Shown in pieces: positions 1 through 64,000 of a stretch of DNA of 64,000 nt (position 1 is its first letter; the number at the start of each line of letters is the position of its first letter). The position numbers and the translations under genes were made by a program. The notes below the pieces were generated by a model, which worked only from the letters and a program-made list of their open reading frames with translations, did no database searches and was not told where the DNA came from. This DNA comes from a virus: IMG/VR virus record IMGVR_UViG_3300027896_000023, positions 20,166 through 84,165 of that record. One strand, given 5' to 3'.

Positions 1-159
1 TTCTTGGCCTGGGTGTTCTTGATGATTGTTCTGCAGGGCCACTTCACTGTTGGAGAAGACAACCTGTGGATCCGTTACTGCGAAGTTGCCTTGGTAATCT
101 ATGGGGCTTGCTACGCAGTTTTTCTCTGGGTATCTTTCATGCGTTATTATTCGGCGTAA
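1..159 (+). CDS. Truncated membrane protein, C-terminal 52 residues
   Basis: Frame 1 is open from the window edge to a TAA at 157-159. The peptide has two hydrophobic stretches (LAWVFLMIVL and VALVIYGACYAVFLWVSF) separated by a charged turn, so it is the end of a small integral membrane protein whose start lies outside the window. It converges on the leftward gene at 174-338, with an A-run/T-run between them. Family not recognised. Confidence 0.5.
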   Translation, partial: FLAWVFLMIVLQGHFTVGEDNLWIRYCEVALVIYGACYAVFLWVSFMRYYSA

Positions 160-173
160 AAAAAATTTTTAGG
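157..173. terminator. A-run/T-run between convergent genes
   Basis: Nine A residues followed by five T residues lie between two convergent stop codons. Oligo-T on either strand is the usual archaeal termination signal, so this could end both transcripts. There is no stem beyond the A/T complementarity. Confidence 0.35.
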
Positions 174-338
174 TTACAGGTGCTTGTAGATCCATTTGCC
201 AAACAAGTACCCAAGAACAGCAATCCACAACGCGATACCTGTCCACCCGGCTAAATCATTATAGTAGTTTGCCCCAACCATAAACAGCAAAGTGCCTACA
301 AGCAACAGCAGAATCAACACAGCATTCAATTTATCCAT
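174..338 (-). CDS. 54-residue single- or double-span membrane protein
   Basis: Reads MDKLNAVLILLLLVGTLL at the N-terminus, then an NYYNDLAGW loop and a second hydrophobic stretch (GIALWIAVLGYLFGKW), ending in a basic tail. The two membrane segments resemble a holin or small accessory membrane protein, but no family is recognised. The last codons overlap a copy of the dispersed word (CACCTGTAA on the coding strand). Its start faces the AC-rich/GT-rich switch region to the right, so it is probably transcribed leftwards from there. Confidence 0.5.
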   Translation of the reverse strand: MDKLNAVLILLLLVGTLLFMVGANYYNDLAGWTGIALWIAVLGYLFGKWIYKHL

Positions 339-559
339 ACGGTATGGTACCTACAAACAAAATATATATTTTGCGTCGACCAAAAAAATTGCAGCAGGGG
401 CGAAGCATACCATCCGTTGCGATAGGACAGTTACTCCGATAGCCTGCTGCATCCACATTCCGCCATATCCAGTGGGGGACCAGACGGACTTCAAAAGTTA
501 TTTACCTAAAAGAAAGCTATATACTTATTTCAAAGTTATTTACACCAAAAAAAAGTATA

Positions 560-890
560 TACGTCAAAAAAATTTTATAAAGGCATCGATCACGCCCATC
601 GATTTTACGTTCAACAACAAAATCTCAAGCAGTGTACAACACCAACAACAAACAAAACAGGCAGACAACAACAAACAACAACAAAGGCGCCCCAACCAGA
701 ACCCGCAAGGTTCTCCAAAGAGAACCAAAACCCCCAAACACACACACCCCAAACAAAGTGCCATGTATCTTATGTGATTTTGGCTTTATTTGACTGTTTG
801 ATTTTTGTTTATTGGGTGAACTGTTGGATTTTTGCGCGCGCTAGATTTTTGTTTATTGGTTGTTTTTTTATGGTTTTTGTGGTTATTATA
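560..890. other. Non-coding stretch switching from AC-rich to GT-rich
   Basis: No convincing gene is present between 339 and about 930. The + strand is strongly A/C-rich from about 610 to 765 (CAACAAACAAC-type runs, then CCCCAAACACACACACCCC) and turns T/G-rich from about 770 to 890 (TTTGTTTATTGG-type runs). The switch lies between a leftward gene and the rightward RNA/gene block, so the non-template strand is GT-rich on both sides. A second locus of the same design is at 10425-10560, and both share a GAACCAAACCCCCAA-like segment. GCGCGCGC occurs at about 834. Confidence 0.5.
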
Positions 891-910
891 ATGTTATATT
901 ATTTTAAAGG
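890..910 (+). promoter_or_regulatory. Candidate archaeal promoter (TATA box) before the structured RNA
   Basis: An AT-rich segment, TATATTATTTTAAAGG, resembles an archaeal TATA box and would place a transcription start near 930, just before the inverted repeat at 933-969 and the structured region at 1041-1748. This is a match by eye only. Confidence 0.35.
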
Positions 911-932
911 CTAATTTAGGCTTATTTTAACG

Positions 933-969
933 TGTTACGCATAACACTTATTAAGGTGTATGCGTAACA
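933..969. repeat. 37-bp inverted repeat, outer arms TGTTACGCAT / ATGCGTAACA
   Basis: TGTTACGCAT at 933-942 is the exact reverse complement of 960-969, and the inner 17 bases (ACACTTATTAAGGTGT) are themselves nearly palindromic, so almost the whole 37 bp folds on itself. It sits just after a TATA-like element in non-coding DNA. Possible roles are an operator, a replication-initiator binding site or an RNA 5' hairpin. Confidence 0.7.
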
Positions 970-1018
970 TGGATTAACGAAAAAGGTGTGTGATCCAAAA
1001 AAGACAACTAAAAAAGCG

Positions 1019-1040
1019 TTGGGCGCGCGCGCGCGCCCAA
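1019..1040. repeat. 22-bp perfect palindrome of alternating CG
   Basis: TT-GGG-(CG)n-CCC-AA is perfectly self-complementary over 22 bp and its centre is alternating C/G, a sequence type able to adopt Z-DNA or extrude a cruciform. It directly precedes the structured RNA region. A related GCGCGCGC lies near 834. A role as an origin element or protein site is possible but unproven. Confidence 0.7.
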
Positions 1041-1748
1041 ACCAGCCTTAAAGGCTTGGTGAACGGAACAGCACCGTTTAATCAACTGCCAAACATCCCA
1101 ATACCATTACGGGAACGGATGGATGCTAAACTGAATGGCAAGGTCTACATGGTTAAACGGTGAAATAAAAATCTGTGGTGCTTCATCAAAAGATTTAGGA
1201 CGGTTGACGATTGCCTATCGTACCTTAACATATAGCTCCTGCTAGGTGTGTTGCCTCCAGATTAAGCTGGACGGTGCTAGTTAACCTGATGTACAAATAA
1301 GGGTTAATTTGAGAGACTGAGACAACAAAAAATCCGCTAATTATGAGTCCCAACTTTTACGGTTGCCTGCGGTATGTTAAGGAAAAACTGCGCAGAAATG
1401 GCAAAAGACTGATGCCAAAGGAACTTCAATGTTTCAATAAACCGCCCTAAATCGAGTAGGCAATCGGGACGGGCTAGCACCGTAACCCAACAACATAACT
1501 GCAAGTGAAACACGTACATAAATTTGAAAGGTAAATTGCAATAAACCGAGTATGGACACCCGCAAGATAGTCACGAAAGGGAGATTTACCGATTAAAGTT
1601 AAAACAGTTATGGCTTGGTAACGGTGCACCCGCACTACTGAAATTCTACAACACTTGCGTTATGGCTTAACAAGTCATGGCGCAGACACACACACGCAGG
1701 CTAATACTCGCCTGCCGACCGCAAGGTCGTACCCCTAGATCTTTTTTC
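1041..1748 (+). ncRNA. Large structured non-coding RNA candidate (about 700 nt)
   Basis: No credible ORF lies here, but many exact complementary segments do. Pairings found by eye: 1041-1060 hairpin; 1072-1081 with 1153-1162 (10 bp), enclosing 1087-1091/1136-1140 and 1094-1098/1121-1125; 1169-1174/1191-1196; 1208-1217/1457-1466 (10 bp), enclosing 1223-1232/1373-1382 (10 bp); 1281-1286/1302-1307; 1399-1403/1413-1417; 1494-1507/1652-1664 (13 bp with one bulge), enclosing 1530-1536/1584-1590; 1696-1701/1710-1715; and 1716-1720/1725-1729 capped by GCAA. The segment 1271-1280 matches 1474-1483 over 10 bp and would form a pseudoknot. A T6 run at 1742-1747 follows the last hairpin. The size and density recall the phage-encoded GOLLD and ROOL RNAs, but I recognise no known family and no intron core. 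Confidence 0.6.
1696..1747 (+). terminator. Two tandem hairpins and T6: 3' end of the structured RNA
   Basis: GCAGGC/GCCTGC (1696-1701/1710-1715) is followed at once by CGACC-GCAA-GGTCG (1716-1729, a GNRA tetraloop hairpin) and, 12 nt later, six T residues. This would end the upstream RNA before the gene at 1808, or leave read-through into the rightward operon. Confidence 0.5.
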
Positions 1749-1807
1749 TACGCAGTTATGCGCTCGAGTCGTTGCAAATTACGACGAGAGAACTAGGAGG
1801 ATTAGTT

Positions 1808-2197
1808 ATGTCAACCAGTATTGAACGACTTTTAGATAGAAACGCCGATAAAATCTACTATCACCCTCGCACAGGCGAGAAGATGTCAACCTGCACCTGT
1901 GGAGACAAGGTACATTCAATGCCACCAATCTCCAACCTGCACACGAACGGATGCCCACGCACTACGTACCACCGAATGGTCAACGCCCAGTGGATAGGCG
2001 ACACGCCGATTCCGACAGGGCAACTCAAGACATTCTGGGGAGAACGTAAGCATGGATACGTCAGCAAGCACCAACACGCACAGCATGGCGCAGGCAGATT
2101 CCTACCTCCGCAGATGCCAGAACGCAAAGTGAGGATACTCTGCAGACACATAGACCGCGCAATCAAAGAGACCAAGACCACTGTACAAGTTGCCTAA
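1808..2197 (+). CDS. Hypothetical protein, 129 aa, Cys/His-rich
   Basis: First protein gene of the rightward block. The start is ATG 1808 because AGGAGG at 1795-1800 sits at the right distance; the frame stays open further upstream without an SD. The peptide has scattered Cys and His (CTCGDK, NGCPRTTYH, KHQHAQHGAG, RILCRH) that could bind metal, and a basic, Gln-rich C-terminus. No family recognised. The final TVQVA codons lie on a degenerate copy of the dispersed word. Confidence 0.7.
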   Translation: MSTSIERLLDRNADKIYYHPRTGEKMSTCTCGDKVHSMPPISNLHTNGCPRTTYHRMVNAQWIGDTPIPTGQLKTFWGERKHGYVSKHQHAQHGAGRFLPPQMPERKVRILCRHIDRAIKETKTTVQVA

Positions 2198-2235
2198 TCC
2201 TCCCAGTAATAACGTAAAAGGAGTGTGAAAGAAAA

Positions 2236-2361
2236 ATGGAACATCAACCATCCATCCAACAGCGAGTACAAACCGTCTACGACTCTCTACAGGGAAGTAG
2301 CAAAACCGTGACCTCAGACATCAGAACAGCACTATACATAGTGCGAACGGTGGGAGTCTAA
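2236..2361 (+). CDS. Small hypothetical protein, 41 aa
   Basis: ATG at 2236 follows AAGGAGTG at a suitable distance. The frame runs to TAA 2359-2361, immediately before the ATG of the next gene. Sequence MEHQPSIQQRVQTVYDSL onward looks helical with no cysteines. No family recognised; supported mainly by the SD and the zero-gap junction. Confidence 0.55.
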   Translation: MEHQPSIQQRVQTVYDSLQGSSKTVTSDIRTALYIVRTVGV

Positions 2362-2580
2362 ATGGGACACATGCACTCACCATGCGAAAACTGCTTGGGA
2401 GTCGGGTGTGAATCATGCCCGAAATACATCCAAGCCAAGCAACTAGCAGAGTTCGAAGCCAAGCAGTGTGAGGATCAGCTCAAATGGGAACAAGCCCAAG
2501 ATGTACTCGTCGATCCAATCCAGCGGTCTGATTCACCTAAAGGTTGGAAACAATATACAGAAAGGCTACGTCATCAGTAG
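2362..2580 (+). CDS. Small CXXC protein, 72 aa
   Basis: Begins directly after the preceding stop. The N-terminus carries CENCLGVGCESC, two CXXC pairs in 12 residues, typical of a zinc knuckle or treble-clef fragment. The rest is a charged helix (YIQAKQLAEFEAKQCEDQLK). Probably a nucleic-acid or protein-binding mini-protein; no named family. Translationally coupled to the gene before it. Confidence 0.6.
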   Translation: MGHMHSPCENCLGVGCESCPKYIQAKQLAEFEAKQCEDQLKWEQAQDVLVDPIQRSDSPKGWKQYTERLRHQ

Positions 2581-2589
2581 CCTCTTTTT

Positions 2590-2689
2590 CTCAGTGACCA
2601 ATATGACTCAATTACTAAATCTCGGAGAAGATGGGCGGTCTAACAAGACTCGTGCTATCACTGAGTCGGTGCAGAAATGCACCGTTTTT
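2590..2689 (+). ncRNA. Short structured RNA or 3' UTR ending in a GAAA-capped terminator hairpin
   Basis: In the 146-nt gap between genes, CTCAGTGA (2590-2597) is the exact complement of TCACTGAG (2658-2665). GTCT/AGAC pair at 2638-2649. A 7-bp stem CGGTGCA/TGCACCG at 2667-2684 with a GAAA tetraloop is followed by TTTTT at 2685-2689. The first stem closes 76 nt, tRNA-like in size, but no T-arm or anticodon arm fits. Either a small RNA or a folded operon-internal terminator. Confidence 0.5.
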
Positions 2690-2726
2690 CTCAGTCACAG
2701 AATGACAAACCTATGGAGGTGTATTT

Positions 2727-3044
2727 ATGGATGAAAATGAAGATGAACGGCGACTTATCGCTTTTCTCAACAACACAGGATTAGGAGTAAAGATTGAATC
2801 CACTGACGTCATTAACTCAGCACTCTACGCTTGGTCCACATTGCCAGTCTCGCATAACCCAACAATGACTCGATGTTTCATACAGGACTTCGCAGCATCA
2901 CTTGATCGGAAACACTTCTTTCAAAGCTACGAACAACTTCAGGAGTTCTGGGATCTCGCTGGCAAAAGAGTCCAGGGCATGCATGAACTCAGCAAAGTTG
3001 GCGCAGCACTCACTGTTAGTCGCAGGGAGGTGAAAGAAATATGA
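2727..3044 (+). CDS. Hypothetical protein, 105 aa
   Basis: Strong SD GGAGGTG at 2715-2721 before ATG 2727. The protein is mostly predicted helix (ERRLIAFLNNTGLGV, NPTMTRCFIQDFAASLD, SYEQLQEFWDLAGKRV) with few cysteines. The stop overlaps the next start (ATGA). No family recognised. Confidence 0.7.
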   Translation: MDENEDERRLIAFLNNTGLGVKIESTDVINSALYAWSTLPVSHNPTMTRCFIQDFAASLDRKHFFQSYEQLQEFWDLAGKRVQGMHELSKVGAALTVSRREVKEI

Positions 3045-3181
3045 TAAGCACAGTATCACGTAAAGAAGCGTTGAAAGCAATCTGCACTTTATGCAAGCCA
3101 CATGCTTGCAGTGTATGTTATGATCCGCTTGAAACTTCAGGCGTTACAATGGAACAGTTACAAAAATACTTCAATCCTTAA
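3041..3181 (+). CDS. Small zinc-knuckle protein, 46 aa
   Basis: Starts in an ATGA overlap with the gene before it, with GGAGGTG upstream at about 3026. Contains CTLCKPHACSVC, two CXXC pairs spaced like a zinc knuckle. The 122 nt after it hold a TCTCC/GGAGA hairpin (about 3183-3199), one dispersed-word copy (3237-3244) and AT-rich CTATAAAAATT just before the next gene. Confidence 0.6.
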   Translation: MISTVSRKEALKAICTLCKPHACSVCYDPLETSGVTMEQLQKYFNP

Positions 3182-3303
3182 TCTCCGTTTCTTTGGAGAC
3201 AAACCATGTTTAGCAGCGAAGGGTTACACAACGGCTGCACCTGTAGCTTCCACAATTGACAGGCCCATGGCGATGTAACCTATAAAAATTGGAGGAAAAA
3301 TCT

Positions 3304-3654
3304 TTGCGAAAACCCGCAAACATAGAACTGCTCGAACACTTCAAGCTTGATGACCTTGGGTCTCAGTTTGAAATGGTCGAACGTAAATCTCCCGTGATAG
3401 AGAAAAGTAAAAGGAAAGTCGAATGGCACGCTGTTTTTCCAATGCATATTCCACAACAGGACTACATGGATAAAATGGCTTCAACAGCAATCGCTAAAGA
3501 CAACTGCATCAGACTCGAACCAGGACACACACATGTCTTAGACGTCGCAATATGCTTCAGATGCACTCCACAGGAATGCCTCAGCAACCATGCATGTGTT
3601 CGCAAGCAAGCGGTACACTCAACCCTTGCACACATGAACAGGGCTAAGTGGTAG
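3304..3654 (+). CDS. Hypothetical Cys/His protein, 116 aa, TTG start
   Basis: The start is taken as TTG 3304 because GGAGG at 3291-3295 is 8 nt upstream; an in-frame TTG at 3289 lies inside the SD. The C-terminal half has GHTHVLDVAICFRCTPQEC and NHACVRKQ, a likely metal site. Its stop lies inside the start region of the AAA+ gene, so the two are co-translated; it may be an accessory factor of that cassette. No family recognised. Confidence 0.6.
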   Translation: MRKPANIELLEHFKLDDLGSQFEMVERKSPVIEKSKRKVEWHAVFPMHIPQQDYMDKMASTAIAKDNCIRLEPGHTHVLDVAICFRCTPQECLSNHACVRKQAVHSTLAHMNRAKW

Positions 3655-3656
3655 AT

Positions 3657-5372
3657 ATGACAGCTTCAGATATAACCGGCGCAAGCAACAACTGGCTTGT
3701 CGAAGATGCAATCCGAAGACGTGCACAGTGGACCTGCAGCCCAATCAAAGTAACTGAAGACAAGAAACGCATCGACCAACTCATAGACAGCGCAGCAACA
3801 GGCGGCCAAGCATTACTCCTTGGACAAGTCAAAGGATACCGCAAGATCTTAGAGTGGAATCTCCAACGCAATGAACTAAAAGAAATCAGCAAGCCAGGCA
3901 GAGAAATCATAAGAGTACCAGTCGCAGATCAAGACCAGCCAGTAATACAATTGATCGACAAGGAACTACATAACACGAGTCCATTAGGATCCGACGGCTT
4001 ACCAACACAACCGCAGTCAGCACTTGTAATCATCCACAACGTAATGACTAAACCGCAGGCAGATGCAATCGCTAATTGGTTAGTGGCATGGAGTAAAGAC
4101 AACAGCTTATTCGTCAACCAAGGAACAGTCTATACTTTCACTACAGACGAATCATTGTTCATTGAACCAGTGCGACGCGCATGCAACGTCCAGTATATAC
4201 CAACAGGATCAGTAGAGGAAATCCGTGCGCAGATACAAAACCTCGTTGACAAAATCAACAAGAACAACAGGGAAATGCGGCTACGAGTAGACGAACAGGA
4301 AGTCCAAGCAGCTAAAGGATTAGATCTCACACAGACAGTCACATCATATCTCTATGGCCTATCAATCTCAAAGACAACGCCGAAACGATGTGGAGTTGAA
4401 CCCTTCACAGAGATGAAGATTCAACAGTTGAAGACTATCGGATTGAACTTGAAGACACCAGAGATTGGCCCCGACGACTTAGGCGGATACCAAAGTCTCA
4501 AAGCAGAAATCAACTTCATCGCATCGCTAGTGCAAGATCCAGCGAAGACAGCTCATTATGGCCTATCATTGCCAAGAGGATTCTTGCTGGATGGCCCACC
4601 TGGAACCGGCAAGACAAGGATCGCTGAAGTATTAGCTTGGATATTGAAGATGCCGTTTGTGAAGCTGGAGAACAACAACTTGTACAAAGGAATCGTTGGA
4701 GAGTCAGAAGCAACTGTCAACAAGATCTTCCGCGCATTAGAAGCCCTAAGCCCACTGGTGCTGTTCATAGATGAAGCAGATGCAGTGTTTCCACGCAGAG
4801 ACAAACAGGTCTCTACAGATTCAGGTGTAGGACGACGTGTATTCAACGACATGCTGGATAAACTGGCAAGTCCAAAGAGAGGCTACCTTGTGATGATGGC
4901 TACCAATCTCGTAGAAGACATAGATGAAGCAGCAATCAGACCTGGAAGAATTGGCGCATGTTACTACGTTCCATATCCCGATATGGCAGCGAGACAACAG
5001 ATATTCCAAGTGCAATGCACACGTCTGCATCATTACTTGATGGATCCACAGATCGACTACAGCTATCTTGCAAAGCAATCATGTATGATGAGTGGCGCTG
5101 AAATAGAGAAGTGGTGCGAACTTGCATCCCAACAAGCATTGAGACAAAACAGCGAACCAGTAACACAAGGGCACTTCGAAGACGTAGAAGAACAAGTCAC
5201 AGTTAACATCGACGAACGCATCGCAGACATGCGTAAGAAAATCGAAGTACGCAAACACATCATGAACTTCAACGTACCACAGATGGATCGTGACATCCAA
5301 GGATTAATGGCGGAGATCACAGGCAGACAAGGCAGCAGCATCGACACCTTCACACAAAATCTAGGAAAATAA
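3657..5372 (+). CDS. AAA+ ATPase, Ycf46-like
   Basis: About 571 residues. The C-terminal AAA+ module has Walker A GPPGTGKT (about residues 313-320), Walker B LVLFIDEADAVF (about 366-377), sensor 1 VMMATN and an RPGRIG arginine-finger segment. The N-terminal 290 residues form a degenerate AAA-like domain (LVIIHNVM...) followed by AAKGLDLTQTV, the layout of cyanobacterial, plastid and phage Ycf46-type ATPases. It is followed by DUF1257 and DUF2997 genes, partners that recur with this ATPase elsewhere. An upstream in-frame GTG at 3648 is an alternative start. Likely a protein-remodelling or regulatory ATPase; the exact substrate is unknown. Confidence 0.88.
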   Translation: MTASDITGASNNWLVEDAIRRRAQWTCSPIKVTEDKKRIDQLIDSAATGGQALLLGQVKGYRKILEWNLQRNELKEISKPGREIIRVPVADQDQPVIQLIDKELHNTSPLGSDGLPTQPQSALVIIHNVMTKPQADAIANWLVAWSKDNSLFVNQGTVYTFTTDESLFIEPVRRACNVQYIPTGSVEEIRAQIQNLVDKINKNNREMRLRVDEQEVQAAKGLDLTQTVTSYLYGLSISKTTPKRCGVEPFTEMKIQQLKTIGLNLKTPEIGPDDLGGYQSLKAEINFIASLVQDPAKTAHYGLSLPRGFLLDGPPGTGKTRIAEVLAWILKMPFVKLENNNLYKGIVGESEATVNKIFRALEALSPLVLFIDEADAVFPRRDKQVSTDSGVGRRVFNDMLDKLASPKRGYLVMMATNLVEDIDEAAIRPGRIGACYYVPYPDMAARQQIFQVQCTRLHHYLMDPQIDYSYLAKQSCMMSGAEIEKWCELASQQALRQNSEPVTQGHFEDVEEQVTVNIDERIADMRKKIEVRKHIMNFNVPQMDRDIQGLMAEITGRQGSSIDTFTQNLGK

Positions 5373-5397
5373 AAGAAAGAAAACCGGAGGAAAATGT

Positions 5398-5796
5398 ATG
5401 AGTCATTTCACCGTGTATAGAATATGTAAAATCAATGGCCTTACAGAAGGCTTTTTGATCCGTGCTGTAGAGTTCTGGGCTAAACAGTTAGGTGCCCAGA
5501 TCTTCTATGGCAAAATCCCCTTCGCCTTTGGCGAAGCACAGAAAGTTGTTGTTGGTTTCCAAACCGAAGACATGCGGTCTCCCATCGGCTTCAAAGTAAC
5601 GGCTGATGGAGGATTGCAGGTCTGTGGAGACAGCTACATGCAGCAAGACGAGTTTGCTAAATACAAGATGATGGCTGAGTCAGGCGTCTTAACGAACAGC
5701 TATCTCGTTGCACAGAAGGCAAAGTCTGAAGGCATGACCTTCACGCTGCAGGTACAGGAGACCCAAGTGCACATGGAAGTGGATTATAATGCCTAA
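5398..5796 (+). CDS. DUF1257 (Ycf35-like) protein
   Basis: 132 residues starting MSHFTVYR, the signature opening of the DUF1257/Ycf35 family, preceded by GGAGG at the right distance. The family is a small alpha/beta protein found beside Ycf46-like ATPases in cyanobacteria, plastids and phages; function unknown. Ends LQVQETQVHMEVDYNA, where LQVQ is encoded by a dispersed-word copy. Overlaps the next gene by 8 nt. Confidence 0.8.
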   Translation: MSHFTVYRICKINGLTEGFLIRAVEFWAKQLGAQIFYGKIPFAFGEAQKVVVGFQTEDMRSPIGFKVTADGGLQVCGDSYMQQDEFAKYKMMAESGVLTNSYLVAQKAKSEGMTFTLQVQETQVHMEVDYNA

Positions 5797-5974
5797 AGTT
5801 AAAATCGATTTCAAGTTCGATGGAACAATGAAGACTGAAGCTGAAGGATTCGAAGGCGGCAAATGCGTGACAGCAACCAACAACCTGATTGAAGCTATAG
5901 CTAAACGTCAGACCGATCAACGATTCAAGACTGATTATTATGTCAACGAAAACGCGGTTAATATTGGTAATTAA
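5789..5974 (+). CDS. DUF2997-like small protein
   Basis: 61 residues with the family pattern: a short beta strand (VKIDFKFDG), then EAEGFEGGKCVTATNNLIEAI, matching the V-E-A-x-G-F-x-G-x-x-C-x-x-A-T signature of DUF2997. In other genomes this protein follows DUF1257 and the Ycf46-like ATPase, as here. Probably a structural or regulatory subunit of that complex. Confidence 0.75.
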   Translation: MPKVKIDFKFDGTMKTEAEGFEGGKCVTATNNLIEAIAKRQTDQRFKTDYYVNENAVNIGN

Positions 5975-6116
5975 AACCGATGGCACGATCGAGACTGGAC
6001 AGAAGGAAAGCGGAGAAGCTTTCCATTTTCCATGTGTAGATCAACCTCAAGATGACGCAGCTGATAAGTTACTCTCAGACATAGCGAAAACTAAGCAGTC
6101 AAGTTGGTGTGGATAA
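5940..6116 (+). CDS. Second small protein of the AAA cassette, DUF2997-like fold possible
   Basis: 58 residues overlapping the end of the DUF2997 gene in another frame and ending directly before the next ATG. TRLILVIKTDGTIETGQK mirrors the opening beta hairpin of DUF2997, followed by a Cys (FPCVD) and a helix (AADKLLSDIAKTK). It may be a diverged duplicate of its neighbour. Supported by tight packing rather than by a clear family match. Confidence 0.55.
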   Translation: MSTKTRLILVIKTDGTIETGQKESGEAFHFPCVDQPQDDAADKLLSDIAKTKQSSWCG

Positions 6117-7373
6117 ATGCCAAGTAAAAGAGAAGTAGATATTCCCGATGCTTTAGACATCGCATTGCAAGGTATCAACTTTAGCAGTCCTACTGTAGAT
6201 ATAGATATTCCAACGCCATGCATTGAAGATGACAGGAAAATTCAAAGCTTCACGCAAAGCCTACCTGAACCTGAAGAAACTGAACTGCAACTGCTTATGT
6301 CCAGTAAACCCGTAGTGTTGCAGGGCTTCTTGTTCTCCATGCATTTCAGTGGAGATGACTTGCTGAAGCTACAGGTGAATAATCTGGATGACAGCCACTT
6401 CAACGAGATGAAAGATTGGCTTGAAGATACTATGCTGGAGATTGACAAGTCACATACCGAACGACATAACAGCGGTGCATCCAGCTGGGAAGGATCAGGT
6501 ACTCGTCTCAAAGACTTTGTTGATACAGGTGAAGCAGAGAATACGCCTGATAGATCACGCAGCATCAAGATCAGAATGTTTCCGCGTTCATTCAGCAACA
6601 GCTTAGCACGCATCAAAGAAGACTTAGTGTATGAACGACTCCGCAAATGCATCAGCATCACCACGTATAGCAGTGGCAGATTCAAACAGATGATCTTCGT
6701 CTTGCCCTTCAGCAAAGCAACTGAGATGGTAACAAAGATCGCTGAAGCCAACGTGAAAGTAGATGCAGTCAACGCAGAAATCAAAGAGTATGTGCAAAGC
6801 AAAGACTACACTAAGCTACATGAAATCCTAGAGAACTACAAACTTGAGAAGCTTGCAGACGAACGCAGCTGGAAGATACCTCACATCAGATATGAATTGC
6901 AACCCTTCAACCTAGACACCAAAGCAGTTATGGACATCATGAAAGTTGGAAACAAAAACGTCAAAGAAGAACTGAAAGAAAAGTACAACGCTGGCTTAAA
7001 AGAAATCGAGGCAACTCTCAACGAGAAAAACAAAACCATGAGTACACAAATCATGCAGGTATTCAAATCTGAAATCGACAAGCAAGTAGGGCAGATCGTA
7101 GCACGTGCAAAGATGGAGACTAAAACTGCAGCTGAAACTTCTGAGTCTCTGAAGCAGGAACTAGATGACCTCAAAGAGAAAGCAACATCGATTGGTATGG
7201 AAGCGTTAGCTGGCACAGTGATTGATCCCTTGACAGCACTTATAGATAATCCAAGTAAGGCAGCTGAACTCTTCGGTGTCTCTGTGATGAGTGACTTGCA
7301 ATATGAAGTAGACGATAGGATCGTAGCGTTCCTACGTACTCAAGCTACAGGTGTAGAAGATGCCAAGCTGTGA
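6117..7373 (+). CDS. Hypothetical 418-aa protein with coiled coil, last large gene of the AAA cassette
   Basis: Starts one nucleotide after the preceding stop. The N-terminal 130 residues are acidic and low in structure. The middle contains a mixed fold (KIRMFPRSFSNSLARIKED, FKQMIFVLPFSKATEM). Residues about 265-360 are a long coiled coil (NVKEELKEKYNAGLKEIEA...). The genomic position suggests it works with the Ycf46-like ATPase, as substrate or scaffold. No domain recognised. Confidence 0.75.
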   Translation: MPSKREVDIPDALDIALQGINFSSPTVDIDIPTPCIEDDRKIQSFTQSLPEPEETELQLLMSSKPVVLQGFLFSMHFSGDDLLKLQVNNLDDSHFNEMKDWLEDTMLEIDKSHTERHNSGASSWEGSGTRLKDFVDTGEAENTPDRSRSIKIRMFPRSFSNSLARIKEDLVYERLRKCISITTYSSGRFKQMIFVLPFSKATEMVTKIAEANVKVDAVNAEIKEYVQSKDYTKLHEILENYKLEKLADERSWKIPHIRYELQPFNLDTKAVMDIMKVGNKNVKEELKEKYNAGLKEIEATLNEKNKTMSTQIMQVFKSEIDKQVGQIVARAKMETKTAAETSESLKQELDDLKEKATSIGMEALAGTVIDPLTALIDNPSKAAELFGVSVMSDLQYEVDDRIVAFLRTQATGVEDAKL

Positions 7374-7464
7374 GTGCGGATGGGAAGGAACATGGTACGA
7401 GACAGAGAAGTCTTGTTGCCCAGTATGTAGCAAACCGTTAGGAGATAAGAAACATGAATCGTAA
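7360..7464 (+). CDS. 34-aa zinc-ribbon mini-protein
   Basis: Overlaps the end of the 418-aa gene. Has MPSCECGWEGTW near the N-terminus and CCPVCSKPLG later, the two halves of a minimal CXC/CXXC zinc ribbon. Its start lies just after a dispersed-word copy (GCTACAGGTGTAG) that supplies an AGGTG SD-like element. Very short, but the cysteine pattern supports it. Confidence 0.55.
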   Translation: MPSCECGWEGTWYETEKSCCPVCSKPLGDKKHES

Positions 7465-14567: not shown

Positions 14568-15127
14568 TGAAAGTGTTTAGTTTTGACAAGGAAACATTGT
14601 TGGAAGAATTGAAGACTAACCCGAAGTGGAGTAAGTACCTCAGCATCTACAACAAAGAAGATGGAGACGGAGACCTGTCACAAAAGTTCAATGAAGACTG
14701 TACGGGCTGCTGCAACCCAAGCACATTGATGTTTGTGTTGGCTGACACAGAAGAGGAAGCAAAAGAAATGACCTTCAAAAACGAAGCTGGAATGTGCGGC
14801 GACTGCATGGCAACTGAACTGGCTAACACTGAAGGCGGGACCTACGAACTTCATTACCATAAAGATACAACTGCACCTGCAGGAAAAATCTACAAAGTCC
14901 CAGCGTGCGAATCCTGTGGGGAACCTTTAGAGAAAGTTCAGTTCAACGACTACACCACGTACACATTCAACGCGAAGATAGGACAGTATGAGAACACAGG
15001 CGGCGATGCTGAAAGCAAATGCAACGAGTGTGAAGCAAAACTGGGAGATGAAGTGGGCGACTTCGTTGGCGACTACCAAGCTACCAAGCTAATTAAAGAA
15101 AAGAAACCTACAGGTGAAACCAAATGA
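14567..15127 (+). CDS. Cys-rich hypothetical protein, 186 aa
   Basis: Contains DCTGCCNPS, MCGDCMATE, CESCGEPLEK and CNECEAK, at least four cysteine pairs, so probably two zinc sites. Ends KKPTGETK, from CTACAGGTGAAACC, directly before the next start. Tandem zinc ribbons suggest a protein- or DNA-interaction role. Confidence 0.65.
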   Translation: MKVFSFDKETLLEELKTNPKWSKYLSIYNKEDGDGDLSQKFNEDCTGCCNPSTLMFVLADTEEEAKEMTFKNEAGMCGDCMATELANTEGGTYELHYHKDTTAPAGKIYKVPACESCGEPLEKVQFNDYTTYTFNAKIGQYENTGGDAESKCNECEAKLGDEVGDFVGDYQATKLIKEKKPTGETK

Positions 15128-15576
15128 ACAACAGCATTGTCACATCAATCATGGCAGAGATAACTCCTGATGACATCGACCCAACAACTGAAGCTATAAT
15201 CTTCCTTATCGATAATCGCTACAAAGAACTAGGCATCGAAACAAAATACGGCAAAACCATCACACTTGACACAACACCTAAACCTGAACGGCATGGCTAC
15301 AGCAGTTACTTTGAACCTCTTAACAAACAAGTTGCAACCTTAGACATCCGTAAGAAAGGAGCTATCAATGGCAAAGCTGAACTGCAATTCACAGCCCGCC
15401 CTGAAACCATTGGAGACGAAGACAATGAAGAGGAAGTATTCATTGTCACTGTGGAAGAACGAGGGATGCTAGATGCAACTGGAAACTACAAGCAGTTCAA
15501 GACGCCACGTGGAACCTACACAATCAAGGGTACAGAGAAAGCTGAGTTCAAAATTATCAACGAGGTGCTACCATGA
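15124..15576 (+). CDS. Hypothetical protein, 150 aa
   Basis: ATGA-linked at both ends. Beta-rich (AELQFTARPETIG, EEVFIVTVEERGML, GTYTIKGTEKAEFKI) with an N-terminal helix. Could be a small binding domain. No match recognised. Confidence 0.65.
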   Translation: MNNSIVTSIMAEITPDDIDPTTEAIIFLIDNRYKELGIETKYGKTITLDTTPKPERHGYSSYFEPLNKQVATLDIRKKGAINGKAELQFTARPETIGDEDNEEEVFIVTVEERGMLDATGNYKQFKTPRGTYTIKGTEKAEFKIINEVLP

Positions 15577-16256
15577 CCGAACTACAGGTGAAGAAACAGA
15601 ACCTCCGCCAACAGTTTGAACATTTCCTACTGACCGACTATCCTTCTGATGCAGGAGAAACATTGAAGGAAGCCCAGAAGTACGCTAAAGAAATGTACTT
15701 CAGTGACCCAGACGGCAGCATACCTGACCAATACATAGGCGAAGATATACTGAATGACATCAACAGCAAATTCTACCGTGTGCTTTCATTCATCCGCAGC
15801 CTATTCGAAGCGAAGCATCCAGAAGCTAAAGACGTCTTTATCAACGTAGACCCAAGCTACGAAGACCACACCTGCTATGTGGTACATCAATACAGCAGCC
15901 ACAAAGTTCTACTCAGTGGCAACGACAAAGCATGGAACTTCTGGTGGCGTAACGTGTATGAATTCAAACGGTTCGTAACGTCTACGCTTGAGGCGATGGA
16001 AGAAATCTACAAGCCCCAAACATTGCACGTAGTCATCAACAACTACGGCGGAGTTCTGAATGACATTGACCCATTCGTTGATGAAGCAGATGCATTGAAA
16101 CAGTTTGAAGTGTACGCTGAAATTCCCTATGCTACATACGCCAAACGCAAAGCAGCTTACGACAAAGGCAAACGCGGCAACCTCTGGGATGATGAAGACA
16201 CAGATGTACAGGTGTGGGAAATCAAAGTGATACCCAAAGGAGGCAAGCCTGAGTAA
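15573..16256 (+). CDS. Hypothetical protein, 227 aa, opens with LQVKK
   Basis: MTELQVKKQNLRQQFEHFLL: the word CTACAGGTGAAG lies in codons 4-7. Rich in aromatics (WNFWWRNVYEFKRF), with strand-helix alternation and DPFVDEADALKQFEVYAEI. It also contains GTACAGGTGTGG near its end. Function unknown. Confidence 0.65.
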   Translation: MTELQVKKQNLRQQFEHFLLTDYPSDAGETLKEAQKYAKEMYFSDPDGSIPDQYIGEDILNDINSKFYRVLSFIRSLFEAKHPEAKDVFINVDPSYEDHTCYVVHQYSSHKVLLSGNDKAWNFWWRNVYEFKRFVTSTLEAMEEIYKPQTLHVVINNYGGVLNDIDPFVDEADALKQFEVYAEIPYATYAKRKAAYDKGKRGNLWDDEDTDVQVWEIKVIPKGGKPE

Positions 16257-16378
16257 TGCCGTACCTTGTGAAAGCTAAGATAACAGGAGAGAGACAAAAG
16301 GTGAAGCGTCTTCTGGAAGAAGTAGACTTGCTTGCCCAACAACTACACGTGAAGGTTGAGTACGATGCCGTTGAATGA
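16256..16378 (+). CDS. 40-aa basic peptide
   Basis: TAATG overlap with the previous gene. MPYLVKAKITGERQKVKRLL then LLAQQLHVKVEYDAVE, which forms strand-helix-strand. LHVK comes from CTACACGTGAAG, a one-base variant of the dispersed word. Confidence 0.45.
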   Translation: MPYLVKAKITGERQKVKRLLEEVDLLAQQLHVKVEYDAVE

Positions 16379-16628
16379 TAACCTGCAAGAGTGGTACAAC
16401 GAACACATGAAGACACTCGTTGACCAAGCATCTAAAGAACAGCCCCTTCCCAAAGGAAGCAACATGTTAGAGATGGTGAACCGCCTGATAGCACGAAACA
16501 AAATCCATGCCAAGACACTGATACTCAAAGACCTACAGGTGCAGTTCAACCTGACACCTTACCCTGAAGAAGTGAAACTTGTCTGTCCCATTTGTGACAG
16601 AGAAATATCGGAGGAACATCCAGTATGA
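16365..16628 (+). CDS. Hypothetical protein, 87 aa
   Basis: ATG 16365 (TTG 16356 is possible). Helical N-terminus, DLQVQF from a word copy, and a C-terminal LVCPICDREISEEH half-ribbon. Overlaps both neighbours. Confidence 0.55.
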   Translation: MPLNDNLQEWYNEHMKTLVDQASKEQPLPKGSNMLEMVNRLIARNKIHAKTLILKDLQVQFNLTPYPEEVKLVCPICDREISEEHPV

Positions 16629-17005
16629 AAGTTGAGATGAAAGAACAGAAACATTTGTGGATAGTCTTTGGAGACCAAGCTACCCGCAACCAAGCAGAGG
16701 TCATCATAGACCTTGAACACAACGATGTACGCATTTGCGATTATCGTAGCCAAGTAGTCAAGGTGCGGCTGAAACCAGACCTACAGGTGAAGGACATCTT
16801 AGTCAACGACGTATTCCAAGCAGTCGAACAGCCATCAACGCTTTTATTGCATTGCGTGGTGGCGGATTGTCGCCGCCGAGTAACAAGAAGTATTCGCAGC
16901 CATAAAAATGGGTACACCCAGGAGAATTTTACCAAGAGTTATGTTGCTATGTTCGAGGTTTACATTGGCGGATTTCGATATGAAAAGAAAACCGAAAAGA
17001 CCTAG
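16625..17005 (+). CDS. Hypothetical protein, 126 aa
   Basis: MKVEMKEQKHLWIVFGDQAT onward is beta-rich, with PDLQVKD from CTACAGGTGAAG. The C-terminal 45 residues (CVVADCRRRVTRSIRSHKNG) are very basic and compositionally different, so the end may be a frame-shifted or newly acquired tail. Confidence 0.5.
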   Translation: MKVEMKEQKHLWIVFGDQATRNQAEVIIDLEHNDVRICDYRSQVVKVRLKPDLQVKDILVNDVFQAVEQPSTLLLHCVVADCRRRVTRSIRSHKNGYTQENFTKSYVAMFEVYIGGFRYEKKTEKT

Positions 17006-17102
17006 ATGCTTTCAGAAAGCGCACAGTGGAACAGAAGAGTTTGAGAAATGCCAACTGTGTCTTTGGCAAGATTGCTGTGAAGCACATTACCAACTCACTT
17101 AG
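16980..17102 (+). CDS. 40-aa Cys-rich basic peptide
   Basis: MKRKPKRPRCFQKAHSG then CQLCLWQDCCEAHYQLT, four cysteines in the second half. Ends in TAG at 17100-17102. The same frame stays open after the TAG as a protein-like stretch to 17285. Confidence 0.45.
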   Translation: MKRKPKRPRCFQKAHSGTEEFEKCQLCLWQDCCEAHYQLT

Positions 17103-17285
17103 GCTCTCTTAAGTTGGTTTACGATTAAAGATGCATCAGTTGTTATCCGCTTCCGCATCGACGGCAAAGTGCACCAAGAAATTGTGGACTATCCAATGAT
17201 CGAAGTCTCTGCAGACATATCCGCATTGAAGACGTACCTGCACAAAGCAGTAGCAGACTTCAACAGCAGGGGGAACAAGCAATGA
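17103..17285 (+). CDS. ORF without canonical start, in frame after a TAG
   Basis: The translation WFTIKDASVVIRFRIDGKV, followed by a PMIEVSADISALKTYLHKA helix, looks like real protein and ends in an ATGA overlap with the next gene, but no ATG, GTG or TTG precedes the conserved-looking part. Options are read-through of the TAG at 17100 (termination or pyrrolysine-type decoding), an ATT start, or decay. Confidence 0.3.
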   Translation, partial: ALLSWFTIKDASVVIRFRIDGKVHQEIVDYPMIEVSADISALKTYLHKAVADFNSRGNKQ

Positions 17286-17893
17286 CTGAAGCTACAGCTG
17301 CAGTTAAACCAAGCCGCTGCGACAACTGCACCGTTGATCCAGAAGTCAGACGCAACACCCATTGTTGTGAACAGTGCACTCCAGAGAATCCGCAAAGCCA
17401 AACAGAAAACAGCAGAGTCTTCCTCGTCGGCAGCCATTCAACAACAATACCAAACCTATCTTCATACCGCGTAACCAAGTATCCGAACGGAACCTACAGG
17501 TGCACCTGCAGAAACTTCATCTTCAACCGTGACAAACCAGACCAACCTGAAGACAAACACATCGCAGACGCCAAAGCCAAATCAGATAACGTATCTGAAA
17601 TCACCAACCTCGACATGAAAGCTGTACTGATTCATCTAGAGAACGTAGCCTCCATCATTGAGAAACATGCTGACTTACCAGACCAGCCGACAGTATGGTT
17701 TGGCCACGTGCGTGATACCCTGCGTGCCCACGAGTACAAACTTACAGGTGCAGATCAAGCGTACCTGATGACGGAGATCACCGGCGCCGAAACTTTCTGG
17801 ATGCGATTCGATCAGAAGCGCAGGCAAATAGACCATCCTGAAGTGAAAGCTTCAGGTGAAGAAAAGAAGAAGACAGGAGTGTATTTCTTATGA
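17282..17893 (+). CDS. Zinc protein with degenerate SWIM-like motif, 203 aa
   Basis: N-terminal CDNCTVDPEV and HCCEQCTPEN form one zinc site. Residues about 55-90 (YRVTKYPNGTYRCTCRNFIF) match the first half of a SWIM finger, but the second CXH is replaced by EDKHI. It resembles the SWIM protein at 7847-8245. The C-terminal half is helical, with VTGADQAYLMTEITG-like segments. TYRC is encoded by a word copy. Confidence 0.6.
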   Translation: MTEATAAVKPSRCDNCTVDPEVRRNTHCCEQCTPENPQSQTENSRVFLVGSHSTTIPNLSSYRVTKYPNGTYRCTCRNFIFNRDKPDQPEDKHIADAKAKSDNVSEITNLDMKAVLIHLENVASIIEKHADLPDQPTVWFGHVRDTLRAHEYKLTGADQAYLMTEITGAETFWMRFDQKRRQIDHPEVKASGEEKKKTGVYFL

Positions 17894-18027
17894 CCGAGAG
17901 AACAGCACACACCCAGTTACCTGGAGACAACCTTCTTCCAAAGAAGAAAGTAAAGTGCCCCTTCTGTCCCAAAGAGTTTGACACCGTTATAGAAATGATA
18001 AAGCATGATGATGAGGCGCATGAGTAA
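17890..18027 (+). CDS. 45-aa C2H2-like zinc finger
   Basis: VKCPFCPKEFDTVIEMIKHDDEAH has the C-X2-C-X12-H-X4-H spacing of a C2H2 finger. ATGA overlap upstream and TAATG overlap with the ligase gene, so it is co-translated with the ligase and may be a DNA-binding partner. Confidence 0.65.
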   Translation: MTERTAHTQLPGDNLLPKKKVKCPFCPKEFDTVIEMIKHDDEAHE

Positions 18028-19028
18028 TGCCTAAAGAAAGATGTATGTTAGGATATGACAGCGACTTATCTGCACTCCACATGGAGAACATCCATGAGTA
18101 TCTCGTGCAGGTAAAGTGGGATGGCAACCGTGCCGTAACAGAATTCAACAGAGGCACAGTGCACATCGTTGGCAGAAGCGGAGAAGATTGGACAGACCGC
18201 CTGCCTGAAATGGTAGAGGCCCTTCAGCAATTAGCCAAAGCTACAGCTGCAACTTACTTCAAAATTGACGGAGAGATTGTAGTGTTCAAGGATGGACACA
18301 GCCACCTGCCAAGCGCCAACGCACGAGTCCACACTAAAGATAGGCAACGCATCAAGCTGATCCTGCGACGCACCCTCCCCGTAACCTACATGATATTCGA
18401 CGTACTCAACTGGAACGGCAACGATTTTACAGGTGCATCTTTAACAAGACGCGACGAAATCCTGGAGAACATCTTCCAAATTCCACACATGTTACCAGAC
18501 GGAACCCGCCTAGACGGTCGCAGCCTACAGCTGCAGATTCCCGGCTTACAGAAAGTTCCAACGTACAGCAACCCTGACGAATGCTGGGAAGAGTGGGTAA
18601 TGAAACGTAAAGAAGAAGGAGTTATGCTGAAGAAAAAGGACAGCATCTACATGTTCGACCGCAGCAGAGATTGGTTGAAAATCAAAGCACGAGACAAAGG
18701 AACATTCAAAGTAGTAGGATACACTGCTGGCAATGGCAACCGAGAAGAACTCTATGGTGCACTGGTGATTGCTAATCCAACTACAGGTGCGTACTGTGGA
18801 CGGTGTGGTGGCGGCTTTTCACAGGAGATGGCTGAAGACATAATTACAGTTCTAAAGCATGAACCGCAAACGGGGTTACCTTTTACGGAGAGTGAAGTGG
18901 GTAGACCATACACTGCAGTTGATACACATATGTTGGTTGAGGTTGCTTTTCAAGCTACGGACAATTATAGTACAACTGGAAAGCTTCGAAGCCCACAATT
19001 AATACGCTGGTGGATACCTGAATCCTAA
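18027..19028 (+). CDS. ATP-dependent DNA ligase (LigD-ligase type), chimaeric C-terminus
   Basis: 333 residues with motif I VKWDGNRA (catalytic K30), motif III YFKIDGEIVVF, a YMIFDVLNW strand, motif IV EEGVMLKKK and motif V WLKIKARDKGTFKVVGY; then an OB domain ending GKLRSPQLIRWW. It seals nicks by AMP transfer. The last about 77 residues, from the GRCGGGF segment on, are encoded by more AT-rich DNA and are duplicated downstream at 19874-20104, with an endonuclease gene between. The present 3' end therefore appears to have been supplied by that element, and the enzyme is predicted to be intact. Confidence 0.88.
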   Translation: MPKERCMLGYDSDLSALHMENIHEYLVQVKWDGNRAVTEFNRGTVHIVGRSGEDWTDRLPEMVEALQQLAKATAATYFKIDGEIVVFKDGHSHLPSANARVHTKDRQRIKLILRRTLPVTYMIFDVLNWNGNDFTGASLTRRDEILENIFQIPHMLPDGTRLDGRSLQLQIPGLQKVPTYSNPDECWEEWVMKRKEEGVMLKKKDSIYMFDRSRDWLKIKARDKGTFKVVGYTAGNGNREELYGALVIANPTTGAYCGRCGGGFSQEMAEDIITVLKHEPQTGLPFTESEVGRPYTAVDTHMLVEVAFQATDNYSTTGKLRSPQLIRWWIPES

Positions 19029-19870
19029 AACCAAATACTTCACAAACCTTATTAATGGATTCAACCATTAGGAAAACGATGTGAAATAACAATGTCAACT
19101 CATAAGTATAGCAAAAGGCGAACAGAAAATAAACGAAAGCAAGATACAGAAAAAGCAATTTCGTTATTCGATGATGGCTTTACTCTTAGAGAGATAGCGA
19201 AGAAACTTGGGTTAACATTCAATCAGTTGTATGAAGACTTATCCCAGAATTACCCAGACAAAACAATGTGGCAAATACTTAGACGCAATTCCTACACCTG
19301 CAGAATACACACAGAACTTAGAGTGACAAAAGAAAAAGTGTTGCGTGCAAGAAAGCTTCTGGAAAAATATCCTGTACAAACTGTTGCTAACATTATTGGC
19401 ATTCCGCATGGCAGATTGAAACACCTTCCAGAAGGAAAACGTAGTATGGAACTTGGATACAACTGCAACCTGTTACTGTTTGCATTGGCAGGTGAACATC
19501 TTCTTGGACGATACCTATACGAAATAAAACCGCAACAATGGCACATTAGAGAGAACTTACCTAACTCAAATCTTGCACCCGACTTCTGGACTGAAGAAGA
19601 ATTCTGGGATTCAAAAGCTAGATGTTACGGAACAAGCGCACACAAACGTATAGTCAAAACGGAACTAGCAAAGTATTCGAAGCTATTCAAGAAAGGCTAC
19701 GTTGTCTACTGGTTTGGCGTACCTGATAATGTAAAATCAAGTTTGTCCAACATAGAACTAATAGATGGACGAAAACTGAAACCGACAAGCGTTACGTTAC
19801 AAAAAGACATACAAGATTTTCTAAATGGTAACATAACCAAAATCATAACACAGATGTTCACAGGTGAAAT
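18790..19870 (+). mobile_element. Endonuclease element that replaced the ligase 3' end
   Basis: Contents in order: an alternative ligase C-terminus (to 19028), a 63-nt gap, and a 261-aa endonuclease gene. The displaced ligase C-terminus follows at 19874. The insert is more AT-rich than its surroundings and lacks the dispersed word over its first 480 bp. ACAGGTG occurs at both edges (18783-18789, 19860-19866). The arrangement matches the C-terminus-replacing mobile ORFs known from Allomyces mitochondrial atp6. Confidence 0.65.
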
Positions 19871-19877
19871 GGTATGA
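19092..19877 (+). CDS. Probable homing endonuclease, HTH plus PD-(D/E)XK-like
   Basis: 261 residues. Residues about 20-50 (LFDDGFTLREIAKKLGLTFN) form a helix-turn-helix, and a second HTH-like segment is near TVANIIGIPHGRLKH. Residues about 163-177 read APDFWTEEEFWDSK, a PD...DXK arrangement, followed by HKRIVKTELAKYSKLFKKGY and VVYWFG, as in PD-(D/E)XK nucleases. AT-rich compared with neighbours. Its position between two copies of the ligase C-terminus supports a mobility role. No LAGLIDADG or GIY-YIG signature is present. The nuclease assignment is by motif only. Confidence 0.6.
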   Translation: MSTHKYSKRRTENKRKQDTEKAISLFDDGFTLREIAKKLGLTFNQLYEDLSQNYPDKTMWQILRRNSYTCRIHTELRVTKEKVLRARKLLEKYPVQTVANIIGIPHGRLKHLPEGKRSMELGYNCNLLLFALAGEHLLGRYLYEIKPQQWHIRENLPNSNLAPDFWTEEEFWDSKARCYGTSAHKRIVKTELAKYSKLFKKGYVVYWFGVPDNVKSSLSNIELIDGRKLKPTSVTLQKDIQDFLNGNITKIITQMFTGEMV

Positions 19878-20104
19878 TAGGCAGAGTAGGCGGAGGATTC
19901 ACGTTGGAGACAGCACAGCAGATCATAGATGTGTTGGAGAATGAACCGCGCACAGGCTTGCCTTATCCAGAAAGCGAAGTAGGTAGACCGTATACAGCTG
20001 TAGATACCAAGATGATTGTTGACGTAGCATTCCAGGCGACAGACAACTATAGCACAACAGGCAAGCTGCGGAGTCCCCAGTTGATAGGATGGCGAATGGC
20101 ATGA
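19874..20104 (+). pseudogene. Displaced original C-terminal fragment of the DNA ligase
   Basis: The 76-codon frame from ATG 19874 reads IGRVGGGFTLETAQQII onward and repeats the ligase end almost residue for residue (ESEVGRPYTAVDT, QATDNYSTTGKLRSPQLI), yet most third codon positions differ. It carries ATACAGCTGTAG and the base composition of the surrounding genes, so it is probably the native 3' end. It lacks the catalytic domain and an in-frame TGA lies just upstream. Confidence 0.8.
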
Positions 20105-20361
20105 GTGAAGTTAAGCAGCCAGAGAACAGATACACCATATACATTGAACCGCAACGTGGACTCTTCGGTCTCATCAAGGGAGACAACATGGGCGTAGCAT
20201 TACACAACGGGCACGACTCAACACCATACGACAGTGATCCAAAACATCGGACACTTGAGTTTCAACTGTTCGGAGAAACAGGAGAACATTGGAAGGTCAC
20301 CAAGCTGACGCTTACCGAGTTATCTTTGGATGTTGAAGTAGAACTACAGGTGAAGAAGTAA
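20101..20361 (+). CDS. Hypothetical protein, 86 aa
   Basis: ATG 20101 chosen for the ATGA overlap with the ligase fragment. Beta-rich (YTIYIEPQRGLFGLIKGDNM, RTLEFQLFGETG) with C-terminal VELQVKK encoded by CTACAGGTGAAG, which supplies the SD-like element before the next gene's TAATG. No family. Confidence 0.65.
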   Translation: MSEVKQPENRYTIYIEPQRGLFGLIKGDNMGVALHNGHDSTPYDSDPKHRTLEFQLFGETGEHWKVTKLTLTELSLDVEVELQVKK

Positions 20362-20570
20362 TGCCAAAGATAATAGCTGAACTTGAAAAGCATGGGGCAT
20401 TAGATCGCTTACGCAAATGGCTTGAGGATCACCCAGCACAATCATCACTAACGCTTGCAGCACGAGAAACATTCCTATCCGTAACCAACACCAAAGCAGC
20501 CCTGCGATACTTAGGCTACACAATTTCTAAAGACAACAGTTACAGGTGGAGTGACCGCAATGACAGATGA
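20361..20570 (+). CDS. Small helical DNA-binding-like protein, 69 aa
   Basis: IIAELEKHGALDRLRKWLED and a TLAARETFLSVTNTKAALRYL segment resemble a helix-turn-helix, with a YRWSDRNDR tail. Starts in a TAATG overlap. Possibly a small regulator. Confidence 0.55.
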   Translation: MPKIIAELEKHGALDRLRKWLEDHPAQSSLTLAARETFLSVTNTKAALRYLGYTISKDNSYRWSDRNDR

Positions 20571-20814
20571 AGAAACAATCAAGAAAGCAATCCATGATTA
20601 CGCCTCCATGTGGCACAGCGACCGCGCAAAACGAACCACAGTAGAGAAAGCATTAGACCGCAAAGTATCCCGACACGGCTACGGATTAGAGAATGCACAT
20701 GATAAAGTAGAAGCACTCATCAAGGCCGGCATCCTGGTCCACGATCCAACAGGCAAGTTTCTCTTAGATACAGCTGTAGCTTCACCATCAAAGCTGGGGC
20801 CTGGATTCAGATGA
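20560..20814 (+). CDS. Winged-helix-like small protein, 84 aa
   Basis: ATG 20560 follows AGGTGGAG. Helices DEETIKKAIHDYASMW and TVEKALDRKVSRHGYGLEN, then a wing-like GILVHDPTGKFLLDT. Ends ATGA into the next gene. Word copy ATACAGCTGTAG near the end. Confidence 0.55.
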   Translation: MTDEETIKKAIHDYASMWHSDRAKRTTVEKALDRKVSRHGYGLENAHDKVEALIKAGILVHDPTGKFLLDTAVASPSKLGPGFR

Positions 20815-21053
20815 CTGAACCTACAGGTGAAGTAAAGATTTACATGCGCCTTAAGCTCGAGGGATTCACAAAGGAAGAACTCAAATCAATCTTGGCCAAC
20901 ATCAAATCTACGGAAGGCGGACGCAAAGACCGATTGATTCTAGTGGATATTGGAACTGCACCGGAACTGAAACGTGAAGAAGCAACAGCGCTACTCAAAG
21001 AACTGATGCCTGGACTCAAGGTTCGGGATCAGCGGCCAGTGTACGCAAGCTAA
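20811..21053 (+). CDS. Hypothetical protein, 80 aa
   Basis: MTEPTGEVKIYMRLKLEGF: PTGE lies on CTACAGGTGAAG. A ferredoxin-like beta-alpha pattern (FTKEELKSILANIKST, RLILVDIGTAP, ATALLKELMPGL). Function unknown. Confidence 0.6.
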   Translation: MTEPTGEVKIYMRLKLEGFTKEELKSILANIKSTEGGRKDRLILVDIGTAPELKREEATALLKELMPGLKVRDQRPVYAS

Positions 21054-21069
21054 GATACAGGTGAAGAAC

Positions 21070-21471
21070 ATGACAAGCGGTAGACAAGGATTCCTTAAAG
21101 GCAATCTACACCAGTATCTTCTGGCGCATAAGCGACCGATGCGACCACGAGATTTAATCCGCGCAGGCTTCGCAGCAAGTAATGTAGCAACATATCTAAA
21201 GCAGCTAGTGCAAGAAGGCAAAGTCACACGTAAAGAGATGCCGAAAGAAACAAACGGATTAGGGCGCAAGCACAAGGGAAATGGCCGTCCACCAGTTTTC
21301 TATCAAGCAGTACCTACAGGTGAAGCTATGATTAGTTTGGGGAACAATATGTTGATTCCTGAAAGCGTTTGGAATAATGCCTGGGCAGAAGCAGCCAAGA
21401 AACAATTACCTGTTACTGATGGTAGAGGCAGAGTTATTGGTAGACTACTTGAGGGAGGAGAACGTGGGTAG
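21070..21471 (+). CDS. Winged-helix DNA-binding protein, 133 aa
   Basis: ATG 21070 preferred to GTG 21061 because ATACAGGTGAAG provides AGGTGA just upstream. LHQYLLAHKRPMRPRDLIRA then AASNVATYLKQLVQEGKVTR and a basic wing (GRKHKGNGRPPVFYQ) form a winged helix typical of a transcription regulator. C-terminal VTDGRGRVIGRLLEGG. Confidence 0.65.
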   Translation: MTSGRQGFLKGNLHQYLLAHKRPMRPRDLIRAGFAASNVATYLKQLVQEGKVTRKEMPKETNGLGRKHKGNGRPPVFYQAVPTGEAMISLGNNMLIPESVWNNAWAEAAKKQLPVTDGRGRVIGRLLEGGERG

Positions 21472-21472
21472 C

Positions 21473-21667
21473 ATGGATAAAATGGATGTTAGAATCTTAG
21501 AGGAATATGACCGAATCAAAGGTAGTTATGAAGTGTTGGGAAAGAAGTACCGGGCTGCTGTGAAGCGTGGCGATGAAGTTGCAGCTGCAGAAATAGAGAA
21601 GCAGATGATGGCTATTGATAAAAAGAATGCTGCTATTTCCAGCGGTGAAGGTTTTCGACAAGCGTAA
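21473..21667 (+). CDS. Coiled-coil protein, 64 aa
   Basis: ATG 21473 after GAGGGAGG. MDKMDVRILEEYDRIKGSYE with EIEKQMMAIDKKNAA makes a continuous helix. It is the last gene before a TATA-like element, so it may end a transcription unit. Confidence 0.55.
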   Translation: MDKMDVRILEEYDRIKGSYEVLGKKYRAAVKRGDEVAAAEIEKQMMAIDKKNAAISSGEGFRQA

Positions 21668-21676
21668 AATATATAT
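21664..21676 (+). promoter_or_regulatory. Candidate TATA box, GTAAAATATATATG
   Basis: An AT-rich box lies about 45 bp before the GTG start at 21719, followed by GTACAGTACAAAGTAC, a small GTAC-rich inverted repeat that could be an operator. It would start a new transcript for the HerA-like ATPase operon. Confidence 0.4.
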
Positions 21677-21718
21677 GTTCAAAGGTACAGTACAAAGTAC
21701 GGAGATTAATTATGGAGA

Positions 21719-22270
21719 GTGAAAGAAACGTCAAGCCAAAACTTGACCTACCTTATAGACCCGCAACCTGACACAGCTAAATGTGTCATGTGTGGGAGCC
21801 AAGTACCCACTGGTAATGCGCTGCATTCTTGCAGTGACGGCCAGCTTAGAGATAGTTTAGGAAGATTGCCATTACCTACACCTGCAGAAGAACCAGAACA
21901 GATAGGTGGATCCATTGACCTTAGCCCGAAACATAGATCAGGTGACCAACCGCTACGTGCAGCAGCACTTATTTTTTCGCTTGTGATCTGCCTACCAGGA
22001 TTTCTAATCTGTGCTGCAATGATCTCATTAACAGACTACTTCAACTGGTGGTGGCCATCGTTGGGCTTCGGCATCTTAGGATGGTTCAGTTTCTGGTATG
22101 CATTAGGCGGACTCAAACAATCAAACACCATCTCAAGAATCCTTGGCGCCAAACATATCTCAACAAGTAAACCATCTCAAAGTTCTCCATGGTATATTCA
22201 AAATCAACAAGTCCAGCAAAACTGGCGAGAGAACTATAGACGTAGTTTAAAATCAAAAGGAGGAAAATAA
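21719..22270 (+). CDS. Zinc-ribbon membrane protein, 183 aa
   Basis: GTG start; CVMCGSQVPTGNALHSC near residue 20 resembles a zinc-ribbon head. Two membrane spans follow (AALIFSLVICLPGFLICAAM and WPSLGFGILGWFSFWYALGG). The C-terminal 50 residues are polar and basic. An ATG at 21712 is in another frame and reads only 19 residues. Likely a membrane-anchored accessory protein. Confidence 0.6.
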   Translation: MKETSSQNLTYLIDPQPDTAKCVMCGSQVPTGNALHSCSDGQLRDSLGRLPLPTPAEEPEQIGGSIDLSPKHRSGDQPLRAAALIFSLVICLPGFLICAAMISLTDYFNWWWPSLGFGILGWFSFWYALGGLKQSNTISRILGAKHISTSKPSQSSPWYIQNQQVQQNWRENYRRSLKSKGGK

Positions 22271-22272
22271 AA

Positions 22273-22680
22273 TTGAGTGAGAAAACATTTGTAGACAACA
22301 TAGAAGGCAAACCCGTTTACTATCTCAAAGGCAAATTTATAGTGGAAGTAGATGGTGTTTGGCAAGAAGCCACATCCATAGCAAACTTGAAAGCTAAGAT
22401 GCAGGGCTTAACAGGCAAACCAACAAAAGTCATAGACTATAACCTATGGATTGCAGGCGACTACGGCAACGGCAAACTGAAGATTTTAACTGTTGTTGCC
22501 CCAAACAAAAAAATGGTTTACAAAATAACGGATGCTGGCAAGAAGGAACGTTACAGCAGCGATCACCTATACATCTACACGCCTGAAATAGAACAGAAAC
22601 TTATCGCAATCAGCAAGAAAGCAAACGACCTACGAACAGAATTAACGGAAGCTATGAAAACAGCGAGGGTTTTTCCATGA
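22273..22680 (+). CDS. Hypothetical protein, 135 aa, TTG start
   Basis: TTG 22273 follows AAGGAGG. Beta-rich (KPVYYLKGKFIVEVDGVWQ, KLKILTVVAPNKKMVYKI) with a C-terminal helix. ATGA-coupled to the HerA-like gene and probably its partner. No family. Confidence 0.65.
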   Translation: MSEKTFVDNIEGKPVYYLKGKFIVEVDGVWQEATSIANLKAKMQGLTGKPTKVIDYNLWIAGDYGNGKLKILTVVAPNKKMVYKITDAGKKERYSSDHLYIYTPEIEQKLIAISKKANDLRTELTEAMKTARVFP

Positions 22681-24257
22681 GTCAAAACCAAATTGTTTTA
22701 GGACATATAGCAGAAGGCCCACACAGAGGCGAACGTTTCTGTATCCCATTGGAACATACAGTTTTCACCGGCATGAGTCACATCTCAGGGAAAACTACAG
22801 CTGAAGAAGCAGCGTTCAGTCGACTACCTGCAGCGGATCCACCGTACCGCATCCTCGTGTTCTTAACGAAACGTGGGGAGAAAACATTCCACAACAGCCA
22901 CAACATCCAACCCTACTTCAAAGTGAACTTCAGCTGGGAATACCTTGCATCTCTGATGGAGTCAGCTATGAAGGAGAAGCTGAAGTTTGAACGCGCATGG
23001 ATCATCAAACTGGCAAAGATGACACAGCAAGACATGGCACTACGCAAAGCACCAGAAGACGCAGCGCTTCCGATCGCACGAGAAATCCTTGGCAAGATGA
23101 TAGCAGACAAGAAGACACGAGACTACGATCGCAACGTCTACATTGTTTTAGCAGCGTACCTGGACAAAGTATTACCAACGTTACGTGCAACCCAGTGGAG
23201 TAAAGAACTACAGCTGCAGCCAGGCATCAACGTCATGGACCTAACCGCATGGTACACCAAAGAAGAAATCCAAATGCTAATCATCCGCAGCTGCATGGAA
23301 CAAATCCTTGAACACGAGAACAACGTCATCGTTGGCTTGCCTGAATGCTGGAAGATGCTACCTCAGAACCGCAACACCCCAGTGAAACTATACTTCGAGA
23401 AGTACGTTCGAGAAGGTGCAACCAACGGCAACTATCTAGATCTGGATGCACAAGACTTAGGCGGCATGGACAAGACAGAACTACGACAAGTAAGCGTCTG
23501 GGTTATGGGCAGAATGCAAGAAGCCAACGAAGTGCAGCGACTCTTGAAGTCAATGCTTGGCGCAGACATCGAAGCAAGCACCATTCAAACGTTACCGCTT
23601 GGACACTTTATGGTAGCAGCGGGAACAGCAGTCACTAAAGTTTACGTGTGGCCGTACCGGGTGCCAGAGGAAATGAGTATCGCTGTAGCTAAAGGAGAAA
23701 TCCCACCTGAAGAAGTCAAGGAGTATCTGAAGAACCTGGACAAGACAACAACAACTATTACTATAATTGATGAAGCAGCAAACTTTCCTCCTACACCTAC
23801 AGAACTAACCAAAGAGGATGCCGATTTACTGTGTATAGAATATGCGAGGAAAGCTCATGCGCGTATGCTGGACTTTGAGTTACGCCTCAAGGCAATCGAA
23901 GACAAGATGAATACACCTGTAGCTTTTCCAGAACTGCCACAAGAAGAAGTTGAGAAGATCCGCCTGGCACGTCTTGACCAAACAATAACGCAAGTACGGA
24001 TTAATCCTATGGTCAAAACATACGTGATGAACACTAATAACGCAGACGGCAAGCTGATGTGGCTGGCGAAGGAAGACTTCTTCAACACATGGCACACCCA
24101 AACCGAGATCGAGAAGGCACTGCAAGCTTATCACTGGACGATGCCCCGCATCACATTATACAAAGCACTGGAAAGACTAGAGAAGATGGGATACCTGGGC
24201 AAGCAAGAAGGCAAACCAGTACGGTATGCACTGGCAAAGTTTGTGGAGGTGCGATAA
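22677..24257 (+). CDS. HerA/FtsK-type P-loop ATPase with C-terminal winged helix
   Basis: 526 residues. Walker A-like GMSHISGKTT (K about residue 39) follows a beta strand and PLEHTVFTGM, as in HerA/VirB4/FtsK ATPases. A strand NVIVGLPECWKMLP (about 216-229) occupies the Walker B place but lacks the usual Asp-Glu pair. GADIEASTIQTLPLGHFMVAAG (split over about 300-325) matches the ISxLPxGxxxV segment of HerA. The end (about 470-526, TQTEIEKALQAYHWTMPRIT) is a winged helix. A DNA-translocating or genome-packaging motor is the likeliest role; a conjugation-type ATPase is the alternative. Confidence 0.65.
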   Translation: MSQNQIVLGHIAEGPHRGERFCIPLEHTVFTGMSHISGKTTAEEAAFSRLPAADPPYRILVFLTKRGEKTFHNSHNIQPYFKVNFSWEYLASLMESAMKEKLKFERAWIIKLAKMTQQDMALRKAPEDAALPIAREILGKMIADKKTRDYDRNVYIVLAAYLDKVLPTLRATQWSKELQLQPGINVMDLTAWYTKEEIQMLIIRSCMEQILEHENNVIVGLPECWKMLPQNRNTPVKLYFEKYVREGATNGNYLDLDAQDLGGMDKTELRQVSVWVMGRMQEANEVQRLLKSMLGADIEASTIQTLPLGHFMVAAGTAVTKVYVWPYRVPEEMSIAVAKGEIPPEEVKEYLKNLDKTTTTITIIDEAANFPPTPTELTKEDADLLCIEYARKAHARMLDFELRLKAIEDKMNTPVAFPELPQEEVEKIRLARLDQTITQVRINPMVKTYVMNTNNADGKLMWLAKEDFFNTWHTQTEIEKALQAYHWTMPRITLYKALERLEKMGYLGKQEGKPVRYALAKFVEVR

Positions 24258-24260
24258 ACT

Positions 24261-24497
24261 TTGAGTCACAACATAACTTTAACTCCAGAAGATCACGGCT
24301 ACACTATACGACTTGAAAAACGCACATTCACAGACGGAGGCAAAAAGGAAGTCTCAGAAACAGTTGCCACATTAGCTATCATTTGGGACTACAAAGAAGC
24401 ACACGCTGCATTCGACGCATTAAATACATTAGTAAGTGTTTGCGTTGAAAACAAAATTTTAGCTAAAGACCAATTCAGATACAGGAAGTCAAAGTAA
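24261..24497 (+). CDS. Hypothetical protein, 78 aa, TTG start
   Basis: TTG start with GGAGGTG about 10 nt upstream. MSHNITLTPEDHGYTIRLEK then AIIWDYKEAHAAFDALNTLV, a beta-hairpin plus helix. Packed between the ATPase and the next gene without a gap. Confidence 0.6.
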   Translation: MSHNITLTPEDHGYTIRLEKRTFTDGGKKEVSETVATLAIIWDYKEAHAAFDALNTLVSVCVENKILAKDQFRYRKSK

Positions 24498-24752
24498 ATG
24501 TACGTAATTACTATACTTGACAACAAACTCGTGCTGTTAGATTTCTCGTTACCCTGGCCAAAAGAAGAGTTCTCTTTCACAGATACTCAAGCAGTAAAGT
24601 TCGGCGATGAATGTAGACAAAAAATGTTGGATCACCTGAAGGAGTTACACCTGCAGTTTATTGTGTTACCCTGGATAGGCGATGCTGGTATGATGGAACC
24701 AGTGAAGATCCGCATGGACGATTGGGTGAAACAGATGGGGCGTGAGTGGTAA
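24498..24752 (+). CDS. Hypothetical protein, 84 aa
   Basis: Starts directly after the previous stop; TAATG overlap with the next gene. MYVITILDNKLVLLDFSLP and an ELHLQFIVLPWIGDAGM segment; LHLQ is encoded by TTACACCTGCAG. Unknown. Confidence 0.6.
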   Translation: MYVITILDNKLVLLDFSLPWPKEEFSFTDTQAVKFGDECRQKMLDHLKELHLQFIVLPWIGDAGMMEPVKIRMDDWVKQMGREW

Positions 24753-25114
24753 TGGAGATTTCTTTAGATGAGTTTCTTAAACGGGCAAAGGCACTCTATG
24801 GCGAAGATCTTACACAAATCAAATTCAAATGTCCGCACTGTAAGCAAATCCAAACAGGACAAAGCGTCTACGCTAAAGTCAAAACAAAAGAGAAGACAGC
24901 ACGCTACGGAATCTTACATGACCACGTACATTACTTCATAGAATCGGAATGTTACTCAGCAACATGCGACTGGGTTGCCTATGGATTATTCACCAGCAAC
25001 ATCCTACTCATACGTGATCCAACGAAGCCACATAACAAAGACACCAAAGAAAACTGCATGTACATTTTCCCATTAGCTGATGACAAAGAAATGCTTGCTG
25101 CAGCAGGAGTCTAA
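24752..25114 (+). CDS. VVA0879-like phage protein with zinc site
   Basis: 120 residues: ISLDEFLKRAKALYGEDL, then FKCPHCKQIQTGQS, a distal ECYSATCDWVAYGLF and a C-terminal NCMYIFPLADDKE. This order (helix, CPXC, later C-x-WT/V-GL, then a C-terminal hydrophobic-acidic segment) is that of the VVA0879 family found in many tailed phages; function unknown. Confidence 0.65.
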   Translation: MEISLDEFLKRAKALYGEDLTQIKFKCPHCKQIQTGQSVYAKVKTKEKTARYGILHDHVHYFIESECYSATCDWVAYGLFTSNILLIRDPTKPHNKDTKENCMYIFPLADDKEMLAAAGV

Positions 25115-25116
25115 AC

Positions 25117-25305
25117 ATGAAGAAGCCGTTTCGTTGGACAGGTAAAAGAAAGAACCCACAGACCTACGTCGACGTACGTGTGGACTCCGATCGCTTCGAC
25201 GGCAAGCCCGATCGCTACCACATAACAGTCTGGGCAGGGTTCATCTTCAAAGTTTTAACCTATGAACTGGAGGGCTTCAATGGTAAAGATCATAGTTCAA
25301 GTTGA
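25117..25305 (+). CDS. Small basic protein, 62 aa
   Basis: MKKPFRWTGKRKNPQTYVDV, then YHITVWAGFIFKVLTYELEG. Two nucleotides after the previous stop; it overlaps the next gene. Unknown. Confidence 0.5.
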   Translation: MKKPFRWTGKRKNPQTYVDVRVDSDRFDGKPDRYHITVWAGFIFKVLTYELEGFNGKDHSSS

Positions 25306-25489
25306 ACCCAAAGACGTCTACGAACAGTTCCCACCTAAACTCAAAGAAGCATGTGACTCCCTCGTCAAATCACTCATGGAGTTCGAATGCTTCGACACTG
25401 AACAGCAAGCACGAGACTGGGCAACAATTCAATTCTGGAATACAATGAAGAAGTTAGCTGAGGATGAAAAGAAAAATGGGCGAACCTAA
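25280..25489 (+). CDS. Hypothetical protein, 69 aa
   Basis: ATG 25280 preferred because CTGGAGGG lies upstream, inside the previous gene. MVKIIVQVEPKDVYEQFPPK and a helical EACDSLVKSLMEFECFDTEQ. Unknown. Confidence 0.55.
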   Translation: MVKIIVQVEPKDVYEQFPPKLKEACDSLVKSLMEFECFDTEQQARDWATIQFWNTMKKLAEDEKKNGRT

Positions 25490-25775
25490 GTGCACATCGT
25501 ACACTGAAGATGATGACTATTCAGATAGACCATGCAGTTGCCCTGTCTGCGGCGGCTGGATCAAATGGGATGAGAACGGAGAACCGACCTGCAACAAATG
25601 TGGTGCTGAGTTAGCTAAACTCCCAGACGTCGACGAGGAAACCAAAGAACCGCTTGAGTACGAAAAGATCTGCGCTTTGTCCGGACGCAAGAAAACAAAG
25701 GAAACTACAGCTGAAGAAAGAAAAACAAATCGCTTAGTGAAAGCAGGCCGCAAAGCCTGGAAGGGATGGTTATGA
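25476..25775 (+). CDS. Zinc-ribbon protein, 99 aa
   Basis: ATG 25476 fits GAGGA; ATG 25464 is possible. CSCPVCGGWIKWDENGEPTC and NKCGAEL form a compact ribbon; the C-terminus is basic (TNRLVKAGRKAWKGWL). Word copy CTACAGCTGAAG (TAE). Possibly nucleic-acid binding. Confidence 0.6.
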   Translation: MGEPKCTSYTEDDDYSDRPCSCPVCGGWIKWDENGEPTCNKCGAELAKLPDVDEETKEPLEYEKICALSGRKKTKETTAEERKTNRLVKAGRKAWKGWL

Positions 25776-25921
25776 ATATGGATATAGCAGACCCGCATAG
25801 AGGAAGAAAAATGCAAACAGATGAAGTCTTCGATATTCTCTGGATGACTAATAATGAGTGTGCTTTGAACTTAACTTTGCTGCATCATTTTGAATCATTA
25901 GGTTGGAGGTTTAGTGATTGA
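25772..25921 (+). CDS. Small helical protein, 49 aa
   Basis: ATGA overlap. DEVFDILWMTNNECALNLTL resembles a short helical regulator. Ends TTGA into the next gene. Confidence 0.45.
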   Translation: MNMDIADPHRGRKMQTDEVFDILWMTNNECALNLTLLHHFESLGWRFSD

Positions 25922-26061
25922 AAACACCTGAACAATTAGCTAAAGAACATGCCGATTGGGAAACGGAATTAATACAAACTATTATAATTCCCATAATCCG
26001 CAAGGTAGCCTACGACAATTTCCTTCACGGATACAAACATGGAAAGGAGGCAAAGCAATGA
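25918..26061 (+). CDS. Small protein, 47 aa, TTG start
   Basis: TTG overlaps the previous stop. MKTPEQLAKEHADWETELIQ, then IIIPIIRKVAYDNFLHGYKH, a form seen in small phage accessory proteins. Ends ATGA with GGAGG for the next gene. Confidence 0.5.
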   Translation: MKTPEQLAKEHADWETELIQTIIIPIIRKVAYDNFLHGYKHGKEAKQ

Positions 26062-26741
26062 ACGCTACAAAGATCGAGTATCTACATTTTACCTGGAGTC
26101 CATGTGTTGGATGTACAGGTGCAGGTTGCGCTGTTTGGGCGAAGTGCTGGGCAAAGTACCAAGCAAAACGACGTCTTCATAAATGCGAGAAATGCTACGC
26201 CTTCAAACCTCACACACACTTTGAACGATTAACTCAACCACTTGCTGTGAAGTCTACGAAACGGATCGGTGCTTGTTTCTCAGCTGACTTCTGGGATAAG
26301 GGCTTCAACGACTTCGATCATCAATCAGTAATGCATTATGCATCCTTAGCAAATTGGCATTGGTTCATCAACTTAACAAAGCAGCCACATAATATCCCTA
26401 AAGACTTTACGTTCCCAAAGAACTGGGTGCAAGGGGTAAGCGTCAACAAACAAATAGACTTATGGAGAATAGACAAACTTAGAGAACACCCATTGGTTCT
26501 GAAGATGATCTCGTTCGAACCACTCTACGAACACTTAGGTAACGTGAACCTGGAAGGCATCAACTGGATAATCATTGGTGCACAAACACATCCACTTCTA
26601 CATGTTAACCCTGATGCTGTTCTGTCGCTTATTATGCAGGCACGGCTACTGAAAATTCCAATCTTTGTCAAGAACAACATACCGAACCCAGCCTTCCAAA
26701 TCAAAGAGTTCCCAGCGTTTCTACAGGTGAAACCAACATGA
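26058..26741 (+). CDS. Phage Gp37/Gp68-like protein (DUF5131)
   Basis: 227 residues. ATG 26058 follows AAAGGAGG; the frame is open further upstream. N-terminal CVGCTGAGCAVWAKCWA resembles the cysteine cluster of Gp37/Gp68, then FERLTQPL, RIGACFSADFWD, WVQGVSVNKQIDLWRIDKLR, LKMISFEPLYEHLG and INWIIIGAQT, which match the family blocks in order. The family is found in many phages and archaea; biochemical role uncertain, possibly radical-SAM-like or metal-dependent. Ends FLQVKPT on a word copy. Confidence 0.8.
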   Translation: MNATKIEYLHFTWSPCVGCTGAGCAVWAKCWAKYQAKRRLHKCEKCYAFKPHTHFERLTQPLAVKSTKRIGACFSADFWDKGFNDFDHQSVMHYASLANWHWFINLTKQPHNIPKDFTFPKNWVQGVSVNKQIDLWRIDKLREHPLVLKMISFEPLYEHLGNVNLEGINWIIIGAQTHPLLHVNPDAVLSLIMQARLLKIPIFVKNNIPNPAFQIKEFPAFLQVKPT

Positions 26742-27121
26742 GTGAACTCCCACGCAGAGACTTAATTGTAGATGCCACAAGACCACGTGTTTCACAAGAA
26801 GACCTTGACCAATGGCATAAGGATATGCAAGAACGCGCTGACGCTATTGAAGGACCAGCTGGATGGCAAGATGAACATGGAGAATGGCATTGGAAACAAA
26901 CCATGAAAGAACCGCAAATTGGAGACATCCGAAACCACAATGGAAAAACTCAGCGCCTAAAAACAATCGATCGCATCATCAACAAAGATGGCACAACTAT
27001 AACGTATGGATGGGAAGATTGGCCTGACCTACTTGCGCTTGCTTGGCAATCAAGACAGGTTGATGTAGACCCCATAGATGTTTTCGTTAGAACGTTGAAA
27101 GAGGAAAAGAAAGATGAGTGA
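26738..27121 (+). CDS. Hypothetical protein, 127 aa
   Basis: ATGA overlap upstream. Helix DLDQWHKDMQERADAIEGPA, then GEWHWKQTMKEPQIGD and a KDGTTITYGWEDWPDLLALA segment. Trp-rich, no named fold. Confidence 0.6.
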   Translation: MSELPRRDLIVDATRPRVSQEDLDQWHKDMQERADAIEGPAGWQDEHGEWHWKQTMKEPQIGDIRNHNGKTQRLKTIDRIINKDGTTITYGWEDWPDLLALAWQSRQVDVDPIDVFVRTLKEEKKDE

Positions 27122-27341
27122 AGGCGAATTTAAAAAGCGGTTAGTTTTCTTAAAACCACAATCTGATATTGAAGCAATGATAGGCCATGCTTTAAGAGTA
27201 AACGTAAGCACCGTTGAACAGGTTTTGGATGAAGCCGAAGCAAAGATTCCATCAGCGTTTACAGGGGCTATGTGGTATTCTGATAGTGACGTTCAAGAGA
27301 TGCGCGAATGGGTTAGAAAATATTTTGGTGAAAAGAAATGA
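27114..27341 (+). CDS. Hypothetical protein, 75 aa
   Basis: MSEGEFKKRLVFLKPQSDIE, then a helix VSTVEQVLDEAEAKIPS and VQEMREWVRKYFGEKK. Overlaps both neighbours. Unknown. Confidence 0.55.
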   Translation: MSEGEFKKRLVFLKPQSDIEAMIGHALRVNVSTVEQVLDEAEAKIPSAFTGAMWYSDSDVQEMREWVRKYFGEKK

Positions 27342-27511
27342 ATGAACAACTTCACCCCAGGTTTTTCTGCAGAAAAGTCCAGCATGACATCACAGCTGAC
27401 GATGTACGAAACCATCATTGCCGCAGCCTAAGACGAAGAAACAGTAAGAGAACCTACAGGTGTAACATGCTAATCATTCTTCCGCCAGCAGCACAGGAGA
27501 TAAAGAAATGA
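27338..27511 (+). CDS. Basic Cys/His protein, 57 aa
   Basis: ATGA overlap at both ends supports it. RFFCRKVQHDITADDVRNHH and CRSLRRRNSKRTYRCN, very basic; TYRC is encoded by CCTACAGGTGTAAC. Unknown. Confidence 0.45.
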   Translation: MNEQLHPRFFCRKVQHDITADDVRNHHCRSLRRRNSKRTYRCNMLIILPPAAQEIKK

Positions 27512-27924
27512 CAGAACCATTGCCTACAGAAGAAGAGTTGGTTGAAGCTTTGAACTTTCTACGTGTACATGGTGTCCTGCTTCGTGACGGAGAAATCGAT
27601 GGAAAACCTGCTTACATCTTTGGCAAAGGCGTTAGGCAAAGCTTCCTGAAAATATACGACTTACTATCCAAAGTTGAGGAACGCCCCAAGCAACCATTGA
27701 TTGGTGCATTGATGTTGATTGTTATGGGCTACACAAAGTCACAGTTGACAGTTGAACAGCTGCGTGCAGCATGTGTTGTGCTGAAAGGTTTCGCTGAACG
27801 AACCGTGTTAGATAGAGATGGCTTGGAGAGAAAAGCATCTTTCAAAAGAAGTATGGTTGCCTCAACGCTGAGACCTGGCCTCATGATATTCAAAGCGGCG
27901 CCAAGGAACTTTGGCGTACATTGA
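27508..27924 (+). CDS. Hypothetical protein, 138 aa, tail overlapping a methyltransferase relic
   Basis: The first about 100 residues (EEELVEALNFLRVHGVLLRD, SKVEERPKQPLIGALMLIV, TVEQLRAACVVLKGFAER) look like a normal helical protein. The last 36 residues come from DNA that in another frame encodes the methyltransferase relic at 27816-28133, so this tail is probably accidental, the product of a deletion joining two genes. Confidence 0.5.
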   Translation: MTEPLPTEEELVEALNFLRVHGVLLRDGEIDGKPAYIFGKGVRQSFLKIYDLLSKVEERPKQPLIGALMLIVMGYTKSQLTVEQLRAACVVLKGFAERTVLDRDGLERKASFKRSMVASTLRPGLMIFKAAPRNFGVH

Positions 27925-28133
27925 AACCTGGAGGGATATTGTTGTTTAAATGGAATGAACATGACATCGGTTGGAGAAAAGTAATCAAACTGTTTCCTCA
28001 TCCGCCGATTATCTGTAACGTAAGCAGTGGTGCTAAGCGAGATAAACATGGCAAAGCCAGTACCACACGTTGGTTCTGCTTCTACAAACCAGAAAAAAGA
28101 TCTGAGAACTACGCGGAGATGCAGGATAAGTGA
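27816..28133 (+). pseudogene. C-terminal relic of a SAM methyltransferase
   Basis: The open frame after a TAG at 27813 reads SIFQKKYGCLNAETWPHDIQ, then LKPGGILLFKWNEHDI and TTRWFCFYKPEK. It aligns segment by segment with the leftward methyltransferase at 31279-31791 (KFGLLQRETWPRD, LKPTGVLLFKWNDNHI, QTWWFCFQKGD). The AdoMet-binding N-terminus and the DPPH motif are missing. Only a TTG at 27921 could initiate, giving 70 residues. Confidence 0.75.
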
Positions 28134-28555
28134 GCCACGTTAGCCCGAAAAAACAAGGTTGGATTCCGTGTGAGTTTGCAGCTATGCACGACTGTAATAA
28201 CTCAGACGATGAAGAGTTCTGTCGAACTTACAAAGACCCTGGAGATTGTGAGAAGTATCACCGCAAGATGGTTCTTGAAGGTGAAGAAACAGCTGAAGAA
28301 TTTAAGACCTGGCAACGTAACAGAGTGCTACATTATTACAGCGGACGCCGCTATAGCCACGCTTCAAAAGAAGATCCTGAACAAGCAGGGCAGAAAACAT
28401 TATGCGGAATGTCTGTAGGCTTCGCAAATCATAACGATGGTAGAATTTGGAATGAGATCACAAAAGAAGGTTTCGAGTACAACCCATGCCCAAAATGTAA
28501 ACAATTAGCCGTTAGTGTAAACACAAACATTACTGGTAAACAGGTGACGCTATGA
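28130..28555 (+). CDS. Hypothetical Cys/His protein, 141 aa
   Basis: GTG start overlapping the relic's stop. CEFAAMHDCNNSDDEEFC in the N-terminal part; later RRYSHASKEDPEQAGQKTLC and NPCPKCKQLA give a zinc site similar to small phage proteins that detect a metal or host factor. Unknown. Confidence 0.6.
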   Translation: MSHVSPKKQGWIPCEFAAMHDCNNSDDEEFCRTYKDPGDCEKYHRKMVLEGEETAEEFKTWQRNRVLHYYSGRRYSHASKEDPEQAGQKTLCGMSVGFANHNDGRIWNEITKEGFEYNPCPKCKQLAVSVNTNITGKQVTL

Positions 28556-28746
28556 CAGGATGTGTTGAAGCAGATCTAGAACGCACCAAAGAAATGTTAC
28601 TATCCATCGCTAAGCGCCCCGACTGTGTAGCCCTTCTAGGTTATGATAGTTGGCAAGTGAAGCATTTCATTGAAGGCGGCATCGACCGGGCACTTATTCA
28701 CTACCGCAAAGAAGCAAACAGAAAAAAGAAGAAGGCGAACCGATAA
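28552..28746 (+). CDS. Small helical protein, 64 aa
   Basis: ATGA overlap. CVEADLERTKEMLLSIAKRP, then a basic C-terminus (HYRKEANRKKKKANR). TAATG into the ASCH gene. Unknown. Confidence 0.6.
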   Translation: MTGCVEADLERTKEMLLSIAKRPDCVALLGYDSWQVKHFIEGGIDRALIHYRKEANRKKKKANR

Positions 28747-29201
28747 TGCCACTGCTTGGATTCTCGGTCTTCATTGACAAGGTAGAAGCTGGCTTACGTG
28801 GTGAACCTGCACCTGTAGGCAAACGCCAAACTATACGAAAAGTAAGAAAACTCAAAGGTAAATTTCACCCAATCAAAGTCTGCGACAAACTCTACCTATA
28901 CACAGGATTACGCACCAAACACTGCCGTAAACTAGGCGAAGCTGTCTGTAATGAAGCATACTTTATTTTCATAGACTGCAATGGCCCAGGCATGGAAACC
29001 AAAGTTTTCGAAGTAAACAAAAAATCGCTACCAGAAATGGTGTACAGCACACCAAGGTTCCATAAGCTTACAGCAGCAGAAGGCAACAGCTTAGCAATAC
29101 GAGATGGCTTCAAAGATGCATGTGAAATGCTTACCTGGTTCATGCGAACTCATGGCAATCATGGGGCATTACATGAAGTCTTTCAGGTGATCCGGTGGTA
29201 A
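28746..29201 (+). CDS. ASCH-domain protein
   Basis: 151 residues: FSVFIDKVEAGLRG, GKRQTIRKVRK, FHPIKVCDKLYLYTGLRTKH and CRKLGEAVC match the phage-type ASCH fold, a PUA-like RNA-binding domain (QTIR and the LYLYTG strand are diagnostic). Usually single-domain, 110-150 residues, as here. Likely binds RNA or modified nucleotides; partner unknown. Confidence 0.75.
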   Translation: MPLLGFSVFIDKVEAGLRGEPAPVGKRQTIRKVRKLKGKFHPIKVCDKLYLYTGLRTKHCRKLGEAVCNEAYFIFIDCNGPGMETKVFEVNKKSLPEMVYSTPRFHKLTAAEGNSLAIRDGFKDACEMLTWFMRTHGNHGALHEVFQVIRW

Positions 29202-29830
29202 ACTGTGAGTGGTTCATCACAGCTGGAGAAGAGAAAGGTGGATGCAACGAACCCGACGTTCGCGGAGGGCTACATGCCCCGCTTTGCGGCGTCGTTAAAC
29301 CAACAGATTGTGGCGTGTATAAAGTAAAAGAGAAGAAAAAGAATGAACGAAAAAGAAACAAAACCAGATCCCAAACAAGAAACACTACAGACAGTAGTGG
29401 CACCCGAAAAGAAAGAGGAGACCGCAGCACTGTCAAGCAGTGCAACAGTAAAGGAAAAAGAAAGAGAAGTACCACCAAAAATGCTGCAGCCAAAGATGAC
29501 GCCCACAAGAATCATAGTGACCATGGGAAGAACCATACCGGGACCAAGCCAGTACACCAGCGAAAGAATAGATTACACTGTAGAAGTAGACCTAGACCCG
29601 CCAAGATACGCAGTCATCGGACACCCGCTTCCAGACATGATGGCGTTCCTGGAAGAAGCACGCAAGCAACTAACCGAAAGAATGGCAACATGGCTACCGA
29701 AGCTACCCGATCCACCAAAGCAACCAGAAGCACCCAAGCCTGCATCAACAGCTACACCTGCAGCAACAACAGCTTTCCTAGACCAAACCCTTCCATTCGC
29801 AGACGCAGTAAAACAAAGAGTCATAGCTGA
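29195..29830 (+). CDS. Cys-rich small protein with long overlapping basic tail
   Basis: GTG start. The first 45 residues (CEWFITAGEEKGGCNEPDV, CGVVKPTDCGVYKVK) look like a real small protein. From 29343 on the frame overlaps the 337-aa gene and is almost only Lys/Arg/Asn/Thr/Ser, as expected for an A/C-rich shadow. The real product may end by frameshift near 29340, or the overlap may be genuine. Confidence 0.35.
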   Translation: MVNCEWFITAGEEKGGCNEPDVRGGLHAPLCGVVKPTDCGVYKVKEKKKNERKRNKTRSQTRNTTDSSGTRKERGDRSTVKQCNSKGKRKRSTTKNAAAKDDAHKNHSDHGKNHTGTKPVHQRKNRLHCRSRPRPAKIRSHRTPASRHDGVPGRSTQATNRKNGNMATEATRSTKATRSTQACINSYTCSNNSFPRPNPSIRRRSKTKSHS

Positions 29831-30356
29831 CCTCGTAGGCACGGACGTCGCAGAAAAGATACAGTTTGAATTAGACAGACAAGGAAACGTACTCATAGAA
29901 CCAACAGCATTTCTCGGCAGCGAACGGTTCAAATCAATAGTAAACATCGTGAATGCATTCAAGAACAAAGACTTCAAAACAGATTACGTCGGCGAAGGAC
30001 AGAAGAAACATTGGATCATCTTCAACCCGAAACCAACCAATGGACAGACAGCATCGTCAACACAAGGACAACCTACAGGTGCATCTACGCCACCGGGCAC
30101 GCTTGATCCGGAGGAACTAAACAAGCTACCCTGGAAAGCCTATCATGGCAGTGACGCATCTAAAGCAGGTTGGATCTTCGTTAATGCCCCAGGAGCTGAA
30201 TCACTCTACACAATGTTGAAGCAGCAACGTGATGAACAACATATCGAAGAAGTCCCTGTGCTTATGGGTGCAACAATGTATGACTGCAAAATCGGCAAAG
30301 ATAAAGAGAAGATTACTGAAGACAAATTCATCAGCCGCACCATCCAGAAGAAGTAA
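29343..30356 (+). CDS. Hypothetical protein, 337 aa
   Basis: A low-complexity N-terminus (KETKPDPKQETLQ..., about 45 residues) precedes TRIIVTMGRTIPGPSQYTS and IDYTVEVDLDPPRYAVIGH, a beta domain. A Pro/Thr linker (about 125-145) and an alpha/beta domain (FADAVKQRVIADLVGTDVAE, KHWIIFNPK) follow, with a Gly/Thr-rich linker before the C-terminal domain (LPWKAYHGSDASKAGWIFVN). The multi-linker layout suggests a scaffold or DNA-binding protein; no family recognised. Confidence 0.65.
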   Translation: MNEKETKPDPKQETLQTVVAPEKKEETAALSSSATVKEKEREVPPKMLQPKMTPTRIIVTMGRTIPGPSQYTSERIDYTVEVDLDPPRYAVIGHPLPDMMAFLEEARKQLTERMATWLPKLPDPPKQPEAPKPASTATPAATTAFLDQTLPFADAVKQRVIADLVGTDVAEKIQFELDRQGNVLIEPTAFLGSERFKSIVNIVNAFKNKDFKTDYVGEGQKKHWIIFNPKPTNGQTASSTQGQPTGASTPPGTLDPEELNKLPWKAYHGSDASKAGWIFVNAPGAESLYTMLKQQRDEQHIEEVPVLMGATMYDCKIGKDKEKITEDKFISRTIQKK

Positions 30357-30358
30357 AC

Positions 30359-30592
30359 TTGAAACAATCTGACTTCTACAAGCCATGCTTTGGCAAATAT
30401 AAATGCTGGAACCAAGTGAAAGCAAAATGCCCGGATGCAGTTGCATGTCGACTGAAACGTATAGCTGAAGATCAGAAGTTAATAGGAGCAGGGCAGCAAC
30501 ACCCGTGTTGCAAAAAACTGCGGATGTTGCCGCTGGAACTGGGGAGACTCGGATGCCCCTACCCTTTTTTATTACAGAGAATAATTTGGTGA
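30359..30592 (+). CDS. Cys-rich small protein, 77 aa, TTG start
   Basis: MKQSDFYKPCFGKYKCWNQV then KCPDAVACRL and HPCCKKLRM, six or more cysteines. Ends GTGA into the membrane protein gene. Possibly a metal-binding partner of that protein. Confidence 0.5.
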   Translation: MKQSDFYKPCFGKYKCWNQVKAKCPDAVACRLKRIAEDQKLIGAGQQHPCCKKLRMLPLELGRLGCPYPFLLQRIIW

Positions 30593-30936
30593 CTGAAATG
30601 AAGCTGTATGCGTTTATGTATCGTTCTGTGGGTTGGAAGCCTCTGGTTATTTTGGCTACAGCTGTAGCTTTTCTGCAGTTTGCTGATATGGTAAGCACCG
30701 CAATCGGGTTGTCTCGTGGTGCTGTTGAACTGAATCCTTTAGGATTTATTCCGTTGTTAAAACTGGCTTCAGCTTTCGTTCTGTTTGCAGCAGTTGTTCT
30801 GCTTTATCATGAATCTGAAAAGGAAAAGAAGTATTGGGCACAATGGGTGATGCTAATTTTTTTGGTAACAATAATTGTGTGCCTGGTCTTTGTTGTGATT
30901 AATAATTTACTCGTGATACATAGTTACAGTATATAG
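30589..30936 (+). CDS. DUF5658-like membrane protein, about 115 aa
   Basis: GTG 30589 overlaps the previous stop; ATG 30598 is also possible. Span 1 (VILATAVAFLQFADMVSTAI) contains D...ST, followed by LSRGAVELNP, the D-ST-G-x-E-x-NP signature of DUF5658. Two further spans (LLKLASAFVLFAAVVLLY, then VMLIFLVTIIVCLVFVVI). The palindrome CTACAGCTGTAG is at 30656-30667. Last gene of the rightward block. Confidence 0.7.
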   Translation: MTEMKLYAFMYRSVGWKPLVILATAVAFLQFADMVSTAIGLSRGAVELNPLGFIPLLKLASAFVLFAAVVLLYHESEKEKKYWAQWVMLIFLVTIIVCLVFVVINNLLVIHSYSI

Positions 30937-30964
30937 ATAAAATATCTATTTTACGTATATATTA
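30937..30964. terminator. AT-rich palindrome between convergent blocks
   Basis: AGATAAAATATCT (a 5-bp arm palindrome) followed by ATTTTAC lies between the rightward stop at 30936 and the leftward stop at 30965. T-runs on both strands fit a bidirectional terminator at the boundary of the two halves of the map. Confidence 0.45.
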
Positions 30965-31282
30965 TCAATCTCTAAGGATACCAGTCCAGACTGGTTGATT
31001 GAAAATTGCGCTTATTCTGTTGAGTTTATTGCATTTGTACTGTCGACATAGAGTCGGTTGATGCTTGTAATTTGTGCAGTATCCAAAAGCTGAGAAGCTG
31101 CAGCAGCCGTGACCGTATTGTCTCCAGGGTTTATCTATGATTGCAGTGTTGGTTTTCACACCGTCTTTTAGTAGGCGTTTGAAACGGAACATGTAAACGT
31201 AGTTGGTGCTTCCGCAGCAGGCGCCTCGGCAGATCCCAACACACAGCAATATGGAGATACAGCTGTAGATAAAACGCTTCAA
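30965..31282 (-). CDS. Secreted Cys-rich protein, 105 aa
   Basis: TTG start overlapping the preceding TGA. FIYSCISILLCVGICRGACC looks like a signal peptide or lipoprotein-like segment. The mature part has about ten cysteines and many aromatics. It could be secreted or membrane-anchored. Last gene of the leftward operon. Family unknown. Confidence 0.5.
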   Translation of the reverse strand: MKRFIYSCISILLCVGICRGACCGSTNYVYMFRFKRLLKDGVKTNTAIIDKPWRQYGHGCCSFSAFGYCTNYKHQPTLCRQYKCNKLNRISAIFNQPVWTGILRD

Positions 31283-31791
31283 GTGTCGTCACCTTTCTGG
31301 AAGCAGAACCACCATGTTTGGCTACGTGGCTGTGTGGATCCGCGTCGACGTACTCCTCGTGAACCGCCAACGATGGATCCGAACTTGTATTGTACCGGGA
31401 ACAACGCCAGCACTTTCTTAGCTGGTATGTGGTTGTCGTTCCATTTGAAGAGTAATACACCTGTAGGTTTCAGCACCCTCCAGATCTCCAGGAACGCCAG
31501 GGCGAGATCACGTGGCCAGGTTTCACGCTGCAGCAGCCCGAACTTTTCTGTCATGAAACTGGGTTTACCTTCTACCGTGTAGACCATGTGAGGCGGATCC
31601 CAGTTTACCGTTTGGAAGGTTCCAGATGCAAAAGGCAGATAGGCCCACACGGCAACAATGTCCGGGTGCACCTCTCGGCGTTGATCCATGAACACTGCAG
31701 CAGGATCATGTTTGTCACGCCACATTGCCCTGTAACTACAGGCGCAGTCTAGGATCTTGGGGTTAGCGCCAAAAGACGCTGAGTCACCCAG
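31279..31791 (-). CDS. SAM-dependent methyltransferase-like protein
   Basis: ATG 31725 opens the first canonical start, but the frame continues upstream with FGANPKILDCACSYRAMW, which is the AdoMet motif I region, to a CTG at 31789-31791 preceded by AGGAG, so a CTG start is proposed. Later DPPHMVYTVEG, ETWPRDLALAFLEIWRVLKP, GVLLFKWND and WWFCFQKGD match class I methyltransferases of phage type. DPPH replaces DPPY/NPPY, as in N6-adenine and related enzymes. A truncated paralogue is at 27816-28133. Confidence 0.6.
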   Translation of the reverse strand: MGDSASFGANPKILDCACSYRAMWRDKHDPAAVFMDQRREVHPDIVAVWAYLPFASGTFQTVNWDPPHMVYTVEGKPSFMTEKFGLLQRETWPRDLALAFLEIWRVLKPTGVLLFKWNDNHIPAKKVLALFPVQYKFGSIVGGSRGVRRRGSTQPRSQTWWFCFQKGDDT

Positions 31792-31945
31792 GGGTGTGCA
31801 ACTCCTGTTTTTCGTTTTCTTTCAGCCGTTGCAAACCATATTCAACTGCATGTGTTAAGCTTGCAAATCGTTTCAGATCAACCATTTTATCTACCCATAC
31901 AATCAATTCTGAATCTAAGGCAATGCTGGTTTTCTTTTTACTCAT
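31784..31945 (-). CDS. Ribbon-helix-helix regulator, 53 aa
   Basis: ATG 31945 (an upstream in-frame start exists). MSKKKTSIALDSELIVWVDK, then RFASLTHAVEYGLQRLKENE: a beta strand followed by two helices, the CopG/MetJ-type fold. Stop and start overlaps couple it to both neighbours. Probable DNA-binding regulator. Confidence 0.65.
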   Translation of the reverse strand: MSKKKTSIALDSELIVWVDKMVDLKRFASLTHAVEYGLQRLKENEKQELHTPG

Positions 31946-32126
31946 TGAACTCAACCTTGTCAAAAACTTGTAGATCCCAGCGAACAACTATCATGCCGCC
32001 GAAGCGAGATACTCCAGTTGACTTGAAGCCTTTAGATCGTAGCTTCCGGGCTTTCACTGCGAAGATGTCTTTTGTTGGTTTGCAGGTTATGTCGTAACGT
32101 AGAAGCTTCATGAATCTACTCATCAT
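31938..32126 (-). CDS. Small basic protein, 62 aa
   Basis: RFMKLLRYDITCKPTKDIFA and RKLRSKGFKSTGVSRFGGM are basic; WDLQVFDKVEFNE at the end. Overlaps both neighbours by a few bases. Unknown. Confidence 0.55.
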   Translation of the reverse strand: MMSRFMKLLRYDITCKPTKDIFAVKARKLRSKGFKSTGVSRFGGMIVVRWDLQVFDKVEFNE

Positions 32127-32320
32127 TCTTCACCTGTAGCAAACTCTATGTCTCCGTCTTCACATGGGCTTGGGCAGGTTCTGCAGTCCTCAATTTTATA
32201 GGTATCCATATCGTCACAGGGAACCTTCACTGGCTGGTCACCATACACGTTTGTTCGTGCTTTTCGTAGGGCCTGAACTCGCTTGAGTAAGTTATCTTTC
32301 TCAGTCCAGAAGTTACTCAT
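32123..32320 (-). CDS. Small Cys protein, 65 aa
   Basis: MSNFWTEKDNLLKRVQALRK is helical; KIEDCRTCPSPCEDGDIEF adds three cysteines. CACCTGTAG on the + strand marks a word copy at its end. Unknown. Confidence 0.55.
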   Translation of the reverse strand: MSNFWTEKDNLLKRVQALRKARTNVYGDQPVKVPCDDMDTYKIEDCRTCPSPCEDGDIEFATGEE

Positions 32321-32919
32321 TGTGGTTTCCTCTCAAAAATTACAGCGAAGTTAGTTATGCCGTCTGTTTCTTTTTTTATTTGAGACCCAAAGATTTTGAA
32401 TTTATGCATGGTGAATTGGGTTTTCCACCAGGAGTCAGGTAGAATACTAACATGTGATCCATCTCGACCGTTGTCGATTATTGGAACTTGCACCAATATA
32501 TTGCGCTTAGCTATCCTGCAGATATGATCTATTGTTTTTGGGAGTTTCGTTTTCTCAATGTGTTCCAGAACATCTACAGCTGTAACTAAATCAAACTCGC
32601 GGTCTTTGTAGTCGCCCAGGCAAACTGTGATGTCACCCTGTTTTAGAAACTGCTTGACCTGTGAATCACCATGTTCAATTGCCCATGTGCTGATGTCAAT
32701 ACCGTATGACTCTATTCCCAGATTGCGGAGTGCACGTGTGAAGTATCCTCTGGCGCAGCCAAGTTCAAGTGTTGTTTTAGGATGTAACCAATTGAATGTT
32801 GTTTTAGCCATTGGTTCAAGACGAAGCATCTGTATATCTGTATATGGAAAGTATACTCCACCGTAACCGCTTTTGTTGCCAGTCATGTAGTAGTCTTCAT
32901 CGTAGTAACTCATCGCCAT
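32317..32919 (-). CDS. Class I SAM methyltransferase, 200 aa
   Basis: TTLELGCARGYFTRALRN is motif I, ESYGIDIS motif II, FDLVTAVDVLEHIEKTKLPK motif IV and NILVQVPI motif V, the standard Methyltransf_11/23 order. Small-molecule or protein methylation is likely rather than DNA (no NPPY). It overlaps the nuclease gene by 10 nt. Confidence 0.8.
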   Translation of the reverse strand: MAMSYYDEDYYMTGNKSGYGGVYFPYTDIQMLRLEPMAKTTFNWLHPKTTLELGCARGYFTRALRNLGIESYGIDISTWAIEHGDSQVKQFLKQGDITVCLGDYKDREFDLVTAVDVLEHIEKTKLPKTIDHICRIAKRNILVQVPIIDNGRDGSHVSILPDSWWKTQFTMHKFKIFGSQIKKETDGITNFAVIFERKPQ

Positions 32920-33521
32920 CCATACCTCGCAAAACTATCTATCGATCGACTGCCTTCATTCATTCCAGTTAACCAGGATCTAGGAACAAGTATGAATGGA
33001 TCACCACTTGCTTCAGGACGCGGCTGCAGAGATACAGTCTCGAATGGCACTCGTGGAAAATTCAAATGAAGCGTCTGCATCATTTGCCTTTCAAAGTAAA
33101 TCTCATGGTTTTTCGGTACAAGTATTTTGCAGAGATCACAGAACGGTTGGCGATCGGGCCTGATTAGGAACATGCCAAGTTTCGGATCGTCAACAACGTA
33201 GAGGTAACGCACATTGATTTTTTGAAGATGCCTAGCGATAAACCAGGGGATTGCTTCAACAGAGAAGTTGCCTGTTGAGTCTGCTGTTCTCGTGCAGTCT
33301 TTACATTCTAGAAGGTAGCATTCAGCGCCGCCTCGTGTGGCCAAGTAATCTGGTCTGGTTCGCACGTATAAGCTGGTGCTGTCGTAGACGCCTTGTAATG
33401 CTTCAACTACAGGTGTAGGATAATGTTCAACTCCGAATGGAGTTATGGTCCACCCGGCATCTGATAAGGCGTGAACCAGTTTGTCAGCTGTCGACGTGAA
33501 GTCTTCAGGTCTAAACGTCAA
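32910..33521 (-). CDS. PD-(D/E)XK-fold nuclease, 203 aa
   Basis: RTRPDYLATRGGAECYLLECK gives PD followed 13-15 residues later by ECK, and the next strand is VRYLYVVDDP, as in restriction-type nucleases; an N-terminal helix (ADKLVHALSDAGW) and CDLCKIL lie outside the core. It overlaps the ParB/methyltransferase gene by 11 nt, so the two could form a restriction-modification pair. Target unknown. Confidence 0.65.
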   Translation of the reverse strand: MTFRPEDFTSTADKLVHALSDAGWTITPFGVEHYPTPVVEALQGVYDSTSLYVRTRPDYLATRGGAECYLLECKDCTRTADSTGNFSVEAIPWFIARHLQKINVRYLYVVDDPKLGMFLIRPDRQPFCDLCKILVPKNHEIYFERQMMQTLHLNFPRVPFETVSLQPRPEASGDPFILVPRSWLTGMNEGSRSIDSFARYGWR

Positions 33522-34722
33522 GATTACTCAGCCTCTGCTGCATTGTTTTGAATGTGTCAGAGTTCTGTTCGATACCTATAGATTTGCGTTTCAATCGTTT
33601 AGCTGCAGCAAGTGTTGTACCTGATCCAGCGCATGGATCTAAGATTACTCCGTTGGGTGGACAAAAGGTTCTGATGATGTGGTCAAGTTCTGCTTCTGCC
33701 TGTTGCCATTCATGGTGATTCTTTTCTAAGCCTGCACCGTTGATGACGTCGCCGAAGTAATCTGGCAAACTCAATGGCGGTTTATAGAACACTATGATAG
33801 GTTTCCAATCGCAGAATACGTGTCTCGAATGAACCAGAACATGTTGTTGCTGTGTGAGGGCAATGATCCAGAAATACTCCAGGTGTTTCTTCATCATCTC
33901 CAGAACAGTTGGCAAATAAAAGTGACCGCAATACGTCACTAAATATCCACCTGGTACCAAGACTCGTTTAGCAAACACCGCCAGGTCTTCCCACAGAGAC
34001 AGGTATTCTCCCATATATGGTGGGTCTGTTAAGACCAGCTGCACGCTATCGTCTGCTACCCCGGCTGTTCGGAAGTCTCCCAGCATCAAACTTATGTCAT
34101 CAGGCATCTTTTTTTTAATTTCTGCTAAGGAGTCATTTTTGGTTTCTTGTCGTTCTTTTTCGGTAACTATGTTGTATGCTGATCCGATAGTTCGTTTGCC
34201 ATTCTCAAGTTCTTTTATAGTGTGGGCATCGGCGTTCTTTCGGATCTTGATAACTCGTGCTACTGTTCGTGGGCTAACACCTGATTGCTGGGCTATGATC
34301 TCGTTAACTTGGAAGTTACCATCTTTGCCATTTGGCACACGTGGTTTAAACTGTCCTGTACCGTCGTCTCTTTCATGTTGTAACCGGGCTTTTTCCCGGT
34401 AGATCTCCAACCTTAAACATTCCAAGCTGACTCTTTGGAAATCATTTAGATGCCGACGTTTCAAGTTGACGTCAAGAATATACAGCTTGGTGTCAAGTTC
34501 ACTGTCGAAATGTTTGACGGTGATTTTGTCGTCAGGGATAGTTTGGTTTAGTTCACTGCAGATTTGCAATCGTGTGTGACCATCGATAACCGTCCCATCT
34601 TCCAACGCTTCCAAGTTAGACATCAAACCGTCGATCATTACGCTTAGTTTCAAAGCGTCATACTGTTCTTTTACTGGACGTGGCACAAGCGCCAAGTATT
34701 CGGGGTTTACTTTAAGTTGCAT
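33511..34722 (-). CDS. ParB-like/HTH/DNA methyltransferase fusion, 403 aa
   Basis: N-terminal ParB/sulfiredoxin-like domain with IDGHTRLQIC (about 45-54) and HLNDFQRVSLECL. HTH at about 138-165 (NEIIAQQSGVSPRTVARVIK). C-terminal DNA methylase with TDPPYMGEYLSLW (motif IV, about 232) before ILDPCAGSGTTLAAAKRL (motif I, about 355), the beta-class order of N6-adenine or N4-cytosine enzymes. Such fusions are common in phages and protect or mark genomes. The palindrome at 34319-34344 lies inside the linker (PRVPNGKDG). Confidence 0.85.
   Translation of the reverse strand: MQLKVNPEYLALVPRPVKEQYDALKLSVMIDGLMSNLEALEDGTVIDGHTRLQICSELNQTIPDDKITVKHFDSELDTKLYILDVNLKRRHLNDFQRVSLECLRLEIYREKARLQHERDDGTGQFKPRVPNGKDGNFQVNEIIAQQSGVSPRTVARVIKIRKNADAHTIKELENGKRTIGSAYNIVTEKERQETKNDSLAEIKKKMPDDISLMLGDFRTAGVADDSVQLVLTDPPYMGEYLSLWEDLAVFAKRVLVPGGYLVTYCGHFYLPTVLEMMKKHLEYFWIIALTQQQHVLVHSRHVFCDWKPIIVFYKPPLSLPDYFGDVINGAGLEKNHHEWQQAEAELDHIIRTFCPPNGVILDPCAGSGTTLAAAKRLKRKSIGIEQNSDTFKTMQQRLSNLDV
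34319..34344. repeat. 26-bp imperfect palindrome, copy 2 of 3
   Basis: CCATCTTTGCCAT facing TTGGCACACGTGG, within the ParB/methyltransferase gene. Core identical to the copies at 11186-11213 and 58409-58440. Confidence 0.6.
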
Positions 34723-35061
34723 CTACATTTCTCCTACAAAGTCTTGTATTTGATTTGTTACTTTCTCCAGTTCCGCTTCAGTAAGCGGAGGATTATATGT
34801 TATACGCAATACACTCCAGCCTCTTATCTCAAGCAAATTCTTGATTTCTTCATCATACTCCTGCTTCTGCTGGTGCACCTGTTGACCATCAAGGTAAACA
34901 ACTTTACGTTTTTCATTCCACATAAAATCAGGGATAGTTAATTTAAGAACCACCGGCTGCTGAGTCACCATGCCTTTCGTTAATCCACGTTTGCTAAGTT
35001 CCTGGAACACTTGGATCTCTGCCTTGCTTACCGAAGGATGCATGTTTTTCTTATAGGACAT
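34723..35061 (-). CDS. Vsr/DUF559-like endonuclease, 112 aa
   Basis: VSKAEIQVFQELSKRGL, IPDFMWNEKRKVVYLDGQQVH, then DEEIKNLLEIRGWSVLRITY match the very-short-patch-repair/DUF559 nuclease plan (PDF, D-G-x-x-x-H, GW-VLR). Often encoded with DNA methylases, as here. It may be a nicking or repair nuclease. Confidence 0.75.
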   Translation of the reverse strand: MSYKKNMHPSVSKAEIQVFQELSKRGLTKGMVTQQPVVLKLTIPDFMWNEKRKVVYLDGQQVHQQKQEYDEEIKNLLEIRGWSVLRITYNPPLTEAELEKVTNQIQDFVGEM

Positions 35062-35427
35062 TTAATACATTTGTCCTGGCTGTGGGTTCTGGATGTTCCA
35101 ACGTTTCTGCCTGGCAGATTCAACTACTCGACGTAGTTGTTCTGTGAACTCTGCATCTTTCAGCAAAGCAGCTGTATCTTCCAGTTTCTTTAGGTAAGGC
35201 TGCACCCAGTCGACGTCAATGATAACATTTGGAGGAGTAACAAGCACAACGTATTGTGGTTCGTTGCCTGTACTTTTCAAAGCATCCTCCAGTTTTTGCA
35301 CCAGCTTGTTGGCTTCTTCTTGCTGCAGTGTATCGTTTAGAATGCGTACGTGGATAACTCGTATGTCTTTACGAATTACGCCAGTGTTTGGATCTCGAAG
35401 AGAATGCCCTTTGTTGTTGTCACTCAT
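35062..35427 (-). CDS. Hypothetical protein, 121 aa
   Basis: IRVIHVRILNDTLQQEEANK, VVLVTPPNVIIDVDWVQPYL and helical LEDTAALLKDAEFTEQLRRV. A beta-alpha protein with no cysteine. Unknown. ATGA-coupled to a decayed gene upstream. Confidence 0.6.
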   Translation of the reverse strand: MSDNNKGHSLRDPNTGVIRKDIRVIHVRILNDTLQQEEANKLVQKLEDALKSTGNEPQYVVLVTPPNVIIDVDWVQPYLKKLEDTAALLKDAEFTEQLRRVVESARQKRWNIQNPQPGQMY

Positions 35428-35810
35428 CTTGATCTATTCTCCATCGAACAAAAGTTGATTCAGACAAGTCTTTGTAGACGTCTTTCGCCTGGTCGCCTGT
35501 GATTCCGTTACCTTTTTCATCACTCATTATTTCTGCACCTGTAGTTATCTTGCCCCTACAACAGAGGCGCTCGTCAACACCTTGATGTATCAGAGTAAGC
35601 CTCGTATTTGCAGAGGTTTCAAGACTAAGTTAAAGTTGTACTTGTTTACCGCCTTTCTCAGCAACATACTCTTCTTCTTTCACAGCTGGAGTTGCTGGTA
35701 CAGAGGGCTCAAGGATTGTAGTTTTCTTCTTGATAATGACCGTTTGTCCGCAGCTGGGGCATTTGACATCGCAGATGTATTTTTCTCTTTTTATTGGTTT
35801 ATCCGGCATT
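35420..35810 (-). pseudogene. Decayed zinc-ribbon protein gene (frameshift plus nonsense)
   Basis: Reading from ATG 35810: KREKYICDVK, then a one-base excess at about 35757-35762 breaks a clear CDVKCPSCGQTVIIKKK ribbon. In the other frame it reads on to KQVQL, meets TAA (35630-35632), and the same frame continues through ERLCCRGKITTGAEI into MSDEKGNGITG and ends at 35420. Only the last part (ATG 35527, 35 residues) is still an ORF. Either true decay or one assembly error plus a stop. Confidence 0.5.
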
Positions 35811-36087
35811 ACTTCACCCCCTGTCTTTTCTTAAGAAAAGTGTTCACAAGATCCGCTGCTTTAGTGCGTAATGTGTTGGGTGGAGAATGAACGTACGCTT
35901 TAGAGACCACTACCTGTTCTGTCAGTAACCCGCCTGTTTCGCTTTTCTCCATTATAAATACAGCGACGTCGCCCTCCTGCATACCCAGGGCTTCAGACAA
36001 CTCGATTGTAGCTTTGTTCTTCTTATCTACAGGTGGAGGATTGTTGTCTTCGAAGAAGTTTGGTTTAGGATACTTTGCTTCAACCAT
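35809..36087 (-). CDS. Hypothetical protein, 92 aa
   Basis: ATG 36087 in a TAATG overlap is preferred to the earlier in-frame start. MVEAKYPKPNFFEDNNPPPV, then SEALGMQEGDVAVFIMEKSE, a swapped-hairpin-like beta segment, and a helix. Unknown. Confidence 0.6.
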   Translation of the reverse strand: MVEAKYPKPNFFEDNNPPPVDKKNKATIELSEALGMQEGDVAVFIMEKSETGGLLTEQVVVSKAYVHSPPNTLRTKAADLVNTFLKKRQGVK

Positions 36088-36443
36088 TAAGTTGGCCCCC
36101 GCAATGCCTTCATTTTCATAGCTGTCAGCTGGCACACTATTGTGTCGCCGATTGTTGGTCTACCCATAGTTTCGTACTCGTCAGGCGGCATGTTAAAAAC
36201 TATTGTAGACGTCATGCATTCACGTCGCATCATACCTGGTCCGAAACTCAATATGCCCGGCGGCAACATTTTCTCAAAGGATTTTCCAATTTTTTCGGCT
36301 ACGAGGTCTTCATCAGTTTTAAAATTATCTTCTAAAGAATTTTTCTTTTCAAGTCCATTTTGAAGATGGCAATGAAGCATTATTTTTCCACAGTCGTTGC
36401 AGATGCCTGATCCTTTAACAGTGAATCGCATTGTTACTTTCAT
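36087..36443 (-). CDS. Zinc-containing hypothetical protein, 118 aa
   Basis: ATG 36443 overlaps the previous stop and follows GGAGG. MKVTMRFTVKGSGICNDCGK, then LHCHLQNGLEKKN; CNDC plus HCH suggests a metal site. GMMRRECMTSTIVFNMPPDE in the middle. Unknown. Confidence 0.6.
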   Translation of the reverse strand: MKVTMRFTVKGSGICNDCGKIMLHCHLQNGLEKKNSLEDNFKTDEDLVAEKIGKSFEKMLPPGILSFGPGMMRRECMTSTIVFNMPPDEYETMGRPTIGDTIVCQLTAMKMKALRGPT

Positions 36444-36751
36444 GGGCGTTTTCCTCCCATAGCTACATACTCTTGCCATTCAGCCTCAGTCTGTGGGCCC
36501 GCTGGTCCGAAGCGTTCAATTGCTTTTCTTGCAACCTCAAAAGGATTTGGTTTCTCTGGTGCAGCTGCTACGATTTCTCGTTCCATGTTAACGTAGAAAC
36601 TTATGGTTGTCTCGATTGTTCGGTCGTTTTCAATAGCTAGTTCTTTGCGGCATGGCCATTGACCTATAACAGCGTAGCCTTCTCGTGCACGCAAGTTCAG
36701 GTACTCTTCCAGTTTGGAAGCTTCAACAGATATGAATGAGTAGCCTTTCAC
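36440..36751 (-). CDS. Hypothetical protein, 103 aa
   Basis: MKGYSFISVEASKLEEYLNL, REGYAVIGQWPCRKELAIEN and IETTISFYVNMEREIVAAAP: an alternating strand-helix protein. No family recognised. Confidence 0.6.
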   Translation of the reverse strand: MKGYSFISVEASKLEEYLNLRAREGYAVIGQWPCRKELAIENDRTIETTISFYVNMEREIVAAAPEKPNPFEVARKAIERFGPAGPQTEAEWQEYVAMGGKRP

Positions 36752-36753
36752 GT

Positions 36754-36882
36754 TTACCCCTCCTTTGTAACTAAAATAACAAGGTATTCAGGGATAGCAA
36801 CGTTCATTGCTTTCGCCTTTTTCTTGATTTGTTCAAAGAATTCTTGGCGAACTGTTATTGCTTTATAGCCTTTTCTTGGCAT
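36754..36882 (-). CDS. Small ribbon-helix-helix-like regulator, 42 aa
   Basis: MPRKGYKAITVRQEFFEQIK, then KAKAMNVAIPEYLVILVTK: strand, helix, helix as in CopG-type proteins. It is the first gene of the leftward operon, directly behind a TATA box and two CGTTGTAC boxes, so autoregulation is likely. SD GGGAGATT before ATG. Confidence 0.6.
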   Translation of the reverse strand: MPRKGYKAITVRQEFFEQIKKKAKAMNVAIPEYLVILVTKEG

Positions 36883-36891
36883 AATCTCCCT

Positions 36892-36931
36892 CGTTGTACT
36901 GTACCGTTGTACAGTTCGCCTTATATATTTT
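36892..36931 (-). promoter_or_regulatory. TATA box and repeated CGTTGTAC operator
   Basis: On the - strand AAATATATAA (36921-36930) lies about 40 nt before ATG 36882, an archaeal TATA box. Between them CGTTGTAC occurs twice on the + strand, 13 bp apart (36892-36899, 36905-36912), with GTACTGTAC making overlapping half-sites. A ribbon-helix-helix dimer pair is the obvious candidate ligand. Confidence 0.65.
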
Positions 36932-36935
36932 TGGC

Positions 36936-37226
36936 TTAAGCAGTAACAAGCACGAATGAACCATCTTGTTTAGATGGACGACTTTCAAAAAGGGCAGAAA
37001 AAATATAGAAATACGTTCCTTTGGGTAACCCGCTTGTATCGAAATATGCTTGAAACGTGCCTGTCCGTATTTTTTCCACGATCAGATTTGTTTGAATTAC
37101 ACGTCCACGATTATCATGGACTTCGCATAAAGGTGTAGTGTCTGGATCCATAAGCTGGTTGCCTTCACTGAAGTATTGTGCTTCCAGAACTACGGTATCT
37201 CCAACTAAATAATCTGTCACATTCAT
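36936..37226 (-). CDS. Ig-like small structural protein, 96 aa
   Basis: YLVGDTVVLEAQYFSEGNQL, CEVHDNRGRVIQTNLIVEKI, GTFQAYFDTSGLPKGTYFYI: the strand pattern of an Ig-like or macroglobulin-type domain (polysaccharide or tail-associated). Ends the structural leftward block; ATGA-type overlap with the repeat protein gene. Confidence 0.6.
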   Translation of the reverse strand: MNVTDYLVGDTVVLEAQYFSEGNQLMDPDTTPLCEVHDNRGRVIQTNLIVEKIRTGTFQAYFDTSGLPKGTYFYIFSALFESRPSKQDGSFVLVTA

Positions 37227-40200
37227 CGCCTCTTAGTATGAAGCTTAGCCTTTACAAGTCTCTCCGTATGTGTCCGTTTGTATTTAACTATTCTCCTGAT
37301 GTGAAAACTGCAAGGCATGTTACTCCAAGGTGGGCTAAGTTTAAAGATGTTAGATAGATCTGCGGACCCGACGTTTCGAACAGTAAATTCTTCCAGGAGA
37401 TCTTCAGCTGCAGATTTACGGATAGTGAAGCTACTGTGGACTTCAGCCTGGTTACTGTTTTGGATTGTTAGGCTGGATTGCAAGTTGCGTTGACCAATGT
37501 TTCGTACAATGAATTCTTCTTCCAGGTCAACTGCACTGTGGTATCTTGGCAGGAAACTACCGCTGAGGTCTCGGCTGGCTGGATGCCGCACAATAAACTT
37601 GCATGATTCGTTCTTGCTGGAAGCTTTCTGTATAGTAAAGCTCGAGGAGGCGTCTTTGGTTTTTTGAGTTCTGACTGCGAAGCTACAGCTGAAGTTCACG
37701 CTTGCGGATCTGCGGATCGTAAAGTTAGCTGACCTGTCTTTGCTGCTGGATTTCCGTAGAGTTATGGATGATGATAAGTTTTTGATGCCTTTGTTCTGTA
37801 CTGTTATGTTGCTGGAACAATCTTTGCTGCTGCTGCAGCGTATGGTGAAACTAGAGGACAAGTCTTTGGTTGATGTTTTGCGTATTGTGTAGCTGCAAGA
37901 TAGCTGTTTTGTAGCTACTTTACGGATGGTGCAGCTCGAGGAGAGATCCTTACTAACGGCTTTTCTACAGGTGAAGCTTGATGAAAGGTCTAAGCTTGCG
38001 GATCTGCGGATTGTGAAACTTACTGAGTGATCTTTGCTGGTTGATTTTCTAATTGTCCAGGATGATGAAAGCTTCTTGCTGCTGTTGTTCTTGACTGTAA
38101 CTGATGTGTGTACGCCGTCTGCGTATGATGTTCCGCCTAACGTGAAGTTACAGCTTAAGTCTATGCTGATGATGCGTAGGTTGAAGCTGCTTGATAGATT
38201 CTTAGTAGCCGGTGTTCGTATGGTGAAGCTACTGTGGAGATCTTTGCTGGTGGCTTTACGTAATGTTACGTTTGACGATAAGTCTTTAGCGGTAGATTTT
38301 CTAATTGTGAAACTGCTGGAGAGATCTTGGAGACTTGTTCTTCTGAGAGTAACGCTTGTACTGACATCAGTGTATGTGGATTTACGTAAAGTCCACGACG
38401 ATGATAGGTCTCGGTTGGATGGTTGGCGAACTGTGAAGCTTGAAGATATGTCCTGGCCAACTGCTTCTCTGACGTCGAATGAAGCGCTTAAGTTTCTGCT
38501 TGCTGAACGCTGAATTGTGAAGGAACAGCTTGCATTTGCAAGTGATTGTTTTCTGCAGGTGAAACTTGAGATAAGGTTAATGCCGGCTGGGATGGCAACT
38601 TCGAAGCTTGACTGCAGGTCTCGTGATCCGTGATTACGGATTGTAACTGAGGTGTGTTCATCTTGGCTACTGGTTTTGCGGATAGAAAAGCTGGAGTGCA
38701 ATTGGGCGATGGTTGATTTTCTACAGGTGAAGCTACAGCTTAGTTCTCGGCTGGAGTTGTTGCGGACTGTAACTGATGCAGACAGATCAGCGGTTGAGAA
38801 TTTGCGGATAGTAAATGAAGAAGAAATATCACAGGTAGAGGATTTTTCGATAGCGAATGATGAGGAAAGGTCTTCGTATATTCCGACTTTTTCAATGGTG
38901 AATGATGAGAACACATCGACGTAGCTGGTTTTTCTTATAGTGCAGTTGGAGGAAAAATCTTGGCTGCTTGATTTGAGAAGGGTAACACTGGAGGAGAGAT
39001 CAATTGAAGATGCCTTACGTATAGTAAACGAAGATGATAATTCCCAGGAGGAGAACCAGTAAACTCCGAACGAGCTACCAAGGTTTGTGCTTGAGGTCTT
39101 TCTACATATAAAGGATGATGGCATGTTCATGCTGTTCGGGCTGGTAACGAACATGCTGGATGAGAGGGCTTTGGATCCACGGTTACGGATAGTGACTGAT
39201 GATGAGAGATAGATTGCTGCAGATTTACGGAGAGTAACACTTGCACTGATGTCCGCATATACTGATTTACGTATAGTAACTGAAGATGATAGATTAGCAG
39301 ACGTAGCTTTTCTTACGGTGAAAGATGATGAGACCGCTTTCGCTGAGGATTTACGCAGAGTTACTGAACTGGAACAATCTATACCGGCTATTTTGCGAAG
39401 AGTAAATGATGATGAAACGTCAGCTGTCTTCTCTTTCTCCAGGGTAAAGCTTGATGAAAGATCTACAGTCGCGGATTTTCTTAAAGTAACCGAGACACTA
39501 AGCTGTTTAGAGGATACTTTCCGTATTGTGAAGCTACCAGATAAATCGGTTGATGCTGGTTTTCTACAGGTGAAGCTACCAGATAAGTCTCGGCTGGCTG
39601 ATCGACGAATTACAAACGAAGAAGTCAGATTTTGAGATGATGATTTCTCTATAGTGAATGATGAGGACAGATCTAATAGGCTTGATTTTCTTACAGTAAA
39701 GCTGGATGATAGGTTTTTGCTGTTTACTTTACGAATTGTGAAACTGGAAGACAGAACAGTAGTTGATTTGTTGCGTATGGTGACGCTGCTTTGTTGGTCG
39801 CAGCTGGTTGCTTTTCGCAGTGTGATGCTGCCGCTGAGGTCTATAGTTGACGTTTTTCGAATTGTGCATGAAGCAGATAATCTAACGTAAGCAGATTTCC
39901 TGATGGTGAAAGACGAGGATACGTCTACAGCTGCAGCTTTCAGTATTGTGAAGATCGAAGAAAGATCAGCGATAGTTGATTTTCTAATTGTCCAGGAAGA
40001 CGACAAGTCTACACTGGCAGCCTTGCGAATCGTGAAGCTTGATGAAAGATTCACACTGCTGCTTTTTCTAATGGTGAATGATGTAGAGAGGTCTTTGAGA
40101 CTGGTTTTGCGGATGGAAAAGCTTGAGGATAAGTCGCTGATTGATTTGTTCCGTATAATTGTGCTACACGATAAGTTACTAACACTGACGTTACGAATGG

Positions 40201-41821
40201 TTACACTACAAGAGAGGTCTTTAGATGTTGATTTCCTAATAGTAAATGATGAAGAAAGCGGTGTTGAGGATGATCGTCTGATTGTGGAGCTGGATGAAAG
40301 ATCTTTGCTGTTGACCTTACGAATTGAGAAAGATGATGGCAACTCGATGGAAGATGTTTTTCTGCAGGTGAAGGAAATAGAGAGGTTGATGCTGCTGCTG
40401 TTCTGTATGGTTGTGCTTGATGACAGATCGTGTGTAGAGGATTTGCGAACTGTAAAGCTGCAGGATAAATTCTGGCTGCTGGATCGACGGATAGTGAATG
40501 ATGATGAAAGGTTCTGTGGTGATCCAACTTTGCGGATAGTGAATGAGACTGACAGGTCTTTGGTAGTTGATTTTCTAATTGTGAAACTGGAACTAAGGTC
40601 TTTTGTACCCTTATTGCGGACTATAACTGATCCAGAGAGATCTCTGGGAGTTCCCGTTCGGCGGATCGTGAAACTAGACGACGCATCTTTTGGCGTTCCA
40701 ACTTTTCTGATTGTGAAACTGGAGGAGAGTGCTTTTGTGCCCTTTTTCTCGACAGTGACGCTGCTTGACAGGTCTTTAGCTACAACCGCTTGCAGTTGAT
40801 ACCAGGTGAAGTTACTGATTTGACTAAGGTTAGTTGAGGAACCATAGCTGAAACGCATACGAGTAGCCGTAGAGTTCACGTTGAAAGCATATCGATAGTT
40901 GAATGTCCACGTGTCTGTTCCGATAGATTTAGCGTTGGTAAATGCAGCAGTGATCCATGCAGCGTTGACGAAGGTTGCTGCAGCATTCACTTTTACGTTA
41001 GTGATGATGGCGTCGTTTAGGTTTAAGGTAGTTGTTCCAGCAGGCGTCCACGTTGCTGTATAATACGCGATCGCAGCGTTAGCGGCAATGCCGGAAGCGC
41101 CAACGTTTGTGCCTATCTGAGTGTTCGCGCCAACTCCACCTGTGTTGCTTCGTACAAAAATGTTAACGCAGATGTTTCCTGTGTTGGTGCCTGATGCGGC
41201 GTTAGCGTTCATGTAGCAGACCGTTGTTGCAGGAGATGTGGTTGAAAGGTTCGGGAGAGTTAAACCGTGAGTTACTACAGTGGTGCCGTTGTTTGAGAAG
41301 TACCGGGTTTCAACTGGATCATGTATATCGAAGCCAAAGTCAGATGTTGCTTTCACGTCATATTCACGTGTGTCCTCTGGGTCCACAAGCAATGAACGCA
41401 TGATCTCGTCGAATTCAACGTCGTCGTTCACCATGGATTTCTGAATCATTTTCTTGTGGAGAATTGGGTGTTCCTGGAAGAGACTTTCCCATTTCCAGTC
41501 ATCATCCATAAACTCTTGGACACCAGCTGAATCAATTATGATTGGTTCGTCTGAGTCTACTCGAACAATGCAGAATTCGTATGGGCTTGGACCGTATTGA
41601 TCTCGGTTTTTGTCTAGTTCGTAAACTATGCTGAATGACGCATTATATTTTGGTACACCTGTAGCTTTGTCCCATTCTTCGTTTACACGTGCGATTGATG
41701 GGCGGTAGGGTTCTTCGTAGCCGTTGCCAACTACAGCGCATTTTATCCATTGAGAGTATTTTCTGTCGACTGCTTGGCGCCATGGAATAATCAGTGATGA
41801 AGTTAACAGTAAATCAGACAT
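37223..41821 (-). CDS. Giant repeat protein 1 (1532 aa), probable fibre
   Basis: Residues 1-200 are a unique head (WRQAVDRKYSQWIKCAVVGN; DPVETRYF), followed by a Thr/Ala/Asn-rich beta domain to about 340. The remaining 1100 residues are a 14-residue repeat, consensus DLSSSFTIRKSSSK, in about 75 copies with occasional 13-16 residue spacing. Each unit looks like one beta strand plus a polar turn, similar in period to trimeric beta-spiral fibre shafts (about 15 residues). Synonymous codons vary from unit to unit. In several units FTIRK becomes FTCRK exactly where the DNA matches the dispersed word. C-terminal residues are basic. Likely a long receptor-binding or tail fibre. Confidence 0.75.
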   Translation of the reverse strand: MSDLLLTSSLIIPWRQAVDRKYSQWIKCAVVGNGYEEPYRPSIARVNEEWDKATGVPKYNASFSIVYELDKNRDQYGPSPYEFCIVRVDSDEPIIIDSAGVQEFMDDDWKWESLFQEHPILHKKMIQKSMVNDDVEFDEIMRSLLVDPEDTREYDVKATSDFGFDIHDPVETRYFSNNGTTVVTHGLTLPNLSTTSPATTVCYMNANAASGTNTGNICVNIFVRSNTGGVGANTQIGTNVGASGIAANAAIAYYTATWTPAGTTTLNLNDAIITNVKVNAAATFVNAAWITAAFTNAKSIGTDTWTFNYRYAFNVNSTATRMRFSYGSSTNLSQISNFTWYQLQAVVAKDLSSSVTVEKKGTKALSSSFTIRKVGTPKDASSSFTIRRTGTPRDLSGSVIVRNKGTKDLSSSFTIRKSTTKDLSVSFTIRKVGSPQNLSSSFTIRRSSSQNLSCSFTVRKSSTHDLSSSTTIQNSSSINLSISFTCRKTSSIELPSSFSIRKVNSKDLSSSSTIRRSSSTPLSSSFTIRKSTSKDLSCSVTIRNVSVSNLSCSTIIRNKSISDLSSSFSIRKTSLKDLSTSFTIRKSSSVNLSSSFTIRKAASVDLSSSWTIRKSTIADLSSIFTILKAAAVDVSSSFTIRKSAYVRLSASCTIRKTSTIDLSGSITLRKATSCDQQSSVTIRNKSTTVLSSSFTIRKVNSKNLSSSFTVRKSSLLDLSSSFTIEKSSSQNLTSSFVIRRSASRDLSGSFTCRKPASTDLSGSFTIRKVSSKQLSVSVTLRKSATVDLSSSFTLEKEKTADVSSSFTLRKIAGIDCSSSVTLRKSSAKAVSSSFTVRKATSANLSSSVTIRKSVYADISASVTLRKSAAIYLSSSVTIRNRGSKALSSSMFVTSPNSMNMPSSFICRKTSSTNLGSSFGVYWFSSWELSSSFTIRKASSIDLSSSVTLLKSSSQDFSSNCTIRKTSYVDVFSSFTIEKVGIYEDLSSSFAIEKSSTCDISSSFTIRKFSTADLSASVTVRNNSSRELSCSFTCRKSTIAQLHSSFSIRKTSSQDEHTSVTIRNHGSRDLQSSFEVAIPAGINLISSFTCRKQSLANASCSFTIQRSASRNLSASFDVREAVGQDISSSFTVRQPSNRDLSSSWTLRKSTYTDVSTSVTLRRTSLQDLSSSFTIRKSTAKDLSSNVTLRKATSKDLHSSFTIRTPATKNLSSSFNLRIISIDLSCNFTLGGTSYADGVHTSVTVKNNSSKKLSSSWTIRKSTSKDHSVSFTIRRSASLDLSSSFTCRKAVSKDLSSSCTIRKVATKQLSCSYTIRKTSTKDLSSSFTIRCSSSKDCSSNITVQNKGIKNLSSSITLRKSSSKDRSANFTIRRSASVNFSCSFAVRTQKTKDASSSFTIQKASSKNESCKFIVRHPASRDLSGSFLPRYHSAVDLEEEFIVRNIGQRNLQSSLTIQNSNQAEVHSSFTIRKSAAEDLLEEFTVRNVGSADLSNIFKLSPPWSNMPCSFHIRRIVKYKRTHTERLVKAKLHTKRR

Positions 41822-42518
41822 TTTTTGGCACCTGCAAATTCAAGACTTTACCGCCGAAGTTTCTCAGGTGCTTACATTTTACTCGCCTGTCAACCCACAG
41901 CATATAATTTCGGCGCAACGCGTTGTAACAGAAGCCGTGGTCTTCACTTAGGGCAAAGGGGGTGCCGTCAGGCATAGGGATATTCCAAATTTTAAAGGAT
42001 ACTTTTTTGTCATTCATCACCTGTTTTGTTAAGAACATGCAAGCTGTGTTTACAGCGTGCACTGAAAACAACTGTTCAGTCGGTAGCACATTGCTGAAGT
42101 CGTAGTATGGTTTAAAGTAGCCAAAGCCCAGGCGAATATTCATTTTATTGTCTGGAACTAACACGATACCGCCAACGATGTCCACTTCATCTTCCAAGAA
42201 GTTGTTTATGGTTTCAGGCGGTGGGCACACGTCGCTGTCTAGGAACCAGGCGTAATCATAGTTTCGTCCGTACTCCATGAGAAGATCGCGGATTTTACCT
42301 ATTTCGAAAAAACGGTTCTGTGTTGGCGTTGTGAAGTCTATGTCGACTGCTATTATCTGGTGTTTCAACTTGAAGTTCTGCATAACGTAGCTGCGTTTAG
42401 GAGATTTCGTGGGGATTGCAAAGAAGAACTTCAGCTTATCTTTTGGGTAATTGAGATGATACCAGCTGGCCCAGACGCTTTTAAGTGTACGTTCTGGATG
42501 TTCATGCATTGGAACCAT
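41814..42518 (-). CDS. Glycosyltransferase, GT-A fold, 234 aa
   Basis: Begins with HPERTLKSVWASWYHLNYPK and KLKFFFAIPTKS, then YDYAWFLDSDVCPPPETINN with the DSD of a metal-binding DXD motif, VDIVGGIVLVPDN, and SEDHGFCYNALRRNYMLWVD near the end (acceptor/catalytic acid segment). The layout is that of Anp1/GT2-like enzymes. It sits between two structural genes, so it may glycosylate virion or host surface. Ends LNLQVPKNV on a word relative. Confidence 0.7.
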   Translation of the reverse strand: MVPMHEHPERTLKSVWASWYHLNYPKDKLKFFFAIPTKSPKRSYVMQNFKLKHQIIAVDIDFTTPTQNRFFEIGKIRDLLMEYGRNYDYAWFLDSDVCPPPETINNFLEDEVDIVGGIVLVPDNKMNIRLGFGYFKPYYDFSNVLPTEQLFSVHAVNTACMFLTKQVMNDKKVSFKIWNIPMPDGTPFALSEDHGFCYNALRRNYMLWVDRRVKCKHLRNFGGKVLNLQVPKNV

Positions 42519-42541
42519 AACAGCTATGTTGGGTGTGTCTG

Positions 42542-44761
42542 TCAGTTTCGGTAGACCTCCGCTTTCACTGTGTATGCGCCTAGTTCTACGTTGTCATCTG
42601 GGTTCCAATCGTAAGCAGCATGGTAAGTTCCGGTTGAATCCTTCGTAACGATACCTATGTATGGACCATAGAGTACGCTGCTTGGGCTTACAGCGAATAA
42701 TCTGCAGGTGTAGCCGGAGGCATCGAGGTCGTTTGGATCTGTGAAGTCGCATCGCAAAGTCGACGTAGCTGATCCTGAACGCTGCACAGAAGAAGGACTA
42801 TTAGAAACAGAAGTAATTGTGAAAGCAACGATAGCTTTTAAAGTTATAATACAGCCTGAACCAAACATCCAACTGGCGGTTGATGAAGTAACATGTGTTT
42901 CAGCGGTACCAACACTTGAAACAATCTTTGTTAACAAACCTTGTATCTGGTATCCTTGTCCACTAGATGTGAATTGGATTACTGGACTATTTGTTAAAAT
43001 GAAACCATTCGTTGGGTTAGACAAAGTGCAGGATGTTGGAGTGAGGCAACCAGCTACACCTATCCATAATTCATTAGGCACAGTTGTGGTAGCTGTAGTT
43101 CCAGTATTCACTGGATTAGCTTCAGCGTCGGCTGTGGCAATTTTATCAACATAATTAATAGAGGCAATACCTGAATATTCAACAACTCCAAGTATCGCAA
43201 CAACGTTTCCATTATTTACCCAAGCAACAGAAGCTGTTACAGTTTTACTTGGGGTAGAGATAACTTTGCCAACCCAGATTTCTGATGTTCCAGTTGTGAA
43301 TTCGCCGCCTGACTCTGCCTTAGTCCATGAAACACCAGATTGAGTTATGTTGTCTATTTTTCCATTGTCTGTGTTACCGCCAGATAAAGAAAAAGTGGCA
43401 ATCAAAGTGTTGCCGACTACAGGTGTAGCGTTTAAAGTGACAGGCAGATCGAATGCCATGTCATCAGCATTTCCTTCAGCTGTAGCAAAAACTGGCCCTT
43501 GCACAGGCAAAATACCTGTTGGCAGATCAATGTCTACATCAGATAAAACAGCACCGTCGACATACAGGTCTGCTGCGTATGCGTTGTCAGCACTGAAATC
43601 AATCAAAGAATATTCAATGGATCCTGTTGCAGTGTTATCGAAGTCTTTACTCATAACGGATAATCCATCTATCCATGCTTCTACATGTCCTTCAACCGCT
43701 ACAGTGCAGCGAACTTTGATTATGTACCAACGATTAATGTCGATGCTTGACGGAGTATAGGTGATAACATGTTCAGCGTCATATCCCAGATACCAACTTA
43801 ATATGCCACCGTCGTTGCGTATGCCAATAGCTGCCAGCGACCAGTAACTTGAATTAGCGAGATATGGTCCACAAGTAATACTATGACCAGATGCTGGTAA
43901 AGCAGTTAAGCGAATAGCCGCCATCATGTAACGTGAATTAGCTGAACTTATGCTATGAACAAGAGTTGCACTTGGAGATACTACGGCTGGCAAAGATAAC
44001 TTAGCTGCGTAAGAACCTTGATGAACCAGAGACCCCTGAACAACCCATGTTCCATTATTGCCGCTAACTGAATCCCAGGCGTTAAAGTTTCCTTCAAGCA
44101 ACCCGATGTATGATGAATCAATAACGAAGTCATCGTATATTACTTCACCAAAATATGTAGAAGCTTCGTTGTACCAGACGCCAGCAAAAAGACATTGAAC
44201 AAAATAATTATCGTTGTATATGCTTGTGTTGCTTGCTTCCAGGTTACCGTCAATCCAGAGTTCAGCGACGCCATTGCCATGACCAAGTTTGCTATGTAAC
44301 TCAATAGTGTAGACTTGACCTGGCACAGCAGTGATAGCCGTTGTAATAGTGTGAGTGCCGCCGTCGTTGTCTTGCCACTCTAAATAAAACTTGTTGTTAA
44401 CTCCATCAAGCATTAAAGTGGCTAAATCAATAATCATGTCTTGGTATTCGATGCCAGCAAGATAGGTGCCGTTTACTCCAGTGATTGACCCTATTTTGAT
44501 TTTGCATCGCATGTAGGCTTCGCTGCGGTCACTAACGAATTTATTAACATAGTAATGTTGATCGTAGCCACCTGGATTTAACACCTTTAGACTTCTTGTA
44601 CCTGTGATTGGGCTGTCTGTGGTGATTGATACGCTTCCAACTACATGGGTGTATGACGTTAAGAGGTTGTCTTCGAAGTCATGTTTGAACACTGGATTCT
44701 GTTTCTCTATACCTTCGAAGCCATCTTGGAAAAGAACGGTCATTGATTTTCCTCCAGCCAC
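42542..44761 (-). CDS. LamG-like structural protein, 739 aa
   Basis: Residues about 20-200 and 205-390 are two concanavalin-type jelly rolls (FKHDFEDNLLTSYTHVVGSV, YLAGIEYQDMIIDLATLM, AELWIDGNLEAS; then VEAWIDGLSVMSKDF). Residues about 420-610 are a beta domain (GNTLIATFSLSGGNTDNG, GVSWTKAESGG, NELWIGVAG) also found at the N-terminus of the 2729-aa protein. The C-terminal 95 residues are Ig-like. A glycan-binding adhesin or tail protein. Confidence 0.7.
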   Translation of the reverse strand: MAGGKSMTVLFQDGFEGIEKQNPVFKHDFEDNLLTSYTHVVGSVSITTDSPITGTRSLKVLNPGGYDQHYYVNKFVSDRSEAYMRCKIKIGSITGVNGTYLAGIEYQDMIIDLATLMLDGVNNKFYLEWQDNDGGTHTITTAITAVPGQVYTIELHSKLGHGNGVAELWIDGNLEASNTSIYNDNYFVQCLFAGVWYNEASTYFGEVIYDDFVIDSSYIGLLEGNFNAWDSVSGNNGTWVVQGSLVHQGSYAAKLSLPAVVSPSATLVHSISSANSRYMMAAIRLTALPASGHSITCGPYLANSSYWSLAAIGIRNDGGILSWYLGYDAEHVITYTPSSIDINRWYIIKVRCTVAVEGHVEAWIDGLSVMSKDFDNTATGSIEYSLIDFSADNAYAADLYVDGAVLSDVDIDLPTGILPVQGPVFATAEGNADDMAFDLPVTLNATPVVGNTLIATFSLSGGNTDNGKIDNITQSGVSWTKAESGGEFTTGTSEIWVGKVISTPSKTVTASVAWVNNGNVVAILGVVEYSGIASINYVDKIATADAEANPVNTGTTATTTVPNELWIGVAGCLTPTSCTLSNPTNGFILTNSPVIQFTSSGQGYQIQGLLTKIVSSVGTAETHVTSSTASWMFGSGCIITLKAIVAFTITSVSNSPSSVQRSGSATSTLRCDFTDPNDLDASGYTCRLFAVSPSSVLYGPYIGIVTKDSTGTYHAAYDWNPDDNVELGAYTVKAEVYRN

Positions 44762-47700
44762 GTTGACACTTTAGCCCTGGTTGTAACACAGAAAGAAGTC
44801 CGCACAACCGAGTGAGTTGCCAAATGCACATAGCCGAATTTGCCTGGACCAATGCTGAAGTTGCTGCGGAGGTTATCTGATTTCACAACGCAGACGCTGC
44901 TTGATAAGTTCCTGGCATTTTGACCTCTAACTGTGAAGTTGCTGCGGAGACGTTGGCGGCTGCTACGTCGTATAGTGAAACTGCAAGAGAGATCAACTCT
45001 TGGCCGGTATACAATAAAGCTGCAACTGCAATCTGCTTCCGTGCGTTTCCGAAGAGAAACTGATGAACGCAGGTCTTTCTTGGAGACTTTGCGTATGGTA
45101 ACGTTGCTGGGCAGTGATGGCGCCACGAGGACAAAGAAGCTGCTGGAGAGGTCTACAGCTGTAGGTTTCTTGAGGTTAAAACTGGATCTCAGATCTTTAG
45201 CGATTTGGTGCCGAACTGTGAAACTGCATTTGAAATCTTTCAATCCGGATTTTTTAATGGTGACGTTTGAGTGTAGGTTAGCTGCTGCAGGTCTACGCAC
45301 TGTGAAACTTGATGAGACCTCAGTGCTTGTTGAATGGGTAATTCTGAAGCTGGAACGTAAACTTACGCTTCCGCTTATGCGCAAGGTTAAGCTGGATCTT
45401 AAGTTTGCTTTTGCGATGTAGCCTATTGTGAAGCTACTGCCCAGATCTTTGGCGCTGCGGTTTCTTACAGTGAAGGTACACCTGTAGTTTGCATGCAGCC
45501 GCTGTGGTGTGAAGCTTCCTGAACAATCTCGGCTGCTACGTTTTCTGATCACTAGTTTTGCTGAGACATCTGCTGCACCGATTCTTCTAACGTAGAAGCT
45601 GGATGATAGGCGTCGGCTGCTGACTTTTCGTGTTTGGAAACTGCTGGATAAGTTGCGTTGAGGGGGAACATAGAAGCTACAGCTGAGTGCACGTGTGGAT
45701 CTGCCACGTATGGTGAAGCTGCATTTGGAGTTTTTCACTGCTACACTGCGCACTGTGAAGTTTGATGAGACCGCTGCGGATACCCGGCTTCTGATGCTGA
45801 AGCTGGAGGATACGAAAACTGTTGATTGGTGACCGATTCTGAAGCTAGATCTGCAGGCTGCTGCAGCTTTGTTTCTGACTGTAACGTTTGAGGATAACCG
45901 TTTGTAACTTCTTCTAGTTAAAGTGAAGCTGCTGGAAATAGCTTTGCTTGAGAATTGTCGTACTGTGAAGCTGCATCTGCAGTTGGCTGATAGACGCTTC
46001 GGTGTGACGCTACAGGAGAGGTCTACGCCTGATCGCTTTCTAACGGTGAATTTTCCTGATGCTTCAGCCTGACCAAGTTTTCGTACATACACTGAAGACC
46101 GCAGATCTTTGCTTGTGGATCTGCGATTGGTGAAGCTGCTTGACAGGTCTCGTTGAAGCTTCAAGTAGAAACTGCTGGATAATGCAGCTGATCCTTTGTT
46201 GCGTACCGTTACGCTGCATCTGCAGTTTGTACTTAGCCGTTTTGGAGTGATGCTGCTTGAGAGGTATAGGCTGCCTCGTGATCGAATAGTAAATTTGCAG
46301 GAGACAGATGCTGAACCAAGTTTTCGCACGTACACTGAAGACCGCAGATCTTTAGCAGTTGACTTGCGGAGAGTGAAATTGCTGGATAGGTTACGCTGTG
46401 GCTTCAAATAGAAATTGCTGGAGAGTGCACGTGTGGATCTGCTGCGCACTCGGAAGCTGCTGCGGCAGTCTTTGGATGTTTGATGGCGCAAAGTTATGCT
46501 GCAGGAAGTGTCCTGAGATAATGCTTTTCTGAGAGAGAAGCTGGAAGATAAATCAACTGTGAATGGATTACTTATTCTGAAGCTGGAACGTAGGGTTGTT
46601 GTAGCTTTATTTTGTACAGTGAAGTTTGAGGATAACCGTTTGTAACTTCTTCTAGTTAAAGTGAAGTTACCATGCATATCTTTGGTTGATGCTTGTCTTA
46701 CTGTGAAACTGCAGCGGCAATTAGCTGATATTCGCTGTGGTGAAACACTGCTGGATAACGCCTGGCTGCCACGTTTTTTAATGATAAATTTGCTTGAGAG
46801 ATCACTGAAGCCTAACTTACGCACGTAGAATGATGATCGCAGAGTTTTGCTGTTAGACTTGCGGAGAGTGAAATTGCTGGATAGGTTACGCTGTGGCTTC
46901 AAATAGAAATTGCTGGAGAGTGCACGTGTGGATCTGCTGCGGACAGTAAAGCTGCATTTGGAAGTTCTGCTTGTTGACTGGCGAACCGTAATATTTGCTG
47001 AAGCATCTGCAGCTGTAGCTTTTCTTAAAGTAAACTTGGAAGAAACGTCAGCTGCTGCAGAATGGCCAATTTTGAATTTGCCCCGGTTGTAAGCTGAGGA
47101 TCCGCTGCGAACAGTAAAGGATGAGGAAAGACTGTTTTTGGTTCTACGGGTTAAAGTGACGCTACTGCTAACTTCACTGGTGTTTTTGCTGCGCACTGTG
47201 AAGCTAGATCTACAGTTTGCACTGATGTGTTTAGGCGTGAAACTGCCAGATAAATCTGCAGTGCTGCGGGATCTAACAGTGAAGCGCCCTAAGAGGTCTC
47301 TAGAAAAGGATTGCTTGTTTACGTAGATACTGCTGGATAACCGTTTAGAGGAAGCTTTTCGCACAGTGCAGCTGCTGGAGAGATTGTTTTTGATAACGCT
47401 GAAGCTACTGCTTAAAGCCCGGCTGCCACGGTTACGGATTCTGATGTTGCTTCGGCAATCTTTGGAACGGGAAGTTCTGATAGTTACGGATCCATGGGCG
47501 TTTGCTGTGTTAGGTAGTCTAATTGAAAAGCTGCTTGAAACACCAGATTTTGAACCGGCTTTACGGAGAGTGAATTTGCTACGCAGTTGCCTAAAGCCAG
47601 GTTTCGATATTACAAATTTGCTTGATAAATTGGTCTTTCCAGGTGTGTTGTGAACTGTGAAGCTTTCGCTTAAATCAGCAAAGTTTCTGATGGTGAAGTT

Positions 47701-50700
47701 GCAGCGGACGTCGCCTGTTCCAGCACCCTGGATTGTTATGCTGGTTGGCATGTTTTTGCTGCTGCGGTTCCTGCAGAGGAAAGCATGAGATAGGAAAGCG
47801 TTGCCATGTAGGTGCACATAGAAGGCTTCGCTGAAGTCCGCTGCGCTGTGCAGGTGCACATAGAAGGCTTCGCTTGTACCTGTTTTGCTGGCGCTTCTCC
47901 GTATCGAGAAGCTGCTTGACAGATTTTTTGAAGTTGTCTTGCGTATGGTGAATGATCCGCTTATCGTTAATGTCCCTGGAAAACCCGTGCCAGACTCTGC
48001 AGACCAAGTGATGTTTTGCGGTTCAGGACTAACGTATTTGCGTACACGTAAATTATCGAAGTATGCCTCAATAGATCCATAGCCAGTGTTGCTGTCAGAT
48101 CCTCCTGCAACACCAACGTAGACGTCGCTGATAGCGTTGGCGCCAGCATAAGTTATGCTATTGATTGACTTGGAATACCACGTTTGAAGTGCATCGCCAG
48201 TCAAAACAGTTGTACTGTTTGGCCCTTGAGGGAAAACTGCACCAGTTAAAAACTGGTTGAAACGGTACTGGTAGCCACCTTGATACTGGTCTTTAACCCT
48301 GACCAAATAATAACTGGATCCATATTTGAAAGCAACGAAAGCGTAGATGTCCCACCAACCTACAGGTGTACCTAACGTTTGAAGGTAATAATCAAAGTCA
48401 ACAGCTATTGTTTGCGCATTGAAAAAGTTTGATCCATAATGAAGTTCACTGACTCCAGCAACGTAGATGCTGCTTTGCCCCACGTATGGCCTAAGCGCTT
48501 TAAGGTCTCCAACTCCGGATCTGCCGCCTCCAGTTTCTGCAGGTGTAACACCGACGGTTACATCGTAGTAGCTGCCGACAGCTGTACCGTCGTTTGTGTC
48601 TAGAGTAGCTGGCCAAGCATCACCTGCAAGACTGCTGTCGAATGATTCGAAAGCTAAGAATGTGGCTGGACCATTGCTGAGGGAAGTGAAGTTTGGAATG
48701 CCATAGTAGATGTAGATTGTTCGGTCAATAGAAGTTAAATCAGCAACGACGTTTACCCATAGTTCTTTCGGGTTAGCTGTATCGTTGATCCAGTATGAAA
48801 GTGGTGTTACTCCGTCGGATGCTGTAACGTAGAGATCCCATGGGAAGTTTATGCAGTGATTGTTAAGGTAGAGATCACTTGTTGTTGATGCGCCAACACC
48901 GCTGTGTAGGTTAATTTTTATTTGGTAGTTTGCACCGGCGCCAGTTGTATGTTGGATAACATGTGTTTGATAATATGGAAGTGCTGGCAGATCTGAAGAG
49001 GATGATTTCCGTATTGTCCATGAGGAAGAAAGATCCTTGCTGCTGCGTGTACGGACAGTAAAACTGCATCGCAGATCTTTAGTTGATTTGTTTCGAACTG
49101 AAAACTTCTCTGACAGGTCTTTTGTGAGTATCCGCAGGTTCATGCTGGAAGATAAATCAACTGTGAGTATGCGTAGGTTGAAGCTTTCAGACAGGTTAGC
49201 GTAGCGGGATACGCCGAATTTGCAGCTTAAATCCTTTGAAGATGACAAGCGAACAGTAACATTGCAGGAGAGATCTTTAGATGACGCCTTACGTAGTGTG
49301 AAACTGCTGCGCAATGTTTTGCTGCTGTAATCCCGAATGCTAAAGTTGCTTCGGAGATTTACTGCGACAGATTCTCGGAGTTCAAATGAAGATGACAGAT
49401 CATTCACAGTTGTTTTTCTACAGGTGAAACTGCCTGAGAGATCTTTCGCTGTTGATTTTTTTATGGTGAAGCTTGCCGATAAATTAGCAGCGGTTCCTAA
49501 AGACAGATGGAAGCTTGAAGATAAGTTAACGTTGCTTTGATGGGTAACTATGAATTTGCAGGATATGTTTTTGCTGTTGCTTTTGCGGATCTTGAATGAC
49601 GATGAAACATTTTTGGATGCGCTTCTGCGAATGGCAAAGCTGGAGGATATATTTTTGCTTATAATTGCGATCGTAAGAGTGACTGATGCAGATAGATTCT
49701 TAGAGGCGTTTTTACGGATTCTGAAACTGGATGCTAAATTAGCGATCGTTATTGGAATAAAGAAGCTAGATGATAAGTCAGGATGCCGAACGCCTAAGCC
49801 TAATATGTCATAAAGTAGGTCCCAACCGGTGAAGACGCCGCCCCAAGTTGCACCTTGATCGTAACTTGCAGCCACGCCCATTCCGCCGCCAGTGTTCATT
49901 CCAAAGAACATGTAGCCGGCTGAAGGTCTCAAAGAGAAACCGTAACTGTGCCCCGAAAGCAAAGTGTATGGCGTGTTGAAATAATATGTAATAGCATCAG
50001 GATTGTTGTTTGGCGCTGATATTGCTGGGCTTACAGCTAAATCTGCACCTGTAGGACGCCCTGCTGCTGCGTTTTGAAGGGCAACATAGACTGTTTGCCC
50101 ACTATTGCTGAAGTTTACAATTTTAAAAGTTATGCCAAGTATCTGTTTTGTCCATGGGGCATTGAAGATTGTTGCCAGCCACCATCCAGGATTGGTGTTT
50201 GAGTTGCTAATGTACTTGGATTGTGAATAGATAGCGCATGGCACGATGGTTGACCATGAACATCCAGGTACAATAAAGCTGCAGGATAATGTGGCTGCGC
50301 CATGAGGGCCAACAGTGAAGTTGGAAGGAAGATCGTTAACTGCGCATGCTGAGAAACTTGAGGATAAGTCAGGGTTAGCAATGCCGAAGAGAGTTACGCT
50401 TACATCGTAAGTTGGTCCTGGCTGAGACCAGGTTCCTCCATCATAACTTGAAGACCAAGTGTTTGTACCTTCTGGCAAACTGCATATTTGGTGGGTAAGG
50501 TTTTTTCCTGAGAGATACCTGTCGACAGCTACGTATTCAACGCCAGCGGTTAATGTGTAGGGCGACGCGAAATATCCAACATAGATGTCTTGGCCTGAAT
50601 CAGAAACATACGGTGCAACAATTACAGATGCCAGGTCAGGGCCTGTTGGTTCATGGTTTATGTCAGCTGCCCTGATTGAGAATTTACGGTTGGAAATTCC

Positions 50701-52929
50701 TGCTTGGCCACCGTAGGCTTGCAGGTAGAAGCCTACTCCATATACTTTGAGGTTTGATGTTGGAGTAAATGGTTGTGCAGTAAAGGGATCGACAGCCCAG
50801 CCGCCTATATTATTAATTTTTGTACTGAAAACTGGAATGATTGCTGTGCCAGAGTAATGAGGCATAATGAAAGCGGTTGAAACACCATCAATACTATACT
50901 GTGGTGGCAACGTAAAGTCTGAAGACATGTCTGCAAAACGCCAGCGAACAAAGAAGCTGCTGGATAACTCTGGCTTATGTACGCCGTATACTGTTTCGCT
51001 GTCGCATCTAACGGTGAAATTGGATCCGCAGTTTTTGCTTGCATAACTAGGCAGTTCAAAGCTGGATGAAAGGTCTGTTGAACTTTCGCTTCTAACAGTG
51101 AAGCTGGATTGTATGTCTGTAGAAGATTGTTCTGGAAGGGAAACACTGCAGGATAAATCGTTGAGGCCGTCGAACCAATGCACATAAACACTGGTGCTTA
51201 AGTCAGCGGCACCATGTTCATGCACAAAGAAAGCGGTACTTAACTCAACTGATCCTGTTGGCACAATGAAGCATTCGCTTAAATCCGCTGATCCTGATTG
51301 TGATAGTTGCAGTTTTAAAAGAACACGGTTATCTACTGGGAGGTAAAGAAAACCGTCGCTGATTGTGATAGCTTCTGCACCATAGTATTCTGGAGGTAAT
51401 GCTATTGCGCCGCCGACTTCTTTTTGCAGCAAAGATGCCACGTCGACTAACTGTAGGTCAGCATGATCGTTGTACCAGTCGGAAAGGTATAATGTTCCAT
51501 TAGAAACTAGTAAACTACCGTAGTCATCCATGTTTACGGATTGAACTTCTATAACGGCTATTTCAGTGAATGCTGCTTTGTCAACTACACTGATGTAGTT
51601 TGGCTGAACCCAGTCGCCATTGGTTGAAAATATGTAGGTGTCATCTGCGCAGCCAGTCCAACATCGACGGATACGAACGTCTAAAGTTATTTGTTCATAA
51701 CTATCAAGTGACGCTGGAAGCTTCAGCAAAATAGTGTTATTTTCGTTATCAATAACGGTGGTGTAAATGTATCCATCGCTGTAAATTGTAAAGCCAGAGG
51801 AAGAAACAAATGATGAAAGATCTATGCCGCCAGTAACAGTGAAGGAAGCTAAATCAATTTTAGCGATACCGTCATTGAAACTCATGTATATTGAAGATCC
51901 ATCGAAGGCAGTGTCATTCACATACTCGTTTGTGCCAAGGTCTAAGCTGTCAACGTAAAAATCTGATAATCGCACTCTCATAAGAAAAGTGTTGTATGGT
52001 GAATTGTTATCTTCGTCATCATAATACATGTAGCCTCCAGCAAACCATATTCGAGCTGGGCTACGTCCCATACATAGTTGTTGCCATACTACAGAGAAAC
52101 TTGATTTCTCAACCAAACAAACTATCGGGCCATCATTTCCATATCCGCCAAGACCAATGTAATCTGCGTTTTGCCCAATAGCATACGCACTCATCGGAAC
52201 TGGAACTGAGTTAACGATGCTTGCTTGGACATAAAATGGATTATTTACATTAAATGAACTGGACAGGTCATCAGCTAAAGCACCGTAATCTCCATTGAAA
52301 GTTATAGTAATGGCATCGTAATGTCCCCACGGCATAGTTGTGCCTGAGTTTGCGTTACCTTTACTACTAACTATGTTATCCAGGTAGGCAAGACTCTTGT
52401 TTCCTTCTCGTGCACCATCAATCAATGTGAAACCATTTTGTGGATCTGTCTGTGCGCCTGACCCAATGTTTGTAGCAAAAATAATTCCCACCCATAACTC
52501 GTTATCCTGTGAAGTAAGGTCTATCCAAGGAGTAGTGGGGTTAGTTCCATTTCCGCCTCCTGTGCCATATTTGTCAAGATACCCTTTGTACGGTAATCCA
52601 GAGTATTCCCAGAGGTCTACTATACATGTACCAGTTGGATCACCTGACATGTTAATAGTAATCTCAGCATTAGCATCTGCGCCGACAGCGCCAACCCATA
52701 CTTCAAGAACGCCATCCCATTGATTGAAACCGGGTGGCATTTTTGTCCAGGTTACGCCTGTTTGAGAAATAGAAGCAACTGTTGGCGGAGGCGGAGTGTA
52801 AGTTACTTCGTCACCGCGCAGGGCAATAGCTGCAACAATGAGGTTCCATTCAGTAGGCGGATCGTCCAAGGTAACAGTAAGAGGATTAGATGATGATGTA
52901 CCTCGAGCGTTCTGGACTCGTGTAATCAT
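44740..52929 (-). CDS. Giant repeat protein 2 (2729 aa), probable fibre or adhesin
   Basis: Order: N-terminal domain shared with the 739-aa protein (GVTWTKMPPGFNQWDGVLEV, NELWVGIIF), a beta-propeller-like region (about 230-550), first 14-residue repeats, two related about 130-residue beta domains (FSIRAADINHEPTGPDLASV; FKIVNFSNSGQTVYVALQNA), more repeats, a DUF2341-like domain (PWDLYVTASDGVTPLSYWIN; DRTIYIYYG), then about 1100 residues of the SSSFTIRK repeat with basic substitutions (SFTVRSRSTRALSSNF). The end is DLSSSVCVV- and KVSTWLEENQ-like. Probably a long, carbohydrate-binding fibre. Confidence 0.7.
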   Translation of the reverse strand: MITRVQNARGTSSSNPLTVTLDDPPTEWNLIVAAIALRGDEVTYTPPPPTVASISQTGVTWTKMPPGFNQWDGVLEVWVGAVGADANAEITINMSGDPTGTCIVDLWEYSGLPYKGYLDKYGTGGGNGTNPTTPWIDLTSQDNELWVGIIFATNIGSGAQTDPQNGFTLIDGAREGNKSLAYLDNIVSSKGNANSGTTMPWGHYDAITITFNGDYGALADDLSSSFNVNNPFYVQASIVNSVPVPMSAYAIGQNADYIGLGGYGNDGPIVCLVEKSSFSVVWQQLCMGRSPARIWFAGGYMYYDDEDNNSPYNTFLMRVRLSDFYVDSLDLGTNEYVNDTAFDGSSIYMSFNDGIAKIDLASFTVTGGIDLSSFVSSSGFTIYSDGYIYTTVIDNENNTILLKLPASLDSYEQITLDVRIRRCWTGCADDTYIFSTNGDWVQPNYISVVDKAAFTEIAVIEVQSVNMDDYGSLLVSNGTLYLSDWYNDHADLQLVDVASLLQKEVGGAIALPPEYYGAEAITISDGFLYLPVDNRVLLKLQLSQSGSADLSECFIVPTGSVELSTAFFVHEHGAADLSTSVYVHWFDGLNDLSCSVSLPEQSSTDIQSSFTVRSESSTDLSSSFELPSYASKNCGSNFTVRCDSETVYGVHKPELSSSFFVRWRFADMSSDFTLPPQYSIDGVSTAFIMPHYSGTAIIPVFSTKINNIGGWAVDPFTAQPFTPTSNLKVYGVGFYLQAYGGQAGISNRKFSIRAADINHEPTGPDLASVIVAPYVSDSGQDIYVGYFASPYTLTAGVEYVAVDRYLSGKNLTHQICSLPEGTNTWSSSYDGGTWSQPGPTYDVSVTLFGIANPDLSSSFSACAVNDLPSNFTVGPHGAATLSCSFIVPGCSWSTIVPCAIYSQSKYISNSNTNPGWWLATIFNAPWTKQILGITFKIVNFSNSGQTVYVALQNAAAGRPTGADLAVSPAISAPNNNPDAITYYFNTPYTLLSGHSYGFSLRPSAGYMFFGMNTGGGMGVAASYDQGATWGGVFTGWDLLYDILGLGVRHPDLSSSFFIPITIANLASSFRIRKNASKNLSASVTLTIAIISKNISSSFAIRRSASKNVSSSFKIRKSNSKNISCKFIVTHQSNVNLSSSFHLSLGTAANLSASFTIKKSTAKDLSGSFTCRKTTVNDLSSSFELRESVAVNLRSNFSIRDYSSKTLRSSFTLRKASSKDLSCNVTVRLSSSKDLSCKFGVSRYANLSESFNLRILTVDLSSSMNLRILTKDLSEKFSVRNKSTKDLRCSFTVRTRSSKDLSSSWTIRKSSSSDLPALPYYQTHVIQHTTGAGANYQIKINLHSGVGASTTSDLYLNNHCINFPWDLYVTASDGVTPLSYWINDTANPKELWVNVVADLTSIDRTIYIYYGIPNFTSLSNGPATFLAFESFDSSLAGDAWPATLDTNDGTAVGSYYDVTVGVTPAETGGGRSGVGDLKALRPYVGQSSIYVAGVSELHYGSNFFNAQTIAVDFDYYLQTLGTPVGWWDIYAFVAFKYGSSYYLVRVKDQYQGGYQYRFNQFLTGAVFPQGPNSTTVLTGDALQTWYSKSINSITYAGANAISDVYVGVAGGSDSNTGYGSIEAYFDNLRVRKYVSPEPQNITWSAESGTGFPGTLTISGSFTIRKTTSKNLSSSFSIRRSASKTGTSEAFYVHLHSAADFSEAFYVHLHGNAFLSHAFLCRNRSSKNMPTSITIQGAGTGDVRCNFTIRNFADLSESFTVHNTPGKTNLSSKFVISKPGFRQLRSKFTLRKAGSKSGVSSSFSIRLPNTANAHGSVTIRTSRSKDCRSNIRIRNRGSRALSSSFSVIKNNLSSSCTVRKASSKRLSSSIYVNKQSFSRDLLGRFTVRSRSTADLSGSFTPKHISANCRSSFTVRSKNTSEVSSSVTLTRRTKNSLSSSFTVRSGSSAYNRGKFKIGHSAAADVSSKFTLRKATAADASANITVRQSTSRTSKCSFTVRSRSTRALSSNFYLKPQRNLSSNFTLRKSNSKTLRSSFYVRKLGFSDLSSKFIIKKRGSQALSSSVSPQRISANCRCSFTVRQASTKDMHGNFTLTRRSYKRLSSNFTVQNKATTTLRSSFRISNPFTVDLSSSFSLRKALSQDTSCSITLRHQTSKDCRSSFRVRSRSTRALSSNFYLKPQRNLSSNFTLRKSTAKDLRSSVYVRKLGSASVSCKFTIRSRGSLYLSSSITPKRLSTNCRCSVTVRNKGSAALSSSFYLKLQRDLSSSFTNRRSTSKDLRSSVYVRKLGQAEASGKFTVRKRSGVDLSCSVTPKRLSANCRCSFTVRQFSSKAISSSFTLTRRSYKRLSSNVTVRNKAAAACRSSFRIGHQSTVFVSSSFSIRSRVSAAVSSNFTVRSVAVKNSKCSFTIRGRSTRALSCSFYVPPQRNLSSSFQTRKVSSRRLSSSFYVRRIGAADVSAKLVIRKRSSRDCSGSFTPQRLHANYRCTFTVRNRSAKDLGSSFTIGYIAKANLRSSLTLRISGSVSLRSSFRITHSTSTEVSSSFTVRRPAAANLHSNVTIKKSGLKDFKCSFTVRHQIAKDLRSSFNLKKPTAVDLSSSFFVLVAPSLPSNVTIRKVSKKDLRSSVSLRKRTEADCSCSFIVYRPRVDLSCSFTIRRSSRQRLRSNFTVRGQNARNLSSSVCVVKSDNLRSNFSIGPGKFGYVHLATHSVVRTSFCVTTRAKVSTWLEENQ

Positions 52930-53028
52930 TTAGATTCAAATAAGAATAGCCTGTTGTGTGGTTTTTAGTCTTACGGTTTAGCGTGTACTATACATGACTG
53001 AAGAGGAAACGGTTGAACGAAAAATAGT

Positions 53029-53412
53029 TTATGGGAACCCGTTTTCAGTAGCGCGATCAACTTTCTTTGTGGTGCACATAACATTGCCAGTGCGTGGGTC
53101 ACAGTCAAGTTCTATTCGGTAAATATTTGGCGCTTCACCCACGTGGAAACCAAGCGATAAAGCTTCAATTGTTGCCGGGTGATCCATAAATGCTGCCTGG
53201 TGTCTGTTGATTAAAATGCCCAGGTCTTTGCTTTCAGAAGCCTTCACATAGATATTGTGGACGTCATCGCTGGCTTTAACAGCAATAATTTTTCCATTCA
53301 CCGTACGTTCTACAGAAGTGATAACTTCACCTGCAGGAATAGTCCACGGGTAACAGTCTACATCCGTGTAGGTTTTACCGCTTTTAGTATGAATCATCCA
53401 TCTATTAGCCAA
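53029..53412 (-). CDS. Hypothetical structural protein, 127 aa
   Basis: MANRWMIHTKSGKTYTDVDC, ITSVERTVNGKIIAVKASDD, and YRIELDCDPRTGNVMCTTKK: mainly beta strands. It is in the structural block between a fibre and a coiled-coil protein, so a tail or baseplate part is plausible. 100 nt of non-coding DNA with GTGTACTATACATG separate it from the fibre gene. Confidence 0.6.
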   Translation of the reverse strand: MANRWMIHTKSGKTYTDVDCYPWTIPAGEVITSVERTVNGKIIAVKASDDVHNIYVKASESKDLGILINRHQAAFMDHPATIEALSLGFHVGEAPNIYRIELDCDPRTGNVMCTTKKVDRATENGFP

Positions 53413-53462
53413 ATTCTTCGCTCCACAGAAAAGTATGGGGTAGTTTATGTTTAAGCTTTTCG

Positions 53463-53693
53463 TTAAGGGTTAACGGCCACAGTAATTGACGCAGATAAAG
53501 ATGAAGAAAGCACTTGTTTCTTAGCTTCTAACTCTGCAACTTCCTGCCGAAGCGCCTCAGCTTTCTTCTGCAGATCCTCATTTGCTTTCTCAAAATTGAT
53601 AGCTTTACCTGCTGCTGGAAACAGCTTCATCATATCAATAAACTGTTGTAGCTCTTCCAAATTGTTAATGCGTAATAACAGATTAATTTCCAT
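53463..53693 (-). CDS. Coiled-coil protein, 76 aa
   Basis: MEINLLLRINNLEELQQFID, then EDLQKKAEALRQEVAELEAK, a parallel coiled coil, and a LSSSLSASITVAVNP tail that loosely resembles the fibre repeat. SD comes from CTACAGGTGTAATCT, 8 nt before ATG. Possible trimerising or tape-measure-like element. Confidence 0.6.
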   Translation of the reverse strand: MEINLLLRINNLEELQQFIDMMKLFPAAGKAINFEKANEDLQKKAEALRQEVAELEAKKQVLSSSLSASITVAVNP

Positions 53694-53786
53694 AGATTAC
53701 ACCTGTAGTTTTAGGAATAAAAAACTTACCATACTGAACTCCCAGGGGAGAACACTATGGAACCAAGGGGAGATCTGAACCCGATT

Positions 53787-54173
53787 TTAACCAGTGTACT
53801 GGTATCTGACGTGATGCTTGAACAGAACTGTGCCTGACGTTGTTGGCGATGCTGGAACTTTGACCTTTGTCCTGACGTTGATGCTGTTGCCGTATCCTGC
53901 TGCAACCGAAGCGGCTGCTGCTTCTACGCCTGATCCAACTGATTTGACGTACGCGCCTTCTTTGCTTGTGCTTTCATAGACCCATGAACCTGTCTTGGCC
54001 TCTGAAGCATTCGTTGATCCCATGTAGCTGATGCTGACGTTGACCGCTGAAGCATAGCCACCTGTCTTGTTTCGAATGTGGTAGGATTTTGTTGCTGTCG
54101 AAGTTCCGACGTCCACGACGCCGAAGCTGATACTGGTTGGGTTAAAACTGATTGACGGAGCTGAGTTTACCAT
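53787..54173 (-). CDS. Beta-sandwich structural protein, 128 aa
   Basis: MVNSAPSISFNPTSISFGVV, DVGTSTATKSYHIRNKTGGY (Ig-like/ASH-type opening), ending GTVLFKHHVRYQYTG. Small Gly/Ser/Ala-rich with no Cys, like a tail-tube or decoration protein. Own TATA-like element upstream, consistent with strong expression. Confidence 0.6.
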   Translation of the reverse strand: MVNSAPSISFNPTSISFGVVDVGTSTATKSYHIRNKTGGYASAVNVSISYMGSTNASEAKTGSWVYESTSKEGAYVKSVGSGVEAAAASVAAGYGNSINVRTKVKVPASPTTSGTVLFKHHVRYQYTG

Positions 54174-54207
54174 ATATGGTCACGTTAAGAGTTGTTTGGG
54201 GGTTCTA

Positions 54208-54220
54208 TGTTTTTAAGCGT
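54208..54220 (-). promoter_or_regulatory. TATA-like element before the 128-aa structural gene
   Basis: On the - strand ACGCTTAAAAACATAG lies about 40 nt before ATG 54173, a plausible TATA box with a short leader. ACCATATATGGT straddles the start codon. Confidence 0.35.
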
Positions 54221-54235
54221 TCTTATCTTGCGAGT

Positions 54236-54856
54236 TCAGAGTTTTTCTCCGGCTAAGAAAGTGTGGTGTTGTATGTGGCTTTTCTGCACCTGTAGATTGA
54301 ATTCAGGCTTGAAAGCCTCCTGGTAAAAAGAAACTGGTCGACAGGTGATGTGAGAGTATTCTTCCCAGGTAATAGCATCCATCATGAATTCGTGAATGTA
54401 AAGCATACCGCCTTTCTTGACTAGCTGCTTAAGATTCAACACTGCCTGATTGAATTCTTTCGGATCTAAGATGTGCTGCAGCACCATGTTTGATACAGCG
54501 GCATCCATAACTTCAGGTTTAATTGTGAGACCGCCTCGTGCAGCAAGAGGAAGAGAAAGATTTGCCTGGAGAAGAAAATCGAATTTGCGCCGTTTATGAT
54601 GTTTAGCAAACAGCTTCAGCATCTCAGCACTGAAGTCAACTCCCCAGTATTGCTTGCAGTGATTGGATAGTGTACTATACAGTCTTCCTGTGCCGCAGCC
54701 GAAATCAAGAAGCATTTCAAATTGGCCAATCTGATCGATTGTTTTGAGGGTTACATCATCTTTCATTGCTGTGCCTGCTTGGCCTGGCGATGTGATACCT
54801 GATGCCTTTGCACGGTCGTCCCAGTATTTCGTGGGATTAGAATACTCGCCGGTCAC
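54236..54856 (-). CDS. Class I SAM methyltransferase, 206 aa
   Basis: MLLDFGCGTGRLYSTLSNHC (motif I), QYWGVDFSAEMLKLF (motif II), VMDAAVSNMVLQHILDPKEF (motif IV), GGMLYIHEFM (motif V). Preceded by YWDDRAKASGITS, as in small-molecule or sugar methyltransferases. Adjacent to glycosyltransferases, so glycan methylation is an option. FNLQVQKS lies on a word copy. Confidence 0.8.
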   Translation of the reverse strand: MTGEYSNPTKYWDDRAKASGITSPGQAGTAMKDDVTLKTIDQIGQFEMLLDFGCGTGRLYSTLSNHCKQYWGVDFSAEMLKLFAKHHKRRKFDFLLQANLSLPLAARGGLTIKPEVMDAAVSNMVLQHILDPKEFNQAVLNLKQLVKKGGMLYIHEFMMDAITWEEYSHITCRPVSFYQEAFKPEFNLQVQKSHIQHHTFLAGEKL

Positions 54857-55296
54857 GTTTTTGCCTCTGGAGACTTCACGATTATTGCTGTTGCTTTCAT
54901 AATGTGTTCTACTGCTTGGCTGAGGGCTTGTTTGGCAATTAAAAGATTATTGATTACATCAATGTTTACTGTGGCGCCATCTAAGCTGATTTCCAAAAGA
55001 ACCGTGCACCCCGGTACAAGAACAGAATTATCCAGTTCCTCCAGTTTCATCACAACTTCCGCTATAAGCTGTTCCTTAACAGCAGAAGCCGGGCTGAAAA
55101 GTTCAGGATGCAGGGGTTTAAAATTGTCAGGCGGCGCTAAGAGTGACTCTTGGTTTCTACGGTATTTGTTACGTATGCAGTTTTCACAGTATTCGCCCCA
55201 TCGTTCTGTGTTAGCGAAAACGTTTGCACATTTAGCATAGTCGATGCAGCTGACTAATCCATGTTTAGACTGGATGGTGAATGGTTGGGCACTCAT
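54853..55296 (-). CDS. Hypothetical protein, 147 aa, with zinc-like N-terminus
   Basis: CIDYAKCANVFANTERWGEY and CENCIRNKYRRN give three to four cysteines in the N-terminal 45 residues. Then EQLIAEVVMKLEELDNSVLV and LLEISLDGATVNIDVINNLL. ATGA overlaps at both ends. Unknown. Confidence 0.6.
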   Translation of the reverse strand: MSAQPFTIQSKHGLVSCIDYAKCANVFANTERWGEYCENCIRNKYRRNQESLLAPPDNFKPLHPELFSPASAVKEQLIAEVVMKLEELDNSVLVPGCTVLLEISLDGATVNIDVINNLLIAKQALSQAVEHIMKATAIIVKSPEAKT

Positions 55297-55568
55297 AGTT
55301 TTTTCTCCGCTTTACGCATCTTCTCATCCAGCTTTTTCTGTTCTTCATCAAGCCATCTCTTGTAGGCTTCACGGTTCAAACTGTACTCTACGTGTTTGTA
55401 ATCAATCTGTTCCCGGTCCACAAGCCCTTCATTCTGCAATAGATGAAGTTCCTGGCTGAAGTGACTCTTGCTTGGTCTACCAGTCTCGTTGTAGAGATCA
55501 GTAAACCGCAGGTTCACTGGTGAATCCAGAAGCGCTTTGATTACTTTTTCACGTAGAGACTCAGACAC
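55293..55568 (-). CDS. Winged-helix regulator, 91 aa
   Basis: GTG start. REKVIKALLDSPVNLRFTDL, SKSHFSQELHLLQNEGLVDR and a wing (KHVEYSLNREAYKRW) give an ArsR-type winged helix, followed by a basic coiled tail. Likely a local transcription regulator. Confidence 0.7.
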   Translation of the reverse strand: MSESLREKVIKALLDSPVNLRFTDLYNETGRPSKSHFSQELHLLQNEGLVDREQIDYKHVEYSLNREAYKRWLDEEQKKLDEKMRKAEKKL

Positions 55569-55701
55569 GTTTAGGTAACTCCTGTAACTCCTCTTTCTTC
55601 GGGTCTTTCACATGGATGGTGCACGGATTATTTTTTTCTGGGCATCCTTTCCTGTGTATGCAGTTGTGGCAGCCGTTAATTTTCATTTGGTGGTTCATCA
55701 T
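55561..55701 (-). CDS. 46-aa Cys/His mini-protein
   Basis: MMNHQMKINGCHNCIHRKGC then CTIHVKDPKKE: C-x2-C-x5-C-x6-C with His residues, a metal site. Overlaps the winged-helix gene start and the glycosyltransferase stop (TGATG). Confidence 0.55.
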   Translation of the reverse strand: MMNHQMKINGCHNCIHRKGCPEKNNPCTIHVKDPKKEELQELPKRV

Positions 55702-56786
55702 TTCACCTCGTTTTGTACCTTCCGCAGGATCTCCACAACTTGCGCTGCGGTCTTGCGAATGTCGTAATACTGTTCAGCGATCTGTCGGCACTCATTTCGC
55801 ACTGCTTCTTTGTTTGCCCGGACTCGATCGTATGTCTTAGCTATAGCTTCTGAGAGTGATATAGGATCTAGTGCGTCAGCGTGCATGAATGCGTGGCTAT
55901 CATTGTACCTGGAGGATGAGTCGAAGTCTATACATGGGCAACCTGTAGCCATGCTTTCAAGGTTCACGCGGCTTGGATCGCCGTATAAGCTGGGGCTGAT
56001 AGTCATGTCGACAGCGCGGTACCAGTCTTCCGGGAAGTCCTGGAAGCCACGTAATCTGTGGTCTCCAAGAAATTTGTCGAAGCGGGCTTTGTACAGCATC
56101 ATCTCTAAGATTGGTTTTTCATCTCCGACACCCCAGTGGTAAAGCCGAACTTTCTCATTCTGTTTGTAATACTCGTTTATGGCCCAGTAAGGAAGAATAG
56201 GAAGTTTAACTCCGCCGCCTCTTTGTACTTCACCCATGCCGATTTTTGGTTCGCCGAATGTTGCATGGCGTTTGCCTTTAGGATTAAACCTGTCTATATC
56301 GACGCCTTTCGGGACATTGTAGTGTGTGCCTCGTTGGTCAAACTGTTTCCAGAATGTGCTTTGGCGGTTGCTGAAAACTATGGTAGCGTCTAGATTCTCG
56401 ATGCCGCCGACTACTGCGCTGAACGCACCGCTTTCTGCTTCAGCTTCATAGCATGCTTCAGGTGTTCCATGAATAAACATTACTCGTGGGCGCTGTTCAC
56501 AGGCGTAGCCGTTCATGAAGTAGCTGCTGCAGTGAATTGTAGCTTGATCGATAGCCCAGTCCTGGCTTTGTGTGGTTATGAAACCGTCAGCTTTGCCGCC
56601 GACTTTATCGTTTGGATCCACAATGCCTGCGATCACACCAGGTATTTCCATTTCTGCAATACAGAGTTCTTTCACGGTTTCATACATACCTGATCTGCCT
56701 GGCGCAAACATGCACCAATGGGCAATAACCAAGTCGATGTCTTCTTTTTCTTTTCCAGGAGGAACAGCTGCTGATTTTAAACTCAT
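55698..56786 (-). CDS. Glycosyltransferase, GT-B (GT4-like), 362 aa
   Basis: HWCMFAPGRSGMYETVKELC near the N-terminus, HGTPEACYEAEAESG, NVPKGVDIDRFNPKG (nucleotide-sugar hinge), RAVDMTISPSLYGDPSRVNL and ESMATGCPCIDFDSSSRYND at the donor site (E-x7-E-like), as in GT4 enzymes. Role probably virion or host-surface glycan. Confidence 0.75.
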   Translation of the reverse strand: MSLKSAAVPPGKEKEDIDLVIAHWCMFAPGRSGMYETVKELCIAEMEIPGVIAGIVDPNDKVGGKADGFITTQSQDWAIDQATIHCSSYFMNGYACEQRPRVMFIHGTPEACYEAEAESGAFSAVVGGIENLDATIVFSNRQSTFWKQFDQRGTHYNVPKGVDIDRFNPKGKRHATFGEPKIGMGEVQRGGGVKLPILPYWAINEYYKQNEKVRLYHWGVGDEKPILEMMLYKARFDKFLGDHRLRGFQDFPEDWYRAVDMTISPSLYGDPSRVNLESMATGCPCIDFDSSSRYNDSHAFMHADALDPISLSEAIAKTYDRVRANKEAVRNECRQIAEQYYDIRKTAAQVVEILRKVQNEVK

Positions 56787-56959
56787 GTTAAAAACTTCCG
56801 TTTTTTAGTTACTATAACATTGGTAAGTTCAGGTGTCGGAGGGCCTAATCCTCGGTTGTTCTCTAAGCTCCCTTTCGTAATTAAATATTTGAGTTCTTCT
56901 GGCGCCAGAGAGTTAGGGTCATTCACCCATATTTCAACGTTGAAATTTAATTTAGCCAT
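56783..56959 (-). CDS. Small hypothetical protein, 58 aa
   Basis: ATG 56959. MAKLNFNVEIWVNDPNSLAP, then ELKYLITKGSLENNRGLGPP, a short beta-helix segment between two glycosyltransferases. Unknown. Confidence 0.5.
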   Translation of the reverse strand: MAKLNFNVEIWVNDPNSLAPEELKYLITKGSLENNRGLGPPTPELTNVIVTKKRKFLT

Positions 56960-56960
56960 G

Positions 56961-57971
56961 CTATACACCTAAGATTACGTCAACTGCTTGTTTAGCTAAT
57001 ATGTTTTCGTCGTGGTTTTCTTTTACGATGTTCTGCACCTGTAGACTGATCTTCTGTTTCTGCTTCAAAGGTAAGTTACCCCATTCAATCATCATGTCAA
57101 CGAGTTCACGTTGAGTTGTAAACAATGATTGAGATGGGTAGATATGGTCTGCACCTAACCATCGGTGCACAAAAGGCATAGCGCCATAAGACATAGCTTC
57201 CAATGTTGATAGGTGATAGCCTTCCTGCATACTATTGCTGATTACTGCGTCCATACCTCCAAGAAAATGCTGCCACTGGGCATCATCCATGTGGTCGTAG
57301 AAGAACAGATGACCTTCAAGAATTGGGTTTGAATCTTCAAGTTCGTAGATGAACTTTACATATTCGTTTGCTTCTGCCTGGCGGAAACTGCTGCCGACGT
57401 CTATACCGCGAATATGCAGCATCCAAGCTTTGTCTGGTGAATGCCTCAAAAGATCAATGAAAGATTCAATTGTGGTGTACAACCGTTTTCTGGGCAACGG
57501 AGTTGCAGCAGTTAAAGCAATATTGAAACCGAAAACTTCTTTTCGCTTAGCAGTTGGCGCTACATTTACTCCTAAGTTTATGGTGTTTTCGCTTGCACTC
57601 TTCACTTTTGTTTCTTCAGCCATTCTTTTCCAGCGAAGCATTTGAGGCGCAGACGTAATCAAGTGTACACCTGGCCAATTTATCCGCGTAATTGCAGGAT
57701 CATACACTTCTATTCCATGCAGCCTAGCAGTGATTCTGCAGTTTGCACTGGACAATGACGACGCCCATGTTAATGGAGTATGAAGAAAATCGAAGAAGGC
57801 GTAATCAGCCCAATGCAACAGATCAAGGGCAGCTGTGTAGTTGTAAGCATCATTGTTGGTACACGGAATCTGTTTCACTATCGTGTTTCTATTAGATAAT
57901 TCACGAAGTATAGGCCCGATAAAACTGTTGTTTTGCCAGGCGAAAACTGCAACCTTCTTATGTTCTGACAT
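56961..57971 (-). CDS. Glycosyltransferase, GT4-like, 336 aa
   Basis: VAVFAWQNNSFIGPILREL opens; then ADYAFFDFLHTPLTWASSLS, CRITARLHGIEVYDPA, a hinge, MDAVISNSMQEGYHLSTLEA (the SxxEGxxxxxLEA donor motif) and MSYGAMPFVHRWLGAD. GT-B fold. It has its own promoter region at about 58012-58020. Confidence 0.75.
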   Translation of the reverse strand: MSEHKKVAVFAWQNNSFIGPILRELSNRNTIVKQIPCTNNDAYNYTAALDLLHWADYAFFDFLHTPLTWASSLSSANCRITARLHGIEVYDPAITRINWPGVHLITSAPQMLRWKRMAEETKVKSASENTINLGVNVAPTAKRKEVFGFNIALTAATPLPRKRLYTTIESFIDLLRHSPDKAWMLHIRGIDVGSSFRQAEANEYVKFIYELEDSNPILEGHLFFYDHMDDAQWQHFLGGMDAVISNSMQEGYHLSTLEAMSYGAMPFVHRWLGADHIYPSQSLFTTQRELVDMMIEWGNLPLKQKQKISLQVQNIVKENHDENILAKQAVDVILGV

Positions 57972-58009
57972 TCACGTTTCCTCGTAAACCGTATAGCGTA
58001 TTTCTGAGA

Positions 58010-58046
58010 GTATTAATATAACTTGTGGGTTCTATTTTCGAACCCA
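58010..58046. promoter_or_regulatory. Divergent promoter with TGGGTTC/GAACCCA palindrome
   Basis: TTAATATAA at 58012-58020 is a TATA box for the leftward glycosyltransferase (start about 40 nt away). Next to it TGGGTTC (58026-58032) is repeated inverted as GAACCCA (58040-58046). The rightward zinc protein begins at 58090. The arms are a likely operator controlling both. Confidence 0.5.
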
Positions 58047-58089
58047 AAATCTTTTTAACTAATCAACAATAAATGAAACTGGGATAATT

Positions 58090-58410
58090 ATGCCAACCAT
58101 AAAACGTTTCTGTAGTAAATGCGGATGCCAAACTGACCAAACAGTTGAAGACCTTGTTGTGCCAATGGCGCAGCCAGTACCAATTAACGGATCAGTAGAC
58201 CTGACAGGAGGCTTCTACAAAGGTCCAGGTGCAGGAAACGCACCGCCAGAAGGCAGAGTAATGAACACAATGCCGTACACCAAGATCTACAAATGTATGA
58301 GATGTGGCAGCAACGTGACAGCGATCGGAGACGACAACAATGGAGTGGGCGGACAGGACGATTTTTCATTGTTAGCTCGAGGCGTTGACTGGAAAGATCC
58401 CGGGCAATAA
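58090..58410 (+). CDS. Zinc-ribbon protein, 106 aa
   Basis: RFCSKCGCQTDQTVEDLVVP and YKCMRCGSNVTAIGD are two CXXC pairs with a Gly/Pro-rich linker between them, a zinc ribbon with a long insertion. It is one of only two rightward genes in the structural half, and divergent from the glycosyltransferase. A small regulator is plausible. Confidence 0.65.
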   Translation: MPTIKRFCSKCGCQTDQTVEDLVVPMAQPVPINGSVDLTGGFYKGPGAGNAPPEGRVMNTMPYTKIYKCMRCGSNVTAIGDDNNGVGGQDDFSLLARGVDWKDPGQ

Positions 58411-58440
58411 CCACGTTTGCCATTTGGCACACATGGTTAA
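58409..58440. terminator. Palindrome at convergent stops, copy 3 of 3
   Basis: AACCACGTTTGCCAT facing TTGGCACACATGGTT, arms extended to about 15 bp with mismatches, exactly between the stop of the rightward gene and the stop of the leftward one. It could be a bidirectional terminator hairpin. Same core as 11186-11213 and 34319-34344. Confidence 0.5.
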
Positions 58441-59186
58441 CCAAAATTCGGGTAGATGTAGACTCGGCGAACTTTCTTCGGGAACAATTCATCGCGCATA
58501 GCAACAAGACGCGCTTCATATTTTTTGTAGAGTGCACTCCAGGGGCCTTTATCCAAGTTCAGGTTTATATTTTCTCTTGAAGCACGCTGCTCGAGGGCGC
58601 CCATTGCCGCTTTTTTTCCGACCCATTCACGTAGTAGTGCACGGTCAATATTCATGCCGTATTCATATGTCATTTTGATTCTGCCGGGTCCAGGATAAGG
58701 CACGTTGCTGTAGATTACTATGGCTGATCCTGTTTGTTCTTTGAGTCGTGTGGATCTGCTAACAACGAAGTGAGTGCCACTGCCCGGTCCTTCTTTCACT
58801 TCAAGCCATAGTGGATCTGACCCTGGTGTGCCGCCGTTGTTGAAAAACAAGTGGATAACTCGTAGGATGTTCACGTGTCCTGGTATGAAGGACTGGGTAA
58901 ACATGCCCGTGTACCACCATTGAAAACTCATCAGCTCGTAGCTGCTGTTCAGGATCTCGTCGGTTTGTACGTAGCGTCCCCATTCTTTACTGTCAACTTC
59001 TGCTTCTGCACCTTGTAATAAGCGAACGGCGCTGTCGACGTCTGGTGTGGTTTCTTCTGAGACTGAATATGTTAAGAAGTCTTTTTCGAATTCTTCCAGG
59101 GTGCAATATTTCGGTTTGTATTCTTGCTGTTGATAATGCGGGTTTACTCTGAAACTGGAAGAAATATTGATTGACCCTATGGTCAT
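58437..59186 (-). CDS. Structural protein, 249 aa, with one fibre-repeat unit
   Basis: Starts MTIGSINISSSFRVNPHYQQ, in which INISSSFRVN fits the fibre repeat. Then a beta-rich domain (FQWWYTGMFTQSFIPGHVNI, LWLEVKEGPGSGTHFVVSRS, IVIYSNVPYPGPGRIKMTYE) resembling a head or tail component, and a basic C-terminus (MRDELFPKKVRRVYIYPNFG). Unknown family. Confidence 0.6.
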   Translation of the reverse strand: MTIGSINISSSFRVNPHYQQQEYKPKYCTLEEFEKDFLTYSVSEETTPDVDSAVRLLQGAEAEVDSKEWGRYVQTDEILNSSYELMSFQWWYTGMFTQSFIPGHVNILRVIHLFFNNGGTPGSDPLWLEVKEGPGSGTHFVVSRSTRLKEQTGSAIVIYSNVPYPGPGRIKMTYEYGMNIDRALLREWVGKKAAMGALEQRASRENINLNLDKGPWSALYKKYEARLVAMRDELFPKKVRRVYIYPNFG

Positions 59187-59434
59187 TGGATGCCCCCAGC
59201 CACCACAACTATCGAATCGTTAAGAAGCCCAGGAGTGGCGACTGTGGCTATATTTCCTGAATAACTAAATGAAACTGGTGACCAATCTGACATACGCAGG
59301 CCAACCATTCCTTTGATAACACTAAGCTGTGTTACTTTAAAACTGTCTCCTGATGTGACGATTACTTCAAGTCGAACATATTGCCCAACGATGGCAACTT
59401 GACTTTCGATTACAGTAGGAGACTGGGTAGTCAT
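59183..59434 (-). CDS. Small beta-rich structural protein, 83 aa
   Basis: QSPTVIESQVAIVGQYVRLE, LSVIKGMVGLRMSDWSPVSF, GNIATVATPGLLNDSIVVVA: short strands separated by turns. ATGA overlap with the 249-aa gene. Probably a virion part; no family. Confidence 0.55.
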   Translation of the reverse strand: MTTQSPTVIESQVAIVGQYVRLEVIVTSGDSFKVTQLSVIKGMVGLRMSDWSPVSFSYSGNIATVATPGLLNDSIVVVAGGIQ

Positions 59435-59446
59435 TTTGTTTCCTGC

Positions 59447-60184
59447 CTATACCACGTTAGCTGCGTTTTGAACGAGATCTAATTCTCTGTCGACCATTTC
59501 TAAGAGACGTTGCCTTTCCATTTCGTTCTCTTCTTTCTCAGCTAGTTCCAGAAGCCTGTTTACTTTTTGCATTCGTTCTGGAGGAGAAAGATTTTCTTTC
59601 ACAATTAGAGGGTCGTACTTGCCGATCAGCTGCATGTTCGCTATAGCGGTGCTACTCATGACGTCGCACATTGGGGATGGTCCGCCTTTCTCTTCAGGTT
59701 TCTTGTCCATTCCTTTGTGGTCTGCGTCGATGCGTTTCGCCTGCGCCTCTGTTGTCCAGGGGTGCTCGACTTTTTCTTGCTGCCATGATTTGTCTTTTGC
59801 ATCTTTCGATTCAGCTGCGGGATTAACCCAGTTTTGCTTGATTAACCGGGCATCTTCAGCCATCTTAGCCAGTTTCTTGTATGATTCGCCGATTGTGCTT
59901 GACCCTATGTCTTTGCCGTTTACTTTCAACTGCCCATCTTTGTCAACTGTAGTTTTTACCTTGGCGCCAGTTTCCTCATAAACCCATTCAATCGTGGATT
60001 CATGTGAGTCAGGATCAACTTTGGTGTTCACTTTCACCCAGCCTTTAGAAAGAAAAGCGTCGTCAACTGATTTGCAAACTGTCCAGCCAGCAGGTTCAGA
60101 CTTGATGACGTCAAGCCAAGCTGACTCAGGTAGAAGAATAAAAGTGCTGCCGCCGTACAGGTAAAGTTTGTGCTCTTGTTCCAA
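59447..60184 (-). CDS. Hypothetical protein, 245 aa
   Basis: LYLYGGSTFILLPESAWLDV, KVNTKVDPDSHESTIEWVYE, VDKDGQLKVNGKDIG, then a Lys/Glu-rich middle and a helical end (RMQKVNRLLELAEKEENEME). Mixed strand and coiled-coil; no family. Confidence 0.6.
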   Translation of the reverse strand: MEQEHKLYLYGGSTFILLPESAWLDVIKSEPAGWTVCKSVDDAFLSKGWVKVNTKVDPDSHESTIEWVYEETGAKVKTTVDKDGQLKVNGKDIGSSTIGESYKKLAKMAEDARLIKQNWVNPAAESKDAKDKSWQQEKVEHPWTTEAQAKRIDADHKGMDKKPEEKGGPSPMCDVMSSTAIANMQLIGKYDPLIVKENLSPPERMQKVNRLLELAEKEENEMERQRLLEMVDRELDLVQNAANVV

Positions 60185-60234
60185 GTAAATGTACCTTCTG
60201 AATAAGCTTTAGTAGACTCATGTTAAAAGTCTTA

Positions 60235-60663
60235 TCATTTAGCGTCAACCGAAAGATATTTTTTAGCTGTGTTGCGTCGTGTTTTTGCACTGTAGACACG
60301 ATCGAATAGTATCGCTAAGGCTTCGTCAACGATGGAGTTTAAGAAATCTGTTTTCAGATGTGGCACTGCATTAATCAATCCTTCCTGGAGGATTTCTTGT
60401 TGGATAATTATGCCGATTAAATCTTCTGTAAGCATGTTGATTATAGCTTCGGGCACTTCCGATTTTATGTAGGAAGCTGCTGCAGCTTTGGCTATTTGGT
60501 CGACGTAAACTTCAATGATGAAGCGATGTTCGTTTTCGCTGTCTAAGAAATAGCTTAAGGCATGAATCAGTTCACCGCTGCTTATAGGCAGGTACTGTTC
60601 TACAAAGCCCCGGCGACCAACGAATGTTTTGTAGTCCCCGAAGATCGTGATGTATGTTTCCAA
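60235..60663 (-). CDS. Hypothetical helical protein, 142 aa
   Basis: METYITIFGDYKTFVGRRGF, HALSYFLDSENEHRFIIEVY, then IINMLTEDLIGIIIQQEILQ. Helix-rich with no motif. Flanked by about 50-nt gaps with no further features. Confidence 0.55.
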   Translation of the reverse strand: METYITIFGDYKTFVGRRGFVEQYLPISSGELIHALSYFLDSENEHRFIIEVYVDQIAKAAAASYIKSEVPEAIINMLTEDLIGIIIQQEILQEGLINAVPHLKTDFLNSIVDEALAILFDRVYSAKTRRNTAKKYLSVDAK

Positions 60664-60717
60664 CAGTCAGCCCTAACGGTATTGGTTGGTGTTTCTATTA
60701 AAATTTAATGGTGTCCG

Positions 60718-61053
60718 CTATATAGCGAGATGAAAGACCAGGTAGGTTATGCCTGAAACGGTAAGGGCGCTTATTGCACCAATAGCTATTGGTCTGATAA
60801 TGTTGATCCAGCTTTTTTGAACTCGTTGTGATTCATTTAACTGGTCTATTTTTACCATAATTGTATGAATGATACCGCCGTTTAGGCCAGTGCAATCTTC
60901 TCCGAGTAAACCAAGTATTCCTTTTGCTAATGTACAGATCGCGTTTGTGTTTTTGTTGATTTCAGTAACGTATGGGCATAGTGGATTTTTGTACGCAACT
61001 TCGCAGTCTTTAGATTCGCCATCACAATCTCTATCTTTTATAGGTTTACTCAA
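60718..61053 (-). CDS. Membrane protein, 111 aa, possible lysis or anchor protein
   Basis: TTG 61053 is chosen because the upstream extension is low-complexity His/Arg/Gln. CDGESKDCEVAYKNPLCPYV and ICTLAKGILGLLGEDCTGLN have five cysteines; MVKIDQLNESQRVQKSWINI is a coiled segment; the end (IIRPIAIGAISALTVSGITY LVFHL region) is one membrane span. Similar in plan to phage holin-like or spanin-like accessories. Confidence 0.5.
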   Translation of the reverse strand: MSKPIKDRDCDGESKDCEVAYKNPLCPYVTEINKNTNAICTLAKGILGLLGEDCTGLNGGIIHTIMVKIDQLNESQRVQKSWINIIRPIAIGAISALTVSGITYLVFHLAI

Positions 61054-61129
61054 TGAAAGTCCCTGAAGTAGATTGTTAGTTGAACGTAATTTAAGCCTTC
61101 TTACGATACGATAAAAAAAGAAAGAGAAA

Positions 61130-61384
61130 TTATTTTTTCTTTGATGTTGGCGCAGGCGGTGTTGGTGCTGGCGGAGTCGGCACGGGCACTGGTGGTGTTT
61201 CTGCTTTAATGATTGCACCTAAGACCACAAGGATTATGCCAACGATGACTGCTACTGTTAATTCATAGTTCATGCTTTGCCAGTAGGTTAGGGCTGCAAT
61301 GACGATCGTGATAATTGCTACAACTGTAGCGCTGGGAACGCTTAGAGTTAGGTCGTAGGTTTTTTCGCTTAGTTTAAATTTCAT
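61130..61384 (-). CDS. Holin-like protein, 84 aa
   Basis: Two spans (VPSATVVAIITIVIAALTYW and TVAVIVGIILVVLGAII) joined by a short loop, and a Pro/Thr-rich C-terminal tail (PPVPVPTPPAPTPPAPTSK). N-terminal half is basic. A holin-type or small envelope protein is plausible. SD CAGGAGAAAAAACA before ATG. Confidence 0.55.
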   Translation of the reverse strand: MKFKLSEKTYDLTLSVPSATVVAIITIVIAALTYWQSMNYELTVAVIVGIILVVLGAIIKAETPPVPVPTPPAPTPPAPTSKKK

Positions 61385-61454
61385 TGTTTTTTCTCCTGGA
61401 CTGTACTATTATGCGTTATCTTCTTAAGTTTTCTGCCTGTTTTTTGGTTGAACG

Positions 61455-61485
61455 AAATATTTAAGTGGTACTTTAACTTAAACAG
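61455..61485 (+). promoter_or_regulatory. Palindromic operator before the rightward regulator gene
   Basis: TTTAAGT (61461-61467) is inverted as ACTTAAA (61477-61483) with GGTACTTTA between; AAATATTTAAG can serve as a TATA box. About 40-60 nt before the gene at 61522. Confidence 0.5.
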
Positions 61486-61521
61486 TTAGGTATACAGTAA
61501 AATATGTATGAGGTTATGTGA

Positions 61522-61794
61522 ATGACAACCGTGACAAGAACCCAAGTTCTCAAAGTGATACCGCACTTAACAAAGAACGATCGTGAATTTCATACACCTG
61601 AACTGGCAGAAGCATTAACAATTGAACTCGGCGCAGAAATCAAGTCTGACACAGCCCGGTACTGGGCTAACCAGCTTTGTTTACCGCCAGACGCAGTATT
61701 GGCACGCAGACCAATCAGTGCACGACTTTTTGTTTATAGTCTCCCAAAATCCAAGAACTTATCGGCTTCAGTAACTCTTCGAAAGAAGAATTAA
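61522..61794 (+). CDS. Small wHTH-like protein with a fibre-repeat tail, 90 aa
   Basis: Residues 5-70: VTRTQVLKVIPHLTKNDREF, HTPELAEALTIELGAEIKSD and TARYWANQLC form a helix-turn-helix-like domain. The C-terminal SKNLSASVTLRKKN is a full unit of the fibre repeat (compare SKDLSSSVTLRK). It converges with the 704-aa gene, sharing the stop region. A regulator or an adaptor that docks on fibre proteins. Confidence 0.65.
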   Translation: MTTVTRTQVLKVIPHLTKNDREFHTPELAEALTIELGAEIKSDTARYWANQLCLPPDAVLARRPISARLFVYSLPKSKNLSASVTLRKKN

Positions 61795-63905
61795 GGCGAA
61801 ACATAAAGGCACTGTATACCAGTGTAGTGACTGCCTTGTGCCCCAAATTGATTTGTGTTGGAAATTCTTGTAGGCACACCTGTTCCCTGATAAGCATACA
61901 CGTATGTACCAGTAGTGTAGTTCTCGTGGTATCGATAGCCTGTGCCAAAATAAAGAGTGTTGCCTGCTATAGCCATAGAAATAATTGCTTCAACATTTGA
62001 CGTAATTGTTACAAATGAAGATCCGTCGTATGATAGGAGTTTTCCCAAAGAAGGTGCTTCGGAGTTCCCTTGTGTTGCGCCGAGGTATAGTTTATTGTTT
62101 AGAACACCCAATGTGTATATCCAGTAAACATCGGTATTAGTTACAACTGAATCAAAATTTATTCCGTTTGTTGAATATCGAAGCTTTTGGTAACATGCGG
62201 CGTAAAGTTTGTTATTGTATACTTTGAGGTCATTAACACCGTAACTACTATTGTAGGTTCCGTCATATACCCATCCTTCATTGACGGATCTTCCGAATCT
62301 TTCACGGCTATAGTCAGCAAGATTTATCCAATTAGGAAACAGCGTACTTGTTGAGACAGCCCCGATTACGCCTAAAAATGATGACGCGGTAAATACAGGT
62401 GTCCATGTGGTTCCGCCGTCCAAACGCCACAGAGTTTTGCTTCTTGCAGCGTACAGTTTATCCTGGTATATTACGAAGGCATGTGTTTGATTTTCGTCAT
62501 TAGTAAGCATAGTCCATGTAAAATCGTTGTTGTATCTATAAGTGCCATAAGCGCCGCCAGCATACAAAACACCATGATACTGCACTATAGCAAAGATAGC
62601 GCCTGATGGTTCAATGCCTTCTGCAGGCCCTAATCTTTGCCAAGAAGTCCCATTGTTGTATCTCCAGACGTTGCCAGGTATAGAAGTGCCAGCGTACAAT
62701 ACCGGGGCAACTGGATTTATTATTACAGGATCGCCAACATAAACCACTGGTGCTTGAGAATTAATAGCTATACCACTTTTAGGCGGATAAGCACGGACAT
62801 TTAATCTTTGGGTTCCCACGGTTACGTGTTTTGACGTGTCAACATTAGAAAGGGCTACTGGTTTGTTTGGGTCGCCGTTTATGTAAGCTACTAAAAGGTT
62901 GTCTCCAGGTGTTGCGCCTAAACCTTCGACGCAGGGTACATTAGTTAGTCTCTGGCGTGGAGTAGTTACTGTAGCTTTGTTGGTTGTGCTGAGGCGTCCG
63001 GCAAACATTGGGGCATTAGCGTTACCGTTTTGGTGAACGAGAACCACTTGGTCACCTTCATTTAAAACTACACCTGTAGTCAATGGGTAATCTATGTAGG
63101 TAGGAGACTCAGATGTTCCTCCTTTGTAAACTCGTACAGCAACTCTTTGGTATGGTTGAGATGGCTTTTCAATGTGGAAGCTGCTGGGAAGGTTCTTGAG
63201 GCTTTGTTTGCCCCGAAAGAAACTTGAGTGTAAATCAACAGACCTTCTGTTTCGGACAGTGAATTTCTCAGATAGACGTGCTGAGAGTGAGGTACTGCGG
63301 AAGAAGACTTGTGGGTTTGGGCATTGTTCAAAGTAGTAAAAAAGTCCATCGCATGGAACTGCGTAGACTACTCCCGAACCAGTGTTATATGTTGTTTTAA
63401 GCGCAAGATTGTATCCGGCGCCAGTTCCCAGAAGTTGATAGCCTGAACCGGAAAAGCCTGTGCCATCCCAGGCTGTGGTGAGACTAGAGAATTCCGTCCA
63501 GAAAGGATCGCCACTCATGCCTGATGCAGGAACCATTGTGGCTACTCCGCTGATTTGTCCTGTCCACCTGAAGTTGAAAGCTGAGGTGAAGTCAAGTCCG
63601 TGTGGTGCTGGGTTGCCGTAATCGGTGTCGCCGCCGACGATCAGCATGTTGCCATGTTGAACCCAGCTGACTATACTGGATATTTCAGCTGAGGATAAAA
63701 CATGATGCTGCAGTCCACTTACTACAAAAATATTGTATGGCGCTAACAAGGCATCGTTTATGATCGGGTACTGCCCGCCATAAGCGCCGCCGTAAGTGGT
63801 GTTGATGCCTAACGCATTCATTCTTGTAACTACATTGTAAGGCGGTCGAAATGGTGCAGTATCAGATTGATAAATGCCTATGTATAATACCTTACCTGCA
63901 ACCAT
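61791..63905 (-). CDS. Structural/adhesin protein, 704 aa
   Basis: Residues 1-190 have a Rossmann-like, GATase/ThuA-type arrangement (VLYIGIYQSDTAPF, NIFVVSGLQHHVLSSAEISS, VQHGNMLIVGGDTDYG). Then three fibre-repeat units (TSLSARLSEKFTVRNRRS, VDLHSSFFRGKQSLKNLPSS). Residues about 260-400 are a beta domain with PVALSNVDTSKHVT. The rest is a beta-propeller (GVLYAGGAYGTYRYNNDFTW, NKLYAACYQKLRYSTNGINF, NKLYLGATQGN). CTACACCTGTAG at 63068-63079. Possibly a tail-tip or glycan-recognition protein. Confidence 0.65.
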   Translation of the reverse strand: MVAGKVLYIGIYQSDTAPFRPPYNVVTRMNALGINTTYGGAYGGQYPIINDALLAPYNIFVVSGLQHHVLSSAEISSIVSWVQHGNMLIVGGDTDYGNPAPHGLDFTSAFNFRWTGQISGVATMVPASGMSGDPFWTEFSSLTTAWDGTGFSGSGYQLLGTGAGYNLALKTTYNTGSGVVYAVPCDGLFYYFEQCPNPQVFFRSTSLSARLSEKFTVRNRRSVDLHSSFFRGKQSLKNLPSSFHIEKPSQPYQRVAVRVYKGGTSESPTYIDYPLTTGVVLNEGDQVVLVHQNGNANAPMFAGRLSTTNKATVTTPRQRLTNVPCVEGLGATPGDNLLVAYINGDPNKPVALSNVDTSKHVTVGTQRLNVRAYPPKSGIAINSQAPVVYVGDPVIINPVAPVLYAGTSIPGNVWRYNNGTSWQRLGPAEGIEPSGAIFAIVQYHGVLYAGGAYGTYRYNNDFTWTMLTNDENQTHAFVIYQDKLYAARSKTLWRLDGGTTWTPVFTASSFLGVIGAVSTSTLFPNWINLADYSRERFGRSVNEGWVYDGTYNSSYGVNDLKVYNNKLYAACYQKLRYSTNGINFDSVVTNTDVYWIYTLGVLNNKLYLGATQGNSEAPSLGKLLSYDGSSFVTITSNVEAIISMAIAGNTLYFGTGYRYHENYTTGTYVYAYQGTGVPTRISNTNQFGAQGSHYTGIQCLYVSP

Positions 63906-63909
63906 TTTA

Positions 63910-63999
63910 TCAGCTCGTAGATACTACTGTTCCAAGCATAGGGCTAGTTGTTTTTGTATTGTTTAATGTGCCGCCGCCTGACATTTTCTGGGCTTGGCT
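63910..63999 (-). CDS. C-terminal part of a leftward gene cut by the window edge
   Basis: SQAQKMSGGGTLNNTKTTSP and MLGTVVSTS precede a TGA at 63910-63912. Gly/Thr/Ser-rich, like the end of a tail or capsid protein. Its stop is four nucleotides from the next gene's start, so it is in the same operon. Confidence 0.5.
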   Translation of the reverse strand, partial: SQAQKMSGGGTLNNTKTTSPMLGTVVSTS

Positions 64000-64000
64000 G

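Follow-up and report, generated by a model that had tools for sequence, protein, structure and literature searches.

The best-supported reading of positions 1041-1748 of the DNA analysed here is that they encode a real viral noncoding RNA whose class is unassigned. The DNA, referred to as the window, is a 64,000-nucleotide stretch comprising positions 20166-84165 of an 84,165-base virus record (IMGVR_UViG_3300027896_000023, hereafter G000). On balance, we judge it probable that an archaeal tailed virus makes from them a functional structured RNA, which acts in trans and forms a class of its own relative to the families in Rfam. The original prediction of an undescribed archaeal RNA class is sustained insofar as folding energy, strand preference, position and a parallel RNA in related viruses favour the presence of a large structured RNA in a virus whose host is probably an archaeon; the new class itself is a plausible proposal drawn from a single sequence.

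Genomic setting and predicted fold of the RNA

The terminase, portal, head protease and major capsid protein (MCP) genes of G000 lie outside the window. The MCP is 26-30% identical to the MCPs of Haloarcula tailed viruses and of a Methanofastidiosa virus, and G000 is therefore a tailed virus, with archaea as its most likely host. Genes in the window to the left of about position 340 run mostly leftward, and those to the right of 1808 run rightward. The RNA lies in the gap between them, as the opening element of the rightward gene block. A search over the whole of G000 found no tRNA genes, in the window or in the rest of the record. The features of the locus are listed below; the entries at 860-930, 933-969 and 1021-1038 are read from the sequence.

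860-930, plus strand: A/T-rich DNA containing TATA-like sequences such as ttatattattttaaagg (about 893-909); putative archaeal promoter of the RNA
933-969, no strand assigned: long inverted repeat TGTTACGCATAACAC...GTGTATGCGTAACA; candidate operator or 5' hairpin
1021-1038, no strand assigned: perfect 18-bp alternating GC palindrome GGGCGCGCGCGCGCGCCC bordering the RNA (z -2.7 for 1017-1042)
1041-1748, plus strand: the whole predicted structured noncoding RNA; minimum free energy (MFE) -209 kcal/mol, z -4.6 to -5.0
1041-1187, plus strand: 5' domain, with a 13-bp helix 1072-1084/1150-1162 (p 0.99) and a hairpin at 1044-1056; z -2.8
1189-1199/1734-1744, plus strand: 11-bp helix closing the main body (p 0.97)
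1208-1218/1456-1466, plus strand: 11-bp helix closing the middle domain (p 0.70)
1271-1280, plus strand: ACGGTGCTAG, able to pair with 1474-1483 as an alternative or between molecules (forced fold -205.2 kcal/mol)
1467-1635, plus strand: stacked 3' domain, z -3.7; four helices
1470-1473/1629-1632, 1477-1483/1621-1627, 1494-1501/1605-1612 and 1530-1537/1583-1590, plus strand: the helices of the 3' domain (p 0.97-1.00)
1655-1685, plus strand: 14-bp hairpin TTGCGTTATGGCTT/AAGTCATGGCGCAG (p 0.94)
1696-1715, plus strand: hairpin GCAGGC-TAATACTC-GCCTGC (p 1.00)
1716-1729, plus strand: GCAA-tetraloop hairpin CGACC-GCAA-GGTCG (p 0.98)
1742-1747, plus strand: T6 run at the 3' end, likely an archaeal-type terminator
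1808-2197, plus strand: gene for a 129-aa protein, function unassigned (the neighbour gene); homologues adjoin a large RNA in the related viruses G002 and G010

The general test for a structured noncoding RNA is a folding energy beyond that of dinucleotide shuffles together with a strand preference, and 1041-1748 has both. Its plus strand gives a z score of -4.99 against 20 shuffles and of -4.61 against 100, none of which folded as low (0/100), while the minus strand reaches only -1.5 to -1.7. A large structured RNA had been predicted here, with an energy no better than shuffled sequence named as the result that would count against it; the RNA beats its shuffles, on the plus strand only. Among 70 plus-strand windows of 708 nt sampled along G000 it folds best (z -4.8), against a background with a mean z of -0.13 and a standard deviation of 1.26, in which the next non-overlapping window stands at -2.65. 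It is also the only clearly significant fold among the intergenic stretches of G000 of at least 250 nt. Exact Watson-Crick helices of at least 10 bp number four, where 0.20 are expected from shuffles and five had been counted in the original prediction. With G-U pairs allowed, the MFE structure holds helices of 13, 11, 11 and 14 bp. The unpaired bases have the same composition as in shuffles, and A-rich loops therefore carry no weight as evidence for the RNA.

The main body encloses the middle domain, the stacked 3' domain and three 3' hairpins. Three of the four sections are stable on their own (z -2.8 for 1041-1187, -3.7 for 1467-1635 and -5.6 for 1636-1735); the middle section, 1186-1470, is weak and not clearly above chance (z -1.5). 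The GCAA-capped hairpin and the T6 tail of the original prediction are both present, the latter as one of six runs of at least six T residues on the plus strand of window positions 1-31000. An apparent internal duplication of AGCACCGT domains was dropped (p=0.07).

A pseudoknot between 1271-1280 and 1474-1483 had also been proposed. The 10-bp complementarity exists, but its 3' arm is occupied by a more stable nested helix, in which 1477-1483 pairs with 1621-1627 (p=0.99), and forcing the proposed pairing costs 3.8 kcal/mol (-205.2 versus -209.0). The two segments would thus form an alternative pairing and not a pseudoknot atop the fold. They may serve an alternative conformation or pairing between molecules.

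The neighbour gene and the RNAs of related viruses

A capsid-based search recovered G002, a colinear virus of 84,303 bases whose capsid protein is 75% identical to that of G000, and G001, a fragment. The neighbour gene has homologues in G002 and in a third virus, G010. Searches of IMG/VR and GTDB genomes with the neighbour and structural proteins, which relied on short conserved peptides and may miss records very close to G000, returned only G001, G002, G010 and MCP relatives at about 33%. A PDB search with the 129-aa neighbour protein found no relative, and its AlphaFold model has a pLDDT of 35.

Both G002 and G010 carry a large RNA at this locus:

L015:1946-2527 (G002) and L034:5435-6016 (G010), gene-block strand: large intercistronic RNA, 582 nt; z -6.0 (G002)

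In G002 this stretch directly follows the neighbour-gene homologue, holds no convincing gene and folds equally well on both strands. The two RNAs are 95% identical to each other. In windows along the alignment, the RNA is 92-97% identical and the preceding gene 88-90%, while the gene after the RNA has 93-95% over its initial 200 nt. The leader ranges from 36% to 90%, with most values under 80%. These relatives do retain a conserved large RNA next to the neighbour gene. Substitutions are rarer in the paired part of the fold (13 of 352 positions) than in the unpaired part (24 of 235), and at 95% identity the alignment contains no compensatory changes. Single-base insertions and deletions occur in it, which argues against a coding role. 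Taken as a whole, the comparison supports the view that viruses of this kind keep large RNAs at the locus of the neighbour gene.

The G002/G010 RNA resembles that of G000 in that it belongs to a related virus, adjoins a homologous gene, lies on the gene-block strand, is of similar size and folds strongly. It differs in lying on the other side of the gene, and no similarity is detectable by sequence or by covariance model. The models R1 and R2, built on its 5' and 3' parts, did not score above chance level in the window, one built on the 3' domain of the G000 RNA matched only itself, and local alignment of the G000 and G002 RNAs was no better than alignment of shuffles (p=0.92). A homology proposed by eye, based on a 5' hairpin with a UUAAA/UAAAA loop and a 3' loop with AAUACUCG, is unsupported by these models and alignments. 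The G002 RNA is therefore a parallel and not a proven homologue.

Several other structured elements were observed in these genomes. Intergenic candidates for HDV-like ribozymes lie at L015:3185-3257 and 4147-4204 in G002 and at L034:6821-6905 in G010; none was found in G000. They have the double-pseudoknot plan of such ribozymes (P1, P2, P3 and a catalytic C in J4/2) and score 21.5-23.1 bits in Rfam, below the cut-offs. The G002 copies were also recovered by an independent descriptor scan, and the G010 copy has one P1 mismatch. The spacer at 3220-3296 of the window (plus strand) resembles a SAM/SAH riboswitch (RF01727, 19.7 bits, E 0.11, cut-off 40), with a CACAACGGCU core and a GGTTACA/TGTAACC helix; its CTTCCA could pair with the ribosome-binding site TGGAGG. 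A hairpin-rich spacer at 2580-2730, with complementary GACTCA/TGAGTC, reaches z -2.9 (plus) and -3.8 (minus) in 200-nt windows, and no Rfam family matches it above the cut-off. In G000, a noncoding stretch of 899 nt (L004:16125-17023) ahead of the gene for the small terminase holds many inverted repeats at a z of only -1.5. Besides its large RNA, G002 has strong noncoding structure at L014:12930-13310, where perfect hairpins stand in a row beside tRNA genes, some of which apparently bear introns; with the tRNA genes included, the region (62922-63802 of G002) has a z of about -6.4. The tRNAs of G002 lie about 4 kb from its large RNA.

Known RNA families and alternative explanations

An Infernal search against Rfam had been suggested as a check, and no sequence resemblance to GOLLD or ROOL had been seen. 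Rfam 15 gave zero matches at the gathering threshold, either in the window or in the 20 kb at the start of the genome, and no plausible weak match to the RNA at E up to 10 for 500-2300. Weak matches to RUF4 and mir-70 lie upstream of the RNA or are due to chance; group I introns, RNase P and other known RNAs were set aside, having no Rfam match. Comparison by blastn with phages and plasmids gave no match, and no homologue of the RNA was found in related viral contigs. An 18-mer shared with one contig lies inside a phage gene and is a chance match.

GOLLD and ROOL are phage RNAs that often occur near tRNA islands and form nanocages (PMC12286853). The cage of GOLLD is a closed 14-mer made of RNA only, and that of ROOL a multimeric nanocage with conserved kissing loops; the two are mutually unrelated, yet both form cages (PMC12286853). 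The G000 RNA shares with GOLLD (RF02032) its similar size, multi-domain form and viral origin as a large noncoding RNA, and with ROOL (RF03087) a complex fold with possible pseudoknots in a large structured phage RNA. At E values up to 10, the GOLLD model matched nothing in G000, G002 or G010. The ROOL model gave no match at the gathering score, nor any at E values up to 10 in G000 and its relatives, in a search run without a positive control. The G000 RNA further differs from both in lacking a tRNA island, and from GOLLD in its probably archaeal host. Of the GOLLD/ROOL likeness first proposed, size and viral origin stand; that the RNA is itself a GOLLD or ROOL RNA is not supported. A length of several hundred nucleotides, an ornate fold and the lack of an ORF are also seen in OLE and further large bacterial RNAs of Rfam; to these the G000 RNA has no match at the gathering score and no plausible weak one. 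By analogy, it could be a strict counterpart of GOLLD and ROOL, a multimeric RNA-only cage and hence a special case of the trans-acting RNA favoured here. Its size and its origin in a virus would fit, as would the multi-domain fold, the complementary segments able to pair between molecules and the formation of cages by two unrelated RNAs. Given the unmatched Rfam models, the ROOL search having had no positive control, and no tRNA in any part of G000, we consider such a cage unlikely.

The main rival to an RNA acting in trans is a long structured cis-acting 5' leader, in which the alternative pairing of 1474-1483 would decide between a stop at the T6 run and read-through into the gene at 1808 and the rest of the block. 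The block's first gene follows immediately after the RNA, the T6 run is 60 nt ahead of the start codon, the two pairings are mutually exclusive and 3.8 kcal/mol apart, and other spacers resemble cis elements (the SAM/SAH-like one of this block and the HDV-like ribozymes of relatives). However, 700 nt is far beyond the usual length of a leader, and no canonical terminator/antiterminator pair is apparent. Because the large RNA of G002 sits after the neighbour gene and not before it, a fixed leader role for that gene is not common to both viruses. We regard a leader as a real but distinctly less probable explanation than a trans-acting RNA.

Two further explanations dispense with an RNA of this extent. 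The inverted repeats might act as DNA, as one component of an origin of replication or of a partition site, with the RNA fold a by-product. The RNA does adjoin a region (600-1040) in the leftward/rightward gap with A/T-rich DNA (including a T7 run at 863), the inverted repeat, for which 200-nt windows reach z -6.7, the 18-bp GC palindrome and a switch from C/A-rich to G/T-rich composition. This switch occurs at window positions 600-900 in G000 and likewise in relatives (L015:660-1150), and its composition suggests a possible replication origin or divergent promoter region. Yet a DNA hairpin site should fold alike on both strands, where z is here -4.6 on the plus and -1.7 on the minus strand, and the domains of the RNA are long-range and nested. 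Given this strand specificity, and with the origin-like features located upstream of 1041, we rate an origin-type DNA element very unlikely. The stretch had also been described as free of ORFs, whereas a 57-codon ORF (990-1163) covers its first 120 nt, with a codon score of 0.07 bits per codon, inside the range of true genes. A protein-coding 5' part followed by chance structure or gene remnants is nonetheless very improbable: nearby non-coding ORFs score alike, the ORF has no homologue in G001 or G002, and the main body 1186-1748, which excludes the overlapped part, holds a z of -4.67 by itself.

Proposed function and implications

For the trans-acting RNA, a promoter in the A/T-rich stretch at about 860-930 would start transcription rightward, making the RNA the first element of the rightward block, and the T6 run at 1742-1747 would end it, at least partly. 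By the computed fold, the transcript would form the 5' domain and, behind it, the main body with its closing long-range helix 1189-1199/1734-1744. It may then act during infection as a stable scaffold, alone or with protein, and pairing of 1474-1483 with either 1621-1627 or 1271-1280 could give a second conformation or join molecules.

More broadly, a fixed position beside one conserved small gene may, in archaeal tailed viruses, be occupied by large ornate RNAs, exchanged or diverged beyond recognition among relatives and serving as scaffolds or self-assembling particles, as an independent counterpart of GOLLD and ROOL. We offer this generalization as a speculation with a rather low probability. 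The two RNAs described here are defined predicted transcripts, of 708 and 582 nt, and are open to tests of assembly, partners and expression. In the literature consulted, the large ornate RNAs GOLLD, ROOL and OLE are all bacterial or from bacterial phages. If true, the finding of a large structured RNA in a probably archaeal virus, while two relatives have at this locus a second one with no detectable similarity to it and with conservation equal to or above that of genes, would suggest that big viral RNAs have had several origins.
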